Shown: one piece after another, positions 1 to 64,000 of the stretch
Position numbering within the stretch: position 1 is the first letter of the stretch
Layout: the number at the start of each line of letters is the position of its first letter
From: Ignisphaera aggregans DSM 17230
Lineage (GTDB): Archaea > Thermoproteota > Thermoprotei_A > Sulfolobales > Ignisphaeraceae
Length of the DNA: 64,000 nucleotides
Direction of reading: 5' to 3'
Assembly: GCA_000145985.1 (NCBI GenBank)
Contig: CP002098.1
Coordinates: 124,001 to 188,000 of the forward strand
Position numbers and translations under genes: made by a program
The notes under the pieces: model-generated
Database searches by the model: none
What the model saw: the letters and a program-made list of their open reading frames with translations, nothing else
What the model was told of the DNA's origin: nothing

Positions 1-2110
1 ATTTCCATTTGAAGATATGGGTGTTCTTAATTTCTTTGAATAAGATTTCTTTTATTATATCTTCATTTTTTGCTAAATATATTAGTTTTTTCAGCATAGC
101 TGATAATGATTCTGATGTTAAAATACCATTTATGAGAATTATAGATCCAAGTTGATGTGATTTATATGAGGTAGAAAGACCTAGAAGCTGTTTTATTATT
201 GCTGAAACTAGTAGTGAAAAAGCTTCTGAGGCTCTGGTTCCTAGGCAATGGTAGAAACCTATTATTGTCTGATTTAATGAATTTATATATGAGATTTCTA
301 CTGTTAGTTGAGAATCTGATGGATGAATTCTACATATTTTATCCCTGTATTTCTCTAAAAAAGTTCTAACTTCATTATTAATAGAATAGAAATTATATAG
401 ATTATCAAGACATTTATCATTAATGCAATTACAAAATCTTCTAATAAATGCACAAGTTTCTCTTGCTACATTTCTATAAACAGGAATATTTTCGCCTACC
501 CATTTTGGTAAGGTTATAGATTCTGAAGATTCTGGAGGTGAGAGCCATACTATTCTTCTCTCTAGATCAATATTAGCGATATTCCATACCTTTCCGCCTA
601 AAACAATAGTATCACCTATATTACATGTAACTACAAAATCCTCATCAAGTGTCCCAATAATTTTGTCATCAATTATTGATTTTGCATGGAAATGGGTAGT
701 ATCTGGTATCATATTAGTTGTCAAATAGTATATATAACCCTTTTTAGTAACCTCACAATAATTCTCACTGCATTTTAACATACCTATGCTGTTTAGAAGA
801 TTTATAATCTTCTCTATCTTTTCTATCTCTATATTGTTGTAAGGCTGTACTGATGAAATTATATTCCATATCTCTATAGGATTTATCTTCTCATATTCTA
901 TTGCTATACCGATTATTTGATGGGCTAATACATCAAGAGAATTATAGTGAAGATCTAAAGGTTCTAATATTCTATTTCTAGTTCTTCGAGCAATAACAAT
1001 GGATTCTAAGAGTTCTGTAACTATTGGAGGAACAACTATAATGCCTTTGGATACTAGGTCTTCTCTATGACCAGATCTTCCAACTCTTTGTATTAATTTT
1101 ATAGCTTGTCGAGGAGATAGATACTGAATTACAAGGTCTACAGTTCCTATATCTATGCCTAGCTCTAGACTCGATGTTGATACGACTAATTTTATATCTC
1201 CATGTTTAAACTTCTCTTCAATTAACTCTCTTATATTCCTTGATAAAGATCCATGATGTAATCCAATTTTATTCATAGAGTTGCTTTGCTGTGAAGCTAG
1301 ATAAAATCCTAATTCTTCGGCACTGACCCTAGTATTTGTGAATACCAGTATCTGTCTATACATATTACTATTTGCAATATTATTTATAACATTGGCAACA
1401 TCTGTTATATCAAAAATACCATTTTCATATGTTGTAGAACTCATTTTCACATCTATATCGTATACCTTACTTGAGGCTCTAGCAATTATAATTTCATATT
1501 TATGATTTCCAAAGAAATATCTTGAAATTCTATCTAGAGCTTCTAAAGGTGAAGATATTGCTATTCTTCTTACATGTCTATTTAATTTTTTATCAATTCT
1601 TTCCAATAGCAGAATGAGCTCAACACCACGCTCTGATGATATAATCTCTTGTAGTTCATCTACTATTATCGTCTTTAAATTTTTTAAAAAATCAGTGAAT
1701 TCTTGACGTACTAGCAACACTTGTAAGCTTTCAGGAGTTGTAACTAAGATATTTGGAGGTGATTTAAGAATCTTTTTTCTATTACTTTGTGAGGTATCTC
1801 CATGCCATACATCAACATATAATTTCAATATTTCTCCAATACTAGCCAATCTTCTAGTTATATCTCTATTCAATGCACGGAGTGGTGTTATATATAAAAT
1901 TGATATAGGTGCAAGATTATCAATAAACTTTGCAATAGATGGTATAACAGCTGCTTCAGTTTTTCCACTACCTGTGGGAGCTGAAATCAATATATCATTA
2001 TCGCTTAGTAAAATCTTTGGAAATGCCTGTAATTGTATTTCTGTCAGTCTCTTATAACCCAATTTAGTAATAAGATCTTTTAACAACAATATTTTTCTAT
2101 CTATTGACAT
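1..2110 (-). CDS. Lhr-family ATP-dependent helicase (3' end outside window)
   Basis: The reading frame opens with ATG at 2110 and stays open to the left edge, so about 703 N-terminal residues are visible and the C-terminus is missing. The protein is a superfamily 2 helicase that should unwind nucleic acid using ATP. Visible motifs are Walker A (SAPTGSGKTEA), motif II (VDELQE) and motif VI (QRVGRSGH). The later part carries the GFYHC segment and an FKW segment typical of Lhr (large helicase-related) proteins, which have a winged helix and Lhr-specific domain after the helicase core. It is divergent from the membrane protein at 2196, and the 85-bp gap between them must hold both promoters. The assignment to the Lhr family is firm; the subfamily cannot be set without the C-terminus. 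Confidence 0.88.
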   Translation of the reverse strand, partial: MSIDRKILLLKDLITKLGYKRLTEIQLQAFPKILLSDNDILISAPTGSGKTEAAVIPSIAKFIDNLAPISILYITPLRALNRDITRRLASIGEILKLYVDVWHGDTSQSNRKKILKSPPNILVTTPESLQVLLVRQEFTDFLKNLKTIIVDELQEIISSERGVELILLLERIDKKLNRHVRRIAISSPLEALDRISRYFFGNHKYEIIIARASSKVYDIDVKMSSTTYENGIFDITDVANVINNIANSNMYRQILVFTNTRVSAEELGFYLASQQSNSMNKIGLHHGSLSRNIRELIEEKFKHGDIKLVVSTSSLELGIDIGTVDLVIQYLSPRQAIKLIQRVGRSGHREDLVSKGIIVVPPIVTELLESIVIARRTRNRILEPLDLHYNSLDVLAHQIIGIAIEYEKINPIEIWNIISSVQPYNNIEIEKIEKIINLLNSIGMLKCSENYCEVTKKGYIYYLTTNMIPDTTHFHAKSIIDDKIIGTLDEDFVVTCNIGDTIVLGGKVWNIANIDLERRIVWLSPPESSESITLPKWVGENIPVYRNVARETCAFIRRFCNCINDKCLDNLYNFYSINNEVRTFLEKYRDKICRIHPSDSQLTVEISYINSLNQTIIGFYHCLGTRASEAFSLLVSAIIKQLLGLSTSYKSHQLGSIILINGILTSESLSAMLKKLIYLAKNEDIIKEILFKEIKNTHIFKWK

Positions 2111-2195
2111 TGGTTTAACCTATTTAGCCTAAGCAGTTTTAAATCAGCTTTATAGGATAATATGCTATAGACATAAATAAGGTTTTAAGTAGAAG

Positions 2196-2858
2196 ATGAG
2201 ATCTTTGAATAAACGGATTAGTACATTAATAAGAATTATTCCTATGGTAAATAGTTTACTGTTAATCTACCTATTCACACTATTACCATTGAATTTTAGA
2301 TTAATTGATGTACTTGAATATGGAATTGGAATTAATGTAATGGAGTTCTTTCGTAATATTCAATCATTATCGACTATTTTAATAATATCAGTAGCAATGT
2401 TTATAATCAGTTGTATAGAGAGTTTGAGATTATTATTAATCAATAGGATACATACTTTCATCATAGAATATGTCTTAATATTTCTATTCTTTCAAGAATT
2501 ACTATTCACATTCCTATATATAGTCATGTCCATCATTTCATTAAAATTCATTCGCTTTTTTATAAATCCTAGCTTCAATAGAAAGAACTTGAATGAGAAG
2601 ATAGAAGACACATATATTGATACGGGAGTTTTTATAGGCTTCTTAATGATTAGTATAGGAAGTATTCTAGTTGTAAATCTCCTACTAAGTTTTATCATGG
2701 AAGTAAATATCATAGCAATCTTGTCCTATATGCTAATAGCAGTAACTGTATTAGTTATAAAGCGTGAAAATATCTATAGATCCATGATAATAGGATGTGC
2801 TTATTCTATGATGGCTGCAATCCCTCCTTTTGGAATATTAACTCTCCTACATAATTAA
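2196..2858 (+). CDS. Hypothetical multi-pass membrane protein
   Basis: This 220-residue protein starts with a short basic N-terminus (MRSLNKRIS) and then contains about six hydrophobic stretches separated by short charged loops, so it is an integral membrane protein. One longer hydrophilic loop around residues 125-145 contains several Asn, Lys and Glu residues. I see no signature of a known transporter or enzyme family and do not recognise it. It is divergent from the Lhr helicase and followed by about 215 bp of AT-rich intergenic DNA before rtcB, so it is probably a single-gene transcript. Confidence 0.6.
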   Translation: MRSLNKRISTLIRIIPMVNSLLLIYLFTLLPLNFRLIDVLEYGIGINVMEFFRNIQSLSTILIISVAMFIISCIESLRLLLINRIHTFIIEYVLIFLFFQELLFTFLYIVMSIISLKFIRFFINPSFNRKNLNEKIEDTYIDTGVFIGFLMISIGSILVVNLLLSFIMEVNIIAILSYMLIAVTVLVIKRENIYRSMIIGCAYSMMAAIPPFGILTLLHN

Positions 2859-3073
2859 GGTAAGCATTTTTCAGAGATTCTACATAATTATTCATACCAT
2901 TCTTATAGAATTATAAGAATATCAATTTTTACAAGCAATTAAAATTTGATGAAAATATTCAGATCCTAATAACCTATTAAGCTTTGTAACAAAATATAGT
3001 GTAAGACTGTAGTACGAGTTCCAATGATAAAATTTAAGATATAAAAAATTATGTTTTAATAAGGTGATATTTT

Positions 3074-4516
3074 GTGGAGGCACTTAGAAGATTAGATGAA
3101 GTAACATGGATTATACCCAAGGAGTATAAGAGGTGTATGCATGTTCCAGCAATAATATATGCAGATGATTTTTTGTTAAATAAGATGAGAGAAGATGCAA
3201 CATTGGAACAGGCCGCTAATGTGGCATGTCTCCCTGGAATAGTTGGTGCAAGTTATACTCTTCCGGATGGGCATCAGGGATACGGATTTCCTATAGGTGG
3301 AGTAGCAGGGTTCAATGTTGATGATGGTGTTATAAGTCCCGGAGGTGTTGGATATGATATTAATTGTGGTGTTAGAGTTCTGAGAACAGATCTTAGTATT
3401 AGAGATATAAAGGGTAAGATAAAGGAATTGGTTGAATATCTATTTAGAAATATACCCAGTGGTGTAGGAGCTACAGGTAAAATCAGATTAACTGAACGTG
3501 AACTTGATCAAGTTCTTGAAGAAGGAGCTCAATGGGCTTATAGACAGGGCTATGGGACAGAGCACGACATAGACCATACAGAATCTCGTGGCAAACTTGA
3601 TTGGGCAGATGCATCAAAGGTTAGTAGGAGAGCTAAAGATAGAGGAGCTCCACAACTGGGGACCCTTGGTAGTGGTAATCACTTCTTAGAGATACAAGTA
3701 GTGGACAAGATATATATTCCTGAAGTAGCAAAGAAAGTGGGTATATATGAGGAAGGACAGATAACAATTATGGTTCATACAGGTTCTAGAGGACTTGGAC
3801 ACCAAGTTGCTAGCGACTATCTAGTAATTATGGAGAGAGCTATGAGAAAATACGGCATAAACGTACCTGATAGAGAGCTAGCAGCAGTTCCCTTTAATAG
3901 CCAAGAAGGGCAAGACTATTTTGCTGCTATGGCTGCAGCAGCAAACTATGCTTGGGCAAATAGACAGCTTATAACACACTGGGCTAGAGAATCATTTGCT
4001 AAAGCCATGGGATCAGACCCAGAGCATTTAGGAATAAAGATGATTTATGATGTAGCTCATAATATTGCAAAAGTTGAGGAACATGAATATGAGAATAGAA
4101 GGATTAAACTTGTTGTTCATAGAAAGGGTGCTACAAGAGCATTTCCAAAGGGCCATCCCGAGATACCTCCAGATCATAGAGAATTTGGTCAAATAGTTCT
4201 TATACCTGGTAGCATGGGAACAGCAAGTTACATAACAATACCTGGTCAGAGAGCTCAAGAAACATGGTGGTCTGCTCCACATGGTGCAGGTAGATGGATG
4301 AGTAGAGCTGCAGCAATAAGAAGTAAATCTCCAAAGGAGGTTATTGAAATGCTTGAAAAACGAGGTATAGTTGTTAGGGCTGCAACATTAAGAGAACTAT
4401 CTGAAGAAACTCCTGAAGCATATAAGGATGTTGATAGAGTTGTTGATGTAGCAAGAAGAGCAAATATTGCAATACCAGTTGCACGATTAGTTCCCATAGC
4501 AGTGATTAAGGGGTAA
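3074..4516 (+). CDS. rtcB: RNA-splicing ligase RtcB
   Basis: RtcB joins RNA ends carrying 2',3'-cyclic phosphate or 3'-phosphate to 5'-OH ends, using GTP and Mn2+. In archaea it seals tRNA exons and other products of the splicing endonuclease. The 480-residue length equals that of intein-free archaeal RtcB. Visible motifs are GYDINCGVR with the metal-binding Cys at residue 98, GSGNHFLE, HTGSRGLGHQ, YDVAHNIAKVEEH, and HGAGRWMSRAAA containing the His that is guanylylated in the Pyrococcus enzyme. The start is GTG at 3074 with GGTGA 6 nt upstream. An AT-rich promoter-like sequence lies at about 3030-3050. The same ligase would be expected to act after excision of the cbf5 intron found later in this window. 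Confidence 0.96.
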   Translation: MEALRRLDEVTWIIPKEYKRCMHVPAIIYADDFLLNKMREDATLEQAANVACLPGIVGASYTLPDGHQGYGFPIGGVAGFNVDDGVISPGGVGYDINCGVRVLRTDLSIRDIKGKIKELVEYLFRNIPSGVGATGKIRLTERELDQVLEEGAQWAYRQGYGTEHDIDHTESRGKLDWADASKVSRRAKDRGAPQLGTLGSGNHFLEIQVVDKIYIPEVAKKVGIYEEGQITIMVHTGSRGLGHQVASDYLVIMERAMRKYGINVPDRELAAVPFNSQEGQDYFAAMAAAANYAWANRQLITHWARESFAKAMGSDPEHLGIKMIYDVAHNIAKVEEHEYENRRIKLVVHRKGATRAFPKGHPEIPPDHREFGQIVLIPGSMGTASYITIPGQRAQETWWSAPHGAGRWMSRAAAIRSKSPKEVIEMLEKRGIVVRAATLRELSEETPEAYKDVDRVVDVARRANIAIPVARLVPIAVIKG

Positions 4517-4562
4517 AGCAATTAGATTAAAATGATAAAAATTCTCTAACCAAAAATTATAA

Positions 4563-4635
4563 TTGCCCCTGTGGCCAGCCCATGCGATAATGAACCGTTG
4601 GGGAATATGAGCATGGGTTCTCTGCAGGGGCAACA
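4563..4635 (+). ncRNA. Candidate H/ACA box guide RNA
   Basis: The segment folds as a single archaeal-type H/ACA hairpin. A lower stem (4564-4571 with 4625-4632, GCCCCTG with CAGGGGC at its core) is followed directly by ACA at 4633-4635. An internal loop has TGGCCA (4572-4577) on the left and TCTCTG (4619-4624) on the right. The upper stem pairs 4578-4585 with 4611-4618 (CCCATGC with GCATGGG plus a G-T pair). The apical part has GA-rich borders compatible with a kink-turn for L7Ae. The spacing from the upper stem to ACA is 14 nt, the value expected for a pseudouridylation pocket. The guide arms predict a target reading CAGAGA-UN-UGGCCA. It lies in the 228-bp gap behind rtcB. The RNA class is inferred from structure alone. 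Confidence 0.62.
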
Positions 4636-4744
4636 ATAGTTATCAAAGTTAAAAATTTTGCAACAGATATAAAATTTTACTTAAAATTTAATTGCAATTA
4701 AATTTTATATATCTCATTTTTTAACAAAAACTGGGTGAAACTTT

Positions 4745-5425
4745 TTGCCACGAATACCAGTTAAACTCGTAACATGGGATGAAATCGTTGAATGGAGCTG
4801 GGGATTAGCAGAAAAGATTATGGATGATGGATACATACCAGATGTAATAATAGCTATTGCAAGAGGTGGATATGTACCCGCAAGATTATTATGCGACTTT
4901 CTTGGTGTTGAGAACTTACTTTCTATACAATCTCAGCATTGGACTGAAGCTGCAAAAAAAGATGAAAGAGCCTTGATTAAATTTGAATATCATATTAATC
5001 TATCGGGATATAAGGCATTATTAGTTGATGATATAATTGATACAGGAGAATCAGTAATATTAGCAAGAGATTTCATAAAAAAATATTGGTCTCCAAAAGA
5101 ATTGAGAACAGCAACTCTTCAATGGATATCACCTGTAGCTAAAATTAAACCTGATTATTATTACCTCGAAGTTAAAGAATGGATTTGGTTCCAATATCCT
5201 TGGACAAGATTAGAAGATGTAACACAATTCATTAAGAGAATTATAGAAACAGAATTCAAAAATAACGCCAGAGTTCAGTGGAATGAAAAGGAGCTAGAGG
5301 AAGCTTTCTATGAATGGTATGGAATTACTGTTGATAAAAAGTATATTACTAAGGCAATAAACATGCTAATAAGAAAAGGTATACTAAGAAGTGAAAATGG
5401 AATACTTAGATATGTAACACAGTAA
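4745..5425 (+). CDS. Phosphoribosyltransferase with C-terminal winged-helix-like tail
   Basis: This 226-residue protein has the type I phosphoribosyltransferase fold, which transfers a ribose-5-phosphate group from PRPP to a base. The PRPP loop is ALLVDDIIDTGES at about residues 97-109, and a second conserved element is IAIARGGYVPARLL near residue 40. After the catalytic domain comes a tail of about 50 residues (from roughly residue 178) that looks like a small winged helix, ending in a KGILRSENGILRYV hairpin. It resembles archaeal purine or xanthine-guanine salvage enzymes, but the substrate cannot be read from sequence. The start is TTG at 4745 with GGGTGA just upstream. A shorter paralogue without the tail lies at 59005. 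Confidence 0.82.
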   Translation: MPRIPVKLVTWDEIVEWSWGLAEKIMDDGYIPDVIIAIARGGYVPARLLCDFLGVENLLSIQSQHWTEAAKKDERALIKFEYHINLSGYKALLVDDIIDTGESVILARDFIKKYWSPKELRTATLQWISPVAKIKPDYYYLEVKEWIWFQYPWTRLEDVTQFIKRIIETEFKNNARVQWNEKELEEAFYEWYGITVDKKYITKAINMLIRKGILRSENGILRYVTQ

Positions 5426-5472
5426 CATAATTTTACTAAAAATATTTTTCTCATACCTTTGAGGCATTATCC

Positions 5473-6096
5473 ATGCTAAGATCTTGTAATAATGAACTAG
5501 ATGAGATGTTATTAAGAAGAGCCTCAAGAATAGTTTTTTATGGTGAAGCAGGTTCAGGCAAGACAAATTTAATACTTAATATATTGAAATGTAGCGTTCA
5601 AAGCATAGATCCCTCTCTAAGCTTTATATATATAAGTACTGAAGGATCCATAGTTTTAAATAGATTTATCAGGTTGGGACTAAATAGGCAGAATCTATTC
5701 TTTGCAATGGCCCTAGATCAATCACATATTATTGAGGTATTGCTACAAATTTTACATGACATGAAATATATAAGACCAATAGCAATAGTTGTTGATAGTA
5801 TAAATCATTATTATAGAATTGAAGCACTAAATAATGGTAATAAGAAATTTCTTGAAATATTAGTACTTTTAGACTATTTTAATGATCATGATATATATAT
5901 AATATCTTCAGCACAAGTACATATAGAGAATGGAGAGGAAATGATAAGTGGTATAGATATCATTAATTTATGGGCAGATTTCATAGTAGAGATTAAAAAG
6001 GATAGCAAGAGTACTAGAATACTAAAATTTGTCAAACCAAATATAGCAAAGAGCTTTCGATTTGTAATAACAGATAGTGGTATAGTCTGGGTTTAA
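5473..6096 (+). CDS. RecA-superfamily (RadA/RadB-like) P-loop ATPase
   Basis: This 207-residue protein contains a Walker A motif (YGEAGSGKTN, residues 23-32) and a Walker B-like strand (PIAIVVDSINHYYR) followed by a strand with a polar end (IYIISSAQVH). That order matches the RecA/RadA core ATPase. The N-terminal helix-hairpin-helix domain of RadA is absent, so it is a short RadA paralogue of the kind found in archaea (RadB or aRadC-like). It could regulate recombinase loading, but the exact role is unknown. It sits 47 bp after the phosphoribosyltransferase gene and converges with nop10. Confidence 0.7.
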   Translation: MLRSCNNELDEMLLRRASRIVFYGEAGSGKTNLILNILKCSVQSIDPSLSFIYISTEGSIVLNRFIRLGLNRQNLFFAMALDQSHIIEVLLQILHDMKYIRPIAIVVDSINHYYRIEALNNGNKKFLEILVLLDYFNDHDIYIISSAQVHIENGEEMISGIDIINLWADFIVEIKKDSKSTRILKFVKPNIAKSFRFVITDSGIVWV

Positions 6097-6171
6097 CTCA
6101 ATAATATATCAATAATCCTAGCGATCTAATTATTTCAACTTAAATATTATTATGACATATAGGTAGGAATA

Positions 6172-6345
6172 TTAATCTTGTTGTAGGTATCTAGACAGTT
6201 TACTCTTAACTCTATACTCTACATATCTATCTTCTGGTGAGAATCTATGCGGATGTGGTGATCGGGTTGGAGCTTTACATATAGGACATAAATCCTTTAA
6301 TGTATATCTATTGCATATAGGACATTTTCTCATCAACCATTTCAT
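6172..6345 (-). CDS. nop10: H/ACA ribonucleoprotein protein Nop10
   Basis: Nop10 is a small zinc-binding subunit of the H/ACA RNA-protein complex; it binds Cbf5 and stabilises its active site for rRNA pseudouridylation. The 57-residue product starts MKWLMRKC and has the expected [17 protein letters not shown] zinc ribbon followed by a basic, Pro-rich tail ending in RYLQQD. I chose the ATG at 6345 because the family begins with MKWL/MK.LIRKC. It lies 4 nt after the aIF2-alpha stop, which is the usual archaeal gene pair. A longer upstream frame would overlap aIF2-alpha and adds residues unlike the family. Confidence 0.93.
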
Positions 6346-6349
6346 ATTA

Positions 6350-7168
6350 TCACTTAGAGATTTCCTCTCTTTGAAGCTCAGCTTCATCTAATTCTAACTC
6401 TTTAGCTGTTTTAGTAAGGATATCGCTAATATATGCTAATACTTCTTCTGCTTTTTTATAATCTAGTGCTTCTACTTCAATTCTATATCTAGGAGCTCCT
6501 ACGGTGTATATGCTTAGCTTAACATCACTTTTGCTTTGTATTGATGATGATATACTCTCTAATGTCTTTCTAATCCTCTCTACACCATCTGGTTTTAATG
6601 AAACCAATTTTAGTATGGCTCGTAATTTAACTGTCTTAATCTGGATATGCTTTTTTGCTTCTTCACATAGAGCTTCACTCCAGTCCTTTGGAATTCCATA
6701 ATTTATTAATACAGTTGGACCTTTAATTACACATTCCTCTAGCAATGAAAATGGATCTATATTTTTCTCTAGATGAATCCAAACATTTTCATAAGCTTCA
6801 TCTAGAGATTTATTAAGTTTTTTTGTAACTATTTCAATGATTTTTTGAGCTTTTTGTAATCTTTTCCATCTTAACATAAGAACCCTTTTCTCTCCCTCTG
6901 TTACCCTTTTTAGCGAGATATCAACTTCTACACGGTATGGTTTTTTATCTACACGTATAACTTTGCCAATTACAACCTGACCTTCTTTTAGAACATCCCT
7001 TATATCTCTTATTGATTTTGTGGTTATTTCACTCCAGGGTATAAATGCTTCATTTTTTTCAAATTCTAGAAGTTCTGCGTAGGCTCCTTTATCTATAATC
7101 TTAGTTATACGTGCAATTACTACTTCCCCTATTTCTGGTAGTCTTTTCTTTCTAAATGGGATGCTCAT
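6350..7168 (-). CDS. Translation initiation factor aIF2, alpha subunit
   Basis: aIF2 carries initiator Met-tRNA to the small ribosomal subunit, and the alpha subunit supports tRNA binding. The 272-residue length is normal. Residues 12-85 form an S1/OB domain ([20 protein letters not shown], then [15 protein letters not shown]), followed by the helical domain and the C-terminal alpha-beta domain. The operon order L44e, S27e, aIF2-alpha, Nop10 is conserved in archaea. The gamma subunit gene is at 51219. Confidence 0.95.
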
Positions 7169-7244
7169 AAGCTAGACCTCTATCTATACTTAATCTATTA
7201 ACTTAATAATGATATTTTTAGTATCAATAATAACTATCTTTATC

Positions 7245-7448
7245 CTAACCTAAAATTCTAACAATTTCAGCATTTATTAATTTAGCTTTTCCACCTGTAG
7301 GTGCAACTATAACTGTACCACACACTAAGCAACGTACAGGAAAGGTGGCATGGTCAAATAATGTTTGTTCATTTCCACAGACATTACATTTTACTCTTAT
7401 GAATCTACTCTTAGGCTCTGGAATCAATATTTTTCTTTTCTTCAACAT
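7245..7448 (-). CDS. rps27e: 30S ribosomal protein S27e
   Basis: S27e is a small-subunit protein with one zinc ribbon. The sequence shows CNVCGNEQTLFDHATF then CLVCG, giving the four metal-binding cysteines, and ends in the conserved EIVRILG. I placed the start at the ATG at 7448, giving 67 residues beginning MLKKRKILIPEPKSRF, because homologues start close to the ILIPEPKS segment. An in-frame ATG at 7472 is possible, and a GGTGA directly before 7448 makes the exact start uncertain. It lies downstream of L44e in the same operon. Confidence 0.92.
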   Translation of the reverse strand: MLKKRKILIPEPKSRFIRVKCNVCGNEQTLFDHATFPVRCLVCGTVIVAPTGGKAKLINAEIVRILG

Positions 7449-7496
7449 CTCACCTATAATTCTGTATATCATGATATGTTGGAATTCCCACCAGAT

Positions 7497-7781
7497 TTAA
7501 GCTTTTTCTGTTATTTCAGCACGTTTTAATCTTATACCTTTTCTATGTTGAATATATCCACACTTACTACATTTTATTTTAAGAACAACTTTTTTTGTTA
7601 CTTTTGCAAATCGTTTTTGCTCAGGCTTACGTTTTGATCCATATCCTTTCTGTTTTCGTAGATATCTTCTCTGTCCCGCTGCAAGAGTTCTTCTTTTACC
7701 ATGTTTATATATTGTTACGCTATGGTCCGTATGTGTTTTGCATCTAGGACAATAGGTTGTAATAGTTCTAGGTATTTTCAT
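7497..7781 (-). CDS. rpl44e: 50S ribosomal protein L44e
   Basis: L44e is a zinc-binding large-subunit protein located near the tRNA exit site. The 94-residue sequence begins [20 protein letters not shown], carries a very basic centre ([26 protein letters not shown] in outline) and a second zinc pair CSKCGY. Both CxxC pairs are present. It is the first gene of the minus-strand operon with S27e, aIF2-alpha and Nop10. Confidence 0.95.
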
Positions 7782-7918
7782 AGATCTTTAACCCTATAGT
7801 ATTCTAACATAGATGTAACTTATCATGTATTCTGTGTTCCGAATTTTTAAGCAGATGGTTTAATTTAAGTTTAAGAAACATTACTATTGATTCTTCTAAT
7901 TTTGTTTTACTCTATATT

Positions 7919-7939
7919 AAGTTCTTAGTTTTAGAACTT
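7919..7939 (-). terminator. Hairpin downstream of the replication operon
   Basis: A perfect 7-bp inverted repeat (AAGTTCT with AGAACTT, 7-nt loop) lies about 57 bp after the end of the GINS-like gene in its direction of transcription. The rest of the 214-bp gap to L44e shows no gene. A terminator or 3' processing role is an inference only. Confidence 0.25.
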
Positions 7940-7995
7940 ATTTGGTATTTTATTTGGGTTATGGTTAATATCCTTAATGAAAGAAGTTAATGGGA

Positions 7996-8487
7996 TCACT
8001 CTATAGTTAGGATCTCCGTATAACCTAATGATGATAATATTATAGCATTATCAAGAGGTAGACGTGTTATATATCCCGGTGTAGCTATCGTATATCTAAG
8101 ATGAAAAGGTTTTAATACTCTGCACATGACATTACCTTCATTATCTATAAATGCTGTCTCAATAACTTTTTCCAGTACTGTAACTATTTTTGATAGTATT
8201 GCCAATGTTTTACCAATAAAATCCTCCTCTAATGTTATATTATTGAAACCTAAATGTCTTAGCGATATATATTTAATTAAATCATTAATGGTTTTAGATA
8301 TAAGACTTTTATAATGGTTGCATAATAAGGTCATTGTTTCATCTAATTTTGAGGTGCAGTGAAATAATACTGAGAGATTTACTCTATTTAATTGATGTAA
8401 CATATCGCTAATAGAGTGAGACGATATCGAAGGTTTAAAGAGTATTTCTTCAATTATTTTTCCTATATCGTCCATGGTTTTTAACAC
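7996..8487 (-). CDS. Probable GINS subunit (Gins15/Gins51-like)
   Basis: GINS is part of the archaeal replicative helicase complex with MCM and a Cdc45/RecJ-like protein. This 163-residue protein has a helical N-terminal region and a short C-terminal beta domain with the pattern GYITRLPLDNAIILSSLGYTEIL, which resembles the GINS B-domain (G..y.LP...A..L...G..E.I). The context supports the call: it is the third gene of a PCNA-PriS-x operon, and in Sulfolobus the gins15 gene is linked to priS in the same way. The start is GTG at 8487; ATG at 8475 is an alternative. Sequence similarity alone would be weak, so the call rests on motif plus position. Confidence 0.66.
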   Translation of the reverse strand: MLKTMDDIGKIIEEILFKPSISSHSISDMLHQLNRVNLSVLFHCTSKLDETMTLLCNHYKSLISKTINDLIKYISLRHLGFNNITLEEDFIGKTLAILSKIVTVLEKVIETAFIDNEGNVMCRVLKPFHLRYTIATPGYITRLPLDNAIILSSLGYTEILTIE

Positions 8488-8508
8488 TCATACTATTTAG
8501 TATAGAAG

Positions 8509-9708
8509 TCAATTTTTTATATCTATTATTTTTGCAAGGCCTTTAAAAATAAAATATGTGGCATATGAGGCATCAATAATAAGTTCTTCATTCTTTTTAT
8601 ATTTAAAATTTTTATCAATAACCTTAATATTTGGTATATCAATCAACATTTTTATTCTCATTTTTATATTATTAAAAGGAGATAACATGCTTGGTTCTAG
8701 ATGAAAATTCTCCAGGTCACGATTCTTAATTGCATGTGCAATCCATCCAGTTTTTCCGTTTATACTATTAGGAACCCTAATTAAATGAGTTATATCCATA
8801 GTTACTTTAGTGTCTATGGGGATAGATATTTCCTTCACTATTTCATAGATAATATTGAGTAAGTCCTTATAGAACTCCCTTACTTCATGGTAATTTATAG
8901 TTTGTGTTAATCCCATTACAAAATTGTGTATTGCCTTGTTGTTACATCTCTTTGCTATTTCTATAGCAATTCTCCTTCTGAGGCCCCCGTCAATTAGTTG
9001 TGGAGGTAGTGAAATATAGTGTTTTATTTTGTCATAATTTGTTAGTTCACTTATAATTGCTTTGATATCATTTTCTTCTATCCTTATATATGAAACTATT
9101 TCACGTCTTTCTTCTGCTGTCATAAATTTGTATTCTATAGGTAGATTAACTATGATGTGAAACCCTCTATGTCCTGAAAAAACAACTTCATAATTATTAA
9201 AGCCGAAGTCTCTTTCAATAATATCCATGAGCTTTTTAACATAATCTTTCGAAAGCTCAATACAATATGGATCAACGTGTTCAAATTTATTTAACATTGA
9301 ATTACAATTTGGGCAATTCTTTTCATCTAAATTAAATGAAATGTATCCACAATTTTTACAAAATTTGAATTGAATTATATTTTCGCTTTCTTTGCATTGT
9401 AAAAGGTCATTTGCATCTATATCAAATATTAAATCACTTCCCATCCACTTCTTTTCATCCATTGAAGGGTTAGCCGGTTCTTGATATCTTGCAGAAGAAT
9501 AGTAGAGATGTCTAGGAATCTTTTTGGTGATGAAACTTCTTAATTCGTGTATGGAGGGAAATGATAAATGTCTTATATAGTTCTCAGAATCTACAGGTTG
9601 TAAAGCTATTTCACGAACATATAAATCGTCTGGTAATATGAGTTCAGCTTTTTCATAGTAATTCTTTAATAAAAGCTTAATATGTTCTTCATGACTCAGC
9701 ATATTCAT
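8509..9708 (-). CDS. priS: DNA primase small (catalytic) subunit PriS
   Basis: PriS makes the RNA or DNA primers for replication together with PriL. The 399-residue sequence shows the catalytic aspartate motif DLIFDIDAND (residues 92-101), the SGHRGFH nucleotide-binding motif, and a third motif DITHLIRVPNSINGKTGW. A zinc knuckle is formed by Cys117, Cys120, Cys132 and Cys135, between the first two motifs as in archaeal PriS. The start ATG overlaps the PCNA stop codon by one base (TAATG), so the two genes are translationally coupled. Confidence 0.95.
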   Translation of the reverse strand: MNMLSHEEHIKLLLKNYYEKAELILPDDLYVREIALQPVDSENYIRHLSFPSIHELRSFITKKIPRHLYYSSARYQEPANPSMDEKKWMGSDLIFDIDANDLLQCKESENIIQFKFCKNCGYISFNLDEKNCPNCNSMLNKFEHVDPYCIELSKDYVKKLMDIIERDFGFNNYEVVFSGHRGFHIIVNLPIEYKFMTAEERREIVSYIRIEENDIKAIISELTNYDKIKHYISLPPQLIDGGLRRRIAIEIAKRCNNKAIHNFVMGLTQTINYHEVREFYKDLLNIIYEIVKEISIPIDTKVTMDITHLIRVPNSINGKTGWIAHAIKNRDLENFHLEPSMLSPFNNIKMRIKMLIDIPNIKVIDKNFKYKKNEELIIDASYATYFIFKGLAKIIDIKN

Positions 9709-10469
9709 TACTCCACCCTAGGAGCTACATAGAGCTTTAGTTTTGTTTCTGCAACAAGATCTAAACTTATTTCGCAAGGTAATTCGGGTCCAAGCCTAAA
9801 TGTTACTGTTTCTGCAATTTTTGCTACAGGTGTAATGAATGTTATATATTCTGATGAATAGGAGTTAGTAAACTCTTCAATTTCTTGGGGTGGCTGAAAA
9901 TCTATTAAGGTTCCAGTTGTAGTATTAAAGATAAACTCTATTTCTCCTAACTCTGAAGAACCTGTGAGTGAAATTCCTTCTTTTTGCACCTTGATTTTTA
10001 TCACATCACCCACATCCTCTAGTATTGATAATGCTGATGAAACTGTTGGCCCAAGAGTCTTTGCATATGTATTGAATTCCAATGATAATTCAGGTACTTC
10101 TTCATAAGTACTTGAGATTAATGGCATTGAAAATGTTCTAATAACGCCTCCTTTTGATATCAGTCCTATTGAAAGTCTAGTACCATCACTTTCCAACATC
10201 AGTTTATCACTTCTAGAAGCTCTCCTCAAAATCTTTGAAACCTTCTCAAGATGGATAAATAATAAGGTCTCTTTTTCAACAACAAATTCTTCAAATGCAG
10301 ATTTAGGTATGAAGAAATCTACTAACATAACATGACTAGGATCCATAGCCTTTAATCTGATTCCTTCCTCTGGATGAACCTTAAGACCAACAACCTCAAT
10401 AAAATCTGCTAGCCCTCTTAGTACATATCTCCATATTCTGGCATCAGCAAAGGTTAATCTTATACTCAT
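9708..10469 (-). CDS. pcn: DNA polymerase sliding clamp (PCNA paralogue 1)
   Basis: PCNA forms a ring on DNA that tethers polymerase, FEN1 and ligase. The 253-residue protein has the two-domain clamp fold: it opens with IRLTFADARIWRYVLRGLADF, has the GIRLKAMDPSHVMLVDFF loop of domain one, and ends ELPCEISLDLVAETKLKLYVAPRVE. Crenarchaea usually have two or three PCNA genes whose products form a heterotrimer, and the second gene here is at 13064. It heads the operon with PriS and the GINS-like gene and has a good TATA box upstream. Confidence 0.95.
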   Translation of the reverse strand: MSIRLTFADARIWRYVLRGLADFIEVVGLKVHPEEGIRLKAMDPSHVMLVDFFIPKSAFEEFVVEKETLLFIHLEKVSKILRRASRSDKLMLESDGTRLSIGLISKGGVIRTFSMPLISSTYEEVPELSLEFNTYAKTLGPTVSSALSILEDVGDVIKIKVQKEGISLTGSSELGEIEFIFNTTTGTLIDFQPPQEIEEFTNSYSSEYITFITPVAKIAETVTFRLGPELPCEISLDLVAETKLKLYVAPRVE

Positions 10470-10500
10470 AAAACTCTACCAAAAATTAGTTAGCTTAGAG

Positions 10501-10516
10501 CAGTTTTATAAAATAA
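10501..10516 (-). promoter_or_regulatory. TATA box of the PCNA-PriS-GINS operon
   Basis: Read on the minus strand the segment is TTATTTTATAAAACTG, a strong archaeal TATA box about 32-45 bp before the PCNA start codon. Transcription would then begin about 10 bp before the ATG, giving a very short leader. Confidence 0.55.
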
Positions 10517-10545
10517 CGGGCCTGTTTCTGGAGCATTGAAACCCG
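10517..10545. repeat. Hairpin at the 3' end of the TnpB gene
   Basis: An imperfect inverted repeat pairs CGGG plus TTTC with GAAACCCG, leaving a 4-nt bulge and a 9-nt loop. It lies about 20 bp beyond the TnpB stop codon, the position where guide-RNA scaffolds and right-end hairpins of IS200/IS605 elements occur. It could equally be a terminator. Confidence 0.3.
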
Positions 10546-10564
10546 AAGATATTCTAAATAAGTC

Positions 10565-11671
10565 TTAATTACTTGTTGTGAGTAGTCTTCTGGCTACTAG
10601 ATATGCTGATGCTGTATGTCTATCCAATCCAAGTCTCTTCATAGCTTTGTCATGTTCCTTAGAATTTGTGGTGCCTCTTGGATCTACATATTTTACTTCT
10701 ATCGAGTATAGTGGTGCTTTCAATGTTATCATCTCTATGGCTCTGCTTCTAAATATTGCTACTCTCCAGTTATAGTTCCTGTGTCTTCTGTCTTCATTCC
10801 TTATCCAGAAGAGCTTCAGTACCCCTAGAACCTCTGGATTCTCTAGTGCTATGGTTGAGACTCCGTGGTGATAAGCATACTTCAGTATTTCGCGGATCTT
10901 CATACCTATGATGCTCCAAGCCCTGCTCCTAGGATACCCCCTAGCTGTCGCTTCAGAGAACCAGAATGTCTTTCTATCCCTAAGCATACCATCTTCATCA
11001 ATTATTGCTAAATTGATTCTATCAGTATTGACATCTACACCACCAATCAGACTACCTCTGGGCTCCCAACATCTCTTTGCATATCTAAGATAGAAGTCGT
11101 AGGATATGGAGACATGTACCTCACCCCTAACATATAGCTCTCCATCTCTAACGCCATAGTCTCTAACTACAACTCTCGGCATGTACTTCTCCCTAGATTC
11201 AACAATTCTCTTTAGAAGTCCGCATTGTCCTTTATTTGGCTTAGCTCTAATCAGGACTCTATCCTTTGATCCATCATAGCTATATACCGTGACCAGCGTC
11301 GATCCGTCTCCAAAAACTCTTACTACATTCCCATCTACCTCCCTCTCATAGTGCTGAAATACTAGCCAATCACTAAGCTCAACATCGCTATAGCTTATCT
11401 TAAGCTTTTTTACCAACTCCCATATTCCATAGACAAGATAGACAGCTCCATAGGAATACCTCTTATTGGGAATAACACTATAGGCATAATCCTTAAACAT
11501 CTTGATTCAAGCAACCTTTGATGGAACAAGGGAGCTCTCCACATCTTTCGATATGCTGAGGATTCTGTGGCATGCAAGTTTGAACAGCCATGCTGTAGAC
11601 AGTATCTTCCTAGCAGTATCCCCACCAACATTAAATGACAGTTTTACTGTATATAACACATTATCTTTCAA
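10565..11671 (-). pseudogene. TnpB-like RuvC nuclease, interrupted by an in-frame TGA
   Basis: TnpB proteins are RNA-guided DNA nucleases of IS200/IS605-type elements. The visible RuvC core has GGVDVNTDRINLAIID (RuvC-I Asp), TIALENPEVLG (RuvC-II Glu) and GLDRHTASAYLVARRLL (RuvC-III Asp). The zinc ribbon normally placed between the second and third motifs is absent; only a short TTNSKEHDKAMKR linker is present. A frame starting at TTG 11671 encodes 54 residues (opening LKDNVLYTVKLSF), then meets TGA at 11507-11509, and continues in the same frame into the 311-residue part that starts with ATG 11500. The TGA probably replaced TGG (Trp). No Shine-Dalgarno is obvious for ATG 11500, so I read this as a recently inactivated or truncated gene. 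Confidence 0.8.
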
Positions 11672-11720
11672 GGCTATAGCCCCAGAAAACTATAAGCTAT
11701 CAAACCTCTAAGTACATCTG

Positions 11721-11880
11721 TTACCTCGGGGTTCCAAGACCCGTAGGGCTGTGAAACCTCTGGTGACAGAGGTGGAGTCTCTGTGGTGAGAGGCCCCGAG
11801 AGGAAGCGTGATGAACCAGACCACGGAATTAAAAATATTTCAGAATACCTAGGAACGCCGTGGTCTGGAGAACGCTTTAG
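11721..11880 (+). ncRNA. Highly structured GC-rich segment, possible TnpB-associated RNA
   Basis: This segment is much richer in GC than its surroundings and folds well. An outer stem CTCGGGG (11725-11731) pairs with CCCCGAG (11794-11800). Inside it are a perfect ACCTCTG-GTGA-CAGAGGT hairpin (11756-11773) and a CTCT/AGAG hairpin (11779-11792). Next, AAGCGT pairs with ACGCTT (11804-11809 with 11872-11877), and within that CCAGACCACGG pairs perfectly with CCGTGGTCTGG (11816-11826 with 11858-11868), separated by GATGAA and AGA in a kink-turn-like arrangement. Structured RNAs with a GATGAA box are typical of archaeal TnpB element ends. The strand is uncertain because the stems read on both strands. 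A decayed copy of its last part is at 58882. Confidence 0.45.
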
Positions 11881-11918
11881 AATCTATATCAATGTCGTCA
11901 ATTATATGAAATTGTCAT

Positions 11919-12692
11919 CTATGTAGATTGGCTATTCAATAATGATTTAAATCTCTTGGCGTCTTCAAACATGTATACATTATTAAATAGCACAAAGATT
12001 TCTTCTATATTTTGAGATATTAAGTCCTTGATCTTTGCAAGAAGATTAAGTAAGTCTTGGTCACTATACTTATATCTATAGTTTACATCTCCTCTTCCTA
12101 AACCATGTAATCTTGTATATACAATTCTATGTATGTTGTTTATTGCTGGCATTACCTTTAATATATCTGTAACGTGAATTATATTGTATTTATTGATAAT
12201 AGTTTCAAGCATTTCTTTATGTTCATTCCAATTTCCTCTAGGTTCCCAAGCAATTATGATATTACTATCGATTTCCTTATTTATTTCTCTTAAAAATAAT
12301 TCTAAATTAGAAAGGTTACGATCGTTATACTCGAAGCTGGGTGGAGTTTGTATGACAATAACCTTGGCATTCAAAATTTTTGCTATCTCATAAACTTTAT
12401 TCCAAGCTTCTAGGTTCTCTCTTGTTGGTTTTAGCAGGCCATAGTTATCTATGTTACCTGGAGGCAAGATTTTAATTTTCTTCCATGTTGGACTTGTAGG
12501 AGGATGTGTTATAACTTGCCAACACTTCATAGTGATAATAATATCTGAAGGTATAGAAGATCTAAGCTTCTTTGCTTCGTCTACCGATGGAATGTTATAA
12601 AATGTATTTTGCAGTTCAACACAATTGAATTCCTTGAAATATTTATCTTTAGATACGGGGAAACCACAGCATCCAACATATATTTTATTCAT
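11919..12692 (-). CDS. DUF72 (YecE-like) family protein
   Basis: The 257-residue protein opens with IYVGCCGFPVSKDKYFKEFNCVE, the conserved start of DUF72 proteins, and has the expected VIVIQTPPSF and IAWEPRGNW strands and the VYTRLHGLGRGDVNYRYKYS segment. The family has a TIM-barrel-like fold and no firmly established biochemical function. It begins 2 nt after the AbrB-like gene, so the two are probably co-transcribed and perhaps co-regulated. Confidence 0.88.
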   Translation of the reverse strand: MNKIYVGCCGFPVSKDKYFKEFNCVELQNTFYNIPSVDEAKKLRSSIPSDIIITMKCWQVITHPPTSPTWKKIKILPPGNIDNYGLLKPTRENLEAWNKVYEIAKILNAKVIVIQTPPSFEYNDRNLSNLELFLREINKEIDSNIIIAWEPRGNWNEHKEMLETIINKYNIIHVTDILKVMPAINNIHRIVYTRLHGLGRGDVNYRYKYSDQDLLNLLAKIKDLISQNIEEIFVLFNNVYMFEDAKRFKSLLNSQST

Positions 12693-12694
12693 TT

Positions 12695-13045
12695 TTAACC
12701 ACCCGATACACTAAAACAGTTCATACCATCTATATCTAGGTTGTTTCTCTGGGTCGTATCTATGTAGGACTCGCATCTATATTGCTGACATTCATCATCT
12801 ATACATCTACATTTAAGAGATACTACCTTTAACTTCTCTAGCATTTCTAAGAGTGTTTGTCTATCTAATTGTCCTTTGCAAAGATACAATGTATTATTCT
12901 TAAATATTTTTAATTCTATTCTATAATTATCTTCATCTATGGATAATAGTATTGTATCTCCATCATTTATATCTAGTAGTAACCTTATCGATGCAGGTAT
13001 TGTTATCCTTCCCTTTGAATCAACTTTTACAGTCTCCATGATCAT
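12695..13045 (-). CDS. AbrB/SpoVT-family DNA-binding protein
   Basis: The first 45 residues are a swapped-hairpin AbrB domain (VKVDSKGRITIPASIRLLLDINDGD), which binds DNA as a dimer. The remaining 70 residues are a Cys-rich tail with CRCIDDECQQYRCES, which may bind metal. The total is 116 residues. It is placed between PCNA and the DUF72 gene on the same strand and may regulate this cluster. The target is unknown. Confidence 0.78.
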   Translation of the reverse strand: MIMETVKVDSKGRITIPASIRLLLDINDGDTILLSIDEDNYRIELKIFKNNTLYLCKGQLDRQTLLEMLEKLKVVSLKCRCIDDECQQYRCESYIDTTQRNNLDIDGMNCFSVSGG

Positions 13046-13063
13046 GAATTTATTTTACCTCTC

Positions 13064-13825
13064 TTAGCCTCTTGGAGCTATCCAAACTGTTATTTTACCT
13101 CCTCCAGCAACCTCAAGTGAAATTCTAAGAGGTTTATCCGGACCGAAGGCTATGGTACATTCGTCTGCTAGATCTAAAATTTTGGTTAGAGCTTTCAAAT
13201 GATCTACGCTATATTTAACAATAGCACTTCCTATGGAAGCTTCAAGATATGATAATGGTTGAAATTGTTTGAGAACAGTAGTATACTCTGCTAGCTCACT
13301 ATGTGCTGAGACCTTTATAGAGTTCTTTTCCGAAGAATAGGTTAGGGTGATTTCATCACCTACAACTGCAGCATCTTTTATAATGCTTATAAGTTCAGAT
13401 GTGGGTAAACTTGCTGTCACTTCCAACTCTATATCTAGCTCTCCTATTTTCTCAAAGCCCACTTCTGTTAGGGGTACTAGGTATTCTCGTTCTATATTGG
13501 ACTTAACATTAACTACTCGTATAATCATTTCTCTAGAGCCAGCATTGTATTCAAATATTACTTTATCTCTCTTTGTAGCACGCTTTAGGGATTTTATGAA
13601 TTCATCTCTATCAGCTATAACCCTAATTTCCTCTGTAATGTTGTATTCTTCAAAGGTTGAGGAAGGTAATTCAAATATTATCATCGACACTTTATCAGGG
13701 CTTAACGCTTCTATGGAGAATTTATCTGGCTGAAATACCATGGGTACTTGGTCTACAAGACTCTTTAATGCGGCTGATACTTTCTTAAAAACATTGCCAA
13801 CAGGATATATAGCTCGTAAACTCAC
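13064..13825 (-). CDS. pcn: DNA polymerase sliding clamp (PCNA paralogue 2)
   Basis: This is a second 253-residue PCNA. It has FSIEALSPDKVSMIIFELPSS in domain one, a linker with EYLVPLTEVG, and a C-terminus ending PLRISLEVAGGGKITVWIAPRG, all characteristic of the clamp fold. It differs strongly from the paralogue at 9708, as expected for distinct subunits of a crenarchaeal heterotrimeric clamp. It is divergent from the gene at 13922, with a 96-bp gap that must contain both promoters. Confidence 0.95.
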   Translation of the reverse strand: MSLRAIYPVGNVFKKVSAALKSLVDQVPMVFQPDKFSIEALSPDKVSMIIFELPSSTFEEYNITEEIRVIADRDEFIKSLKRATKRDKVIFEYNAGSREMIIRVVNVKSNIEREYLVPLTEVGFEKIGELDIELEVTASLPTSELISIIKDAAVVGDEITLTYSSEKNSIKVSAHSELAEYTTVLKQFQPLSYLEASIGSAIVKYSVDHLKALTKILDLADECTIAFGPDKPLRISLEVAGGGKITVWIAPRG

Positions 13826-13921
13826 CTAGCCCACCTAATAAATAAAAATTTAGTATTCTCAACCTAAACTCTTATTCTGTAGCTAGTTTAAATACTGTGA
13901 ATTTAGTTAAAGTGATCAGTA

Positions 13922-14296
13922 ATGACAAAGAAGATAATTATTGGAGATATAATAGGACATTATATTACACTTGAAGCATCTCCTGAAGATGCCATTAAAA
14001 TTTTAAAGACATTGAGACAAAGATTAGGAAAGGGTAGAGAAGATGTTGATGATGCAATAAGAATGATAGAACACTTTGACGTCTTTTATGATGTTATGAG
14101 AAAAAAATTCAAGGAATATCTAACGCCAAGAAAGAATATAGGTGATGTAATAAAAGGTGAAGTACTAGTAGATAAAATAAAATTGTTGAAGAGAGGGGAG
14201 ATGAAAAGTGTTGTCATAGTATTTGATAGGAATGTGGATAGAGAATCTCTACTAAATGTACTTAGAGATATGGGATACGAGATAGAGATTCATTGA
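13922..14296 (+). CDS. Hypothetical protein, 124 residues
   Basis: I do not recognise this protein. It is soluble, rich in Lys, Glu and Asp, with a predicted alpha-helical centre (SPEDAIKILKTLRQRLGKG and REDVDDAIRMIEHFD) and a final beta-alpha-beta region (KSVVIVFDRNVDRESLLNVL). The frame has normal codon use. A TTTAAATA element at about 13887 is a plausible TATA box. Divergent pairing with a PCNA gene hints at a link with replication, but that is only context. Confidence 0.6.
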   Translation: MTKKIIIGDIIGHYITLEASPEDAIKILKTLRQRLGKGREDVDDAIRMIEHFDVFYDVMRKKFKEYLTPRKNIGDVIKGEVLVDKIKLLKRGEMKSVVIVFDRNVDRESLLNVLRDMGYEIEIH

Positions 14297-14489
14297 ATAC
14301 CAATACAATGGTTTTCAATAATAATTAAAAGAAATATTGAAATGGAATTAAATGTCATCTAACTCTATATCAATTAGCTATATCATTTCGGTTTTCAAAT
14401 TTTCTAAAACTCTAAGAAGATAAATATCTCCATTAACATTTCCAACATCAGATAGCTTGTGAGCTCCTTCCTTATCCTAAGGACAAAAT

Positions 14490-14580
14490 TTTAGCCCGAC
14501 TCCTTTCCATCATAAAGAGTGATGGTTCCTTTTGGGGTTCACGAGTTTGGAGGTACATATCTTTTTCATTTACCTCCAAG
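14490..14580 (-). mobile_element. Remnant resembling the right end of a TnpB element
   Basis: The 712-bp gap 14297-15008 has no convincing gene. Within it, read on the minus strand, is a hairpin TTGGAGGTA/TACCTCCAA (14547-14579), followed by GTGAACCCC, then GGAACC, a second hairpin CCATCA/TGATGG (14507-14525), then AGGAGTC. This order (stem, GAACC, stem, AGGAG) resembles the RNA scaffold at the 3' end of archaeal tnpB genes as I remember them. No intact tnpB frame adjoins it. The element is therefore a decayed fragment if the reading is right. Confidence 0.38.
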
Positions 14581-15008
14581 CTGGGTCTCTAGTTCATTAT
14601 CCCTATCCCTTTCGAGGACTTGGGATTATGGACTTCATTGATCCGAAGACATTAGACATTCGTGTGAGAGGCATAGTATGGATTTCGACCTCACATACTA
14701 ATTATTATCACTAATAGTAAGCTAGGAAACCACATCTTATAAACTTTCACCCCTACCTTAGAAGCAAGGCTTTCAGTTGTAATATAGTTATTAGAGAGTA
14801 TGATTAAGATTTATCAAGGATCTCGAAGAACTTTATAGAATGTTAAAGAACTTGCCCGTCTTTTTAGGATTTGTATTTTGTTGATGATTTTAATATATTC
14901 ATAAGAACTACATATCCTAGACATATCCATATTTTGTCATGGTATAATTATCTGATAGATAAATAAATGATAATGTTTTACCAAATATCTTATTCTCTGC
15001 TAGACAAT

Positions 15009-15293
15009 TTATTTTGTTTTCTTAGAACTTTTCCTACCTCTTCTTTTAGGAGGTTCTATTTGTGTTATAGGTTTTTGTATAGAACCTAGAATTCTTATAG
15101 CGTCTTCAATGCTTATCTCATTTGATACTAATTTATCCCATATCTCTGACCGCTGTAAGAATAATTCTATGTCGGTTGGGCTAAGATCTACACTTTCTTC
15201 CTCTTCTTCAGCTAAGTATTCAGGTTCCGAATAGCTTTCCTGAGCTTCAGAGATACCCTCTTCAGTAGTAGATCCGACTTCTTCTTCGTTCAT
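15009..15293 (-). CDS. rpo13: DNA-directed RNA polymerase subunit Rpo13
   Basis: Rpo13 is a small subunit found in crenarchaeal RNA polymerase that sits near the clamp and downstream DNA. The 94-residue protein has a strongly acidic N-terminus, a helix-turn-helix core with DIELFLQRSEIWDKLVSNEI and SIEDAIRIL, and a basic tail ending RRGRKSSKKTK. The core matches the Sulfolobus pattern DIELLMRNTEIWDNLL closely. The start ATG at 15293 has GGTG 8 nt upstream and an AT-rich promoter-like element about 30 bp before it. It stands alone between two mobile-element remnants. Confidence 0.85.
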   Translation of the reverse strand: MNEEEVGSTTEEGISEAQESYSEPEYLAEEEEESVDLSPTDIELFLQRSEIWDKLVSNEISIEDAIRILGSIQKPITQIEPPKRRGRKSSKKTK

Positions 15294-15358
15294 TTATTAG
15301 GCACCAAAACATATACTTCTATAAATGATATTGCTATGTGTAGATAGTGCTTTTCTCT

Positions 15359-15690
15359 AGGGTTCGGGTCTGAACATTACTCTTAATCGCTTTCTTCATC
15401 CCCTCATCCCCGTTCCCCACTCCCTCAGGCTTCATCGTTCACAGCAGGGGCTCTTAGGGGTGACCCAGGCACCCCCGCATACCCTTTCTACTTATCTTTA
15501 TTTTGTTCTCTATATTTCTGCGATACTCCCTTAGGGATCCACCCATTCTATGGGTGGATAAACCCTTCATCGGTTCTAGGAATAAACCTTTGTTTATACA
15601 GAATATAAGCTTTATCTCTCTAAGTATAGAGAAAAGTTGTTAAGAGTATTTGAGAATATTGAGGAGTTATATAGAGGGCAGAATGGCTTT
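15359..15690. repeat. Long dispersed repeat, copy A
   Basis: About 330 bp here match 30781-31083. The first 185 bp are nearly identical (from AGGGTTCGGGTCTGAAC to TTAGGGATCCAC) and the end matches again over TTATATAGAGGGCAGAA. Copy A contains a 9-bp perfect hairpin ATCCACCCA/TGGGTGGAT (15537-15559) and the stem GGGGTG/CACCCC (15457-15475), whose fifth base pair is replaced by a compensatory pair in copy B. On the minus strand it has a GAACGATGAAGCC box. It contains no convincing protein frame. It ends about 140 bp before the L22 gene, where the usual ribosomal operon is broken. Confidence 0.85.
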
Positions 15691-15828
15691 TAAGTGTTAA
15701 TGCACTATAAATACTAATAGATTTGATGTTTGATATTTGCTTATAATCTGTCTGTTTAGAGATAATTTTTACTGTAAAAGTATAATTATGATGATTTATG
15801 TGCAGAAATAGAAAGGTGAAAGTAGTAG

Positions 15829-16311
15829 ATGCCTATTTGGCGCTATCCACATGTATCAAATATAGAGGAATCTAAGTTAGCTAGAGCTGTAATAAGAGAT
15901 GTAGCTATGTCTTTTAAGGAGGCCTACGAGCTTTGTAAGATTCTACGTGGAATGAAGTTAACGGAGGCACAGGAATTATTAAGAAAGGTTATAGAGCTTA
16001 AGGAGCCTATACCCTATACCAGGTATAAACTTAGTATAGCTCATAAGAAAGGGTTATCAGATAAATGGCATAGCTGGAGATCGCCAATAGGTAGATATCC
16101 TGTTAAGGTGGCAAAGAATATTCTTAAGTTGCTTAAAAATGTTGAGAATAATGCAAGCATAAAAGGATTGGATATATCGAAATTAAGAATAGTACACATT
16201 GCAGCACATAGGGGTTATTATTTAAAGAAATGGATGCCTAGAGCTTTTGGAAGAGCTACGCCATGGTTTAGAACACACACATCTGTTGAGGTCATTGTAG
16301 CAGAAATGTGA
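15829..16311 (+). CDS. rpl22: 50S ribosomal protein L22
   Basis: L22 lines the peptide exit tunnel of the large subunit. The 160-residue archaeal form has the conserved core KGLDISKLRIVHIAAHRG in outline and ends TSVEVIVAEM. GGTGA lies upstream of ATG 15829. It is here the first gene of the superoperon; in most archaea L3, L4, L23, L2 and S19 precede it, and none of these is in this window. Confidence 0.96.
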   Translation: MPIWRYPHVSNIEESKLARAVIRDVAMSFKEAYELCKILRGMKLTEAQELLRKVIELKEPIPYTRYKLSIAHKKGLSDKWHSWRSPIGRYPVKVAKNILKLLKNVENNASIKGLDISKLRIVHIAAHRGYYLKKWMPRAFGRATPWFRTHTSVEVIVAEM

Positions 16312-16320
16312 GGGGGTGTT

Positions 16321-16950
16321 ATGGTAAATATTAAGAATTACTTCATTGAGCAAGGGATTAAGAAGGTAGCTGTTGATGAGTATTTAGCGAGTAAATTCTG
16401 GAGAGCTGGATATGCAGGTGTGGATCTAATTAGAACACCTCTTGGAACAAGAGTAATAATATATGCAGCAAGACCGGGGCTGATAATAGGTAGAAGGGGT
16501 CAGACTTTAAGAACAATACAACTTGTGATTGAAAAACTATTTGGTATTGAAAATCCACAGATAACAGTTGTTGAGGCTGAAAATCCTGATTTAAATGCAA
16601 GAATAGTTGCATTTAACATTGCATTAGCCCTCGAAAGAGGAATTCATTTTAGAAGAGCAGGGTTTATAGCATTAAGAAGGGTTATGGCTGCAGGTGCTAT
16701 AGGGTGCGAGATAGTTATTAGTGGTAAGCTTGTTGCTGAAAGAGCAAGATATGAGAAACTTAAGATGGGTAAAGTGTACAAATCTGGTGAACAAAGTTTT
16801 CGACTGGTTGATAGAGCAGTAGCACATGTTTTACTAAAGCCGGGTATGTATGGTATAGAGGTTCTAATAACAAGGCCGGGTCTTACAGCAGATCATGTAG
16901 AGATTGTACAAAAAGAACAAGAAGTTTCTCAACAGTCATTAAAGTCTTAA
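16321..16950 (+). CDS. rps3: 30S ribosomal protein S3
   Basis: S3 is at the mRNA entry side of the small subunit. The 209-residue sequence contains the KH domain with the GRRGQTLR loop (GLIIGRRGQTLRTIQLVIEK in outline) and the C-terminal S3 domain. GGGGGTG precedes ATG 16321, and the gene follows L22 by 9 bp. Confidence 0.97.
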   Translation: MVNIKNYFIEQGIKKVAVDEYLASKFWRAGYAGVDLIRTPLGTRVIIYAARPGLIIGRRGQTLRTIQLVIEKLFGIENPQITVVEAENPDLNARIVAFNIALALERGIHFRRAGFIALRRVMAAGAIGCEIVISGKLVAERARYEKLKMGKVYKSGEQSFRLVDRAVAHVLLKPGMYGIEVLITRPGLTADHVEIVQKEQEVSQQSLKS

Positions 16951-16964
16951 GATGGTGTAAAACA

Positions 16965-17177
16965 ATGAGTGATAGACCTCTAAAAGCAAGTGAGATTAGG
17001 ACTATGTCTGATGAAGATAGACTAAAGTTATTGAATGAGCTGAGAATGGAACTTGTACGTCTTATAACACAAGCTAGGAGTGGTACTCTAACTAATGTTG
17101 CAAGGATAAGAATAGTTAGAAAGAATATAGCAAGAATTCTAACTGTAATTAATGAAGAACGACGTAGAAGGGTTTAG
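16965..17177 (+). CDS. rpl29: 50S ribosomal protein L29
   Basis: L29 is a small helical large-subunit protein near the exit tunnel. The 70 residues contain LKASEIRTMSDEDRLKLL and NVARIRIVRKNIARILTVI, the usual two-helix hairpin. The eIF1-like gene that often follows L29 in archaea is absent; the next gene is rnp1, 3 bp away. Confidence 0.95.
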   Translation: MSDRPLKASEIRTMSDEDRLKLLNELRMELVRLITQARSGTLTNVARIRIVRKNIARILTVINEERRRRV

Positions 17178-17180
17178 ACA

Positions 17181-17468
17181 ATGGAGCGGAATAGACATAA
17201 CATTTTGTTTCATGAACTAATAGGTTTAGATGTAACTATATTATCACATAGTGATCCCCATCTTATTGGTGTTAGTGGGAGAATAGTTGATGAAACGATG
17301 AATACATTAAGAATATTGCTTAATAATGGTAGAATACTAACGGTTTTCAAGAGATATGGTTTATTTGAAACTACACTACCAGGAAATACAAAAATGGTTA
17401 TTGATGGATCCCAAATACTTGGAAGACCTGAAGATAGGCTTAAAAGATTAAAGAGCTCTAAAATTTAG
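17181..17468 (+). CDS. rnp1: Ribonuclease P protein component 1 (Rpp29/Pop4)
   Basis: This 95-residue protein is an archaeal RNase P subunit with an Sm-like beta barrel. It helps the RNA subunit remove 5' leaders from pre-tRNA. The sequence shows FHELIGLDVTILSHSDPHLIG, then SGRIVDETMNTLRILLNNGR, then GSQILGRPEDRLKRL, the family core. Placement between L29 and S17 is the normal archaeal position. Confidence 0.93.
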   Translation: MERNRHNILFHELIGLDVTILSHSDPHLIGVSGRIVDETMNTLRILLNNGRILTVFKRYGLFETTLPGNTKMVIDGSQILGRPEDRLKRLKSSKI

Positions 17469-17504
17469 GTAAGTTTAGATAGAATATGGTATAGATGATT
17501 ACAA

Positions 17505-17864
17505 ATGTCTGCACCTAAGAACATAGGAATCAAATATCCGGGTCTTACACCACCTCAAAGATCATGTAATGATGCTAAATGTCCTTGGCATGGAAATGTA
17601 AGAGTTAGAGGACTTATTCTAACTGGCAAGGTTATAAAAGCAAGGATGAGAAATACTGTTGTTGTTGAGAGGGAGTATACTGTATGGATAAGCAAATTTA
17701 AGAGGTATGAAAGAAGGAGGAGTAGGATACATGCACATAATCCACCATGCATAGGAGCAAAAGAAGGTGATATAGTTCTTATTGGTGAGACAAGACCTTT
17801 GGCTAAGAGTGTTTCTTTTGTAGTATTGGGGGTGTTACAAACTGTTCAACAAAGTAGTTCGTGA
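17505..17864 (+). CDS. rps17: 30S ribosomal protein S17
   Basis: S17 is an early-assembling small-subunit OB-fold protein. The 119-residue archaeal form contains CPWHGNVRVRGLILTGKVIK and KRYERRRSRIHAHNPPCI, with the usual GDIVLIGETRPLAKSVSFVV end. It starts with ATG 17505. Confidence 0.96.
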   Translation: MSAPKNIGIKYPGLTPPQRSCNDAKCPWHGNVRVRGLILTGKVIKARMRNTVVVEREYTVWISKFKRYERRRSRIHAHNPPCIGAKEGDIVLIGETRPLAKSVSFVVLGVLQTVQQSSS

Positions 17865-17875
17865 GGTGAAGGTTT

Positions 17876-18301
17876 ATGGCTGCTAAAAGGGCTAAGACAG
17901 GGGCTGCATTTCCTAGACGAAGAAGAGTAGCTGGTATAATAAATGGTACTAGACTGGTTGTTGCTGATAATAGTGGTGCAAAGGAGGTTATGGTTGTTGG
18001 TGTAATAGGTGTAAAGACGAGATTAAGAAGATTGCCATTTGCAACTGTAGGTGATATGGTTGTAGTAACTGTTAAGAAGGGTCCGCCAGATATGAAAGGT
18101 CAAATAATGAGAGCCATAGTTATTAGGCAAAGAAAGCCATTTAGAAGACCTGATGGTACATGGGTAGCATTTGAAGATAATGCATGTGTATTGGTAACCC
18201 CTGAAGGTACGCCTAAGGGAAAGGAGATAAGAGGTCCTGTGGCAAGAGAAGCCGTAGAAAGATGGCCTCAGATAGCTAATATGGCCTCTATAGTTGTCTA
18301 A
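17876..18301 (+). CDS. rpl14: 50S ribosomal protein L14
   Basis: L14 lies at the subunit interface. The 141 residues include [38 protein letters not shown] and [17 protein letters not shown], all conserved in archaeal L14. A GGTGA lies 7 nt before ATG 17876. The stop is close to the L24 start. Confidence 0.97.
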
Positions 18302-18314
18302 TGGTGATTTTGAA

Positions 18315-18731
18315 ATGGAGCTTAAGACAAAGCTTCCTAGGAAACAGAGAAAGATTTTATATAATTTGCCACTTCATTTAAGATGGCATTTACTCAATGC
18401 ACCATTGTCTCAAGAGTTAAGAAAAGAATTGAATATTAAGAGACTTCCAGTGAGGTCAGGAGATGTGGTAAGGATAATGAGGGGAGACTGGAAAGGACAT
18501 GAAGGTAAAGTAGTAGATGTAGATCTAAAGAGAGTTAGAATATTTGTAGAAGGTGTAACATTAAAGAAAGCTGACGGTTCTGAGGTTTTCTATCCTATAC
18601 ATCCATCCAAGGTGATTATAATAAAATTAGGAGAAATAGATGATGTGAGAAGAAGGATTATTGAAAGGAGGTCTAAGGCAAGAGAAGAGCTAATAAAGCT
18701 TGGAAAAGCAAAACCATTAAAACCAGGATAA
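18315..18731 (+). CDS. rpl24: 50S ribosomal protein L24
   Basis: L24 is an assembly-initiator protein with a KOW motif, visible as [20 protein letters not shown] place the start at ATG 18315 because GGTGA lies about 8 nt before it; a TTG at 18294 would add seven residues and overlap L14. The product is 138 residues with a basic C-terminal helix. Confidence 0.94.
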
Positions 18732-18743
18732 TAGGTGGTCATC

Positions 18744-19502
18744 ATGGCAAGAATGGGAGGTTCACGACATCTAAAGAGATTGGCAGCACCATTATTTTGG
18801 CCAATACTTAGAAAAGAATACAAATGGGTTGTAAAACCTTCACCTGGTCCTCATCCAGTAAGCAGAAGCATTCCACTATTGATTCTAGTCAGAGATGTAC
18901 TTAATATTGCGAAAACCTCTAGGGAAGCAAAGAGAATAATATTTGATGGAAAGATATATGTTGATGGTGTTCAAAGAAGAGATTACAAGTTTCCAATAGG
19001 TCCTATGGACAGTATCTCTATTCCTGAAATAGACATGTATCTAAGGATGGTACCATATCCTACTAAGTATTTATGGTATATTAATATATCAAAAGAGGAG
19101 GCATGTCTAAAGCTAGTTAGAATAGAGAATAAATTAACGGTTAAGAATGGACATATACAGCTAGGGACACATGATGGAAGAAATATATTGATTAGGGTGA
19201 AGGATCCGAGGAATCCTGTAGAGGCGATGAACTATAAAACACTTGATACGTTATTAATAGAGGTGCCATCACAGCGAATAATACAGCATATACCCTTAGA
19301 TATAGGGAAATATGCTATAGTTATACATGGAAGAAATGTTGGACGTTTAGGTAAGATTCTTAGTATTGAAGTAAGAGAGGGTATGAAGAGACGAAGAGCA
19401 TTAGTAACAATGGAGGATATCAATGGACATAGATTTCAAACAATATTGGATTATGTAATGGTTGTAGGAGATGAAAAACCTGTAATAAAATTGTATGAGT
19501 GA
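18744..19502 (+). CDS. rps4e: 30S ribosomal protein S4e
   Basis: S4e is an archaeal/eukaryotic small-subunit protein with S4-like, central and KOW domains. The sequence begins MARMGGSRHLKRLAAPLFWP, the usual N-terminus, and includes the KOW-like KYAIVIHGRNVGRLGKILSI. ATG 18744 fits GGTGG upstream better than the GTG at 18735. The stop overlaps the L5 start. Confidence 0.96.
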   Translation: MARMGGSRHLKRLAAPLFWPILRKEYKWVVKPSPGPHPVSRSIPLLILVRDVLNIAKTSREAKRIIFDGKIYVDGVQRRDYKFPIGPMDSISIPEIDMYLRMVPYPTKYLWYINISKEEACLKLVRIENKLTVKNGHIQLGTHDGRNILIRVKDPRNPVEAMNYKTLDTLLIEVPSQRIIQHIPLDIGKYAIVIHGRNVGRLGKILSIEVREGMKRRRALVTMEDINGHRFQTILDYVMVVGDEKPVIKLYE

Positions 19503-20154
19503 TGAGAATATGTCTATTGAGACTTTGAGCATTATTAAAGGAAATGCGATAACATTATCAAAAATCCCTGAGACTGTAGAAAGTAGTTTCCTATCTAAGG
19601 ATAAAGTTATAAGTATTTTAGAGAAGTGGAGGAGTAATCCAATGTTAATACCAAGGATTGCTAAGGTTACAATAAACATATCGGTGGGGGGTGCCACTGA
19701 GAGATTAGATAAGGCAGCCAGACTTTTGGAGCAACTAACAGGTCAAAAGCCTTCGTTAAGAAGAGCTAAGAAAACTATTAAAGAATTTGGAATAAGTAAG
19801 AAACAATTAATAGCTGCAGTAGTTACATTGCGTGGGGCTAAGGCACATGAGTTCTTAAGAAAAGCTTTATATGCTGTCAATAATACATTGAGATATAGGA
19901 ATTTTGATGCTACTGGAAATATATCATTTGGTATAAAAGAGCATTTGTTGCTTCCAGGTGTTAGATACGATCCAGATATAGGTATATTTGGTATGGATAT
20001 TTCAGTAACAATAGAAAGGTGTGGATATCGTGTGGCTAAAAGAAGAAGGTGCAGGAGTTCAATACCTATGAGGCACAGAGTATCTAGAGAGGAAAGTATT
20101 TTATTTATGGAAATCCTATATGGGATTAGAGTTATAGGTGAGAGACATGGGTAA
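19495..20154 (+). CDS. rpl5: 50S ribosomal protein L5
   Basis: L5 binds 5S rRNA and contacts the P-site tRNA. The core from NPMLIPRIAKVTINISVGG through EFGISKKQLIAAVVTLRG to the end is conserved. The frame from ATG 19495 encodes 219 residues, which is about 35-40 longer at the N-terminus than usual L5, so either this lineage has an extension or translation starts at a later codon. Confidence 0.94.
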   Translation: MSDENMSIETLSIIKGNAITLSKIPETVESSFLSKDKVISILEKWRSNPMLIPRIAKVTINISVGGATERLDKAARLLEQLTGQKPSLRRAKKTIKEFGISKKQLIAAVVTLRGAKAHEFLRKALYAVNNTLRYRNFDATGNISFGIKEHLLLPGVRYDPDIGIFGMDISVTIERCGYRVAKRRRCRSSIPMRHRVSREESILFMEILYGIRVIGERHG

Positions 20155-20311
20155 ATTTAGACCACCTGCAGAACGTAAATATGGTCGTGGAGTACAAGTG
20201 TGTAGAAGGTGTGGTAATAGAGATGCAGTAATACAGAAGTACGGAATGTATCTTTGTAGACAATGCTTTAGAGAGGTTGCTATAGTCATTGGATTTAGGA
20301 AGTATAACTGA
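20147..20311 (+). CDS. rps14: 30S ribosomal protein S14, zinc-binding type
   Basis: The 54-residue protein starts MGKFRPPAERKYGRG and has the two CxxC pairs of zinc-binding S14 (CRRCGN and CRQCF), ending GFRKYN. S14 stabilises the head of the small subunit. ATG 20147 overlaps the last codons of L5 and has GGTGA upstream. The order L5-S14-S8 is standard. Confidence 0.95.
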   Translation: MGKFRPPAERKYGRGVQVCRRCGNRDAVIQKYGMYLCRQCFREVAIVIGFRKYN

Positions 20312-20318
20312 GGGATGA

Positions 20319-20726
20319 ATGGCCATGGTTATGCAAGATACATTAGCAAATGCATTAACGGCTATAACAAATGCTGAAATGAGAAGAAAAAGTGAGGTTA
20401 TTATATGGCCTGCTTCAAAGCTTATAATTAGGGTTTTAAGGGTTATGCAGAGATATGGATATATAGGAGAGTTTGAATATGTTGATGATGGAAGATGGGG
20501 AAAAATCGTGGTGCAATTACTAGGTAGAATAAATAAGGCTGGTGCAATAAAGCCGAGATTGCCTATTACTTATAGAGAACTTCTAAAATTTCCCCACTGG
20601 GTGAGAAGATATTTACCTTCAAGAGACATAGGTCTTTTAATTTTGACGACACCGCAGGGAGTCATGTCCCATAGAGAAGCTATAGAGAAGAATATAGGTG
20701 GTATATTAATAGCATATGTATATTAA
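20319..20726 (+). CDS. rps8: 30S ribosomal protein S8
   Basis: S8 is a primary 16S rRNA binder. The 135-residue archaeal form has [20 protein letters not shown], and the C-terminal [17 protein letters not shown] segment that is universal in S8. The start may be ATG 20319 or the ATG two codons later. Confidence 0.96.
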
Positions 20727-20745
20727 TGTATATGGTGATATAGAT

Positions 20746-21297
20746 ATGACAAGAAAAGCTGCACACCTTAGAGAAGAAATAGATATTCCTGAAGGGGTCT
20801 CTGTAGAAGTAGATAATCTGCTTGTTAAGGTTTCTGGACCTAAAGGGTCACTGCAGAGGAGTTTTGATTATGCTAATGGAATTATAATTAAGGTTGAGGA
20901 TAGAAAGGTAATTCTTGAAACGTTTTTTGCTGATAGAGAAAAGAAGGCATTGCTATATACTATAGCTTCTCATATTAAGAATATGATTACCGGTGTTACT
21001 AAGGGATGGAGATATAAGCTTAAGATAGTCACATCACATTTCCCTGTAAATGCAAAGGTAGTAGGGAATGAAATATTAATTGAAAACTTTCTAGGTGAGA
21101 GAGCACCTAGAAGAGCTAAGATAGTAGGCGATGTAAAGGTTCGTATTGAGGGTAAAGATATAATTGTCGAGGGTATAGATCTAGAAGCTGTGGCACAAAC
21201 AGCAGCTAATATTGAGATGGCTACAAGGGTTAAGGATAAGGATAGGAGGGTGTTTGTCGATGGAGTATATATTTATGAGAAGGGTGTAGCTATATGA
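20746..21297 (+). CDS. rpl6: 50S ribosomal protein L6
   Basis: L6 is near the GTPase-associated centre. The sequence has LLVKVSGPKGSLQRSF and a second repeat domain with RRAKIVGDVKVRIEGKDIIV. ATG 20746 is chosen because GGTGA lies 7 nt upstream; the upstream frame overlaps S8. The product has 183 residues. Confidence 0.95.
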   Translation: MTRKAAHLREEIDIPEGVSVEVDNLLVKVSGPKGSLQRSFDYANGIIIKVEDRKVILETFFADREKKALLYTIASHIKNMITGVTKGWRYKLKIVTSHFPVNAKVVGNEILIENFLGERAPRRAKIVGDVKVRIEGKDIIVEGIDLEAVAQTAANIEMATRVKDKDRRVFVDGVYIYEKGVAI

Positions 21298-21725
21298 GTC
21301 AACAGACTGTTGATGTAGCTATGAATAAAAATATTGTTGATCAGAGAAGGAAATTAAGAGATTATATTAGGAAGATAAAGATGTATAGGAGAGTAGAGTT
21401 TCTGAGATGGTTGTGGTGGAAATTCGCTAAGTTTGAGAATAAATTGAGATGGAGAAGACCTAGGGGTAAGGATAATCCTGTAAGACTTTCATATAAAGGT
21501 TATCCACCAAAACCAGATAGTGGATATAGATTGCCAAGAGATATAAGAAATCTACATCCTTCTGGTTTAATCCCGATTAGAGTATCTAATATTAAGGAGC
21601 TCGAGGCTCTTGATCCAAGAAAACATATAATCTATATAGCAAGTAGTGTTGGAACTAAGAAAAGACTTGAAATAATATCGAAAGCAAGAGAAAAAGGTTT
21701 TAAAATAGCAAATGAAATGGTGTAA
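21294..21725 (+). CDS. rpl32e: 50S ribosomal protein L32e
   Basis: This 143-residue protein contains FLRWLWWKFAKFENKLRWRR and PRGKDNPVRLSYKGYPPKP, followed by GYRLPRDIRNLHPSGL, all diagnostic for L32e. It overlaps L6 by 4 bp and L19e follows with translational coupling. Confidence 0.96.
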   Translation: MSQQTVDVAMNKNIVDQRRKLRDYIRKIKMYRRVEFLRWLWWKFAKFENKLRWRRPRGKDNPVRLSYKGYPPKPDSGYRLPRDIRNLHPSGLIPIRVSNIKELEALDPRKHIIYIASSVGTKKRLEIISKAREKGFKIANEMV

Positions 21726-21729
21726 GGAG

Positions 21730-22188
21730 ATGGATTTAAGTTATCAGAGAAGAATAGCTGCAGAACTTTTAGGGGTTGGAGAATCGAGGATAAAATTTGA
21801 TCCAAATAACATTGAAAGGATAGAAAGTGCTGTAACTAAGGAGGATATTAGAAGATTAATAAAGGAAGGAATAATATTTGCAGAATATATGAAGAGTAAT
21901 AGCCGTGGAAGATGGAGGGAATTCCATAGAAAGAGAAGCAAAGGTAGACATAGAGGTTATGGTAAAAGAAAAGGTGCTTCAAGTGCTAGAGCAAATCCAA
22001 AGGAACAATGGATCTTTAGGATAAGGAAAATTAGAAGGTTCTTGAAATGGCTTAGGGATCACGAAATAATTGATAGTAAAACATATAGAATGCTCTATAG
22101 GAAAGCTAAAGGAGGAGCATTTGAGAGTTTGGCATCACTTAAGAGATATATGAAAGAGCATAATCTTTTACCTCAAAGCTTTAGGTGA
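21730..22188 (+). CDS. rpl19e: 50S ribosomal protein L19e
   Basis: L19e begins MDLSYQRRIAAELLGVG and has the very basic SKGRHRGYGKRKGASSARA stretch. It bridges the two subunits in archaeal and eukaryotic ribosomes. ATG 21730 has GGTG about 7 nt upstream. Confidence 0.96.
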   Translation: MDLSYQRRIAAELLGVGESRIKFDPNNIERIESAVTKEDIRRLIKEGIIFAEYMKSNSRGRWREFHRKRSKGRHRGYGKRKGASSARANPKEQWIFRIRKIRRFLKWLRDHEIIDSKTYRMLYRKAKGGAFESLASLKRYMKEHNLLPQSFR

Positions 22189-22193
22189 GATCT

Positions 22194-22841
22194 ATGGCTA
22201 CAGGACCTAATTATAAAGTTGCGAGAAGAAGGAGGAGGGAGGGGAAGACTAATTATCATAAAAGATATAAGATGGTAAGAAGTAAGGGTATAAGGGCTGT
22301 GGTTAGAAAAACAAATAGATATATAATTATTCAATTCGTATATCCAACACCTATTGGCGATTATACTCTAACTTCCGCTCATAGCATAGAGCTTGTAAAA
22401 CTATTTGGCTGGAAGGGAGGTACAAAGAATACTCCTGCAGCATATCTAACAGGGTTGTTGGCTGGTCTAAGAGCTAAGAAACTAGGTATTTTAAGAGCTA
22501 TTCCAGATATAGGTTTACATAGACCTGTAAAAGGTTCTAAGGTGTTTGCAGCTTTAAAGGGAATAATAGATGCGGGTGTAGAGATTCCATGTTCACAGGA
22601 TATGTTTCCTTCTGAGGAGAGGATAAGGGGGAAGACGATAGCGGAATATGCAGAACAGCTTGCTAATACCAGCCCAGAGGTATTTTCAAGACAGTTTTCA
22701 GCAATACTTCGGGGAGGATTTGATCCTAGAAATATGGAAAAACATTTCGATGAAGTTAAAAACAAAATTATTGAAATTTATAGCAAGATTCCTGAGTCGA
22801 ATGAGGCTATAGCAATAATTAAGGAACTTATAGGTGGGTAG
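22194..22841 (+). CDS. rpl18: 50S ribosomal protein L18
   Basis: L18 binds 5S rRNA. The 215-residue archaeal form begins [19 protein letters not shown] and includes [23 protein letters not shown] 22194 has GGTGA upstream, and the stop is 4 bp before the S5 start. Confidence 0.96.
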
Positions 22842-22845
22842 AAAT

Positions 22846-23478
22846 ATGAGTGGAGTAGAGGAATGGGTTCCGAAAACAAAGATAGGTTGGATGGTTAAAG
22901 AGGGTAAGATTACTTCTATAGATCAGATATTTGCTATGAATGCAGTAATAATGGAGCCAGAAATCGTTGATGTATTACTACCTGGATTAAAACAAGAGAT
23001 TCTTGATGTTGTTTTAGTACAGAAAATGACAGATGCTGGAAGAATATCAAGATTTAGAGTTGTTGTAGCTATAGGTAATGAGGATGGTTATGTAGGTCTA
23101 GGCATAGGAAAGGCAAAGCAGCTTAGAACAGCTATAGAAAAAGCTGTTATAGATGCAAAGCTTAACATTATACCTGTTAGGAGAGGATGTGGAAGCTGGG
23201 AATGTAGTTGTAGAGAAAAACATTCATTACCCTTTAGAGTTGTTGGTAAGTCTGGTAGTGTAGAGATAGAATTGCTTCCAGCACCACTTGGGACAGGTCT
23301 TGTAGTTGGAGATATACCGAAAGTTATTCTAAGGTTGGCTGGAATAAGGGATGTATGGTCATTTACACGTGGTGAAACAAGAACAACAATTAATTTTGCA
23401 AAAGCAGTTTTTGAAGCATTAAGAAACACAAATAGATTTGTATCACCTAGTGATTGGGTCAAGAAGGTATGGGAGTAA
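22846..23478 (+). CDS. rps5: 30S ribosomal protein S5
   Basis: S5 contributes to decoding accuracy and mRNA entry. The double-stranded RNA-binding-like N-domain has [20 protein letters not shown], and the C-domain has [23 protein letters not shown] 22846 follows GGTGGG. The product is 210 residues. Confidence 0.97.
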
Positions 23479-23494
23479 TACTGAGGTGAAAATC

Positions 23495-23977
23495 TTGAGC
23501 ATAAAGCTCTATGCTATTATAAGGCTTCGGGGAAGAGTAGGTGTTAGTAAGGAAATTGAGGATACATTAAGAATGCTAAGACTGACCAGAAAATACTGTT
23601 GTGTAATATATCCAGCAACAAAGGATATAGAGGGCATGTTGATGAAGGTGAAAGACTGGGTTACATGGGGTGAAATAGATTTTGAGACACTTGTAGAATT
23701 ACTGAAGGCTAGAGGCAGGGTTCAGGGAAATAAGCCTCTATCTAATGAGTATCTCAAGAAGGTACTTGGCATAGAAAGTATTGAGCTATTTGCAAAAGAA
23801 ATAATGGATGGAAAGATACTATTCCATAAACTCGACGAATATGGAATTAAGCCATTATTTAGGTTGCATCCACCAAGAAAAGGTTTTAAGGGAAGCATTA
23901 AGAAGCCTTATAGAGATGGTGGTGAATTGGGTTATAGAGGGAAAGATATAAATGATCTGATTAAGAGGATGATATAA
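23495..23977 (+). CDS. rpl30: 50S ribosomal protein L30
   Basis: The archaeal L30 is longer than bacterial L30, and this 160-residue protein has KLYAIIRLRGRVGVSKEI and FRLHPPRKGFKGSIKKP. The start is TTG 23495 with GGTGA 5 nt upstream; earlier codons in this frame overlap S5 and are not part of the family. Confidence 0.94.
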   Translation: MSIKLYAIIRLRGRVGVSKEIEDTLRMLRLTRKYCCVIYPATKDIEGMLMKVKDWVTWGEIDFETLVELLKARGRVQGNKPLSNEYLKKVLGIESIELFAKEIMDGKILFHKLDEYGIKPLFRLHPPRKGFKGSIKKPYRDGGELGYRGKDINDLIKRMI

Positions 23978-23978
23978 A

Positions 23979-24431
23979 ATGGTAGTGCGGAGGGATAAAA
24001 AAAGTAGGAAGATGCATGGGTATAGAAATAGAGGATGGGGAAGCATAGGTCAGCATAGAAAATCTGGCTCAAGGGGTGGAAGAGGAGCTGCTGGTATGCA
24101 TAAACATAAGTGGTCTTGGGTTATAAAATATTTCAGAGATTGGTTTGGTAAAAAAGGGTTTGTTCCTAGAAACCCTGTTAAAACAGTTGAGGTGAGGGAA
24201 ATAACTCTAGCTCAAATAGATTCATTAGTTTATAGGCTTATTAAGGATGGTAAAGCCGTTTATGAAGATGGAAAGATAGTTATAGATTTATCTAAGATGG
24301 GTATAAATAAAGTTATTGGTAGTGGTAGGATAAGCTATCCAATAAAGTTGCTAACCTATAGTATTACTGAAAAGGCTAGAGAGAAGATAGAGAAGGCTGG
24401 AGGAACAGTTGTTATACTTAAAAATAAATAA
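23979..24431 (+). CDS. rpl15: 50S ribosomal protein L15
   Basis: L15 begins MVVRRDKKSRKMHGYRNRGW and has the Gly-rich RKSGSRGGRGAAGMHKHKW tract, ending in a globular domain with EKAGGTVVILKNK. It is an early large-subunit assembly protein. It is followed by a 127-bp gap and SecY. Confidence 0.96.
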   Translation: MVVRRDKKSRKMHGYRNRGWGSIGQHRKSGSRGGRGAAGMHKHKWSWVIKYFRDWFGKKGFVPRNPVKTVEVREITLAQIDSLVYRLIKDGKAVYEDGKIVIDLSKMGINKVIGSGRISYPIKLLTYSITEKAREKIEKAGGTVVILKNK

Positions 24432-24558
24432 TTTTGATTTACTTTGATATACCTATAATGATACTTCATAGAAGTTGGATCTTCAAAATTTTTGATAAAC
24501 TTTATAAGAGTATACCTCTAATAATATGGACTAAGATAGCAATTAGGGTGCTTCATTA

Positions 24559-25923
24559 TTGGGTATTATTGAGATACTTGCAAAAATAGGTCTGGTAATA
24601 CCATCAGCACCACGTCCTGTTAGAAGACCTAGTCTTGGAAGGCGATTAATGTATACAGGGCTTGCTGTATTAGCATACATACTACTGTCATCTACACCTC
24701 TATATGGGATTGAAAGAGCGGGACAGCTACAATTCTCTCCAATTATAGCAATAGTATTAGCTATGACTGCAGGAACCCTAGCTCAGCTCGGTATTGGACC
24801 TATAGTAACTGGTGGTCTTATTTTACAAATTCTTGTTGGTGCAAAGATCATAAATTTAGATTTAAATGATCCAGAGGCTAGAAAGAATTTTACTTTGGCT
24901 TCAAAAGGTTTAGGTATAATACTAGCAGTAGTAGAGGCATTAGGCTTTGTAATAAGTGGAATATATTGGACTTTTCCACATACGGTTAGTATATGGATTA
25001 AGTTATTAGTGTTTGTTCAACTGTTATGGGGCAGTATAGTAATTATTATGATAGATGAAGCAATACAAAAGGGATGGGGTTTAGGAAGTGGTGTAAGTCT
25101 CTTTATACTAATCGGGGTTGCACAAAAAATTTTCTCTGAGTTACTATCACCATATTCTTTCCAGGGACAAGCCATAGGCTTAATTCCCTATCTTGTAGAT
25201 GCACTAAGAAATGGAGCTCTTAATATATATGATTTTGTTATTGGGCGCTTAATGTTAGGATTACCGACATTAACAGGCCTCATTGTTACTATTATTTTGA
25301 TTGTAATTATAACATATCTAACGGTTGCAAAGATAAATGTACCGATAGTTCTAACTAGGTATGGTGGTATTAGATCTAGAGTACCCCTACAACTGCTATA
25401 TGTCACTAACATTCCAGTTCTATTAACCTCTATACTAATATCTGATATAATATTGATATTAACATTGCTTAGAAATATCATCAACATAGATGTTGATTCT
25501 ATAAGAATTTATCTATCACCTCCAACAATATATCATTTCATTGTAAGACCCTTGCCTGCAGTAGTCTATACTATAATATTCTTTGGATTATGTGTACTTT
25601 TTGGCATATTATGGATAGAAATAGGAGGATTAAATCCTGAGGCTCAAGCTGAAAACTTAGTGAAGGCAGGTTTAGATATACCTGGTATGAGAAGATCCAC
25701 GAAGATTTTAGCCACATATCTTGCTCGCTATATATATCCTCTAACAATATTTAGCTCCATTATTGTAGCAGTAATAGCACTTGTAGGTGATATCTTTGGA
25801 AGCTTTGGAACAGGTACAGGTATCCTATTAGCTGTAGGTATAGTCTATAACTATTATCAGATTCTAGCATATGAGAGAACTATAGAGATGTATCCACTGT
25901 TAAGAAGACTTGTTGGCGAGTAG
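24559..25923 (+). CDS. secY: Protein translocase subunit SecY
   Basis: SecY forms the protein-conducting channel in the membrane. The 454-residue protein has ten predicted membrane segments, a plug region after the first (STPLYGIERAG), and conserved FARPVR-like features in archaeal form such as GGLILQILVGAKII and the late AEAENLVKAGLDIPG region. TTG 24559 has GGGTG 8 nt upstream. Adenylate kinase, which often follows secY in archaea, is not here. Confidence 0.96.
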   Translation: MGIIEILAKIGLVIPSAPRPVRRPSLGRRLMYTGLAVLAYILLSSTPLYGIERAGQLQFSPIIAIVLAMTAGTLAQLGIGPIVTGGLILQILVGAKIINLDLNDPEARKNFTLASKGLGIILAVVEALGFVISGIYWTFPHTVSIWIKLLVFVQLLWGSIVIIMIDEAIQKGWGLGSGVSLFILIGVAQKIFSELLSPYSFQGQAIGLIPYLVDALRNGALNIYDFVIGRLMLGLPTLTGLIVTIILIVIITYLTVAKINVPIVLTRYGGIRSRVPLQLLYVTNIPVLLTSILISDIILILTLLRNIINIDVDSIRIYLSPPTIYHFIVRPLPAVVYTIIFFGLCVLFGILWIEIGGLNPEAQAENLVKAGLDIPGMRRSTKILATYLARYIYPLTIFSSIIVAVIALVGDIFGSFGTGTGILLAVGIVYNYYQILAYERTIEMYPLLRRLVGE

Positions 25924-25924
25924 T

Positions 25925-26398
25925 ATGTCATCTTTTGCAAGAGTATTTACAGCTATATCGATAGGCGTTATAATAAATCTGTTAGCGTTTACAGCTACAT
26001 ATAATGTTGCGAAAAGGTATAGATATAGTAAATCCTCTATAATTGATAGAGAAGCTAGAAAAGCATATATAAGTAGAAAGAAGATGACCATAGCTTCTAT
26101 GCATATAAAAAAGCTTCGTAGCAATATATTTAGGCTAAGCCTATATCAATTCATGATCCCTTTTACAGCATATATAGGTTCAATTCTCTTATATATGTTG
26201 ATATCATTTCTATTTTTTAAAGGATATGTAGAATATATACCGCTTAAATCCACATGTATTGCTCCAATACCTATACAGATACCTGTAAAGGAACCTGGGT
26301 ATGAGTGTGTAGTATCTGTTGTATGGATATATTTTCTAATATTCTTAATGTTTCTACCACTTTATGATCACTATATCAAAAAAGTTCTTCAGATGTAA
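25925..26398 (+). CDS. DUF106 / EMC3-like membrane protein (Oxa1 superfamily)
   Basis: The 157-residue protein has an N-terminal membrane segment, a basic helical cytoplasmic region (YISRKKMTIASMHIKKLRS) and two or three C-terminal membrane segments. This layout and its place after SecY and before L34e and cmk match the archaeal DUF106 family, which is related to YidC/Oxa1/EMC3 insertases. It should help insert membrane proteins. ATG 25925 follows the SecY stop immediately; a TTG at 25910 would overlap SecY. Confidence 0.75.
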   Translation: MSSFARVFTAISIGVIINLLAFTATYNVAKRYRYSKSSIIDREARKAYISRKKMTIASMHIKKLRSNIFRLSLYQFMIPFTAYIGSILLYMLISFLFFKGYVEYIPLKSTCIAPIPIQIPVKEPGYECVVSVVWIYFLIFLMFLPLYDHYIKKVLQM

Positions 26399-26548
26399 AG
26401 CTATGCTATAACTACTTTCTATATCAGTATTATGTCTATTTCCATTTCATAAATACCAATGTATCTAGACTTAGTATTTCCAATAAGATATTTAAGATAG
26501 TATATTATTAGAATTATCATGTAGTTGGTAATGGTTTTGGTGAATGCT

Positions 26549-26824
26549 ATGGTTAGACCTATGTATAGGTCAAGGTCATATAAGAGAATATATGTAAGGA
26601 CACCAGGTGGAAGGACTGTTGTCCATTATGAGAGGAGGAAGAATACTTTAATGAGATGCGCTAAATGTGGAGGGATTCTAAATGGTGTACCGATAAAAGA
26701 GAGTGAGAGGAGAAGTCTACCAAAATCTCTAAAGAGACCAGAGAGGATGTTTGGCGGAGTTCTATGTCCTAGATGTCTTGCTGAGGTTTTAAAGAGTGTG
26801 GTGAGATCTAGCATTGCAGGATAA
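26549..26824 (+). CDS. rpl34e: 50S ribosomal protein L34e
   Basis: The product begins [20 protein letters not shown] and has two CxxC pairs, CAKCGG and CPRC, forming the L34e zinc site. ATG 26549 is supported by GGTGA about 8 nt before it. The end overlaps the cytidylate kinase start. Confidence 0.95.
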
Positions 26825-27356
26825 GTTAGTAATAGCTGTTGGAGGCCCTCCTGGAAGTGGTAAGACTACTGTAGCAAAACTAATATCAAAAAGACTCAAT
26901 CTTAGGCATATATCCATAGGAGCTCTTTTTAGAAAGATGGCTGAGGAAAGAGGTCTTTCACTAATAGATTTTAGTATATTAGCACAGAGAGATCCTTCAA
27001 TAGATCTAGAGCTAGACTCCATAGCTATAAAAGAAGCACAGAAAGGGGGAGTTGTAATAGATGGACATGCAGCTCCATGGTTATTAAAAGGCATTGCTCA
27101 TCTAAGGGTTATTGTTACAGCTAGTAAAGAGGTAAGAATCAAGAGATTAGCTGAGAGAGATGGAAAACCAATTGACATTGTAAGAGAGGAAACAGAACTT
27201 AGGGAGCGGATAGAAAGAGAGCGATACTTAAGAATATATGGAATTGATATATATGACTTTAGTAATTTTGACTTGGTTATCAATAGTGAAAAATTTTCTC
27301 CAGAAGCTATAGCTGAGATAATAGTTACAGCGTTAAAGACGTTGAAACTGATATAG
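26814..27356 (+). CDS. cmk: Cytidylate kinase
   Basis: The enzyme phosphorylates CMP and dCMP with ATP. The 180-residue protein has Walker A ([14 protein letters not shown]), a [11 protein letters not shown] segment, and a lid with [11 protein letters not shown], matching archaeal cytidylate kinase. The start is TTG 26814, overlapping L34e by 11 bp. The order L34e-cmk-L14e-cbf5 is typical of archaea. Confidence 0.94.
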
Positions 27357-27567
27357 GATTCTATTTACAGTTTAGAGACAAAAATACTTATGAATTGTAA
27401 GTCTTCTATATGGCTCAATACGAACTGTAATGAATTTTGTATGCTGTTATCATAAATAAAATATATCATTTATATGGTGTAGTTCTCTGGAGGTGTATAG
27501 CTCTTAGAAGCGATAAACCTAAAAATACTGATACTCAATATTATTTAGTGTCATGGTGAGAAATAAT

Positions 27568-27870
27568 ATGCCTGCAATAGAGATAGGAAGAATATGTGTT
27601 AAAATAATGGGTAGAGAGGCTGGACGTAAATGTGTTATAGTTGATATAATAGATGAGAACTTTGTACTTATAACAGGTCCAAAGAGTTTAACAGGTGTGA
27701 AGAGAAGGCGTTGTAATATTAATCATATAGAGGTACTAGATAAGAAGATAGATATACAGAAAGGAGCTTCAGATGAGGAAGTGCTAAAGGCGTTAGAAAG
27801 TGCAGGACTTACTGAGTTTATGAAGGAGCGGATAAAGGTTAAACTAACACCAATGCTATTAAAGAGATAG
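27568..27870 (+). CDS. rpl14e: 50S ribosomal protein L14e
   Basis: L14e has an SH3-like KOW domain, visible as [19 protein letters not shown], then [19 protein letters not shown]. The 100-residue protein starts at ATG 27568 with GGTGA about 8 nt upstream; an ATG at 27553 would add five residues. The 196-bp gap after cmk contains only AT-rich sequence with a likely promoter. Confidence 0.94.
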
Positions 27871-27932
27871 AATAATCGGCCACTTCATTTATGAGATGCA
27901 AATACTATTTTAGTGAGACAACCTAATATATT

Positions 27933-29036
27933 TTGTCAGAGTGTGGCATTTTGAAGGAGAAAGGTCTAGAGTTTATCAAGAGTTTAGATAGATATGCAAA
28001 TATTAACGTAGAATACATTGTAAAGTCTGATGATGATACAGATCCTAGATATGGCTATCTACCTATGCAAAGACCTATCGATGTGCACATAAGAAATGGT
28101 GTAATAATTGTAGACAAACCTCCTGGTCCTACAAGCCATGAGGTTGTTGCATGGATTAAGAAAATGTTTAATATTCCAAAGGCAGGTCATGGAGGTACCC
28201 TAGAGCCCGACCGTTTGATTATATGAATGGTCGGGCGGGGAGATCCGAAGGTAACTGGAGTATTGCCTGTAGCATTGGATAGAGCTACGAGAGTTATAGG
28301 TATTTTAATGCATTCATACAAGGAGTATGTAGGGGTTATGGAGCTACATGGCGATGTTGAGCCTGAGAAAGTTATTGAAACTATGAAGATGTTTGTTGGT
28401 AAGATATATCAAAGGCCTCCTCTGAGATCATCTGTAAAAAGGTCTTTAAGAATACGTGAAATTTATTCTATTGATGTTCTAGAGATTGAAAATAGACGTG
28501 TATTATTTAGAGTTAAATGTCAGTCTGGAACATATGTAAGAAAGCTCTGTCATGATATAGGTCTTCTATTGGGTGTTGAAGCTCATATGAGGGAATTGAG
28601 GAGGATAGGTGTGGCACATTTTACTGAGAATAGAGATATTGTAACACTTCATGAGGTTTCAGAAGCGTTATATATCTGGAGAAATTTAGGTGATGAATCA
28701 TTTCTGCGAAAGATGATATTACCAGTGGAATACATTGTAGCATTTCTACCTAAAATAGTGGTGAAGGATAGTGCTGTTGATGCTATTGCACATGGTGCGC
28801 AATTAGCTGTACCTGGTATATCCATTGTGGCTAAGAATATTAATAGAGATGATAGAGTAGCAATATTTACACTTAAGGGAGAGCTTGTAGCTATTGGAAG
28901 AGCTACCATGAATTCTGAAGAAATGGTGAAAAGTGATCGTGGAATTGCTGTAAAGATAGAGAGGGTTTATATGGAGCCAAATATATATCCTAGTGTATGG
29001 AGGAAGAGTGGTGATAAGATAGAGAAGGATGTATAG
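27933..29036 (+). CDS. cbf5: rRNA pseudouridine synthase Cbf5 (contains an intron)
   Basis: Cbf5 is the catalytic subunit of the H/ACA particle and converts uridine to pseudouridine in rRNA. The gene is split: exon 1 is 27933-28203 and exon 2 is 28243-29036, with a 39-nt intron. Splicing joins CTA G and AT to restore GHGGTLDPKVTGVLPVAL, the motif that holds the catalytic Asp, and gives a 354-residue protein. Exon 1 has IVDKPPGPTSHEVVAW; exon 2 has the CQSGTYVRKLCHDIG motif and a C-terminal PUA domain (GAQLAVPGI, then GELVAIGRA). The start is TTG 27933. Without splicing the frame ends at a TGA in the intron. Confidence 0.95.
28204..28242 (+). other. Archaeal bulge-helix-bulge intron in cbf5
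   Basis: The predicted RNA has a 4-bp central helix (CCCU 28198-28201 with GGGG 28237-28240, one U-G pair), flanked by two 3-nt bulges that are both AGA (28202-28204 and 28241-28243). Cutting each bulge between its second and third base removes 39 nt. The intron itself forms an 8-bp helix GCCCGACC/GGTCGGGC (28205-28212 with 28229-28236), extended by four weaker pairs and closed by an 8-nt loop. The outer exon helix is weak. Introns in cbf5 are known in Aeropyrum and Sulfolobus. Confidence 0.88.
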
Positions 29037-29038
29037 AT

Positions 29039-29635
29039 ATGGAGCATTACTATGTCTCTAAGAAGAATAGATCTTCTCAGTATATGCTCATCTCAGATTA
29101 TATAAGAGGTTTAACAGTAGAATTCGAGGTTATTCCTGGACTTTTTTCATATAGACAGATAGATGAAGGTACAAGGCTTCTTATTGAGAACCTTGAGATA
29201 CCGAGTGAAGGTAGAGTGCTAGATTTAGGCTGTGGCTATGGCGCAATAGGAATTGTGGTAGCCTTATTAAATCCTAAGCTAGAGGTATATATGGTTGATA
29301 TAAATAGAGAAGCTGTTAGACTTGCAGAAAGAAATGTTATACGCAATAAGATAGATCCCCAGAGGATTAAGATATTTCAAGGAAATCTATATGAACCCGT
29401 TAAAGATATTCTATTTAACGCCATATATAGCAATCCACCATATTCAGCGGGCTCTCAAGTCATTGAAGAATTGATAACTCAAGCTCCACAGCATCTTAAA
29501 ACTGCAGGAATCATACAAATTGTTGCAAGAAAAGGTGCAGAAAAGGTATATAAGCTAATGAAAGAGACTTTTGGCAATGTTGAAACTGTGGCATCAAAAC
29601 GTGGATACAAGGTATTTAAATCATATAAAGAGTAA
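29039..29635 (+). CDS. Class I SAM-dependent methyltransferase (RsmC/RlmG-like)
   Basis: The 198-residue protein has SAM motif I (VLDLGCGYGAIGIV), motif II (VYMVDINREAV) and motif IV SNPPYSAG; NPPY is typical of N-methyltransferases acting on nucleic acid or protein amines. The fold resembles RsmC/RlmG guanine-N2 methyltransferases of rRNA, so rRNA or tRNA is the likely substrate. It starts 3 nt after the cbf5 stop, so it is co-transcribed with a pseudouridine synthase. Confidence 0.85.
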   Translation: MEHYYVSKKNRSSQYMLISDYIRGLTVEFEVIPGLFSYRQIDEGTRLLIENLEIPSEGRVLDLGCGYGAIGIVVALLNPKLEVYMVDINREAVRLAERNVIRNKIDPQRIKIFQGNLYEPVKDILFNAIYSNPPYSAGSQVIEELITQAPQHLKTAGIIQIVARKGAEKVYKLMKETFGNVETVASKRGYKVFKSYKE

Positions 29636-29848
29636 GACAAAATACCTAGAAATATTTTCACTATATAACCATTGGCAATGCCTATGGAGATATCATAAAT
29701 GGTAAATATGCAATGTTTTATTGTATTAGAACAAGATTATTAAATTATTGAAAATAATCAATCCAATGTGAATAATAGTATTAGAGCTATAGAAAATATA
29801 ACCCCACAAAATACAGAAAATGTTAGTAGTATCTAAATTTAATAGGGT

Positions 29849-29936
29849 GCCGGGGTGCCCGAGTGGTCTAAGGGGCCGGCCTTGAGAGCCGGTGGGGGTA
29901 ATCCCCACGCGGGTTCAAATCCCGCCCCCGGCGCCA
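29849..29936 (+). tRNA. tRNA-Ser (anticodon UGA)
   Basis: The sequence folds as a type II tRNA. The acceptor stem pairs GCCGGGG with CCCCGGC, with G as discriminator base and an encoded CCA end. The anticodon stem CCGGC/GCCGG closes a CTTGAGA loop, giving anticodon UGA. A long variable arm (GGGG with CCCC) and the T arm with GGGTTCAAATCCC follow. No intron is seen. The accessory island begins directly after it. Confidence 0.95.
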
Positions 29937-30002
29937 ATCAACTAGATTTATGGTTCTCCTCTCCATTAGATTTATGTACCCTCTCATGACAAGTTATATC
30001 TG

Positions 30003-30383
30003 ATGGCTATGGTTCTCGACTCAAGTAGAGGCCGGGAATTCATATCTGAATTCAGAGCTGGTGGTAGTTGGTTTGATAAGGTGATTGTGGGTGCTCTGGG
30101 TGATGATGTTAGGAGGGTTATTCTGGATAGGGTTAGGCAGAAGCTGGGCTTTGTTGAAGCTGCTAAGGCTCTGGGTATCGCTAAGTCTAGTCTGTATCGT
30201 TATTTGAGTGGTGAGTGCAGGGTTCCCAACGACGGTGTTAGGGGTGCTCTGTGCTACCTAAGCAAGGAGGAGTTCGACGGGGTTGTGAGCGGCTGGGATA
30301 AGCTGAAGGCTCTGGGCTTGTTAGGGGGTGGTACTGATAGTGATGTTTGCAACCCTGTACGAGCTCGAGAGGAAGATGATTAG
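30003..30383 (+). pseudogene. N-terminal fragment of an archaeal integrase-like protein
   Basis: This 126-residue frame has a helix-turn-helix segment (VEAAKALGIAKSSLYRYLSG) inside a fragment that resembles the N-terminal part of tyrosine integrases encoded by crenarchaeal proviruses and plasmids, which often use tRNA genes as attachment sites. It starts 66 bp after tRNA-Ser. The catalytic domain is missing and the frame runs out-of-frame into a resolvase remnant near 30340. GC content is about 50 percent, far above its neighbours. The integrase identity rests on position and my memory of the family, not on catalytic residues. Confidence 0.5.
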
Positions 30384-30567
30384 TGAGAGGACACGGGCAG
30401 GAATGCAGAGAGCGAAGCTTCAGGGTAAACACGTTGGGAGGAGGCTCAAGCTCTCGGAGGATCTAAAGCGTGTAAAGGAGCTGCTAAGCCTAGGAGTACC
30501 GAAGAAGCGCATTGCAGAGTTACTAGGCGTAAGCAGAACAGCTCTGTACAGTACCTCAAAAAGCTGA
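30328..30567 (+). pseudogene. C-terminal fragment of a serine resolvase
   Basis: The frame encodes FATLYELERKMISERTRAGM, then GKHVGRRLKLSEDLKRVKEL and a helix-turn-helix with KKRIAELLGVSRTALY. This is the end of the catalytic domain (E helix) plus the DNA-binding domain of a serine recombinase such as the IS607 TnpA or a resolvase. The N-terminal catalytic part with the active Ser is absent; in its place lies the integrase-like fragment in another frame. It is therefore a recombined remnant. Confidence 0.75.
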
Positions 30568-30780
30568 GTGTGAAGTGAACAACACACGTGACCTCCCTAC
30601 CAAGCGGAGCCACAAAGAGTATCAGAACTACTGACCTCGGCCTAAGAAGGTACTAGTTCTGAGAGCTAAAGATGCTTTTCTGCACTAATAGAAAGAACGC
30701 TTTGAGCTCGGAAGCGTATCCACTATGATAAGCGGCCTCTAAGCACTTAGACTGCTGGTAATTCGAACCAGTGTTGAGAA

Positions 30781-31083
30781 AGGGTTCGGGTCTGAACATT
30801 ACTCTTAATCGCTTTCTTCATCCCCTTATGTTTTATTCCCCACTCCCTCAGGCTTCATCGTTCACAGCAGGGGCTCTTAGGGGAGGCCCGTACTCCCCTG
30901 CATACCCTTTCTACTTATCTTTATTTTGTTCTCTATATTTCTGCGATACTCCCTTAGGGATCCACTCAGCTTTGTGCGGATAAACCCCTCATCAGTTCTA
31001 AAATAAATATAAGAATAAATATTTGTTTACACAGAATGAGTATTTAAGAATACCAAGGAGTTATATAGAGGGCAGAAAGGCTT
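30781..31083. repeat. Long dispersed repeat, copy B
   Basis: This is the second copy of the element at 15359. The stem GGGGAG/CTCCCC (30880-30898) replaces GGGGTG/CACCCC of copy A, so the T-A pair became an A-T pair with pairing kept. On the minus strand GCAGGGG can pair with CTCCCC or, alternatively, with CCCCTGC next to the GATGAA box. The 9-bp hairpin of copy A is degenerate here. The gap 30568-31229 otherwise shows a 7-bp inverted repeat AGAACTA/TAGTTCT at about 30625-30665 and no gene. A frame across the repeat lacks a plausible protein sequence. Confidence 0.85.
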
Positions 31084-31229
31084 CCATGCTTTGGTCGAGG
31101 GTTTACAATCCGAACTCAATCTAGGAGTACTTACAGTAAATGACGATTATTGTGTTGTTGTTGCATAATCTCAGTGTAAGACAAAAGTTATGAGCTCTGA
31201 AACACAGAAAAATATCGAAGGTGAGATGT

Positions 31230-31403
31230 ATGAGTGCTATAGATAAATTGGCCAAGTTGCCTAAGAAGGAACGTGAGAAGCTGGATTCATTTCCCTCGAT
31301 ATCGCCTCAGACGGGTGTAGCTGAAGAGGTGATGTTCAGAAACCTTGTGATCGGTGAATATCTGCTAGTTGAGCGATCCAGAAATCTAGGTATAGGGGGC
31401 TGA
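31230..31403 (+). CDS. Small hypothetical protein of the island
   Basis: The 57-residue product begins MSAIDKLAKLPKKEREKLDS and is not recognised. GGTGA lies 5-9 nt before ATG 31230, and the stop is 3 bp before the next gene, so it looks like the first gene of a three-gene transcript with the membrane-anchored protein and the protease remnant. Confidence 0.45.
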   Translation: MSAIDKLAKLPKKEREKLDSFPSISPQTGVAEEVMFRNLVIGEYLLVERSRNLGIGG

Positions 31404-31406
31404 GGG

Positions 31407-32324
31407 ATGGCTATGAGGAAGTTTGCTCTGCTTGTTCCGCTAACTGCTGTAGTTATTCTATCGGTGATTCTAGTAGTATACCTGGTATACCCCTCCGTAC
31501 TGATTCCGAGCAAGTACTCAGTAGAAGTTGCAGGTGACAATAAGTCTATTGAGCTAAAGACTTACAGCGGCTGGAGAGGAGTTGAAGCTATGATTACCCC
31601 ACTCGATGAGTACATTAAATCCCTTGTCGGAGCTGTTCCTCACTCAGACTTAATGTGGCCTTTTGCTGATTCTCAAAACCCCTTCCATGACCTCTTGAAT
31701 AGTGGGGCCGGAGTAGCTTTAGTAACCATCTTATCTGTTGACAGGATTCAGCGTTACGACATATACGCTTACGTTGTCTACAAAACTAGGGTTGATCAAG
31801 TTATCGCTAAACCACAGAATACTATAGGGTTACCCCCAGAAGTAGAGTGTGTTAAAGCTCCCGAGCTATGTGACTTAGCTAGGCTTCAACGCGAAATAAT
31901 TGATAGTCTGATATCTGTGATCGAAAGAAACAATGTGATTGAAGTGATAGTGCCTGCATTTATAGCTAGAGAATCTATTGGTAAAAACAACTTATCGATC
32001 AGCAATGTAGCAACACCGTTCCCACTACTAGAACCTGGATATCAGTACCTTGTTTTCCTTGACCCCGAACTAGATGGTATACACATATACTACGACTATG
32101 TTTGGGGTCCGTGGGCATACCTAGTACTTGATGGAAGGGTATATAGTCTCAACTACGTTAAACCACCCGACAACGTAAGCTTTGATCCTGTGAGGCTATT
32201 TGTAAGCCCATATACATACTGGAAACCCTATCCCTACGAGCAGTTGAGAAATATAGCAATACAGAAGCTGAGCATTAGCGGTGAGCAACTTGAAAACTTC
32301 ATCAATAAGATATTGAAGGGGTGA
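31407..32324 (+). CDS. Membrane-anchored or secreted hypothetical protein
   Basis: The 305-residue protein has a basic start and one hydrophobic segment (residues 6-29), so it is anchored outside the cell or secreted. The rest is soluble with two nearby Cys (VECVKAPELCD, residues 148-157) that may form a disulfide. A beta-rich section reads EPGYQYLVFLD, then GPWAYLVLDGRVYSLNYV. I do not recognise the family. Its stop overlaps the ribosome-binding site of the protease gene, so the two are coupled. Confidence 0.7.
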   Translation: MAMRKFALLVPLTAVVILSVILVVYLVYPSVLIPSKYSVEVAGDNKSIELKTYSGWRGVEAMITPLDEYIKSLVGAVPHSDLMWPFADSQNPFHDLLNSGAGVALVTILSVDRIQRYDIYAYVVYKTRVDQVIAKPQNTIGLPPEVECVKAPELCDLARLQREIIDSLISVIERNNVIEVIVPAFIARESIGKNNLSISNVATPFPLLEPGYQYLVFLDPELDGIHIYYDYVWGPWAYLVLDGRVYSLNYVKPPDNVSFDPVRLFVSPYTYWKPYPYEQLRNIAIQKLSISGEQLENFINKILKG

Positions 32325-32329
32325 AATTC

Positions 32330-33032
32330 ATGATCTACAAGAAACTCCTTATCTTCATACTACTGATCTTTTCAATAATGTCTACCATAGGTAGCCTGCA
32401 ATTAGTGTATGTCTATGCCCCATATAAACCAGATGTTGGAGGGCCTAAATGGAGAAATAGCGAAATACAAACCTCTTTATACAAGTAGTGATGTCCCAAC
32501 TAATGTAATACTTTTTGTTTATAGAGCTCGTGACTTATGGAACAGATTAGGGGTAGTACGCTTCAGTTTAGTAGATGATCCAAGCTCAGCTAAAATAAAC
32601 ATAACATACGATCCAGCGATCTGCGGAGCGGAGAGCGGTATTTACAGATGTGTCAGAAAGATACATTATATGTGCTATTGTAATCTTAGGAAGCTCAAGA
32701 TGTTCATATGGCTTATCTGATGTGAACTGGTACACGGCTGTAGCTGTTCATGAATTGGGACATGTTCTTGGGCTAGGTCATAGTAAGGGCGTTGCCTCCA
32801 TAATGGGTGAAGGGTGGGATAAATATAGAATTCCAGCTCTCTATATGATGATATTATCGCCCTATGGATGTTGTATGGTAGAGGAAGCTTACTCGCAGTT
32901 ACAACTACAGCTAATCAAGGTAGTTTTCAGGAATGGTCTAGCAATATAGCCCTCGGGTTCTCGAGAGCCTTCGATGCCTCCATTATACTCGGTGAACCTC
33001 TTCTCGACGAGCTCGAAGAACTCGAAGTGTAG
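32330..33032 (+). pseudogene. Secreted metzincin (matrixin-like) protease, frameshifted
   Basis: The gene begins with ATG 32330 after a GGTGA and encodes a signal peptide (MIYKKLLIFILLIFSIMSTI) and a PKWRNSEIQ segment like the start of matrixin catalytic domains. That frame ends at 32488. The protein continues in a second frame (YTSSDVPTNVILFVYRARDL), then from about 32650 in a third with the zinc site HELGHVLGLGHS and Met-turn ASIMG. From about 32885 to 33032 it continues in yet another frame switch (GSFQEWSSNIALGFSRAFDA). The catalytic signature is intact, but three frame changes mean no whole protein is made unless there are sequence errors. Confidence 0.72.
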
Positions 33033-33249
33033 ATACATAGCTCTAAGAAGCAAAATAACATATTCTGATAGTCATGTTTACTTCAACTTCTCAGTAAGTG
33101 CAACCCTTTGCATTAAGTCTATATCCAAAATATAAGAGGTGCTAGATCCATGTTAGCTCTATACATTCAAGTCCCTTTGAACTGGATAAACTACCTAGGA
33201 AGGTAATCAAAGCAGTTGAAATACAGGGAAAAGGTTTTAAGATCCTGCA

Positions 33250-33684
33250 ATGAAATTTTACATGGGATGTGAAATTGTGAGCTGTGGATCATCATCTCAA
33301 AATATTTCCCATGTATCAAAATATGTCACTTTGGCTTTGCTTCTCATAGCTTTATTCCTCATCGCTAATAATATAATTTATTACAGTCCTTCCTATCGTT
33401 ATGCAGTTGTTGCATATGGAGTTACGCTCTTTGTATTTGGCATTGTCTTAACTATATTTAGTATATCTGATTACATGACTGGCAATCGTTATACCTTTGC
33501 TACAAAGATTATTGATGGAATCTTCTTGGTGTTAACAAGTTTTGTGCTTGGAGCATCATCGGAAGGGACTATACTGATTTCAGGCATAGGATCACTTATT
33601 ATAATAATCCTTGGATGGACAGTTTTACGAGTATTCATTGATGCGATCTTCATACGAAGAGAATCTCGGCAAGAAAGGGTTTAG
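33250..33684 (+). CDS. Hypothetical membrane protein, 144 residues
   Basis: Four hydrophobic segments are predicted (about residues 25-45, 52-72, 84-105 and 107-128), with a basic C-terminal tail RRESRQERV. The family is not recognised. The exact start is uncertain because no clear ribosome-binding site precedes ATG 33250. It is the last gene of the accessory region; the gap 33033-33249 before it contains only short fragments. Confidence 0.55.
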   Translation: MKFYMGCEIVSCGSSSQNISHVSKYVTLALLLIALFLIANNIIYYSPSYRYAVVAYGVTLFVFGIVLTIFSISDYMTGNRYTFATKIIDGIFLVLTSFVLGASSEGTILISGIGSLIIIILGWTVLRVFIDAIFIRRESRQERV

Positions 33685-33829
33685 ATCTATATTTAGCTCT
33701 AGATAAAGGTTGCTAGCTATAGCTTTTAGCTAAATGAAATGATCGTAATTTAAATTTTCATCATAGTAATATCTAGGACTCTTATTCTCTATTGCAGGGG
33801 GTCAATGAGATTATATGGTCTATTTTAGT

Positions 33830-34348
33830 TTATGGAGGATTTATTGTGAGTTTTAAGTAGTTGCCATGTCTTGAGAGTATTTCTAGATATCTCCACCACT
33901 GTCTTAAACAGTCTAGAGAGTGTTCTATATTGTTCTCTCCATAGAATGTAGCTATTATTTCTCTTACTCTAGATATCTCTATTCTACCATTATTATTCTT
34001 TATTTCATTTATTAATGTATGTAATGGTTCAAGGTTTAAGGCTCTTTCTCTAAGTATCTTTTTAATCTCTTTTGTCGTTGCTTTAGCAACTTTTATTCCC
34101 AGTTCTGTAAGCTCTATATTACCCTGATCAAATCTTACGAGATTAAGTGCCTCGGCTATGTCTATAGCATGTGTAAGTATATCCATATCAACATCTATTA
34201 TATTGTTCAACTCTTCAGAATCTATCCTACCTCCTAAGCTATACACACTTTCAATTAGTCCTAGTACATGATCGGGTGTTATACATATGGGATTTGCTAC
34301 AATAACATATTTCTTTGTTTGAATGGAACTCACTTCTAATATAACCAT
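33830..34348 (-). CDS. AAA-associated C-terminal domain protein (ABC importer regulator-like)
   Basis: This 172-residue protein resembles the AAA_assoc_C domain normally fused to the ATPase of archaeal nitrate/sulfonate/taurine-type ABC importers, made of winged-helix-like repeats (DHVLGLIESVYSLGGRIDSE, then a second LHTLINEIKNNNGRIEISR). Here it stands alone. It is divergent from two permease genes of the same transporter type, but no ATPase gene is present nearby. It may be a leftover regulatory domain. Confidence 0.6.
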   Translation of the reverse strand: MVILEVSSIQTKKYVIVANPICITPDHVLGLIESVYSLGGRIDSEELNNIIDVDMDILTHAIDIAEALNLVRFDQGNIELTELGIKVAKATTKEIKKILRERALNLEPLHTLINEIKNNNGRIEISRVREIIATFYGENNIEHSLDCLRQWWRYLEILSRHGNYLKLTINPP

Positions 34349-34405
34349 TAAACTTATAGGGTTTCAGCATTTTTAACTCTTTATGAGAGATTATGGTGAT
34401 ATTGT

Positions 34406-35080
34406 ATGCTTATTATAGAATTAATAGTTGATCTTCTATATAGCCTTCTAAGGTTGTTCTCCGCATATATACTTTCCATCAGTGTAGCACTTGTTATTGG
34501 GATATCGATGGCCAGATCAAAAGTTCTTGAAGTTATACTATACCCTATTATTGATGTATTACAATCTATTCCTGTTCTCGGTTTCTTCCCAGCTGTACTA
34601 TTGTTTTTAGTTAATATATTTCCACCTCCTATAGGAGTGGAAATGGCGTCTATAATTCTGATATTTACTGGTCAGGTATGGAATCTTATACTAGGGGTTT
34701 ATTCAGCAATAAAATCCTTACCTAGCGATTTCATTCTTCTATCAGAGGTTTATTCTTTGAATACAGCATCGAGAATACTTAAGATATATATACCTGCAGC
34801 ACTCTTTGCAATAGCCTCCAATAGTGTTGTTTCATGGGCAGGAGGACTATTCTTCCTAACAGCATGTGAAATAATATCATTTGGTAATACAGAATATAGG
34901 TTGAGGGGTATAGGAACAACAATAATAGAATTGGCTTCAAAGGGAGATTATATTGATATGTACATAGCCATAATGCTTTTATTAGCGATATCAATTTTCT
35001 TATACATATTTCTATGGAATCCATTAGCCAATATAGCGGCAAATATATCTGGGGTAGTCAAACTATTTACCCTGCAATAA
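34406..35080 (+). CDS. ABC transporter permease, first half
   Basis: The 224-residue protein has about six membrane segments and the EAA-like loop ILLSEVYSLNTASRILKIYIPA, which contacts the ATPase in nitrate/sulfonate/taurine-type importers. It ends in IFLWNPLANIAANI, a sequence that in archaeal double permeases leads into the second half. The next gene overlaps it by 67 bp in another frame, which suggests that one fused gene was split by a frameshift. Confidence 0.75.
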   Translation: MLIIELIVDLLYSLLRLFSAYILSISVALVIGISMARSKVLEVILYPIIDVLQSIPVLGFFPAVLLFLVNIFPPPIGVEMASIILIFTGQVWNLILGVYSAIKSLPSDFILLSEVYSLNTASRILKIYIPAALFAIASNSVVSWAGGLFFLTACEIISFGNTEYRLRGIGTTIIELASKGDYIDMYIAIMLLLAISIFLYIFLWNPLANIAANISGVVKLFTLQ

Positions 35081-35886
35081 ATCTTTTTCTAGCTATGATA
35101 TCTCATAGGAAAATATGGAGAACTTCTATTAGTGATCACATCATATACATATCCACTAGAATTGGTATAAAGAGTATTAGTAGAGATAATATTTCTAAAT
35201 ATGTTTATAGATTGACCATTTCTACCTCTATAATAGCACTTATTATTTTACTATATTATTTTCTACATAATATCTTATTGGGAAATATAAACATATTTGA
35301 ATATCCTTGGACAGAAGCTACAATAGCACTTCTTCTAAGTCTTTCTAGAGTAACAATAGTTATATTCATCTCTTTCACCGTTATATCATTAGCGGCATTC
35401 TATGTCTATGGAAAAAGTAAATATGCTAAATACATATTAGTATTACTGAGTGAAATTCTATCTTCAATTTCTGCATTTCTCTGGTGGCCTATATTCTCTC
35501 TAGCCCTATTAAACAACATTCTACCGCCATTAATAGTCTCTTTATTTATAATGTTCCAGGGAACTGCCTGGTACATAGTATTCAATGTTCCTTTATCGCC
35601 ACCATCAGAATCTGAGAAAAGACTTCTTGAAATGGCTTCTGTATATAGATTATCAGGATTTAAGAAATTCAGTAAAATATTTATCCCATCAATGATGCCA
35701 AGAATTTTAGCTGGATTATCAGCTGCTTGGGGAGGGGCATGGAATTCTACTATAGCTGCTGAATATGCATCACCTAGACCCACCAAAATTAGAAAAATAG
35801 TTGATGTAAATCTACCAAGACCTAGGAATAGAAGGTCGCCAGAATTCCAGAAGCTAGAAGACTATGTATATGAATACATAAGCTGA
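35014..35886 (+). CDS. ABC transporter permease, second half (truncated)
   Basis: This frame has about five membrane segments and a second EAA-like loop (LLEMASVYRLSGFKKFSKIF) followed by GLSAAWGGAWNSTIAAEYAS. Binding-protein-dependent permeases normally continue with one or two more membrane helices after this point; here the protein ends instead with a charged tail of about 38 residues (PRPTKIRKIVDV, then the end YVYEYIS). Together with the overlap in frame with the first half, this suggests a decaying transporter. Confidence 0.65.
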   Translation: MESISQYSGKYIWGSQTIYPAINLFLAMISHRKIWRTSISDHIIYISTRIGIKSISRDNISKYVYRLTISTSIIALIILLYYFLHNILLGNINIFEYPWTEATIALLLSLSRVTIVIFISFTVISLAAFYVYGKSKYAKYILVLLSEILSSISAFLWWPIFSLALLNNILPPLIVSLFIMFQGTAWYIVFNVPLSPPSESEKRLLEMASVYRLSGFKKFSKIFIPSMMPRILAGLSAAWGGAWNSTIAAEYASPRPTKIRKIVDVNLPRPRNRRSPEFQKLEDYVYEYIS

Positions 35887-35891
35887 AAAAT

Positions 35892-36509
35892 CTATGTTTT
35901 TGGCTTTAGATATATCTTGCTACCAATAATCGTGTTATTCGGTATAAACACTCTTGTGCCATCAGCTTTTCGCACCAATGTGAATAGTGTTGCAACATCT
36001 TCAACAATACCATCTTCTCCAGCGATAATAACACTATCACCAATCCTAAATGGTCTTACTATCAATAGAAATAGACCTGCTATAGCTTGTCCAAGAACTT
36101 GTTGTGTTGCAAATCCTATCACAATACCTATAAAGCCTCCTAGAGCAACTCCAGCAGCACCACCGGCAACACCACCAGCTATAGATGCTGCTAAAGCACC
36201 TATGCCTATAATTCTTATAACATTTCTAACAGCAGCTGCTGTGGGATGGCCATATCTAGCTCTTGTTGTCCAATAGAATATTTCAGCAATACTACTAACA
36301 ATGAGATATCCAAATGCTATGGCAAGTAGAATGTGTATGTATACTTGGTAATCAGTAATACTTATATTGAATGTTGGTAATAGTTGTTCAACTATATATT
36401 TAACTAGTGCTGCAACAATAACATATAGCACTATGTAGATAATAGTTTTAGCTATAGCTCTTGATGTACGTATTGTCATCTCCTTTGTCGATAATTCATC
36501 CTTACTCAT
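35892..36509 (-). CDS. Small-conductance mechanosensitive channel, MscS family
   Basis: MscS channels release solutes when membrane tension rises. The 205-residue protein has two N-terminal membrane helices, then the Gly/Ala-rich pore helix (GGVAGGAAGVALGGFIGIVI) and the following FATQQVLGQAIAGLFLLIVR and PFRIGDSV segments, which are typical of MscS TM3 and the start of the beta domain. The C-terminal cytoplasmic part is shorter than in E. coli MscS. Confidence 0.85.
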   Translation of the reverse strand: MSKDELSTKEMTIRTSRAIAKTIIYIVLYVIVAALVKYIVEQLLPTFNISITDYQVYIHILLAIAFGYLIVSSIAEIFYWTTRARYGHPTAAAVRNVIRIIGIGALAASIAGGVAGGAAGVALGGFIGIVIGFATQQVLGQAIAGLFLLIVRPFRIGDSVIIAGEDGIVEDVATLFTLVRKADGTRVFIPNNTIIGSKIYLKPKT

Positions 36510-36694
36510 AACCTCTACACCCTAGAATATAATATATAAATCGTCTTATAAAGCTTTTTGATTAAGATCATAATAGATCTGTAGAAAGATTCGAAAACTC
36601 TAGTGAATAGTCTATGAGGTCTAATATAATTCGTATAGTGGTATTCTAATTCAATGTTCAGTATTATTTTAGTGGAAATGGTATTAAGATTATG

Positions 36695-36710
36695 TTAGCT
36701 TAAAAAGGCG
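36695..36710 (+). promoter_or_regulatory. Probable TATA box of the S13 ribosomal operon
   Basis: TAGCTTAAAAAGGCGC lies about 65-78 bp before the S13 start codon in an otherwise AT-rich 263-bp gap, and matches an archaeal TATA box followed by a transcription start. It is the best candidate promoter in the gap. Confidence 0.35.
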
Positions 36711-36772
36711 CTTCACTTAATTTTCTTACAGTTTAGCTAGTATAATGATTATCATAGTTATGGTGTTAGATA

Positions 36773-37243
36773 TTGTCGAGAGAATATAGACATATTGTAA
36801 GAGTAGCTGAAACAGATATAGCTGGTGAGCTATCTTTATCTTGGGGTCTCTCTAGAGTGAAGGGTATAGGATATAATATGGCTATAGCTATCTGTAGAAT
36901 ACTAGGTTTAGATCCATCAATGCCTATAGGTTTTATTACGGATCAAGAAATAGAAAAGATAGAGGAGTTACTTAAAAATCCACAAAAATATGGTATACCT
37001 GTTTGGTTTTTAAATAGGAGAAAAGATTATGAGACTGGTAATGATATGCATTTGGTGAGCTCGGAATTAATATATTATGCTCGACAGGATATAGATAGAG
37101 AGATAAGGATAAGAAGTTGGAGAGGGATTAGACATGCAATGGGATATAAGGTAAGAGGGCAAAGAACACATACAACAGGACGTATTGGTCCTGTTGTAGG
37201 TGTTCAGAAGAAGAAGACACAACAACAACAGCAACAGAAATAG
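36773..37243 (+). CDS. rps13: 30S ribosomal protein S13
   Basis: S13 is in the head of the small subunit and contacts S19 and tRNA. The 156-residue archaeal protein has SLSWGLSRVKGIGYNMAIAI, a helix-two-turn-helix, and RSWRGIRHAMGYKVRGQRTH near the end, followed by a Gln/Lys tail. The start is TTG 36773 with GGTG 7 nt upstream. It heads the operon S13-S4-S11-RpoD. Confidence 0.96.
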   Translation: MSREYRHIVRVAETDIAGELSLSWGLSRVKGIGYNMAIAICRILGLDPSMPIGFITDQEIEKIEELLKNPQKYGIPVWFLNRRKDYETGNDMHLVSSELIYYARQDIDREIRIRSWRGIRHAMGYKVRGQRTHTTGRIGPVVGVQKKKTQQQQQQK

Positions 37244-37257
37244 ATAGGGTGTTGTAA

Positions 37258-37764
37258 ATGGGGGATCCTAGAAAACCTCGTAAGAAGTGGGAGTCTCCAG
37301 GTCATCCATGGATAAAGAGTAGACTACAGGAAGAAATGGAACTAGTAGGAAATTATGGGCTTAGGAATAAGAGAGAACTTTGGATAGCGCAAACGCTATT
37401 GAGAAAGATTAAGCATAGAGCAAGATCATTATTATCCTTAGCTTCTGAAGAGAGAGAAAAACAGTTTAAACAACTTGTTAGAAAACTTTATAATCTTGGT
37501 ATTTTGAAGAGTGAAAATGTTGATATTAATGATATTCTAGGGCTTTCAGTTGAAGCTATATTGGATAGAAGGTTACAAACATTGGTATGGAAAAAAGGTC
37601 TTGCTAAAACAATTCATCAAGCTAGGCAACTCATTGTCCATGGACACATAGCTATAAAGGGTAGGAGGGTGACATCACCAGGATATTTAGTACCTATAGA
37701 TGAGGAACCATACATAGATTTCTATCCTACATCAGTATTTGCAACTAAGAAGGAAGCTACATAA
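37258..37764 (+). CDS. rps4: 30S ribosomal protein S4
   Basis: S4 initiates small-subunit assembly. The 168 residues include [20 protein letters not shown] and an S4 RNA-binding domain with [20 protein letters not shown]. It is the archaeal short form without the bacterial zinc-type N-terminus. Confidence 0.96.
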
Positions 37765-37785
37765 TATAAGATGGTGATCTAAAAG

Positions 37786-38187
37786 ATGTCGTTTGCTGGA
37801 AGAGAACTTAAATGGGGTATAGCACATATCTATGCATCATTTAACAACACTATAATTCATATAACAGATCTAAGTGGAGCAGAAACTGTTGCTAGAGGCT
37901 CTGGAGGTATGGTTGTAAGGGCTGATAGGGAAAAACCAAGTCCTTATGCAGCAATGATGGTTGCATATAGAGTTGCTCAAGAGTCTATGGAGAAGGGAGT
38001 TACAGCTATACATATAAAGGTAAGAGCTCCAGGTGGACATGGACCAAAGATTCCTGGCCCTGGTGCACAAGCAGCTATTAGAGCTCTTGCAAGAGCTGGC
38101 TTTATAATTGGTCGTATAGAGGATGTAACTCCAATACCTCATGACACTACTAGGAGGCCTGGAGGGAGGCGTGGTAGAAGGGTGTAG
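37786..38187 (+). CDS. rps11: 30S ribosomal protein S11
   Basis: S11 is on the small-subunit platform. The 133 residues include [20 protein letters not shown], the [20 protein letters not shown] segment and a basic end ([11 protein letters not shown]), all conserved. Confidence 0.97.
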
Positions 38188-38193
38188 CAAACT

Positions 38194-39039
38194 GTGAATA
38201 TAAATGTTCGTAGATGGTCTAATGAGATCATTGAAATAGCTATTAGTGGTGTGCCTTTACCTCTACTAAATGCTTTAAGGAGGTATGCTCTAGCTAAAGT
38301 ACCTACCTATGCTGTTGATGAAGTTATGGTTGTTATTAATACTTCACATATGTTTGATGAAATGTTAGCCCATAGGATAGCTATGATACCCCTAAGGAGT
38401 GAAGAAGCTTTGGAGAGAATAAAGGGACTAGATATTGATGTTTGTTATAAATGTGGAAGTGATAGCGAAGATAAACCCCCATCTGATGTCTGTGAAAAAT
38501 GTTATGTTCATATGTTTCTTGAAGCAGTAGCAGAAGATTCAGAGTATACAGTTTACTCCTCAGATATCAAAAGTGAGGATGAGTTTGTAAAGCCTGTATA
38601 CGGTAATATACCAATAGTAATTCTATCCCCAGGGCAAAGAATATCTTTAGAGCTTAGAGCGAGGGTTGGTAGAGGAATTGAACATATTAAATGGAGCCCT
38701 GCTACCATAGCTGTTACAAGATATGTCGCAGATATAAGGATTAGCGAAGATCTTTGTAATCTGTGTAAGAAATGTATAGAAGTCTGTCCCAAGAATGTAT
38801 TGACAGTATATCAAAATAGAATACAGGTGAAAGATAAATATGAATGTATACTATGTAAACAATGTATGTATGCATGTCCGACAAAGGCTATAGATGTAAG
38901 CTATAGAGATAACGAATATATACTTGTTATTGAGAGTAGTGGTGCTTTAGAACCTGAAACTATATTACGAGAGTCAATAGGTATTTTGTTAAATGAGCTA
39001 GAAATAATATCTAAATCTATTGATAGTTGGAAAAGGTGA
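38194..39039 (+). CDS. rpoD: DNA-directed RNA polymerase subunit D (Rpo3)
   Basis: Subunit D corresponds to one bacterial alpha subunit and forms the assembly platform with L, N and P. The 281-residue protein has the dimerisation domain (NALRRYALAKVPTYAVDEV) and an inserted ferredoxin-like domain with two complete Cys sets, CNLCKKCIEVCP and CILCKQCMYACP, so two 4Fe-4S clusters are possible. An extra CYKCGS and CEKC pair lies earlier. The start is GTG 38194, 6 nt after the S11 stop. Confidence 0.96.
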   Translation: MNINVRRWSNEIIEIAISGVPLPLLNALRRYALAKVPTYAVDEVMVVINTSHMFDEMLAHRIAMIPLRSEEALERIKGLDIDVCYKCGSDSEDKPPSDVCEKCYVHMFLEAVAEDSEYTVYSSDIKSEDEFVKPVYGNIPIVILSPGQRISLELRARVGRGIEHIKWSPATIAVTRYVADIRISEDLCNLCKKCIEVCPKNVLTVYQNRIQVKDKYECILCKQCMYACPTKAIDVSYRDNEYILVIESSGALEPETILRESIGILLNELEIISKSIDSWKR

Positions 39040-39044
39040 GTAAA

Positions 39045-39407
39045 ATGAGAAGAACAGGTCCTACAAATTATGTTTGGAGAAAGACCATAAGAGTATTGAT
39101 TAAAGCTTCTAAAGATAATAACGCTCCGATATGGAGATACGTCGCAGAGTTGTTGTCTAGGCCTAGTAGAAGGAGAGTTGTAGTAAATCTAAGTAAAATC
39201 AATAGATATTCTAAAGAGGGTGATATTATTGTTGTACCTGGAAAGGTATTAGGATGTGGTGAGCTTAACCATAGGGTTACAATAGGGGCTATGGCTTTTT
39301 CTATGCAGGCTGTTGAAAAGATTAAAAAAGCTGGAGGAAGAATAATGCATATATTAGAATTAGTAAAGGAGAATCCAAAGGGTAGTAGGGTGAAGATAAT
39401 AATATGA
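39045..39407 (+). CDS. rpl18e: 50S ribosomal protein L18e
   Basis: L18e is related in fold to bacterial L15. The 120-residue protein begins MRRTGPTNYVWRKTIRVLI and includes DIIVVPGKVLGCGELNHRVT. ATG 39045 is preceded by GGTGAG, which overlaps the rpoD stop codon. Confidence 0.95.
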   Translation: MRRTGPTNYVWRKTIRVLIKASKDNNAPIWRYVAELLSRPSRRRVVVNLSKINRYSKEGDIIVVPGKVLGCGELNHRVTIGAMAFSMQAVEKIKKAGGRIMHILELVKENPKGSRVKIII

Positions 39408-39913
39408 CGCAAGTAGTATTAACAATAGATGAATTGAATATATATCTTGGAAGTAGAGATTTGAAGGAACTAATAATAGATGCTGAAGGTGCTGTACTTG
39501 GAAGATTAGCTAGCTATGCTGCAAAACTTTCTCTACTAGGATATAAAGTTCATGTAGTTAATGTTGAAAAGGCGTTGGTTTCAGGAGATAGGAATATGGT
39601 TATAAATAGTTATAAGTTATTGCTTAATGTAAAAACTCATAAGAATCCATATAGACACTCTATTAAGAGGCCTAGAAATCCTATTTTGATATTTAAAAAA
39701 GCTGTTAAGAATATGTTGCCTAAGGATAGCTGGAGGGGTGTTGAAGCATTAAAAAGAGTAAAAGCATATATAGGGATACCAGAAGAGTTTAGAGAAAAAG
39801 ATATTATTAGGATAGCGGATATATATATTGAAGGTTTGAAAAGAAAAAGATATGTAACTGTTGGTGAGATTGCAAAAGCCTTGGGATGGAAGGGTGAAGT
39901 AGTAAATGAGTAA
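39404..39913 (+). CDS. rpl13: 50S ribosomal protein L13
   Basis: L13 is an early-assembling large-subunit protein. The sequence has IIDAEGAVLGRLASYAAKLS, then VNVEKALVSGDRN, and the WRGVEALKRVKAYIGIPEE region. It overlaps L18e and S9 by a few bases on each side. Confidence 0.96.
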   Translation: MTQVVLTIDELNIYLGSRDLKELIIDAEGAVLGRLASYAAKLSLLGYKVHVVNVEKALVSGDRNMVINSYKLLLNVKTHKNPYRHSIKRPRNPILIFKKAVKNMLPKDSWRGVEALKRVKAYIGIPEEFREKDIIRIADIYIEGLKRKRYVTVGEIAKALGWKGEVVNE

Positions 39914-40370
39914 TGAACAAACAGAGACGGTTTCAGTTAAAGGCGCATATTCTCAGATTGTAGCTGGTAAAAAGATAGTAATATGTGTTGGTAAGAGAAA
40001 AACCTCTATAGCTAGAGCAGTAATAAAGCCAGGTATTGGGAGATATAGGGTTAATGGTATACCTGTAGAGATATGGCCTATAGAAATAGCAAGACTAAAG
40101 ATGTTAGAACCATTAATGCTATTATCTGAAGATCTTAGGAATAGTATTGATATAGAGGTTAATGTTGAGGGAGGTGGAGTAATATCACAAGCATATGCCG
40201 TAAGAAATGCCATAGCACGAGGATTAATACTATATTTCAATAATCCTTTAATAAAAGAGGTATTTAAGGAATATGATAGAACAATGATATCAGGAGATCC
40301 AAGAAGTACAGAGCCAGAGAAATGGATGAGATATAGTGCAAGAAGATTTAGACAGAAATCCTATAGGTGA
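39906..40370 (+). CDS. rps9: 30S ribosomal protein S9
   Basis: S9 reaches the P site with its basic C-terminal tail. The 154-residue protein has CVGKRKTSIARAVIKPGIGR and ends RRFRQKSYR, the universal tail with a final Arg. It is in the usual L13-S9 pair. Confidence 0.97.
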   Translation: MSNEQTETVSVKGAYSQIVAGKKIVICVGKRKTSIARAVIKPGIGRYRVNGIPVEIWPIEIARLKMLEPLMLLSEDLRNSIDIEVNVEGGGVISQAYAVRNAIARGLILYFNNPLIKEVFKEYDRTMISGDPRSTEPEKWMRYSARRFRQKSYR

Positions 40371-40376
40371 TATGAC

Positions 40377-40577
40377 ATGATAATACCTGTTAGATGTTTT
40401 ACATGTGGTTATCCAATAGGTGCTAAATGGGAAGAATTCTATAGAAGGGTTAAATCTGGGGAAGATCCTGGTAGAGTTCTTGATGAACTAGGTATAAGGC
40501 GTTACTGCTGTAGAAGAATGATGTTATCACATATAGAGTTATTAAGAGAGGTCATTAGATATGGAAGTATAAAGTAG
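40377..40577 (+). CDS. rpoN: DNA-directed RNA polymerase subunit N (Rpo10)
   Basis: The 66-residue protein has the conserved zinc site CFTCG at residues 7-11 and RRYCCRRM near residue 45, the signature of Rpo10/Rpb10. It supports assembly of the D-L platform. RpoK, often next in other archaea, is not found between this gene and S2. Confidence 0.97.
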
Positions 40578-40589
40578 GTGGATGGGATT

Positions 40590-41219
40590 ATGAGTGAGGA
40601 ACAGAAAATGCTATCACAACAGCAACTAGATCTGTTGGTCCCATTAGAGTTATATCTACAAGCTGGTGTACATATAGGTACACATACATGTACAAAACAT
40701 ATGGAGAGATTTGTATTTAGAGTAAGACCTGACGGTCTTTATATACTTGATGTTAGGAAGACTGATGAGAGACTACGTGTAGCTGGAAAGTTCCTAAGTA
40801 GATATGAACCTACAAAGATAATGGTTATAGCTACACGACAATATGGAAAACAACCTGTTCAAAAATTTGCAGAGTTTGTAGGTGCTAAACCTGTTACAGG
40901 TAGATTTATACCTGGAACACTAACTAATCCAAAATTGGAGTGGTATTACGAACCTGATGTAATTATAATAACAGATCCTAGGATTGACTCACAACCACTT
41001 AGAGAAGCTCTAATGGTTGGTATACCGGTAGTCGCCTTTGTTAGTACTGATAATAAGTTGGAGGGGGTAGATTTAGCTATACCTGGCAATAACAAGGGAA
41101 GAAAGTCTTTAGCATTACTATATTGGATATTGGCAAGACAGGTACTTCGTGAAAAAGGTTCCATAGGACCAACAGATAACCTTCCTGTAGGCCCTGAAGC
41201 ATTTGAAGCTTCTATATAA
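40590..41219 (+). CDS. rps2: 30S ribosomal protein S2
   Basis: S2 is a late-assembling small-subunit protein. The sequence has [20 protein letters not shown], then [20 protein letters not shown], both conserved in archaeal S2. ATG 40590 is preferred because GGTGG lies about 9 nt upstream; a GTG at 40578 would add four residues. Confidence 0.96.
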
Positions 41220-41255
41220 AGTCCTATTACAAATAATATATTTTTGATGTAGGTT

Positions 41256-42062
41256 ATGTTGAAGAGTATTATAAGTGAGAAGATATATGCTCCAATAGTC
41301 TTAATTGGTCTACCCATAGAGGAGCTTTATACCTATATCGTCTCTACAATTTCAACGAATTTATGTAGTATCAAAATTAGTATAAAGTCATCTGATAAGT
41401 GTAATAAGAATGTGGATTATAGTGATATTGAGAATACCATTTTCTCTTATATAAACATGTTTCTTACGGAAATAGATGTGTCTTGTGTTGATGGAAAAAT
41501 TGAGGTACAGTGTGCAAAGAAGGCTCCAGAGATTTCATTATTTGCAGTAATAACTATGGAAATTATCAAGAATATTTTAGAATTGAAAAGGATTAACTAT
41601 AGAGAAATACTTCATACACTATCTCTCTTTGATGAAAAATTATTTAAAGGTGCTTCAACATATATTAGGAGTCTTAGATGTTCATATCTATATAGATCTC
41701 TATGTATATCAAAAGGATTTGACGAGGATATTATGTTTAAATTTAGACCTATAGAAGCAGATATTGTTGCTGAGGTTGGATGTTCAAGAGTTCCATGTCT
41801 ATGTGTAAAATATTCATTTGACAAATACCTGATGAATTATATACTAAAGCTATTCTCATACGTAATCTCAAAGCTATCTAGTGATTTAAGGGAGGTTAAA
41901 GATATTGAGAATAGGACAAAGGATATGGTACGATTAGTATATTCCATAGAAAATGTATTTGCATCCTATATTAGTGAGACTAAGATAGATATAAACATGC
42001 TTCATTTTGTTAAACCTATAACTAACTTCAATTCAATTAGTTTTTATCTAATACAGTTCTAG
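41256..42062 (+). CDS. Unrecognised protein in the mevalonate-kinase position
   Basis: I do not recognise this 268-residue protein. It is placed between S2 and isopentenyl phosphate kinase, where related archaea usually have mevalonate kinase, but it lacks the Gly-Ser-Ser-Ala phosphate loop of GHMP kinases. It has a helical middle (APEISLFAVITMEIIKNILE, then REILHTLSLFDEKL) at the place where the GHMP loop helix would be, and several Cys residues. It could be a highly derived, catalytically dead relative, but that is speculation. It starts just after S2 and is 3 bp from the next gene. Confidence 0.6.
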   Translation: MLKSIISEKIYAPIVLIGLPIEELYTYIVSTISTNLCSIKISIKSSDKCNKNVDYSDIENTIFSYINMFLTEIDVSCVDGKIEVQCAKKAPEISLFAVITMEIIKNILELKRINYREILHTLSLFDEKLFKGASTYIRSLRCSYLYRSLCISKGFDEDIMFKFRPIEADIVAEVGCSRVPCLCVKYSFDKYLMNYILKLFSYVISKLSSDLREVKDIENRTKDMVRLVYSIENVFASYISETKIDINMLHFVKPITNFNSISFYLIQF

Positions 42063-42065
42063 GTT

Positions 42066-42845
42066 ATGGTCATGGGAATAACAATTAATATAGTTAAAAT
42101 TGGAGGATCTGTAATAACGGATAAGAGTAAGCCTTTTTCACTTAGACATGACGTTATCAAGAATATTGCTAGAGAAATTGGTTTAGCCTATAATAAGTGT
42201 AAAAGTAGGATTGTACTCATACATGGAGGAGGAAGTTTTGGTCATTATGTTGTTGATGAACACGGAGGACTAGATACTATGGAAAGTATTCTACAGACTA
42301 TTTGGTATATGAGAGAACTTAATATGATATTTACAGATTATTTGCATTACTATAATATTCCGGGGGTTCCTATGGATACACATTCAATAGCTTTTATAGA
42401 TAATGGAAAGCTAGAAATAAATATAAAGCCTATTAGGAAGGCTATCAACAATAATTTTATACCTATTCTCTATGGCGACATAGTATTTACTGATGATATT
42501 CCCACAATATTATCAGGAGATGAAATTGCGTGGTATTTAGCTAAGGAGCTTAGACCATCTAGATTGCTATTTGCAACATCTGTTAGGGGTATATATGATA
42601 GAGATCCATCAATAGAGGGGGCAAAGCTCTTAAACTTAATAAGTTTGAAGGAAATTAAGGATATTGATATAGGAAAATCACATGGATATGATGTTACTGG
42701 TGGTATGAAAAAGAAGTTATTGCTAGGTACACTTTATGCATGTGAAGGAATACTAGAGGTAATAGTGTTTAGCGGTCTTGAAAAAGGTAATATATTTAAA
42801 GCGATATGTGGTTATAGTGTTGAAGGAACAAGAATAATGCTATGA
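42066..42845 (+). CDS. Isopentenyl phosphate kinase
   Basis: This enzyme makes isopentenyl diphosphate from isopentenyl phosphate in the archaeal mevalonate pathway. The 259-residue amino-acid-kinase-fold protein has VKIGGSVITDKSKPFSL and the HGGGSFGHYVV loop with the His that marks this family, and later TSVRGIYDRDPS and GYDVTGGMKKK. The stop overlaps the IDI-2 start by 4 bp. Confidence 0.93.
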   Translation: MVMGITINIVKIGGSVITDKSKPFSLRHDVIKNIAREIGLAYNKCKSRIVLIHGGGSFGHYVVDEHGGLDTMESILQTIWYMRELNMIFTDYLHYYNIPGVPMDTHSIAFIDNGKLEINIKPIRKAINNNFIPILYGDIVFTDDIPTILSGDEIAWYLAKELRPSRLLFATSVRGIYDRDPSIEGAKLLNLISLKEIKDIDIGKSHGYDVTGGMKKKLLLGTLYACEGILEVIVFSGLEKGNIFKAICGYSVEGTRIML

Positions 42846-43984
42846 ATAGGTTGATGAAATTGAATATAGAAAATAGAAAATGGGATCACATTTCCTTAGC
42901 GCTCGACGACTATTCTCAAGGACCTATAGATACATGGCTTAGCTGTGTTGTATTAGTACATCAGGCAGTAGCAGATCTCTCTTTTGATGATATAGATACC
43001 TCTGTATATTTTCTCGGCTACAAGTTAAAATTTCCGTTAATAATATCTGGAATGACTGGAGGATTTAGTAAAGCATATGAATTAAATAAGTCTTTAGCTG
43101 AAATTGCTTATCGATATGGCATAGGTATAGGAGTTGGAAGTCAAAGGGCAATGCTGATAAATTCAGATACTATTCATACATATAAAATCGTAAGAGAAAT
43201 AGCTCATGGTATTCCAGTAATTGCAAATATAGGTATAGCTCAGTTAATAGAGCTTGGACCAAATATAGCTGAAAAAGTTGTTGAAGCTATAGAAGCAGAT
43301 GCACTTGCAATTCATCTCAATATGCTTCAAGAACTTGTTCAACTTGAAGGTGATAGAGTATTTAAGGGATATATAGATGCTATCAGAAATGTTGTTGAGC
43401 GAGTAAAAGTTCCTGTAATAGTTAAAGAAGTTGGTCATGGTATTTCTTATGAATTAGCGAAAAAATTGGCTGAAATAGGTATTCAAATAATTGATGTAGC
43501 TGGTATGGGTGGGACAAATTGGGTGAAAATTGAATTGGCAAGATATAAAGACACTAAGAATATTGTTATGGAGGCTTCGAAAGAATTCATTACTTGGGGA
43601 ATCCCAACAGGGGCATCGATTGTTGAGGTAAGATCAGCACTAAGAACAGGAATTGTTATTGCTAGTGGTGGGATAAGGAATGGAATAGATATTGCTAAAT
43701 CAATTGCGTTAGGCGCTGATATTTGTGGAATGGCACAGCCTTTTCTAAAAGCAGTTATGAATAATACTGCAGAGATGTTTATCGAGAAAATAATTTATCA
43801 ACTCAAGATGGCGATGATGCTTACATCATCTAAAGATATAAATGCATTAAAAAATGTACCAATAGTTATCACGGGTAGATTAGCAGAATGGATATGTAGT
43901 AGGAAGCTAAGCTTAAGAAATAGTCATGCTTATATATCTTGCTGTAGCTGTAGAAACCTTAGTGGTGAAAATGAGTTTTATTGA
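42842..43984 (+). CDS. fni: Type 2 isopentenyl-diphosphate delta-isomerase
   Basis: This FMN- and NADPH-dependent enzyme interconverts IPP and DMAPP. The 380-residue TIM-barrel protein has KFPLIISGMTGGFSKAYELN, GIGIGVGSQRAML, KEVGHGISYELAKK and DVAGMGGTNWVKIE, all conserved in type 2 isomerases. The final part overlaps the next gene's start by 14 bp. Confidence 0.95.
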   Translation: MNRLMKLNIENRKWDHISLALDDYSQGPIDTWLSCVVLVHQAVADLSFDDIDTSVYFLGYKLKFPLIISGMTGGFSKAYELNKSLAEIAYRYGIGIGVGSQRAMLINSDTIHTYKIVREIAHGIPVIANIGIAQLIELGPNIAEKVVEAIEADALAIHLNMLQELVQLEGDRVFKGYIDAIRNVVERVKVPVIVKEVGHGISYELAKKLAEIGIQIIDVAGMGGTNWVKIELARYKDTKNIVMEASKEFITWGIPTGASIVEVRSALRTGIVIASGGIRNGIDIAKSIALGADICGMAQPFLKAVMNNTAEMFIEKIIYQLKMAMMLTSSKDINALKNVPIVITGRLAEWICSRKLSLRNSHAYISCCSCRNLSGENEFY

Positions 43985-44966
43985 ATATGCATCAAGGATT
44001 TCGAAGATAGTTGATGAATTTATAATGAATACAATTAGAGGTATTCCTAGTACATTATATGAAGCAGCACTACATTATCTAAGAGCAGGGGGTAAAAGAT
44101 TAAGACCTTTGATTGTTGTACTAGGTGCTAGAATTGTTGGAGGAGATGAGGATATAGCTATACCAGGAGCAGCTAGTGTTGAGGTATTACATACATTTAC
44201 CTTAGTTCACGATGATATAATAGATAAAGATGAATTGAGAAGAGGAGTTCCTACAGTTCATAAGATATGGGGAAGTGATATGGCTATTGTAGCAGGAGAT
44301 CTTCTATATGCCTATTCATATAGGTGCCTACTTAGGGCTTTGGAGCGAGGAGTACCTGTAGAGAGAGTTAATAAGGCAATCGATATACTAACAGATGCCG
44401 CAATAACTGTTGCTGAGGGACAGGCCCTGGATATGTTATTACCATCGATGCAGAATGTTTCTATCAATGACTATATAGAAATGGTTAAGAAGAAAACAGC
44501 AGCATTATTTGCATCTTCTATAGCTATAGGTGCTACATTGGCTGGCGGAGATGAAAAGCTGACAGCTATACTCAAGGAATCCATGATTAATGCAGGAATA
44601 GCGTTTCAGATACGAGATGATATTTTGGGTTTAATAGGTGATGAAAAAACTCTTGGAAAACCCATATATAGTGATTTAAGGGAGGGTAAGATGACATTAT
44701 TGGTTATATACGCCTATAGTAAAATAGATGATGAGTCAAGGGCAAGAATGAAAAGAGTACTAGGTAATAGAAATGCAACTCTAGAAGATCTACAGGATGT
44801 TGCAAATATTATTAGGAATAGTGGTGCAATAGAATATGCAGATAGTTTAGCAGAAGAATATGCATTGAAAGCAATTAGATTAAGTGAAGAAATAGAGTCT
44901 AGAGATAATGAGGCACTTCAAATGTTTAGAGATGTGATAAAGTTTATGGTGAAAAGAAATTACTGA
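43971..44966 (+). CDS. Geranylgeranyl/farnesyl diphosphate synthase
   Basis: The enzyme condenses IPP units to the C20 (or C15) prenyl chain of archaeal lipids. The two Asp-rich motifs are visible, LVHDDIIDKD and FQIRDDILGLIGD. I start at ATG 43971 because GGTGAAA lies directly before it; the earlier start at 43926 is inside the isomerase gene. The product is 331 residues. The gene order IPK-IDI-prenyl synthase makes this an isoprenoid operon. Confidence 0.93.
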   Translation: MSFIEYASRISKIVDEFIMNTIRGIPSTLYEAALHYLRAGGKRLRPLIVVLGARIVGGDEDIAIPGAASVEVLHTFTLVHDDIIDKDELRRGVPTVHKIWGSDMAIVAGDLLYAYSYRCLLRALERGVPVERVNKAIDILTDAAITVAEGQALDMLLPSMQNVSINDYIEMVKKKTAALFASSIAIGATLAGGDEKLTAILKESMINAGIAFQIRDDILGLIGDEKTLGKPIYSDLREGKMTLLVIYAYSKIDDESRARMKRVLGNRNATLEDLQDVANIIRNSGAIEYADSLAEEYALKAIRLSEEIESRDNEALQMFRDVIKFMVKRNY

Positions 44967-45021
44967 TGCTAGGAAGGAGTATCAATACCCTATAGCTTAT
45001 ATAGATATAAATTCGATTAGA

Positions 45022-45516
45022 ATGCTCAGATCTTCGGGATATTCAAGCAATTTGGATATTATAGTTAGTTACAATTCTAAATTGTATGTTGATTTAGAAA
45101 AGAAAATTTTTTGCGATAAACCTATGGCAGATGACAACAGAGTTTTTGTAGAAATAGTATATGAGAAATTGCCCGAGATAGCAATAGACTTTGAGAACAA
45201 CATCCTTCGTATTGACGTAGCTATATATATTCCATCAAAGGACATAGTATTATTTATTAAGAGGGGGAGTAATGTTGATATTCTTGAGGCTCAGGGAAAA
45301 ATAATTATACCTTTAGTTAATAGTGGTGAGAGTGTAGAAAGTAACACTAAAGTATTTTATAGAATTACTAAGAAATATGAAACTAGAACCCATAGAGCAG
45401 AAACTGTTGGTTTAGTTGTATATATTGGGGAGATGTTTATTGGTGACTCAGAAAAAATGATAGCAGTAACGGTAGGTGAGAAAGATGTCATCAAGCTCTC
45501 CAGATGTTATTATTGA
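45022..45516 (+). CDS. DUF2118-like protein (biotinyl/lipoyl-like fold)
   Basis: The 164-residue protein has a C-terminal half that looks like a barrel-sandwich hybrid: a GKIIIPLVNSGESVESNTKV turn followed by KKYETRTHRAETVGLVVYI, the layout of biotinyl/lipoyl-like DUF2118 proteins of Crenarchaeota. The biotinylated Lys motif is absent. The function is unknown. It overlaps the start of GluRS by 32 bp. Confidence 0.6.
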   Translation: MLRSSGYSSNLDIIVSYNSKLYVDLEKKIFCDKPMADDNRVFVEIVYEKLPEIAIDFENNILRIDVAIYIPSKDIVLFIKRGSNVDILEAQGKIIIPLVNSGESVESNTKVFYRITKKYETRTHRAETVGLVVYIGEMFIGDSEKMIAVTVGEKDVIKLSRCYY

Positions 45517-47242
45517 AGAAATAAAGAATAAGGCATATAGATATGCAATTCAAAATCGCCTTAGATATGGTCAGGCAAAAACAGGCCCTGTCCTAAATAA
45601 AGTTCTTGGGGAAATTAAGGAAGCAAAGAGTTATATTAAAGAGATTGCAAAGATTATCGACGAAATTGTGAATAATATTAATCTTATGTCTCTAGATAGA
45701 GTAAGGGAATTAGCACTCGAACTGGGAATAGATACTGAAGAAACTAAGATTAGGGAAGAAAAGTCGTTACCCCCATTACCAAATGTTGATAAATGGCCAA
45801 TGGTAGTAACAAGATTTGCCCCTAATCCTGATTTCCCTATACATCTGGGTAATGCAAGAGCAGCAATCTTAAGCTATGAATATGCCCGTATGTACAAAGG
45901 AAGATTTATTTTAAGATTTGAGGATACAGATCCAAGAATAAAGACACCGTTGCCTGAAGCTTATGAGATTATCCGTAATGATTTAATATGGCTTGGTATT
46001 AAATGGGATGAAGAATATATTCAAAGTCTTAGGATGGAAATATATTATGATATTGTTAAACAATTAATTGAGAAGAATTTAGCTTATGTTGATTTATGTA
46101 AACCTGAGGTGTTTAGAGAGTATAGGAATTTAGGTAGAGCTTGCCCCCATAGAAATGAAGATGCAAGTATACATATGGATAGATTTGATAGAATTCTTAA
46201 TAGAGAATACAAAGAAGGAGAAGCTGTCATTAGAATTAAAACAGATTTAAATCATCCAGATCCTGCTGTCAGAGATTGGGTTCTGTTTAGAATAATTAAT
46301 ACATCAAAACATCCTCATCCAATCACAGGGGATAGATATGTATTATGGCCTACATATAACTTTGCAGCAGCGGTTGATGATCATCTTTTAGGTGTAAGCC
46401 ATATCTTGAGGGGCAAGGAACATGCTTTAAATACTGTAAAACAATTGTATATCTATAATTATATGGGTTGGAGATATCCAGAGGTCATAAATTTTGGACG
46501 TGTTGGTATAGAGGGAGCAATATTAAGTAAGTCAAGAATTAAGACAATGTTATTGAAGAATCCTAGAGGATTTATGGGAATAGATGATATAAGATTTGGA
46601 ACCATTGCTGCATTACGAAGGAAAGGAATATTACCTGAAACTATAAGATCTATAATAATGGAATTAGGGATAAAGCCTACAGATGCTAGAATTAGTCTAG
46701 TTAACATAGCTGCATCAAATCGAAAGATCTTGGATCCAAGAGCAAAGAGAATATTTGTAGTATGTGATCCTGTTAAACTCATAGTGTCTGGCTTACAATT
46801 ACCAATGGAAATAAAGATACCTTATCATACAACTCATGACATGGGCTATAGAACCTATATAATAAAATCTCCTATATTCTATATCTCTAAAGAAGATGCT
46901 GATATGCTAATAAGAAGTAAGTATATTAGATTAATGGAGTTTGCTAATATAGCCTTTAAAGAGATAAATAATGGGATAATATATGCAGAAGTCATTGGTG
47001 GCGGTATTGAAGAAGCTAAAAAACTAGGGGCACAGATCGTTCAATGGGTTTCATATGATAATATGGTAAGAGTTGTTCTATATAGAGCAGAGGGATTAGC
47101 TATTAAAAGACTACGATGTTTGGGAGAAAGTGCTTTACAATCATTAGCTGTAGGAGAAATTATACAGATGGTTAGGCTTGGATTTGGAAAAATAGAATAC
47201 ATCGGAAAAAAGCTTGTGGAAATTATATATACACATGAGTAA
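45485..47242 (+). CDS. gltX: Glutamate--tRNA ligase
   Basis: This class I synthetase charges tRNA-Glu. The 585-residue archaeal form has the HIGH-type motif PNPDFPIHLGNARAA, the DTDPR segment and the KMSKS-type loop ILSKSRI, then a beta-barrel anticodon-binding domain. ATG 45485 has GGTGA about 7 nt upstream; the GTG at 45476 would add three residues. The cognate tRNA-Glu gene is at 59626. Confidence 0.96.
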   Translation: MSSSSPDVIIEEIKNKAYRYAIQNRLRYGQAKTGPVLNKVLGEIKEAKSYIKEIAKIIDEIVNNINLMSLDRVRELALELGIDTEETKIREEKSLPPLPNVDKWPMVVTRFAPNPDFPIHLGNARAAILSYEYARMYKGRFILRFEDTDPRIKTPLPEAYEIIRNDLIWLGIKWDEEYIQSLRMEIYYDIVKQLIEKNLAYVDLCKPEVFREYRNLGRACPHRNEDASIHMDRFDRILNREYKEGEAVIRIKTDLNHPDPAVRDWVLFRIINTSKHPHPITGDRYVLWPTYNFAAAVDDHLLGVSHILRGKEHALNTVKQLYIYNYMGWRYPEVINFGRVGIEGAILSKSRIKTMLLKNPRGFMGIDDIRFGTIAALRRKGILPETIRSIIMELGIKPTDARISLVNIAASNRKILDPRAKRIFVVCDPVKLIVSGLQLPMEIKIPYHTTHDMGYRTYIIKSPIFYISKEDADMLIRSKYIRLMEFANIAFKEINNGIIYAEVIGGGIEEAKKLGAQIVQWVSYDNMVRVVLYRAEGLAIKRLRCLGESALQSLAVGEIIQMVRLGFGKIEYIGKKLVEIIYTHE

Positions 47243-47312
47243 TAGTTTCAAAATTTCTTAAATACCAGAACCCAGTAAGAACTATTGAAAATATAAAACG
47301 AGGCGTAAAACT

Positions 47313-47699
47313 ATGTCTAAACCATTTTATGTAAAGTTCGAGGTGCCCCCAGAAATAGCAGAGAAAGCATATCAGGCTCTTAAGAAAGCTAGAGAATCGG
47401 GAGGAAAAATAAGGAAGGGCACCAATGAGGTTACAAAGGGAGTGGAAAGAGGACTATGTAAAATAGTGTTTATAGCTGAGGATGTAGATCCACCAGAGGT
47501 AGTAGCACATCTACCTCTCTTATGCGAAGAAAAGAAGGTTCCATATCTATACGTGCCAAGTAAAAAGAGATTAGGAGAAGCAGCGGGTATTGAAGTAGCA
47601 GCAGCATCTGCATGTATTGTAGAGCCAGGTGAGGCAAAGGCAGAGGTAGAGGAATTAGCATCAAAATTCCAAGAACTTAGAGCAAAAGCAGCGAAATAG
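47313..47699 (+). CDS. rpl7ae: 50S ribosomal protein L7Ae
   Basis: L7Ae binds kink-turns in rRNA, H/ACA and C/D guide RNAs and RNase P RNA. The 128-residue protein has [20 protein letters not shown] and [20 protein letters not shown], the RNA-binding signature. Guide RNAs that it should bind are predicted at 4563 and 53575 in this window. It is followed by a 249-bp AT-rich gap before the convergent S28e gene. Confidence 0.96.
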
Positions 47700-47901
47700 T
47701 TATAGATAGATAGTTAGAGAGAAATGAAGAATTCGAGATATAAACATTAAATGTTTTTATTGTTTTCAAATAATTAACTACAACAAATTATCAGTGTTTT
47801 ATATCATACAATCTATATTATAGTTTTACGTCATTATTTAACAATATGATGAGTAAAATAATAAAATAATGATGACAGAGATTATGTAGAATTTTAATGA
47901 T

Positions 47902-47917
47902 TCACCAATATTGGTGA
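47902..47917. repeat. Perfect 16-bp palindrome between L7Ae and S28e
   Basis: TCACCAATATTGGTGA is a perfect palindrome in the gap between two convergent genes, about 200 bp after L7Ae and about 30 bp after the end of S28e in its direction. It may act as a terminator or a protein-binding site. Confidence 0.4.
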
Positions 47918-47948
47918 TTGTTTAAAGAAAGTAATATATCGATGATTA

Positions 47949-48212
47949 CTACCTTCTAACAGTAAGCTTTCTTGCTTCTCTCTCAGTTTCTCTCAGAATT
48001 ATTATGTCTCCAACCCTCACAGGACCTCTAACATTTCTAGTTAATATTCTACCCTTATCTCTTCCCTCTAATATTCTAACTCTAACCTGGATTACTTCTC
48101 CTGTTACACCAGTTCTACCTATTATTTGAACTACCTCTGCAGGATAGCCGATTCTTTCAATAATATTGACTTCAGATTCTTTTAATTTGTCAGCTATAGA
48201 TTGACTACTCAT
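47949..48212 (-). CDS. rps28e: 30S ribosomal protein S28e
   Basis: S28e has an S1-like OB fold. The sequence contains [40 protein letters not shown] and ends [16 protein letters not shown] 48212 gives 87 residues and fits the upstream GGGT; ATG 48218 is the alternative. Confidence 0.95.
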
Positions 48213-48308
48213 TTGCATCTACCCTTAGCCTATTTATTAAATTTGACAACAGCTTATAAGCTTTAGCAAATCTAGCATTAGTAAGACAAACTAAAGGGTG
48301 ATAATGAA

Positions 48309-48488
48309 TTGGTATCACGACACACATGCTCCTTTTGTGGAAATAGCATTAATCCTGGGACAGGAGTGATGCTAGTCAAAAATGACGGAAGTATTATGTG
48401 GTTTTGTTCAAGTAAGTGTTTAAAAAACTATAGACTTGGTAGAAATCCAAGAAAATTACCATGGACAAAAATCTATGGTGCAAGATAA
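48309..48488 (+). CDS. rpl24e: 50S ribosomal protein L24e
   Basis: This 59-residue protein has the L24e zinc site [13 protein letters not shown] and CSSKC, followed by [20 protein letters not shown]. The start is TTG 48309 with GGTGAT 6-7 nt upstream. It is divergent from S28e, whereas in many archaea the two form one operon. Confidence 0.92.
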
Positions 48489-48573
48489 AAGCTCTAGATT
48501 TTTGTTAAGCCAAAATATATGTCAAACAAGACTAGTTCTTTAAGTATATTCTATTCTATAGCCTATAGATGTA

Positions 48574-50385
48574 CTAAAGCTGCATTAGAAATGCTGCATA
48601 TTCTGGTTCTTTCAATGACTTTATCTTTATTATTTCTTTTAGAACAGTTAAAGAAGTTTCGTCCAATATGTTCTTGAACTTTGAAACTAATATCTTTACA
48701 TGAGATAGAGGTATATCAGAATAGAGTATATCATCCTCTTTAATATGTCTTCCAACAATAACATTGCCTTTTATTGATATTGCAACTTCTTGTCCCGTCT
48801 TGGCCTCTCTTAATGTTTGACCCATGTATTGAATCTGTTGTATTTCTCCAATACTTCTGCCATCACTTCGCATTAAAGGCATTCCAGGTCTTATAATTCC
48901 TCCTAGAATGCTTACACCTACTATTGCTGGATCACTACGCCTAAAGATGTATCCTGGTAATATTTTTATTTTGGCTGGCGGTACTATAGACTCAAATTCT
49001 CTTCTAAGTTCCATCATTTTTTCGCTTTCTATCCAATTAATATAGTCATCGATAAGCTTATAAATTATGTTATTACTAAATATTTTGATATTTTCTTTCC
49101 GAGCTAATTCTTCAGCATCAGGAAGAGCTTTAACATTGAATAGAAGTATTACTCCGTAATATTTATTATTTTTTGCAACAATAGAAGCCTCAATGACATC
49201 ACGCTTAGTTAGAGGACCAACATCGGCAATTCTTATTGGAATAGATTTTCTGTTGAGAGCTAAAATTATAGCTTCTAAGGTTCCTAAAGTATCAGCTTTA
49301 ACAATAACACCATCTATATCTCTTCTAAAACGAATTGTTTCTACTTCCTCCATAACAAGTCTCTTATACTTTTCTATCTCATTTTCATTTGGTACCACAA
49401 AAAATGGTGAACCTGCTATTGCTTCTTCAATTCCAGGCGCTATTACCCTTACTCCAGCAGCTGCAGCAACTTCCTCAACAATCTGGAGTTCTGTTCTAGC
49501 AATTCTAATGTCTGTTAAGGGCTTAGGCATTAAAATTGCTCTAACCTTAGTAACTATAGGTCCATTAAAGCCTGCTACTACAATGTTATCTCTTTCTCTA
49601 AGAACACCATCATATATAATTACATCTAGAGCAGCTCCATAACCCTGTTGCTCCTTTACCTCAAGTACTACACCTTTAGCCGGACCCTCGGCAAATCTTA
49701 GTCTTTCTGCAAGAAATCTTTGAGTGATACCAGCAAGAATAGCCAATAGTTCTGGTATACCTTCTCCAGTTTTAGCTGATACAGGAACTATAGGTACTAC
49801 CTTCATAAAATCTCTTACACGTTCAAAATATTCTGCATTTACTCCATAGCTAGAGAGCTGAGCAATAAGATTATACAATAGAGTTTCTAACTTATTAACT
49901 ACAGCTCGACTCTGTTTTTTAAGACTACTAATTATTGGTTCATCTGGATAAGGTTTCCAGCCCTGTATCTTATCTATTTTATTAGCTGCTATAACAAATG
50001 GTACATTTCTAGCCTTTAAAACATCGATACTTTCAATGGTTTGAGGCTTTACTCCTTCATTAATATCAATAACTAAGATAGCAATATCTGCAACACTACC
50101 ACCTCTTTTTCTCAGATTAGAGAACAGTTCATGTCCAGGGGTATCTATGAATAAAAGTCCCGGGATCTCAAGTTTGAATGGAATAATTTTTTTAAGGGGC
50201 ATTGCCACTTTCTCTATGACAGAAGAAGGAACCATGCTAGCACCAACATGTTGTGTCATCTCACCAGCTTCCTTCTTTACTACAGCTGTACCCCTGATTT
50301 TGTCTAATAATGTTGTTTTTCCATGATCTACATGTCCGAGAACTACAACTATTGGCTGTCTTAATTTTCTATCAACATGTTTAGA
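48574..50385 (-). CDS. infB: Translation initiation factor IF-2 (aIF5B)
   Basis: aIF5B is a GTPase that joins the ribosomal subunits. The 603-residue protein has the G1 motif GHVDHGKTT, G3 DTPGHE, G4 NKID and G5 SAKTGEG, then the domains II-IV. No intein is present, unlike in some Thermococcales genes. ATG 50385 has GGTG 6 nt upstream; an ATG at 50424 is less likely. It is divergent from S6e. Confidence 0.96.
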   Translation of the reverse strand, partial: SKHVDRKLRQPIVVVLGHVDHGKTTLLDKIRGTAVVKKEAGEMTQHVGASMVPSSVIEKVAMPLKKIIPFKLEIPGLLFIDTPGHELFSNLRKRGGSVADIAILVIDINEGVKPQTIESIDVLKARNVPFVIAANKIDKIQGWKPYPDEPIISSLKKQSRAVVNKLETLLYNLIAQLSSYGVNAEYFERVRDFMKVVPIVPVSAKTGEGIPELLAILAGITQRFLAERLRFAEGPAKGVVLEVKEQQGYGAALDVIIYDGVLRERDNIVVAGFNGPIVTKVRAILMPKPLTDIRIARTELQIVEEVAAAAGVRVIAPGIEEAIAGSPFFVVPNENEIEKYKRLVMEEVETIRFRRDIDGVIVKADTLGTLEAIILALNRKSIPIRIADVGPLTKRDVIEASIVAKNNKYYGVILLFNVKALPDAEELARKENIKIFSNNIIYKLIDDYINWIESEKMMELRREFESIVPPAKIKILPGYIFRRSDPAIVGVSILGGIIRPGMPLMRSDGRSIGEIQQIQYMGQTLREAKTGQEVAISIKGNVIVGRHIKEDDILYSDIPLSHVKILVSKFKNILDETSLTVLKEIIKIKSLKEPEYAAFLMQL

Positions 50386-50522
50386 CATTTCTAGCACCAT
50401 ACTATATACTATTAAGCTCAGCAAGAGATTTAATAAGATTATGATAAAGACTTTAGAGAGTCCAAATAGCTTTTTAGGTGTATCTCAGAAAATAGTCATA
50501 GTAAGTAGGGTGTCATAATAGC

Positions 50523-51173
50523 ATGCCCGAGTTTAAACTAGTGGTATCAGATCCTAGGGTAAAGCAACAGAAGGTAATACCTGTTAAGGTTGTAGGTCTA
50601 GAGGATCTAGAGTATAGTGATAAGCATAAGGAGCAGAGAGAGCTACCAAAGGTTAGAGTACATTCTGGGCTACTAAAGTTGTTAGATCCTGGGCTTGGGG
50701 TAGTGGTTATAAGGATATGGAAGAATAGGGCTAATAGAGAGAAGGTTAACTTAGTGGCAATTGCTGAGGAAGGTAATGTTCCTGATATACAGACTGTTGG
50801 AGTTCCCATAGGATTTATGAGGGAAAAACTAGGTGCTACAGAAGCTTTGGGAGAGATATTTACAGCATCATCATTTCAGATAGTCGTTGGGGGTGATATA
50901 GCTGCAAGGCTTATTGGACTTAAAATAGGTGATAGAATTGATGGTAGAATAATAGGATTAAAAGGTGTAATGCTAGAGATTAGAGGTGGTTCAGATTTAG
51001 CTGGTTTTCCAATGAGAGTAGATATCTCTGGATCTGTAAAGAAATATATATTACTTTCTAAAGGACCTGGGTTCAGACCTAAGGAAGAGGGTGAGCGTAG
51101 AAGAAAACTTGTTAGAGGCAATACTATATCTGATGACATTGTACAGATTAATGCTGTAGTAATACCGACATAG
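50523..51173 (+). CDS. rps6e: 30S ribosomal protein S6e
   Basis: The protein begins MPEFKLVVSDPRVKQQKV and has the S6e core GLKIGDRIDGRIIGLKGVML, GGSDLAGFPMRVDI and ERRRKLVRGNTISDDIVQIN. At 216 residues it is the long crenarchaeal form with an inserted N-terminal segment. It is followed by aIF2-gamma, as usual. Confidence 0.95.
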   Translation: MPEFKLVVSDPRVKQQKVIPVKVVGLEDLEYSDKHKEQRELPKVRVHSGLLKLLDPGLGVVVIRIWKNRANREKVNLVAIAEEGNVPDIQTVGVPIGFMREKLGATEALGEIFTASSFQIVVGGDIAARLIGLKIGDRIDGRIIGLKGVMLEIRGGSDLAGFPMRVDISGSVKKYILLSKGPGFRPKEEGERRRKLVRGNTISDDIVQINAVVIPT

Positions 51174-51218
51174 ATTTAACCTCTAAATCTAAATCTTTAA
51201 ATTCTGAGGAATGAAGAA

Positions 51219-52445
51219 ATGTCATTAATTCCTACAATGAATATAGGCGTTGTTGGACATGTAGATCATGGAAAAACAACATTAGTTCAGGCTTTAACAG
51301 GGCAATGGACTGCTAGACACTCAGAAGAATTAAAAAAGTCTATGACGATAAAGCTTGGTTATGCTAATGGGTATATATCATATTGTAGAGATTTAGAACC
51401 TCCCGAAGCTTATGGAACAAGTACAGTATGTCCTAATGGGGAAAAGGCTGAGATATTAAAAAGTGTATCATATATAGATGCACCAGGTCATGAAATTCTT
51501 ATGGCTACAATGCTTGCAGGTTCTGTATTAATGGATGCAGCACTACTAGTTATTGCGGCCAATGAGCCTTGTCCTCAACCACAGACACAGGAACACTTAG
51601 CAGCTCTTGAAATAATAGGACTTAATCAACTTATTGTAGTTCAGAATAAAGTAGATACTGTTGATAAGGAGCAGGCAAAGAAAAACTATAAGCAGATAGT
51701 TGATTTTATTAGTACAACTCGTTTTTCAAAGGCTCCTATAATTCCTGTAAGTGCTTTACATAAAGTAAATATAGATGTATTGGCATTAGCTATGTATAAA
51801 CTTTTTAAGGAACCTGAAAGAATTCTTGGTAAACCAGGATTGATGTTAATAGCAAGAAGTTTTGACGTTAATCCTCCTGGTACTCCACCAGAAAGACTTG
51901 TTGGCGGTGTAGTAGGTGGAGGAGTTATTAGGGGTGAAATAGATATCGATGATGAAATTGAAATTAAACCCGGTGTAAGAATAGAAGAGAAAGGTGGAAA
52001 GGTCAGATATGAACCCTTAGTAACTAGGGTTGTAAGCATTAAGTATGGTGATATAGCTGTAGATAAAGCACGCCCAGGAGGCTTAGTTGCTATAGGTACA
52101 ACACTTGATCCATCACTTACAAAGGCTGATAGGATGAGGGGGAACGTACTAGGACATAACGTTCCAGATCCTGTTAATAGTCTAGTGATCGAATATAGAT
52201 TATTTGAGAAAATTGCAGGAATTAAGGGTTATGAAAAGATGGAACCAATAAAGTCACGAGAACCTATAATAATAACAATAGGTACTATGGTTGGAATGGG
52301 AATAGTTACAAAAGCTACTTCAGATATGTTAGAGGTTACTATGAGAGAACCTGTAGTAGTATATCAGGATAGAGCAACAGTTGCAATTAGTAGAAACATA
52401 AAAGGACGTTGGAGATTAGCTGGATGGGGATATGTAAAGGCATAA
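51219..52445 (+). CDS. Translation initiation factor aIF2, gamma subunit
   Basis: This GTPase binds Met-tRNAi directly. The 408-residue protein has G1 GHVDHGKTTL, DAPGHE, the NKVD motif and three domains as in EF-Tu. The zinc knuckle region is unusual: the sequence YCRDLEPPEAYGTSTVCPNG keeps only two of the four Cys found in Sulfolobus and Pyrococcus homologues (the CxxC partners are Leu and Gly). The rest of the protein looks normal. Confidence 0.95.
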   Translation: MSLIPTMNIGVVGHVDHGKTTLVQALTGQWTARHSEELKKSMTIKLGYANGYISYCRDLEPPEAYGTSTVCPNGEKAEILKSVSYIDAPGHEILMATMLAGSVLMDAALLVIAANEPCPQPQTQEHLAALEIIGLNQLIVVQNKVDTVDKEQAKKNYKQIVDFISTTRFSKAPIIPVSALHKVNIDVLALAMYKLFKEPERILGKPGLMLIARSFDVNPPGTPPERLVGGVVGGGVIRGEIDIDDEIEIKPGVRIEEKGGKVRYEPLVTRVVSIKYGDIAVDKARPGGLVAIGTTLDPSLTKADRMRGNVLGHNVPDPVNSLVIEYRLFEKIAGIKGYEKMEPIKSREPIIITIGTMVGMGIVTKATSDMLEVTMREPVVVYQDRATVAISRNIKGRWRLAGWGYVKA

Positions 52446-52449
52446 GTAG

Positions 52450-52851
52450 ATGTATAAGAAATGTTTAACTCTTATAGATACAAGTATTATTCTTTTAATA
52501 GCATATAATGAAGCTTCGCTTGACAATTTTATAGAGGCTACAATGGGTTGCGAGGTAGTGGTACTTTCAAGTGTTATAGATGAATTGAATAGATTGAAAG
52601 ATTTACAAGATAATAGGTCTAAAAAGGCTTTATGGGCACTAAATAATATTGTAAATAACTTTACGGTTGTACATATAGATAGCACTGGTAATGTAGATCA
52701 AGATCTAATAAACTTTGCTCTTAATAAAATAAAAGAGTTCAAGGTCTTTATAGCCACTGTGGACAGCGATCTTAAAAATAAAGCGTTGTTGAAAGGTATT
52801 GGAGTAATTTTTTATAGAAAGTCTAAAAATAAGTTTGAAGTAATTCCATGA
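52450..52851 (+). CDS. PIN-domain protein (Fcf1/VapC-like RNase)
   Basis: PIN domains are Mg2+-dependent ribonucleases. The 133-residue protein has the first Asp (LTLIDTSIILLI), a Glu in SSVIDELNRLKDL, and the later acidic set FIATVDSDLKNK. It starts 4 bp after aIF2-gamma and precedes the rpoE' gene, which is the conserved archaeal position for an Fcf1-like PIN protein that may act in rRNA processing. No antitoxin gene is nearby, so it is not a toxin-antitoxin pair. Confidence 0.82.
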   Translation: MYKKCLTLIDTSIILLIAYNEASLDNFIEATMGCEVVVLSSVIDELNRLKDLQDNRSKKALWALNNIVNNFTVVHIDSTGNVDQDLINFALNKIKEFKVFIATVDSDLKNKALLKGIGVIFYRKSKNKFEVIP

Positions 52852-52953
52852 CATATCATGAATGTTGCATAAAATTTATAAAATTTATCTAAAACATGAG
52901 TATTTAAAACAGTTCAAAAAACATATGAATAAGGTGCTTAAGGGGTTTGCCAT

Positions 52954-53502
52954 TTGTTTAGAGTATATAAGCTAAGAGATGTTGTGAGGATAGATCCATC
53001 AAAATTAGATCGGGAAATAGAAGAAGTAGCTTTTGAAGAACTAAGGAAACGTTATGAGGGATTAAAAGATAGGAATTTAGGTATAGTACTTGCTATAACA
53101 AATATAAAGGTAGATCCTATAGGCTACATCCCTATGGGAGATGGTGCTCCATACCATAGAGTGGAATTTGATGTTCTGACATATGTACCAATTGTTGGTG
53201 AAATAGTTGAAGGAATTGTTGAGACTATTGGACGTATGGGAATAACTATAAGGATAGGTCCTATAGAGGGATTTGTTCATATTTCACAGATATCAGATGA
53301 TGAAGTTAGATATGACCCTGTATCAAATACATTGATATGTAAAAATACCAAGAGGGTTATATCACAAGGAGATATAGTTAGAGCAAGAATAACCACAGTT
53401 TCGCTAGGGCCACAGCAAAGACTACCTAGAATAAATATGACAATGAAACAGCCATATCTAGGTAAGCTAGAATGGATTGAGTCATCCAGTAAAAAGTCTT
53501 AA
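52954..53502 (+). CDS. rpoE1: DNA-directed RNA polymerase subunit E' (Rpo7)
   Basis: Rpo7 forms the stalk of RNA polymerase together with Rpo4. The 182-residue protein has the RNP domain (FRVYKLRDVVRIDPSKLDRE) and an S1 domain (GEIVEGIVETIGRMGITIRI, then GFVHISQISDDEV). The start is TTG 52954. The Spt4 (RpoE'') gene normally next to it is not seen; a C/D RNA and a winged-helix gene follow instead. Confidence 0.95.
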   Translation: MFRVYKLRDVVRIDPSKLDREIEEVAFEELRKRYEGLKDRNLGIVLAITNIKVDPIGYIPMGDGAPYHRVEFDVLTYVPIVGEIVEGIVETIGRMGITIRIGPIEGFVHISQISDDEVRYDPVSNTLICKNTKRVISQGDIVRARITTVSLGPQQRLPRINMTMKQPYLGKLEWIESSSKKS

Positions 53503-53574
53503 AGATTAGTTATGACTATCCCTAGAGAGATAAAATAATTCAGAGTCTGTTTCAAATTACTTTATTGTAGTGGT

Positions 53575-53635
53575 AAAATGATGAGCCTTGTAAGGTCTGA
53601 GCATCTATTATATGATGAGCAGGGGATTCTGATTG
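53575..53635 (+). ncRNA. C/D box small guide RNA
   Basis: All four boxes of a double-guide archaeal C/D RNA are present: box C ATGATGA (53578-53584), box D' CTGA (53597-53600), box C' ATGATGA (53612-53618) and box D CTGA (53629-53632). The guides are 12 nt (GCCTTGTAAGGT) and 10 nt (GCAGGGGATT), and the D'-C' spacer is 11 nt; these sizes are typical. By the fifth-nucleotide rule the guides predict 2'-O-methylation at the fifth base of ACCUUACAAGGC and of AAUCCCCUGC. The last D base is directly followed by the TTG of the next gene. Confidence 0.85.
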
Positions 53636-54037
53636 GTATGGTTAAGTAAGAGAGAATTGGCATACTATATAGTCTTAAAAAGAGTATTTGGATATAATCA
53701 ATTTAATTTAGGCGAAGCACTAGATATTCTTAAGTATCTAGGCTCTAAAAGAATAGCTAGAAAAATTATCAGAAGATTAGCCAAAAGAGGCTTTATACAA
53801 AAGATTAATGAAGTTAATTATAGGGTTATGGAGTTAGAGCCAGCACTCATTAATATATTATCTAGATATATATTTAATAGAATGTATAAAAGCATGAGGT
53901 CACAGAATACTCCTATAAAAATAATAGAAAAAGAATTAAGGATAATTGTACATGGCAACTGTATGGATAGAAATCTAGAGGTGCTTGGTAGAAGTCTAAG
54001 CGATATTATGTATATTGAGTGTAAAGAAAACCATTAA
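53633..54037 (+). CDS. Winged-helix DNA-binding-like protein
   Basis: The 134-residue protein has an N-terminal winged-helix pattern (KRELAYYIVLKRVFG, LDILKYLGSKRIARKIIRRL, AKRGFIQKINEVNYRVME), which suggests DNA binding, and a C-terminal half of unknown fold ending in IMYIECKENH. The family is not recognised. The start is TTG 53633 immediately after a stop codon, and this codon touches box D of the C/D RNA; a TTG at 53657 is a possible later start. Confidence 0.6.
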   Translation: MVWLSKRELAYYIVLKRVFGYNQFNLGEALDILKYLGSKRIARKIIRRLAKRGFIQKINEVNYRVMELEPALINILSRYIFNRMYKSMRSQNTPIKIIEKELRIIVHGNCMDRNLEVLGRSLSDIMYIECKENH

Positions 54038-54075
54038 AAAACATTATGTATATGTATACTTAATATTTTTGTTCT

Positions 54076-54369
54076 TTAGTCCTTCTTTGATACTACTATT
54101 TCGATTGTGGATACTCTGCTTTGTCTTCCATCACTGCTGGTTATAGACTGGCTTCCTATAGTTATATTCTTTACTTCTACCTTTCCTGGTAGGAATCTAT
54201 TTCTTACTATTTCTATGGCATCTACAGCTTTGCTAATGGCTCTTCCTCTTGCTTTGACAACGATTTCTCCAACTCCTTGGTTTAATAGTGTTAATATAGC
54301 TAATACATAGTTCATAACTGGTTTTTTACCTACGAGTACAGTATTTGCTGCTGTTGGTGTTTGCGCCAT
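54076..54369 (-). CDS. alba: DNA/RNA-binding protein Alba (paralogue 1)
   Basis: Alba is a dimeric chromatin protein. The 97-residue protein has the core [20 protein letters not shown] with the acetylatable Lys pair (KK), [19 protein letters not shown] and [18 protein letters not shown]. It is divergent from reverse gyrase across a 237-bp gap; AAACTTTTATTC at about 54420 is a likely TATA box of alba. Confidence 0.96.
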
Positions 54370-54606
54370 TTTGTTAGACCCCGAGATTTTTCTGCAATTA
54401 TCGTTAGATATTGCTCTGGAATAAAAGTTTATTGTCTGTCTTTAGAATGCGGTAAATATATATACTAATTGAATTAGCTAGCATAATATTGTTAAGTAAT
54501 TACTGAATATGGTAAAGGCTATGGTATTTATTTTGAATAGTTCAATGGGGCTCAGAGCTTTTGAAAAACTGTATTCTACATAAGATATTCAATAGGTATA
54601 TAGAAA

Positions 54607-57600
54607 TTGACTTTAGCGATATATAGACATGGCTGTCCCTATTGTGGGAGCAGCATCTACGTAGGAGAGGATTCATGGAGTTGTGAAAACTGTGAAATGA
54701 TTAATAGGTTTAGACATGGTAATAGCTATGTAGATGTATGGTTTAAAGAAATTAGAGACTTCATTGAATTCTTTAGAATGGCTACAGGATTTAGTCCTTG
54801 GTCTCTTCAGACATACTGGATTAAGAGACTGTTATCAGGGGAATCATTTGCTATGGTGGCTCCTACAGGTATAGGTAAATCAACATTATTAGGAGTATAT
54901 GCACTATATAGGGCTTACTTCTATAGATCTAAAATTTACATCATAACACCCACAAGAGAAATTGCAAAGCAGTTCTATAGTAAAATATCTGAATATCTAA
55001 GGACCATTTCAAAGAATTTTCATGGCGCTGATAAACTTAGGATAATCTTCTACGACTCTTCATCCAAGAATCATAAAGACATACTTAAGTTGATTAATGA
55101 AAATATGTTTGATATTTTAATAACATCATCATCATTTTTATCGAGGCACCATGTAATTGTGGATAGTAGTAAAATAGATATAGTTATTGCTGATGATCTT
55201 GATTCTATTATGAGAAATTCTAAGAGTGTTGATAGGGTTCTAAAGATATTGGGATTCGATGAAAAGATAGTTAATTTGGCTATGGAATTAGTTAAACTTA
55301 AGCAGAGTTTCTATGTAGCTAAGTTGGCTAAATCTCAAGAGAGTGTCGAGAATATAAGACGGAAAATAATTGAGATGGAAGCAATATTAAAGAACGAGGT
55401 AGCCAAGAGAAATACACAATTAGTTGTAGCATCAGCAACTGGTAGGAGTGCTGGAATGAAAGCATTAATTCTAAAGGAGCTTTTAGGATTTGATAGTGGT
55501 GCTATATTTGAATATTGGCGTAATATAGTTGATATATATTCACAAATAGATGATAAAATGATGATCTACATTAAAGAAATAATAGAGAAAATGAAAAGTG
55601 GAATTATCTTTGTTTCTAGTCCATATAAAGACTATATAGATGTTATTGTAAAGAAGTTAATGGACATGAATATAAAAGTTGCTGTAGTTAAGAGTGGTAA
55701 TAAGGCTGTGGATAAGTTTAGAAGAGGAGAGGTTGATGTATTGATAGGATCTTCATCCTATTATGGAATTCTTGTCAGGGGTCTAGATGAACCACAGAGA
55801 ATAAAATTCGTTATTTTTATAGGATTACCACAAATAATGAAGGAATTGTGGAATAGTTTAAGCAATATAAGATTATTGTATATGATTGCAAAATGTCTAA
55901 ATGAACAAGGAATTGATTTATCTAACGATATTAAGACACTTATAAATATTATCCAGAGTAGTTCTCCAGCTCAGCTAATACTATTATCTAAAGCTTTAAA
56001 TGGTCGTGAATATCCTAATGATCTAAGAGATAAGGTGGAGGAGCTTGCAAAAATAAGGGATAGGGTATATGAAGAAGCTAAGAAATTCTTAGATACTAAT
56101 GGAAAGCTCGTTATTAATAATTACGGAATTCTGGTTAAATTAGGACATAGATATGTCATTCTTAAGCCTGATCCATATACATATATTCAAGCGAGTGGAA
56201 GATGTTCTAGATTATTCAATGGAATTAAGACTTTTGGAGTTTCAATAGTATTTGAGAATTATAAAGAATTAATAGAGTTAATGGAGAAGAAGATGAAGAG
56301 ATTTGTCGATGGCTTTAGGTTTATTAATTTAAGCGATGCAGATATAGATGAATATGTGCTGAGGGCTGAAAGTACAAGATCCTTGAACTTTAGTGGAGAT
56401 GGTACTATTGATATAAGGAAAGGAATATCTACTGCTCTAATAATTGTTGAATCTCCAACTAAGGCAAAAACAATAGCCTCGATGTTTGGAAAGCCTGCGA
56501 AGAAGGTATATGGAAATGTTATAGTATATGAGTCTATTATACCCATATCTAGGGATAAGGTTTATGTATCTATGATAGTTGCAACCCTAGGTCATATCAC
56601 GGATTTGGTGACGGATGAGGGTTTATATGGTGTTCGTGTTAATAATGATAGATATATTCCTATATATGACTTTATAACTAAGTGTAGAAGATGTGGTGCT
56701 CAGATAGTTGGGATATATGATGAATGTCCATACTGTAATTCTATCGATGTACAGTCATCTAATACTATATATAATGTACTAAAGAAGTTGGCATTAGAGG
56801 TTGACAATATTTTTATTGCTACAGATCCTGATACAGAAGGTGAAAAAATAGCTTTTGATATCTATAATCTCCTATATCCTATAAATAAAAACTTGTTTAG
56901 AATAGAATTCAGAGAGATAACAAAGAATGCTGTTCTAGAGGCTCTCAAAAATCCTAGGAGAATAGATATTAAGAGAGTTAAGGCACAAATGACTAGGAGA
57001 ATCATAGATAGATGGATAGGATTTGAACTTAGTATGGTTCTTCAAGACAAATTTAATAAGCCTTGGCTTGGCGCTGGAAGAGTTCAATCGCCTGTATTAT
57101 TATGGGTTGCTAGGAGATATAAGGAATATATCGACTCTATTGGTTATATACTATATTGTGATTTATATGGATATAAAATAAAGATATATTTAGGAAATAA
57201 TGTGGATAGGAATTATGTAGAGAAAATAATGGATAGAATTTCTAATGAAGGATTAGAGGTTAAAGATGTAGAAATTATTGAAAGAACTATACAACCTCCA
57301 CCACCATTTACTACAGATTCACTACTTTATGAAGCTAGCAATAAATATGGATATAGTGCCTCAAAAATTATGGCAATTGCTCAATCATTATTTGAGCAGG
57401 GGTTGATAACTTATCATAGGACAGACTCAACACGGATATCGTCTCTAGGATTAAGTATAGCTCGTGAGGCACTTGCTAAGGAGAATCTTCTTGAATATTA
57501 TGTTCCTAGGCAGTGGAATGTTGAAAATAATGCTGAAGATGCTCATGAAGCCATTAGACCTACAAATCCTATAAATGCTGATGAACTTATAGAGCTTATT

Positions 57601-58293
57601 ATGAGAGGGGAACTAGGTATTATCACAAGAATTAGTGATGATCATTTAAAAATCTATGATCTTATATATAGGAGATTTTTAGCAAGTCAGATGAAACCTG
57701 CAAGGGTTCTAGTACTGAGGGCTAATATAGGAATAGATAAGTATTTTACTAATATTGAAGCTATCATAGATATAATTGAAAAAGGCTTTATGAGTATTTA
57801 TCCATTAAAGATATATCCAGATCTTAGAAATCTTGAGAAGACTACATTTATAAAGCCCAATAAGATTTTTGTAAAGAAAGGTTCAGCTATAGGATTATAT
57901 AGGGTTGCAGATCTAATAAGAATGCTAAAGGAGAAAGGTATTGGAAGACCAAGTACATATGCAAAGGCTATAGATAACAACATACGCCATGGATATATAA
58001 TCTTGAGTAAAAAAGTGAAAGCAACTATACCTACAAAACTAGGTAAAGAAATAAGTGAAATCATTGAACAAAGATATATTAATCTAGTTGGTGATAAAGT
58101 TACATATGAACTTGAACGTGAGATTGATTTAATTGAAAGAGGTTTAAGGGACATGAACTATGTATTAAATAGGGTTAGACAAGCTATAGACATCATCATC
58201 AATACAGAAGGTAATAATATTATTCAGTTATTTTCTGACACTGAAACAGTTAATATTAGTGATAATAGAGTAGAGCTTATATCCTCTGAATAG
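54607..58293 (+). CDS. rgy: Reverse gyrase
   Basis: Reverse gyrase introduces positive supercoils and is a hallmark of hyperthermophiles. The 1228-residue protein has an N-terminal zinc finger (Cys10, 13, 26, 29), helicase Walker A (APTGIGKST, near residue 85), motif II IVIADDLDS, a topoisomerase IA domain starting near residue 610 (ALIIVESPTKAKTIASMFG), a second zinc finger (CRRCGAQIVG, then CPYCNS, near residue 692) and the catalytic Tyr in LITYHRTDSTR near residue 936. The start is TTG 54607, and the gene overlaps the convergent alba paralogue by 17 bp. The protein is complete with no frameshift. Confidence 0.97.
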   Translation: MTLAIYRHGCPYCGSSIYVGEDSWSCENCEMINRFRHGNSYVDVWFKEIRDFIEFFRMATGFSPWSLQTYWIKRLLSGESFAMVAPTGIGKSTLLGVYALYRAYFYRSKIYIITPTREIAKQFYSKISEYLRTISKNFHGADKLRIIFYDSSSKNHKDILKLINENMFDILITSSSFLSRHHVIVDSSKIDIVIADDLDSIMRNSKSVDRVLKILGFDEKIVNLAMELVKLKQSFYVAKLAKSQESVENIRRKIIEMEAILKNEVAKRNTQLVVASATGRSAGMKALILKELLGFDSGAIFEYWRNIVDIYSQIDDKMMIYIKEIIEKMKSGIIFVSSPYKDYIDVIVKKLMDMNIKVAVVKSGNKAVDKFRRGEVDVLIGSSSYYGILVRGLDEPQRIKFVIFIGLPQIMKELWNSLSNIRLLYMIAKCLNEQGIDLSNDIKTLINIIQSSSPAQLILLSKALNGREYPNDLRDKVEELAKIRDRVYEEAKKFLDTNGKLVINNYGILVKLGHRYVILKPDPYTYIQASGRCSRLFNGIKTFGVSIVFENYKELIELMEKKMKRFVDGFRFINLSDADIDEYVLRAESTRSLNFSGDGTIDIRKGISTALIIVESPTKAKTIASMFGKPAKKVYGNVIVYESIIPISRDKVYVSMIVATLGHITDLVTDEGLYGVRVNNDRYIPIYDFITKCRRCGAQIVGIYDECPYCNSIDVQSSNTIYNVLKKLALEVDNIFIATDPDTEGEKIAFDIYNLLYPINKNLFRIEFREITKNAVLEALKNPRRIDIKRVKAQMTRRIIDRWIGFELSMVLQDKFNKPWLGAGRVQSPVLLWVARRYKEYIDSIGYILYCDLYGYKIKIYLGNNVDRNYVEKIMDRISNEGLEVKDVEIIERTIQPPPPFTTDSLLYEASNKYGYSASKIMAIAQSLFEQGLITYHRTDSTRISSLGLSIAREALAKENLLEYYVPRQWNVENNAEDAHEAIRPTNPINADELIELIMRGELGIITRISDDHLKIYDLIYRRFLASQMKPARVLVLRANIGIDKYFTNIEAIIDIIEKGFMSIYPLKIYPDLRNLEKTTFIKPNKIFVKKGSAIGLYRVADLIRMLKEKGIGRPSTYAKAIDNNIRHGYIILSKKVKATIPTKLGKEISEIIEQRYINLVGDKVTYELEREIDLIERGLRDMNYVLNRVRQAIDIIINTEGNNIIQLFSDTETVNISDNRVELISSE

Positions 58294-58549
58294 TTATTTT
58301 AATATAGGAGACTCTTCGATTACGAATCAACATACTACCTATTTCAACATTCTTAATCGATATTCTATCGCCTAGTCTACTACTTAACATATTGTATAGA
58401 TTTACTGCTCTATATATATGTCTCCCCCTTCCTAGAATCTCTATTACATCACTTTCCCTATTAAGACTAACTATAGATTCTAGTAGATAATCCCTTAAAG
58501 GTCTATTACCCAAGATTATCGTTTTAGGAGCCTTTGGCTGTGAGCTCAT
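58277..58549 (-). CDS. alba: Alba-family DNA/RNA-binding protein (paralogue 2)
   Basis: This 90-residue paralogue keeps the Alba layout (KTIILGNRPLRDYLLESIVS, RGRHIYRAVNLYNMLSSRL, IKNVEIGSMLI), but the Lys pair of paralogue 1 is replaced by Asn-Arg. Crenarchaeal Alba2 proteins form heterodimers with Alba1, and this gene probably encodes such a partner. Its 3' end overlaps the end of reverse gyrase by 17 bp. Confidence 0.92.
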   Translation of the reverse strand: MSSQPKAPKTIILGNRPLRDYLLESIVSLNRESDVIEILGRGRHIYRAVNLYNMLSSRLGDRISIKNVEIGSMLIRNRRVSYIKITIQRI

Positions 58550-58881
58550 TTTTGTTACCCTATCCTATAAAACTAATTAAGTATATTTTTAAGTGATTAT
58601 AAGATTTTAGTACTATTTTCGCAACAATCATCGATCTCTTCAACTACTAATCTTAAGGCTGTTTCTGAAGTGTTGAAAAATTTAAATACTTTAAATAGTT
58701 CTTAGCTACTTGATTGATGATATAATATATGGCATGTGGATCTCCCTATCTTATGTTTCACTATTGCTGAAGATTCAGGGGAGATGATATCAAATCAGAT
58801 GAGAAGTACATGGCTTTACATTGATGGAGCTTCATGAGGTATGGATAAAGTTAATAATTTTGTGATAGGGGTAATCCGAAT

Positions 58882-58945
58882 CACGGAATTAGGAATATAT
58901 TTATGAGTATCTAGGAATATTGTGGTCTAGGAACGCTATAAAGAT
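58882..58945 (+). repeat. Degenerate copy of the TnpB-flanking element
   Basis: CACGGAATTAGGAATAT, CTAGGAA, then GTGGTCTAGGAACGCT match the order and much of the sequence at 11822-11878, but the perfect 11-bp stem of that copy is largely lost. The rest of the 455-bp gap 58550-59004 shows only an inverted repeat ATCTCCC/GGGAGAT at about 58750-58787 and no gene. Confidence 0.6.
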
Positions 58946-59004
58946 ATAATACTGAGGAAATAGAGTATATCTCTAAATCTATATAGCTGTGGTGTGATGA
59001 ATTT

Positions 59005-59589
59005 ATGGATAAGGGGTTCCTAGTATTATCATGGAATGATATTGTAGATCTCTCATTAGAATTAGCAAGAAAAATTATGTTATCAAAATATGTACCAGAT
59101 GCCATTGTAGCTATATTGCGTGGTGGATATATTGTTGCAAAACTTGTTAGTGATTATCTTGGTATTGAGCACATATCTACACTAGAAATAAAGTTTTATA
59201 AGGGTATAGGTGAAAAGGCAGAGAGACCCATTGTTATAAGTCCTATTGTTCATGATTTAAGAGGTAAAAAAGTGCTAATAGTAGATGATGTAGCAGATAG
59301 TGGTAGAACGCTACAGGTTGCAATAGATATTGTCAGACTTCATGGAGCAAAAGATGTTAGAACAGCAACACTATACTTAAAACCGTGGTCTATAACTATG
59401 CCGGATTATTATGTAGCTGATACAAAAAGCTGGATAGTCTTTCCATGGGAGGTTGGAGAAATACTTAGGGAACTCAAAGGCAGATATGGCTCATTAGAAG
59501 AAGCTTTAAAACAGCTTGAATTAGAAAAATACTATCAGACCAACATATTAGAGAAGCTATTAAAGATACTGGAAGCAAAGTATACATAA
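59005..59589 (+). CDS. Phosphoribosyltransferase (paralogue without winged helix)
   Basis: The 194-residue protein has the PRPP loop KVLIVDDVADSGRTLQ and the IVAILRGGYIVAKLVSDYLG segment of type I phosphoribosyltransferases. It is related to the longer protein at 4745 over the catalytic part. A hypoxanthine/guanine/xanthine salvage enzyme is likely; the substrate cannot be read. The following tRNA-Glu is on the same strand. Confidence 0.85.
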   Translation: MDKGFLVLSWNDIVDLSLELARKIMLSKYVPDAIVAILRGGYIVAKLVSDYLGIEHISTLEIKFYKGIGEKAERPIVISPIVHDLRGKKVLIVDDVADSGRTLQVAIDIVRLHGAKDVRTATLYLKPWSITMPDYYVADTKSWIVFPWEVGEILRELKGRYGSLEEALKQLELEKYYQTNILEKLLKILEAKYT

Positions 59590-59625
59590 GCTTAAAAGAT
59601 ATTCAAACAAAACATCTACATCAGC

Positions 59626-59703
59626 GCCGCGGTAGTATAGCCCGGTCAAGTATGCGGGCCTTTCGAGCCCGTGACCCGGGTTCAAATCCCGGCCGCGGCA
59701 CCA
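59626..59703 (+). tRNA. tRNA-Glu (anticodon UUC)
   Basis: The acceptor stem pairs GCCGCGG with CCGCGGC, with discriminator A and an encoded CCA. The anticodon stem CGGGC/GCCCG closes CTTTCGA, giving anticodon UUC. The T arm contains GGGTTCAAATCCC. A TTAAAAGA box about 30 bp upstream is a likely promoter. No intron is seen. Confidence 0.95.
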
Positions 59704-59908
59704 CCTCCCTATTTCTATGATTATCGAGGTTGTCAATGCCAACTTTGTAAACCATTTTCGTTGAATAGACCATTTCTAGAATGTTGCAAATAGATACTTT
59801 GAACGGTTCTTAATTGTTTGGGTATTGATGTAGTTTTATGTATTGGTTGCTATTGTTAGTTATGTTGTAAGGGTTTGAAATCATTTATAGAACTCAGATG
59901 AGAGTTTC

Positions 59909-60121
59909 ATGACGTTGAGCTCAACAGAGCTTCGTGAGATGAGGGTGAAGCTAATGAATTTACATCGAGGACTTGATCAGATCACGAAGTATCATGATCC
60001 GAGATATGCTAGGAACTTGCAATGCTTACTGAATACTTCATCTATAGATCAGAGGAAGAAGATTCTGGAAAAATTATTAAAAAGAAAATTAAGTCTAAAA
60101 TGTATCGAATTTTGTCCTTAG
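59909..60121 (+). CDS. Small hypothetical protein, 70 residues
   Basis: The protein is basic and mostly helical (STELREMRVKLMNLHRG, then DQRKKILEKLLKRKL) with two Cys near its end. It is not recognised. The frame ends right at the end of the convergent ABC permease gene. The 205-bp gap before it, after tRNA-Glu, shows no other gene. Confidence 0.45.
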   Translation: MTLSSTELREMRVKLMNLHRGLDQITKYHDPRYARNLQCLLNTSSIDQRKKILEKLLKRKLSLKCIEFCP

Positions 60122-60889
60122 TTAAAAGCTCATAGCCACATCATATATATTAACTTCACGTATTCTCTTTACTAACAATATTGAAAGAATTAATAGGATT
60201 ATCGATGATGTTAATATTACTGTTACTAAGATTGGCAAACTTAAAGTAGAGGGCATAGGAACAATGTAAATATATTTCTCACCTCCTAGGGAGTATGCCA
60301 ACAACATCATTATAGCAGTAATAGGATTATAGGAACTTATGTCAGCAGGGGTTAGAAGGGATACAAAGTAGATGATCATGGGTAACATTGGTATAAAGTT
60401 GGCAATCTTTGCCGTCGCCGTCCTACCAACCATAATTAAACCAAGAGCTACTCCAAATGTTGCCATAAATAGCGATGATAATATTATTGCTGAAATAACT
60501 AGACCAATATCTACCATCGGCACAGTTTTATTAGCCGTGTAGTATATGAGGATAGTTATAATTAAGAATAGAGATGAAAATATAATTTGACTAATCATAC
60601 CAGTTGCAACCAGAACTAAAATCAATTTGATTGGGCTAATGCCTGCATGTCTTATCAGATAGTTGAAAGCTGCAGAACCTACAACAATTGACCTCGACAA
60701 CCCTCCTGCTATAGCGAAGGTAAACATTAAGTATGTCATAGAGAACCATCCGGGCAGAGGAAATTTACTAAAATATGCACCTATGAGACTGAAAAAACCT
60801 GCGAAAAAAGCTAATCCAGCATACATAGCAGGTGAGAGCAGATATGATTTGAGAAGCGAAGCAAAATACAGAGTTAATGCACTCCTCAT
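60122..60889 (-). CDS. ABC-2 type exporter permease
   Basis: The 255-residue protein has six hydrophobic segments with a short cytoplasmic N-terminus, the layout of ABC-2 permeases. It is 2 bp downstream of the ATPase gene on the same strand and should form an exporter with it. The cargo cannot be inferred. Confidence 0.78.
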   Translation of the reverse strand: MRSALTLYFASLLKSYLLSPAMYAGLAFFAGFFSLIGAYFSKFPLPGWFSMTYLMFTFAIAGGLSRSIVVGSAAFNYLIRHAGISPIKLILVLVATGMISQIIFSSLFLIITILIYYTANKTVPMVDIGLVISAIILSSLFMATFGVALGLIMVGRTATAKIANFIPMLPMIIYFVSLLTPADISSYNPITAIMMLLAYSLGGEKYIYIVPMPSTLSLPILVTVILTSSIILLILSILLVKRIREVNIYDVAMSF

Positions 60890-60891
60890 AC

Positions 60892-61680
60892 TCAGAACCC
60901 TAGTCTACTCCTACTATATAGTTGTGCTAAATCGCTGACCTCACGTAACGGTATACCCTTCCCTTTTCCATCTTTTATTAACGAGTACTCCTCTCCATGC
61001 ATTCGAAAAACTAAAACAGCATCAGGATCACGACCCAGTACAACCTCGATCTTGAATACCTCTTGCGATTTTACGGAACCGTATAGAGAGCCTTCGAACA
61101 TGAAGAATAGATCCCAGTCTATAAACTCTTTAAGTAAATAGATGCTATGTAACGTGAGTATAATTTGTTTACGTTTAGAAGCTTTGTGAATTTCCTCCGC
61201 AAGTTTTCTAACAAGCCATGGATCAAGATCTTCAAACGGTTCATCAAGTAGCGTAACTTTTGTGTCTGCGTATAATGCTAAAACTGTAGTAACCCACTTC
61301 TTCTCGCCTGCAGATAGTTTCCAAAACTCTTTAGCTTTAGGTTTAATGTATGATAAAAGCTGTTGTACATCTTGATAATTACAGTTAAATGCATTGCAAT
61401 ATATCTTAACTAGATCGTCTAAATATGTTCCAGGTAATACATATGCGGATTCGATGTTTGTTGACATTAACCTAGGTACACTATTCTTAATCATATCTAC
61501 ACCATTAACCTCTATTAAACCATGGAGAGGTTTGTAAAGTCCTACAATAGTTTTTATTAGTGTTGTCTTACCAGAACCATTTGGACCAAGGATTATCGAG
61601 TTATTACTAAAAATAACAGAGGATATTGATAAAACTTTTCTATTATTAAAAATCACTGTAATATCCTTAAGCTTAATCAT
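60892..61680 (-). CDS. ABC transporter ATP-binding protein
   Basis: The ATPase has Walker A (LGPNGSGKTTLIK), a divergent signature loop (WKLSAGEKKWVTT), Walker B (KVTLLDEPFEDLDP) and the switch His in LTLHS. The protein is about 262 residues from ATG 61680; a TTG at 61701 would add seven. It pairs with the permease gene that follows. Confidence 0.9.
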   Translation of the reverse strand: MIKLKDITVIFNNRKVLSISSVIFSNNSIILGPNGSGKTTLIKTIVGLYKPLHGLIEVNGVDMIKNSVPRLMSTNIESAYVLPGTYLDDLVKIYCNAFNCNYQDVQQLLSYIKPKAKEFWKLSAGEKKWVTTVLALYADTKVTLLDEPFEDLDPWLVRKLAEEIHKASKRKQIILTLHSIYLLKEFIDWDLFFMFEGSLYGSVKSQEVFKIEVVLGRDPDAVLVFRMHGEEYSLIKDGKGKGIPLREVSDLAQLYSRSRLGF

Positions 61681-61772
61681 ATTCACAGCACACTTCTGCA
61701 ATACCTATTAGCATACCTAACTTAATATTTTTCTATTTCGTCTAAGAGACCTCTATACATGCTAATGAAGTT

Positions 61773-62903
61773 TCATATCAATAGCTCATATATTGGCAAA
61801 ACTCTGCCATTGATTATCATTATCGTTATTGGTGATGACAATACTAAATCAATAATATGGTTATATCTGTCTACCGCTTCTCTGTGGGTCATAGAAACAA
61901 ATTTTTCCTTAAGTATGTCAATGTCTACCATAACTATATCTGGTCTACGTCCCAATTCAATGATATTTTCACCAAATCCCAATATCCTATAGTTTGTAGT
62001 TGAATACATGTCTAATAACATGTGTATTGCTATCTTGAGATCTCTATAGCTATTTTTATATAGAGCTAGGGTTGTTATAATAGCTGTTTCTATATTGATG
62101 TCCCACAGATTTTCTATTGTGTCTAAGCCAAAACCTATCAAGATATTGTTACTAGGAACAGTAACTATAGGTGGTAGACCTCGAGACCTTAGAAAAGCGT
62201 CTTTATATGGACATATAACTACTCTTGACTTGTTGCTGTTAAGAATCTCTATTTCCCATGATGTAACCCAGTTTAGATGTAGTAAAACCATGTTTGATGT
62301 TAGGAGGGAGTGTTTAGCTAGATATTCTATGGGGAAAACACCTCTCGTTTTCTTGAACCTGAAAACATTATTGAGATCTTCAGATATGGGTATGTAGATA
62401 TCAATAGAGTTCTCTTTGCCAAATTCGATAATCTTTACAAAGGTGTTCTCGTCAATCTCTATTGATGGTATATTGATTATAGGTCTATATAGCTCATCCT
62501 GTGAGTACACATCAACAGAACTCAGATCACCATAAGTTTTAATTATAGGGCCTGTGGCTATCCTCATGCCGAGTTCTTTAGCTATCTTTGCAACAACCCT
62601 ATGGTTCTCTCCCATAAACTGTATTGCACCTACACCATGGGAGAGAAGCAACAGTAATACGATTCTATAATACTCCTCCACATTGTCAATATCCTTAGGT
62701 ATGTTTATATGTGTATGTGAACTTGCAAAAGCGGGAAACACTATTGATTTGCTACAATCTATTACTTCATCATCTTTATATTCTTTGCATATACCGAGAC
62801 ATACAATCTTATTTCCACTAAAAACAATATCGATATGTTCATATATTTTTATAGGATTGAATGATGTAACTACATATCTGCAATTCTTTAACAATATGTT
62901 CAC
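61773..62903 (-). CDS. Amidohydrolase-superfamily protein
   Basis: The 376-residue protein has the N-terminal beta sandwich and the HxH metal motif ASSHTHINI (residues 61-69), a later LLHLNW and an FGLDTIENLWD segment with the Asp of the active site, in the order of cytosine deaminase or SAH deaminase-type amidohydrolases. The usual His in the HAxE position is not clear, so metal binding may be altered. The substrate is unknown. It is divergent from the PUA gene. Confidence 0.7.
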   Translation of the reverse strand: MNILLKNCRYVVTSFNPIKIYEHIDIVFSGNKIVCLGICKEYKDDEVIDCSKSIVFPAFASSHTHINIPKDIDNVEEYYRIVLLLLLSHGVGAIQFMGENHRVVAKIAKELGMRIATGPIIKTYGDLSSVDVYSQDELYRPIINIPSIEIDENTFVKIIEFGKENSIDIYIPISEDLNNVFRFKKTRGVFPIEYLAKHSLLTSNMVLLHLNWVTSWEIEILNSNKSRVVICPYKDAFLRSRGLPPIVTVPSNNILIGFGLDTIENLWDINIETAIITTLALYKNSYRDLKIAIHMLLDMYSTTNYRILGFGENIIELGRRPDIVMVDIDILKEKFVSMTHREAVDRYNHIIDLVLSSPITIMIINGRVLPIYELLI

Positions 62904-62960
62904 AGTCTCACTAGAACTTATTTTTAATCTAGTTGCACATATAGATTTAGAGGATCTTAA

Positions 62961-63503
62961 ATGTCTAGCTCTATCAAACTTCAGTATCTATCAAAGAAAT
63001 CCATAAAGGAAATTCTAAATAGTGTTATATCAAGGAAGGAGATTAGCGAGAAATTCATAGAGTTTCTACAGAATGCCGAGGATGTGAAGATGGGATATAC
63101 AGAGGATTTTGAGATATATGTATTCGATGCTATTCCAGCACTATTTAGGGTAAAGGATTTCAAGATATATATCCCAACATTATACGCATTGAACTATTTT
63201 CTAAATACATACAAGATCCATATAGTCCCCTCAGTCGTTGTCGATCATGGTGCTATTGAACCTCTTAAACGTGGAGCAGATGTAATGATGCCAGGAATTA
63301 AGAAAATTAATCAAATGTTCAAAAAAGAAGATATTGTTGGAGTATTAGAACCTCAGGAAAAATATTTCATTGTTGTTGGTATAGCATTAATTGATTCAAA
63401 TAATATTGTTATTGGTGGTAAGGGAAAATGTATTGCTAATATCTCTAGACTCGATGATAAGATATGGAGAGCATCACTACAATTAGCAAAAAGTCTAGGT
63501 TGA
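62961..63503 (+). CDS. PUA-domain RNA-binding protein
   Basis: The C-terminal half is a PUA domain: PSVVVDHGAIEPLKRGADVM, then MPGI, then VGVLEPQEKYFIVVGIALID. The N-terminal half is an alpha-beta domain like that of archaeal MCT-1/Tma20-related proteins. Such proteins bind structured RNA, possibly tRNA or the ribosome. The 180-residue length matches this group. No catalytic domain is seen. Confidence 0.8.
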   Translation: MSSSIKLQYLSKKSIKEILNSVISRKEISEKFIEFLQNAEDVKMGYTEDFEIYVFDAIPALFRVKDFKIYIPTLYALNYFLNTYKIHIVPSVVVDHGAIEPLKRGADVMMPGIKKINQMFKKEDIVGVLEPQEKYFIVVGIALIDSNNIVIGGKGKCIANISRLDDKIWRASLQLAKSLG

Positions 63504-63522
63504 GAAAGACTCTTGTAAACAC

Positions 63523-63984
63523 TTATATACTTTTAATTCTAAATAGAGGCTCAAGATCTTTTCTATATATGGAGATTCCAGCAATATTATCAATAATTTC
63601 TATTCTAAGAATATATTCATACCTCTTAAAATCTACCTCAGCAATACCTATCATCTCAATATAATTTCCAACATATCTCAAGAGAGAAGAACAGGAATCA
63701 ATATAGTTACCTCTCTTCCTACATTTGCCAAGAATCTTAGGTGGATATCTATCAATTCTCTTAGTTAATATAAGTTCTAATGAACAATGTGCTATATCTT
63801 CATAGCTAGCTCTACATACAACATCTATTGGTATTATCCAAAAACCCTTGATACTATGTTGAAGTAGGGCTCTAACTATTGTTAATGAATCTGAAAATTT
63901 CTTATCAGAATATATAATAGAGATACCTCTACCAAATAAAGGTTTGCAACTAAAACCTCTATCAATAAAAATCAGAACATTCAT
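63523..63984 (-). CDS. THUMP-domain protein (Tan1-like)
   Basis: The 153-residue protein ends in a pattern typical of THUMP domains: KCRKRGNYIDSCSSLLRYVG, then IAEVDFKRYEYILRIEIIDN and AGISIYR. THUMP domains bind tRNA, and Tan1 is needed for N4-acetylcytidine formation in tRNA. Here the domain stands without an attached enzyme. It converges with the PUA gene, and both point to RNA modification. Confidence 0.65.
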   Translation of the reverse strand: MNVLIFIDRGFSCKPLFGRGISIIYSDKKFSDSLTIVRALLQHSIKGFWIIPIDVVCRASYEDIAHCSLELILTKRIDRYPPKILGKCRKRGNYIDSCSSLLRYVGNYIEMIGIAEVDFKRYEYILRIEIIDNIAGISIYRKDLEPLFRIKSI

Positions 63985-64000
63985 AACATCTTGACATATA

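Follow-up and report, generated by a model that had tools for sequence, protein, structure and literature searches.

Protein-free TnpB derivatives in Ignisphaera aggregans as probable stand-alone omegaRNA units, with a predicted L7Ae-controlled kink-turn on the parent tnpB gene

The guide RNAs of TnpB nucleases (reRNA, omegaRNA) comprise about 150 nt of the 3′ end of tnpB together with the right end (RE) of the transposon, and the sequence flanking that end is the guide (PMC8612924); the omegaRNA is processed out of the tnpB mRNA (PMC10278001). The elements described here share conserved helices with the omegaRNAs of IS200/IS605 TnpB (PMC8612924, PMC10278001), but they also occur as protein-free elements of 299-346 bp with a promoter-like sequence of their own, several per genome. 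The PATEs of Haloquadratum walsbyi are, in the part of their description used here, likewise core-deleted IS605 derivatives without transposase, terminal repeats or target duplication (PMC3119063); they are, however, haloarchaeal and were described before the function of omegaRNA was known, and a retained promoter, a start hairpin and a covarying guide scaffold are not among the features given in that part of the paper (PMC3119063). Our literature search gave no direct precedent for protein-free TnpB guide elements beyond PATEs. The RAGATH-18 reRNAs of IS607 TnpB are also structured guide RNAs and possibly contain a kink-turn (k-turn), but theirs is another family, and the k-turn lies in the guide RNA itself rather than over the start codon of tnpB (PMC11061315). 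In archaeal l7ae leaders, a k-turn with a GAU bulge is bound by L7Ae, whose binding masks the ribosome site; L7Ae has also been assayed on a k-turn just past the start codon (PMC6298567, PMC5539422).

We think it probable that the copies in I. aggregans are stand-alone omegaRNA units, each an IS200/IS605-like TnpB element minus its tnpB core, and that the parent tnpB bears a predicted L7Ae-controlled k-turn. They do not constitute a novel type of element; they are a clear example of TnpB guide elements that lack the protein.

Two deleted TnpB elements in the window

The genome of I. aggregans AQ1.S1, which originates from Rotorua, New Zealand, has been published (PMC3035270). It is a single contig of 1,875,953 bp, and its 64,000 nt at G000:C1:124001-188000 are called the window below. 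The initial annotation had reported two copies of a structured element here, and their exact ends fall a few bases inside the limits it gave (Table 1). The first ~185 bp are nearly identical, as it stated (94-98%, with a short indel). The remainder is far less alike, the pairwise match being 81% overall. The RNA strand is minus in both, with the left end of copy 1 at 15686 and its right end at 15360. The right end carries a short GTTC/GAAC palindrome, no clear terminal palindrome could be read at the left end, and we agree that terminal inverted repeats are absent.

Table 1 Features of the two window copies (window positions)
Feature	Position	Strand	Basis
Copy 1, complete non-autonomous TnpB element	15360-15686 (327 bp)	-	8-copy genomic alignment, sharp GTTCAGACCCGAACCC end
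Copy 2, complete non-autonomous TnpB element	30782-31080 (299 bp)	-	alignment of genomic copies
Copy 1, omegaRNA scaffold / right end	15360-15488	-	covariance model match G000:C1:139360-139488 and alignment
Copy 2, omegaRNA scaffold / right end	30782-30911	-	covariance model match G000:C1:154782-154911
Copy 1, helix H1, GGGGUG/CACCCC (stem of the initial annotation)	15457-15475	-	
Copy 2, helix H1, GGGGAG/CUCCCC (compensatory swap)	30880-30898	-	
Copy 1, helix H2 with GATGAAGCC loop	15415-15451 (15444-15451 pairs with 15415-15422)	-	
Copy 1, helix H3, GGGGATGAAG (15394-15403) pairs with CAGACCC (15366-15372)	15366-15403	-	
Copy 1, remnant of tnpB codons 1-18	15537-15573	-	
Copy 2, start-codon hairpin remnant	30960-30995	-	
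Copy 1, TATA-like box AGCTTATATTC	15601-15611	-	read from sequence
Copy 1, putative guide-giving flank, TAGAGAAAAGCACTATCTAC...	15330-15359	-	position relative to RE end and reRNA rule (PMC8612924)
Copy 2, putative guide-giving flank, TTTCTCAACACTGG...	30752-30781	-	position relative to RE end
Copy 1, AG dinucleotide beside left end, candidate target / TAM	15687-15688	-	present at every copy

The initial annotation had offered two readings, a non-autonomous TnpB-type element or a stand-alone RNA. The former was right, since homology to the ends of tnpB identifies both copies as internally deleted TnpB transposon derivatives; that they are also stand-alone RNA genes is plausible. Searching the whole I. 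aggregans genome gave eight good copies, five without tnpB and three in which the element forms the 3′ end of a gene of 400-409 aa with a Cas12f1-like_TNB domain (PF07282); by eye, two of these three keep the three acidic RuvC positions and the CxxC motifs intact, and the remaining one contains a stop. The five protein-free copies run from the left end through the first ~18 tnpB codons to the last ~35 and then the right end GTTCAGACCCGAACCC. The units have kept both their ends, with a precise border at the right one, together with a TATA-like promoter, the start-codon hairpin and the omegaRNA scaffold. In copy 1 the scaffold is homologous to the tnpB 3′ end plus RE, the codon remnant holds the start-codon hairpin (15537-15559) and a GATGA box (within 15563-15573) with the tandem GA partly lost, and the TATA-like box stands ~35-40 nt ahead of the former start codon, where the tnpB promoter sits. 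The GATGAA box pointed out earlier is present at 15394-15403; it recurs in the loop of the scaffold and again at the former start codon.

Membership of a larger protein-coding transposon had been named as evidence against a structured RNA. The hairpin does lie in the tnpB 3′ end of the three tnpB-bearing copies, where its stem codes for VPGSPPRAP, but this is harmless because an omegaRNA is expected to overlap the tnpB 3′ end. As in an omegaRNA, the scaffold overlaps that end in the same orientation and extends as far as the right end, its secondary structure is conserved with covariation, and the GAACCC border is invariant in nearly all copies, with differing flanks starting immediately beyond it; as in PATEs, terminal inverted repeats and target duplications are lacking and the elements are too short to code.

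Copy 1 lies within a cluster of ribosomal genes, upstream of the one for ribosomal protein L22 (window 15829-16308), which is on the strand opposite to the RNA. Copy 2 is directly downstream of a decayed serine recombinase (30003-30580), itself preceded by a tRNA (29849-29933) and probably the remnant of an integrated element; its resolvase fragment (30328-30432) is the only one in the genome, which holds no other candidate for an IS607 serine recombinase TnpA. Where the two copies differ, they do so in patches (15457-15475 versus 30880-30898, and 15403-15415 versus 30825-30838), and the likeness of one copy 2 patch to the tnpB-bearing copies suggests recombination between elements.

Base-pair constraint on the guide scaffold

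The scaffold is constrained at the level of base pairs. The T-A to A-T swap that first drew attention to the stem is exact (GGGGTG/CACCCC in copy 1, GGGGAG/CTCCCC in copy 2); several differences concentrate in this hairpin, and the swap is a single double change among them. Judged on just the four I. aggregans copies that are well kept, it is not significant as a sign of selection, since 239 of 1000 shuffles do equally well; it holds with 34 relatives: across 34 sequences the pair is U-A in 12, U-G in 10, A-U in 8, C-G in 1 and G-U in 1. Over the whole structure, the 34 sequences contain 32 double-changed cells against 11.2 when shuffled (0 of 500), although both E-values and shuffles take related sequences as independent, so that such counts overstate significance while their direction is consistent across genera. 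The three helices are 96% paired on the 34 scaffolds, with a sharp drop on a one-base slide, and changes in the stem are not random, those in other copies keeping the pairing except in a decayed copy (97306). The two mutually exclusive pairings proposed for the same GGGG can be drawn on paper; covariation favours two separate helices, H1 and H2, and we rejected the riboswitch-like alternative as lacking its support.

These observations bear on whether the copies are inert passengers, that is, MITE- or PATE-like relics whose ends were moved by a transposase acting in trans and from which no guide RNA is made, the conservation of the scaffold reflecting only recency or nearness to the end that the transposase reads. 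We consider this possible but doubtful. Haloquadratum PATEs arise by deletion of an IS605 core (PMC3119063), a Y1 TnpA is present in three genomes (G001, G002 and G092), and another genome, G044, has multiplied copies that lack the promoter and H1, showing that transposition alone can spread them. Yet the linker and left end diverge two to four times faster than the scaffold core of the same copies, a core that lies 80-130 nt away from the end. Among protein-free copies the p-distance is 0.087-0.092 in the core, 0.107-0.129 in the start hairpin and 0.056-0.123 in the terminal right-end part, compared with 0.206-0.345 in the linker and 0.25-0.30 in the left end. Protein-free copies alone also contain 11 base-paired double changes against 3.5 when shuffled (0 of 1000); covariation of the start hairpin within them is uninformative (103 paired cells against 101.4 when shuffled). 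The copies are of recent date, and recombination with tnpB-bearing copies may occur, which could mimic constraint.

Distribution and insertion

The initial annotation proposed searching relatives and building a covariance model, and both extended the family. Besides the five protein-free copies of I. aggregans there are at least 12 in Zestosphaera (in Z. tikiterensis seven were evident immediately, and no fewer than five others share their layout) and two in each of two Ignisphaera-group genomes (L067, L068, L069, L072). Within the order, the covariance model of the scaffold has matches in 38 of 211 genomes, and tnpB of this group occurs in 39 of 214 (E 1e-40). We rejected one common origin for all the protein-free copies, the right-end tree grouping Zestosphaera copies with Zestosphaera tnpB and the junctions differing by lineage; several deletions cannot be separated from one deletion plus recombination on tree and junctions.

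In all copies AG precedes the left end and the right end has the same stop point. When the flanks of L067 were joined by script they aligned through the junction to a sister genome (88%), and those of L072 did so with two other genomes; in relatives, protein-free copies were inserted without target duplication. Each of these empty sites contains an additional C that the joined flanks lack, consistent with AG-C as the target (candidate TAM) and with no duplication. No Y1 TnpA was detected in the I. aggregans genome by a search that did detect the positive controls, so the copies there may no longer move.

G044 has 13 scaffolds, no tnpB match at E 1e-40 and mostly short PF07282 matches. Two near-identical copies at different sites there share one deletion of promoter, start hairpin and H1 (L211, L212), so elements can move without these parts, which suggests that copies elsewhere keep them for a different purpose. 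These copies form a second miniature family, and no Y1 TnpA was found in G044.

The tnpB-bearing copy at 955 kb splits a major-facilitator transporter gene (L046:3080-4660), whose halves lie on both sides and join in frame at TATAG by eye, with later stops on either side. As an exact empty site we also tried the disrupted aldo/keto reductase beside the 797 kb copy; it proved unusable because the flanks of that copy come from different genes.

A kink-turn over the tnpB start codon

The parent gene carries a second conserved RNA fold, which appears to be a protein-binding kink. The start codon lies inside an arrangement of C-stem (in the leader), usually a GAU bulge, tandem G-A (GA ... GA) and NC-stem, with a further hairpin as cap. 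Both GA are present in 35 of 36 tnpB genes and a strict k-turn rule is passed by 32 (89%), against 25% after codon resampling that leaves peptide and leader unchanged, 2.5% when sequences are shuffled, and one of 107 ORF starts in the window. The hairpin shows strong covariation, and the inner stem has 248 of 252 cells paired (mean 173, maximum 189 in 1000 shuffles). In 19 further, distant tnpB genes that had been unseen, a stricter rule is passed by 8 (0.3% shuffled), and several of these genes have 7-bp leader stems; distant TnpB genes in a Saccharolobus-like genome (G205) are without the k-turn. Among protein-free copies, 10 of 16 keep GA/GA and 3 of 16 the full C-stem, a decay that is expected if the k-turn serves translation and which indicates that it serves tnpB rather than those copies.

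It is unlikely that the hairpin is instead a left-end DNA structure read by the transposase. IS200/IS605 elements do have subterminal palindromes near both ends (PMC8612924), but where tnpB is present ~270-300 bp, including a small divergent ORF, separate the left end from the hairpin. The hairpin falls on the start codon and comes with tandem GA and a leader stem of at most 7 bp, and the protein-free copies of G044 spread after losing it. We find it quite improbable, too, that the pattern merely follows from conserved N-terminal residues (M-K/R-G ... P-E/R-G): although PEG/PRG is conserved and a quarter of synonymous recodings retain the strict pattern, the observed rate is far higher, non-coding leader bases pair and change together with third codon positions (outer pair C-G in 21, U-A in 8), base pairs of the inner stem swap over non-conserved residues, and the motif arginine is CGA in 10 of 10 genes of the PRG subgroup against 3% elsewhere in the same genes. 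The chance duplication of an unrelated host small RNA such as a box C/D RNA, brought to mind by GATGA boxes in a non-coding, stand-alone sequence, can be dismissed given the clear homology to tnpB ends and the lack of any Rfam covariance-model match, the haloarchaeal sotRNAs RF02656 and RF02657 included, at gathering threshold or at E 1.

L7Ae probably controls tnpB translation, a specific prediction made by analogy with the l7ae leaders, which have the same GAU-bulge k-turn (PMC5539422, PMC6298567); the k-turn here differs in lying over the start codon of a transposon nuclease and in its long extra hairpin, and L7Ae binding is predicted. Host L7Ae would block translation through the start-codon k-turn, whose Watson-Crick 3b:3n pair predicts folding only upon L7Ae binding. 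We found no earlier description of k-turn-type control for TnpB in the literature searched, and the start-codon k-turn is apparently undescribed so far. An L7Ae-family gene lies within the window (~47364-47639), and no k-turn is evident by eye in the I. aggregans l7ae leader.

Under the mechanism that we propose for the omegaRNA units, minus-strand transcription would start at the kept promoter and pass through the scaffold into the flank, which would become the guide; TnpB from tnpB-bearing copies (I. aggregans 574336 and 797199) would bind this RNA in trans and cut the empty donor site, so that the element is copied back and retained. Transposase supplied in trans would formerly have moved the copies. 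More tentatively, a thermophilic archaeal TnpB family may be under host L7Ae k-turn control while its protein-free descendants persist as independent guide-RNA genes and keep their sites with TnpB borrowed in trans. If so, selfish elements can keep a guide RNA only and parasitise the nuclease of another copy for their own retention, guide-only elements would be a step towards separate guide arrays with a shared effector, and, independently, the start-codon k-turn would couple the expression of an RNA-guided nuclease with a core RNA-binding protein of its host.

Two minor observations complete the description. Between left end and promoter, tnpB-bearing copies have a divergent 47-aa ORF (MTTIYVFKAKVVKTSGKYLIYPPKEYQEKL..., L047), which has no Pfam match and is deleted from the protein-free copies. 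A 36-bp inverted repeat in the window (50308-50343 and 51249-51284), between two divergent translation GTPase genes, is probably just the homologous GTP-binding codons of both.

Follow-up and report, generated by a model that had tools for sequence, protein, structure and literature searches.

A C/D box sRNA at the start of a winged-helix gene: a candidate guide for wobble methylation of tRNA-Val(UAC) in Ignisphaera aggregans and its relatives

A 64,000-nt stretch of the Ignisphaera aggregans DSM 17230 genome (a single contig of 1.88 Mb), referred to here as the window, carries a canonical C/D box sRNA directly ahead of a gene for a winged-helix (WH) protein. We put at roughly 80% the probability that this RNA guides methylation of U34 in tRNA-Val(UAC) and at the same time forms the 5' leader of the WH gene, probably being excised from a longer transcript. 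The RNA has a second (D) guide, which in most of the order matches the D-loop of tRNA-Val and of a few other tRNAs and would point there at C17.

The guide RNA locus and the adjoining gene

The sRNA occupies positions 53578-53632 of the plus strand, a span of 55 nt that includes a 12-nt and a 10-nt guide, and is laid out with its neighbors as follows.

52954..53502, plus strand: Rpb7/RpoE1-like gene (SHS2 and S1 domains), ending 75 nt upstream of box C
53578..53584, plus strand: box C, ATGATGA, read from the sequence and kept in alignment A1 (18 genomes)
53585..53596, plus strand: D' guide, GCCTTGTAAGGT, 12 nt, complementary to the tRNA-Val(UAC) anticodon loop, with Um34 as predicted product
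53597..53600, plus strand: box D', CTGA, from sequence and alignment
53601..53611, plus strand: D'-C' spacer, 11 nt, exceeding that of most relatives
53612..53618, plus strand: box C', ATGATGA, from sequence and alignment
53619..53628, plus strand: D guide, GCAGGGGATT, 10 nt, homologous to the D-loop guide of relatives and with no convincing tRNA target here
53629..53632, plus strand: box D, CTGA, abutting the TTG at 53633; its TGA is an in-frame stop preceding the open reading frame
53633..54037, plus strand: WH gene, 134 aa, TTG start, supported by the open reading frame, the starts of orthologues and a structure model

Judged by its sequence, the locus is confirmed as a real C/D box sRNA gene. 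It has boxes C (RUGAUGA), D', C' and D (CUGA) and guides within the usual length of about 10-12 nt, and the initial proposal of four perfect boxes within 55 nt stands far above shuffle expectation: the four-box pattern, in strict or relaxed form, occurs once in the window, against chance rates per window of 0.0033 (strict) and 0.0067 (relaxed) in 300 dinucleotide shuffles of the window. The contact between box D and the TTG codon also holds, with no gap between 53632 and 53633, and the start codons of WH orthologues (ATG, GTG or TTG) share one alignment column, which makes the TTG a credible start and gives the locus the form of a 5'-overlapping C/D sRNA gene. A search of 12 relative loci, taken as one 36-kb set, against Rfam returned zero matches at E<=0.05. 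Minimum-free-energy folding of the guide RNA was uninformative (z 0.24), as expected for a molecule whose shape is set by protein-bound k-turns, and a sigma-70 promoter scan of the locus was set aside as not applicable to archaea.

The assignment of a winged helix to the product of the downstream gene is borne out by structure prediction. In its confident AlphaFold model (mean pLDDT 91.5) a winged helix forms the N-terminal portion and a small alpha/beta part lies at the C-terminus, and the Foldseek top list consists mostly of DNA-binding winged helices of the MarR/MecI/BlaI and LysR types, none of the Foldseek matches reaching E<=0.001. The window protein matched no Pfam family above its cut-off; 5 of 19 members of the WH family gave weak TrmB matches, and the best hit of a PDB profile search (E 0.029) was not a DNA-binding protein. 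On the predicted fold, the WH protein is likely a regulator. The WH gene is followed by an Alba gene on the opposite strand and then by a 1228-aa open reading frame, which we take to encode a reverse gyrase.

Predicted targets of the two guides

Among the 43 host tRNA genes scanned (tRNA numbering being assigned by this analysis), the best partner of the D' guide is tRNA-Val(UAC), at the anticodon-loop site CCUUACGAGGC. Pairing with this tRNA spans guide positions 2-12, includes a single G.U at tRNA position 37 and places U34 at +5; guide position 5 pairs U34 and not the C34 or G34 of the Val CAC and GAC isoacceptors, which mismatch there. Only 3 of 400 shuffled guides reached the same score on the tRNA set. 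A C/D target is described as requiring at least about nine base pairs including the +5 nucleotide (PMC4644070); the D' pairing extends this far, and that of the D guide in the host genome does not. The sequence-only reading had derived the target ACCUUACAAGGC for the D' guide, which comes close to the site in tRNA-Val(UAC) and departs from it at the G.U of position 37. A slightly higher full-length score for the D' guide was obtained in a 19-kb stretch around the 23S gene, outside the detected rRNA and tRNA matches.

The same pairing recurs in the 39 genomes for which both guide and tRNA sequences were compared. Guide positions 3-7 are paired with tRNA-Val(UAC) in every one of the 39; in 34 genomes, all but G013, G046, G053, G055 and G111, positions 2-10 are paired as well. 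Guide position 8 and tRNA position 37 combine as T-A (18 genomes), T-G (12), C-G (6), C-A (2) and A-G (1). Striking as it initially seemed, this covariation was discarded as decisive proof, because a T at position 8 is compatible with A as well as G, and pairing there fails in three genomes, G055 among them; the counts are consistent with pairing and weak as covariation. Taken together with conservation of the guide, these sequence comparisons indicate that the D' guide most likely directs 2'-O-methylation of tRNA-Val(UAC) at its wobble base, U34. No report of a guide for this nucleotide was found in the literature listings and passages searched.

An additional copy and two partial ones of the target tRNA were noted in three genomes. 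Locus L247 (G009, contig C10) encodes a second tRNA-Val(UAC) with a different body (GGTTTGG D-loop and other variable and T arms); the contig also bears a 16S gene, and this tRNA copy is possibly a contaminant or horizontally gained. Loci L234 (G055) and L239 (G140) hold isolated 3' halves of tRNA-Val(UAC) after unrelated sequence, which resemble the tRNA fragments derived from integrated elements.

For the D guide, the T-arm target first suggested has to be abandoned. It amounts to a generic 7-nt match, in that AAUCCCC is found in 15 of the 43 host tRNAs (13 of them with the motif in the T arm), pairing extends over no more than 7 nt (8 in two tRNAs), and on the tRNA set the real guide was equalled or outdone by 357 of 400 shuffled ones. 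Across most of the order the D guide approximates (T)AACCAGGCT; its partner is the tRNA-Val D-loop, which reads AGCCTGGTTA, and C17 falls at +5. Outside the host genus, guide positions 2-9 are all paired with the D-loop in 22 of 28 genomes, and in three genomes (G018, G038 and G071) a CCC in the D-loop is matched by GGG in the guide. The six exceptions comprise one mismatch (G013), two losses (G014 and G015) and three shifts of register (G053, G081 and G111), the latter relative to box D as placed in this analysis.

One of the genomes examined, G055, we take to be that of Sulfolobus acidocaldarius. Over the 30 of its 46 tRNA genes that were scanned, the D guide best matches the three Val tRNAs, His(GTG) and one unlabelled tRNA; Val(UAC) is the top match to the D' guide. 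Mass spectrometry of tRNA from S. acidocaldarius has located a methyl group, most probably a 2'-O one, at position 17, and part of the tRNA monomethylations of this species are reported as orphans awaiting guides (PMC7668247). We predict that the position-17 methyl matches the C17 site of tRNA-Val. For the same species 61 C/D sRNAs have been catalogued in a study that does not compile their tRNA targets in the text consulted (PMC4644070), and the guide RNA described here may already be part of that set.

Within the host genus the D-loop is mostly AGTCTGGTA, the D guide is altered to forms such as GGGGATT, and pairing between the two is found in 0 of 11 genomes; here the D guide has drifted and is probably unused. 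The change of the tRNA-Val D-loop from AGCCTGGTTA to mostly AGTCTGGTA falls in the very genus (g1) that lacks D-guide pairing; the loss of the guide and that of its target seem to have gone hand in hand. Most members of g1 retain a G-run (GGG or longer) in the D guide, a few nucleotides upstream of the WH start, where it may serve as a weak ribosome-binding site. The anti-Shine-Dalgarno sequence was read in four relatives, but the spacing of the G-run to the start codon varies. In family f7, box D and the bases that follow it form CTGAGG, a possible Shine-Dalgarno sequence.

A target in rRNA has also to be considered, given that archaeal C/D guides with a predicted target mostly address rRNA (56% rRNA versus 16% tRNA in Pyrobaculum; PMC7994747). 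The rRNA scan was conducted in four relatives (G003, G005, G008 and G009), with all of the host 16S gene and part of its 23S gene left out. In G005 a stretch of 23S rRNA pairs with the D guide at 11 of 11 nucleotides (G.U included), but this site differs in the other three genomes without a matching change in the guide, and this sole long match was rejected as not conserved among the four relatives scanned. The best rRNA matches of the D' guide in these four genomes, moreover, are clearly poorer than tRNA-Val(UAC). On the rRNA of these four relatives, we regard it as highly improbable that the RNA acts on rRNA and not on tRNA.

Conservation and the link to the winged-helix gene

Loss of the boxes in close relatives would have told against the sRNA; on inspection they are retained across the genus and far beyond, and the sRNA is conserved in related genomes, as a C/D box sRNA should be. 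Protein matches to WH were found in 38 of 60 genomes, host included. All 16 examined loci of family f1 that carry the WH gene, again counting the host, have an sRNA with the same D' guide core ahead of the start codon, box D lying 0-14 nt from that codon. In alignment A1, built from 18 sRNAs (16 from f1 and two from f11), the D' guide is the best-conserved segment. At E<=0.01, a sequence model derived from these 18 found matches in 90 of the order's 147 genomes (72 of 129 when the model-building genomes are excluded), and at E<=0.001 in 103 of 229 genomes of the class.

Gene context was examined at 83 sRNA loci, among which some weak homologues (e.g. G103, G104, G113) are possibly false. The WH gene lies downstream on the same strand in 45 of them (f1 16/17, f11 20/20, f9 7/8, other class members 2/3), within 15 nt of the model end in 40 cases and at 50-138 nt in the other five. 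The f9 locus of G144 is by eye almost identical to that of G105, yet its WH gene fell below the tblastn cut. In 11 loci the WH gene is on the opposite strand (f3 3/3, f7 8/9), and in 27, including all 19 of f2, none was found next to the sRNA. The sRNA is therefore not dependent on the gene. Two of the reversed loci, in G042 (L195, f7) and G019 (L190, f3), have the sRNA fronting a neighboring gene instead, and the gene that follows this neighbor resembles that for the wybutosine enzyme TYW3.

In the mechanism we favor, in which the sRNA guides U34 methylation and doubles as WH leader, L7Ae, Nop5 and fibrillarin would assemble on the sRNA and methylate the tRNA. In f1 the sRNA is often found close behind the end of the rpoE1-like gene and is probably excised from the transcript of the upstream gene (rpoE1 in the host). 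The f11 loci have an AT-rich, TATA-like block about 28 nt upstream of box C, so that transcription there probably begins at the sRNA itself. It is plausible that sRNA and mRNA share one transcript and that the 5' end of the mRNA is processed, as the sequence-only reading had envisaged. Mature archaeal C/D sRNAs usually extend a few nucleotides beyond box D, and a mature RNA here would consequently run into the start codon; a single transcript would then yield the guide RNA or the full-length WH mRNA, but not both.

The closeness of box D to the WH start, which holds both in the 16 f1 genomes and in 40 of the 45 same-strand loci, could also mean that the C/D fold is chiefly a regulatory leader, on which L7Ae or the whole sRNP represses WH translation and for which the guides are secondary. 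The L7Ae protein of S. acidocaldarius does repress its own mRNA through a k-turn in the leader (PMC5539422), and, according to a review, genes overlapped at their 5' end by a C/D sRNA are transcribed at significantly lower levels (PMC7994747). A pure regulator, however, needs the boxes and not the guide, whereas conservation of the RNA is highest in the D' guide, which retains its tRNA pairing, and the sRNA persists where the WH gene is missing (f2) or on the opposite strand (f3, f7). We thus consider a chiefly regulatory role improbable. Compatible with guide function, and to our mind evenly balanced, is the view that the adjacency is a leftover of gene order devoid of any functional link. 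The wider order of WH, Alba and reverse gyrase is likewise conserved in the host, f11 and f9 loci (reverse gyrase being recognized by eye), so that linkage does not prove a functional tie between sRNA and WH gene; in f3 and f7, moreover, the sRNA occupies the same gap in reverse, and f2 does without the gene. Against this, the upstream neighbor changes from Rpb7 in f1 to a divergent gene in f11 and another gene in f9 while the distance from sRNA to start codon remains short. A more ambitious proposal, which we deem unlikely, is that of a class-wide switch: one transcript would yield either the tRNA-Val wobble guide or the WH regulator, with sRNP assembly tying the supply of guide (and of free L7Ae and fibrillarin) to regulator output, and with the reversed RNA of f3 and f7 fronting the neighboring gene. 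Maturation of C/D sRNAs is reported to be decided by the boxes and not by the flanks (PMC7994747).

Comparison with known systems

If the favored reading of a wobble guide doubling as WH leader holds, the locus would provide a named candidate guide for wobble methylation of tRNA-Val across a large archaeal group, together with a candidate for directing 2'-O-methylation of tRNA position 17. It also offers a conserved natural case in which to ask whether a guide RNA at the start of an open reading frame controls the gene, an arrangement that PMC7994747 depicts as rare and associated with lowered transcription.

The arrangement itself has precedents. C/D sRNA genes overlapping the 5' end of an open reading frame made up 7% of those surveyed (Tripp et al. 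2017, via PMC7994747), and a start codon right after box D, as seen here, is among the commonest positions in known 5' overlaps (PMC7994747). What differs is the link to one gene, which is retained across several families of the class, whereas the same source stresses rarity and variable context. The l7ae mRNA leader (PMC5539422) likewise places a k-turn-forming RNA beside a start codon, but there the element is autoregulatory and not a guide; the likeness of our locus to k-turn leaders repressed by L7Ae is confined to geometry. The snoPyro_CD (RF00095) and sR12 (RF01147) families, the best C/D-type Rfam hits of the locus, share the C/D architecture and differ in their guides, and the locus scores below the gathering threshold of both (27.4 bits against 45 and 20.5 bits against 38, respectively). 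Known C/D guides for position 34 address Pyrococcus tRNA-Leu CAA and UAA, tRNA-Met and tRNA-Trp (PMC7994747, PMC7668247); the wobble position is the same, and a tRNA-Gln case likewise pairs anticodon-loop and D-loop sites. Here, by contrast, tRNA-Val(UAC) is predicted as the target and C17 as the D-loop site, and both are absent from the lists consulted in these two sources. The locus hence combines two known kinds of element, sRNAs abutting the start of open reading frames and position-34 tRNA guides, and what is new is the guide family, the wobble target predicted for it and its deeply conserved association with a single gene.
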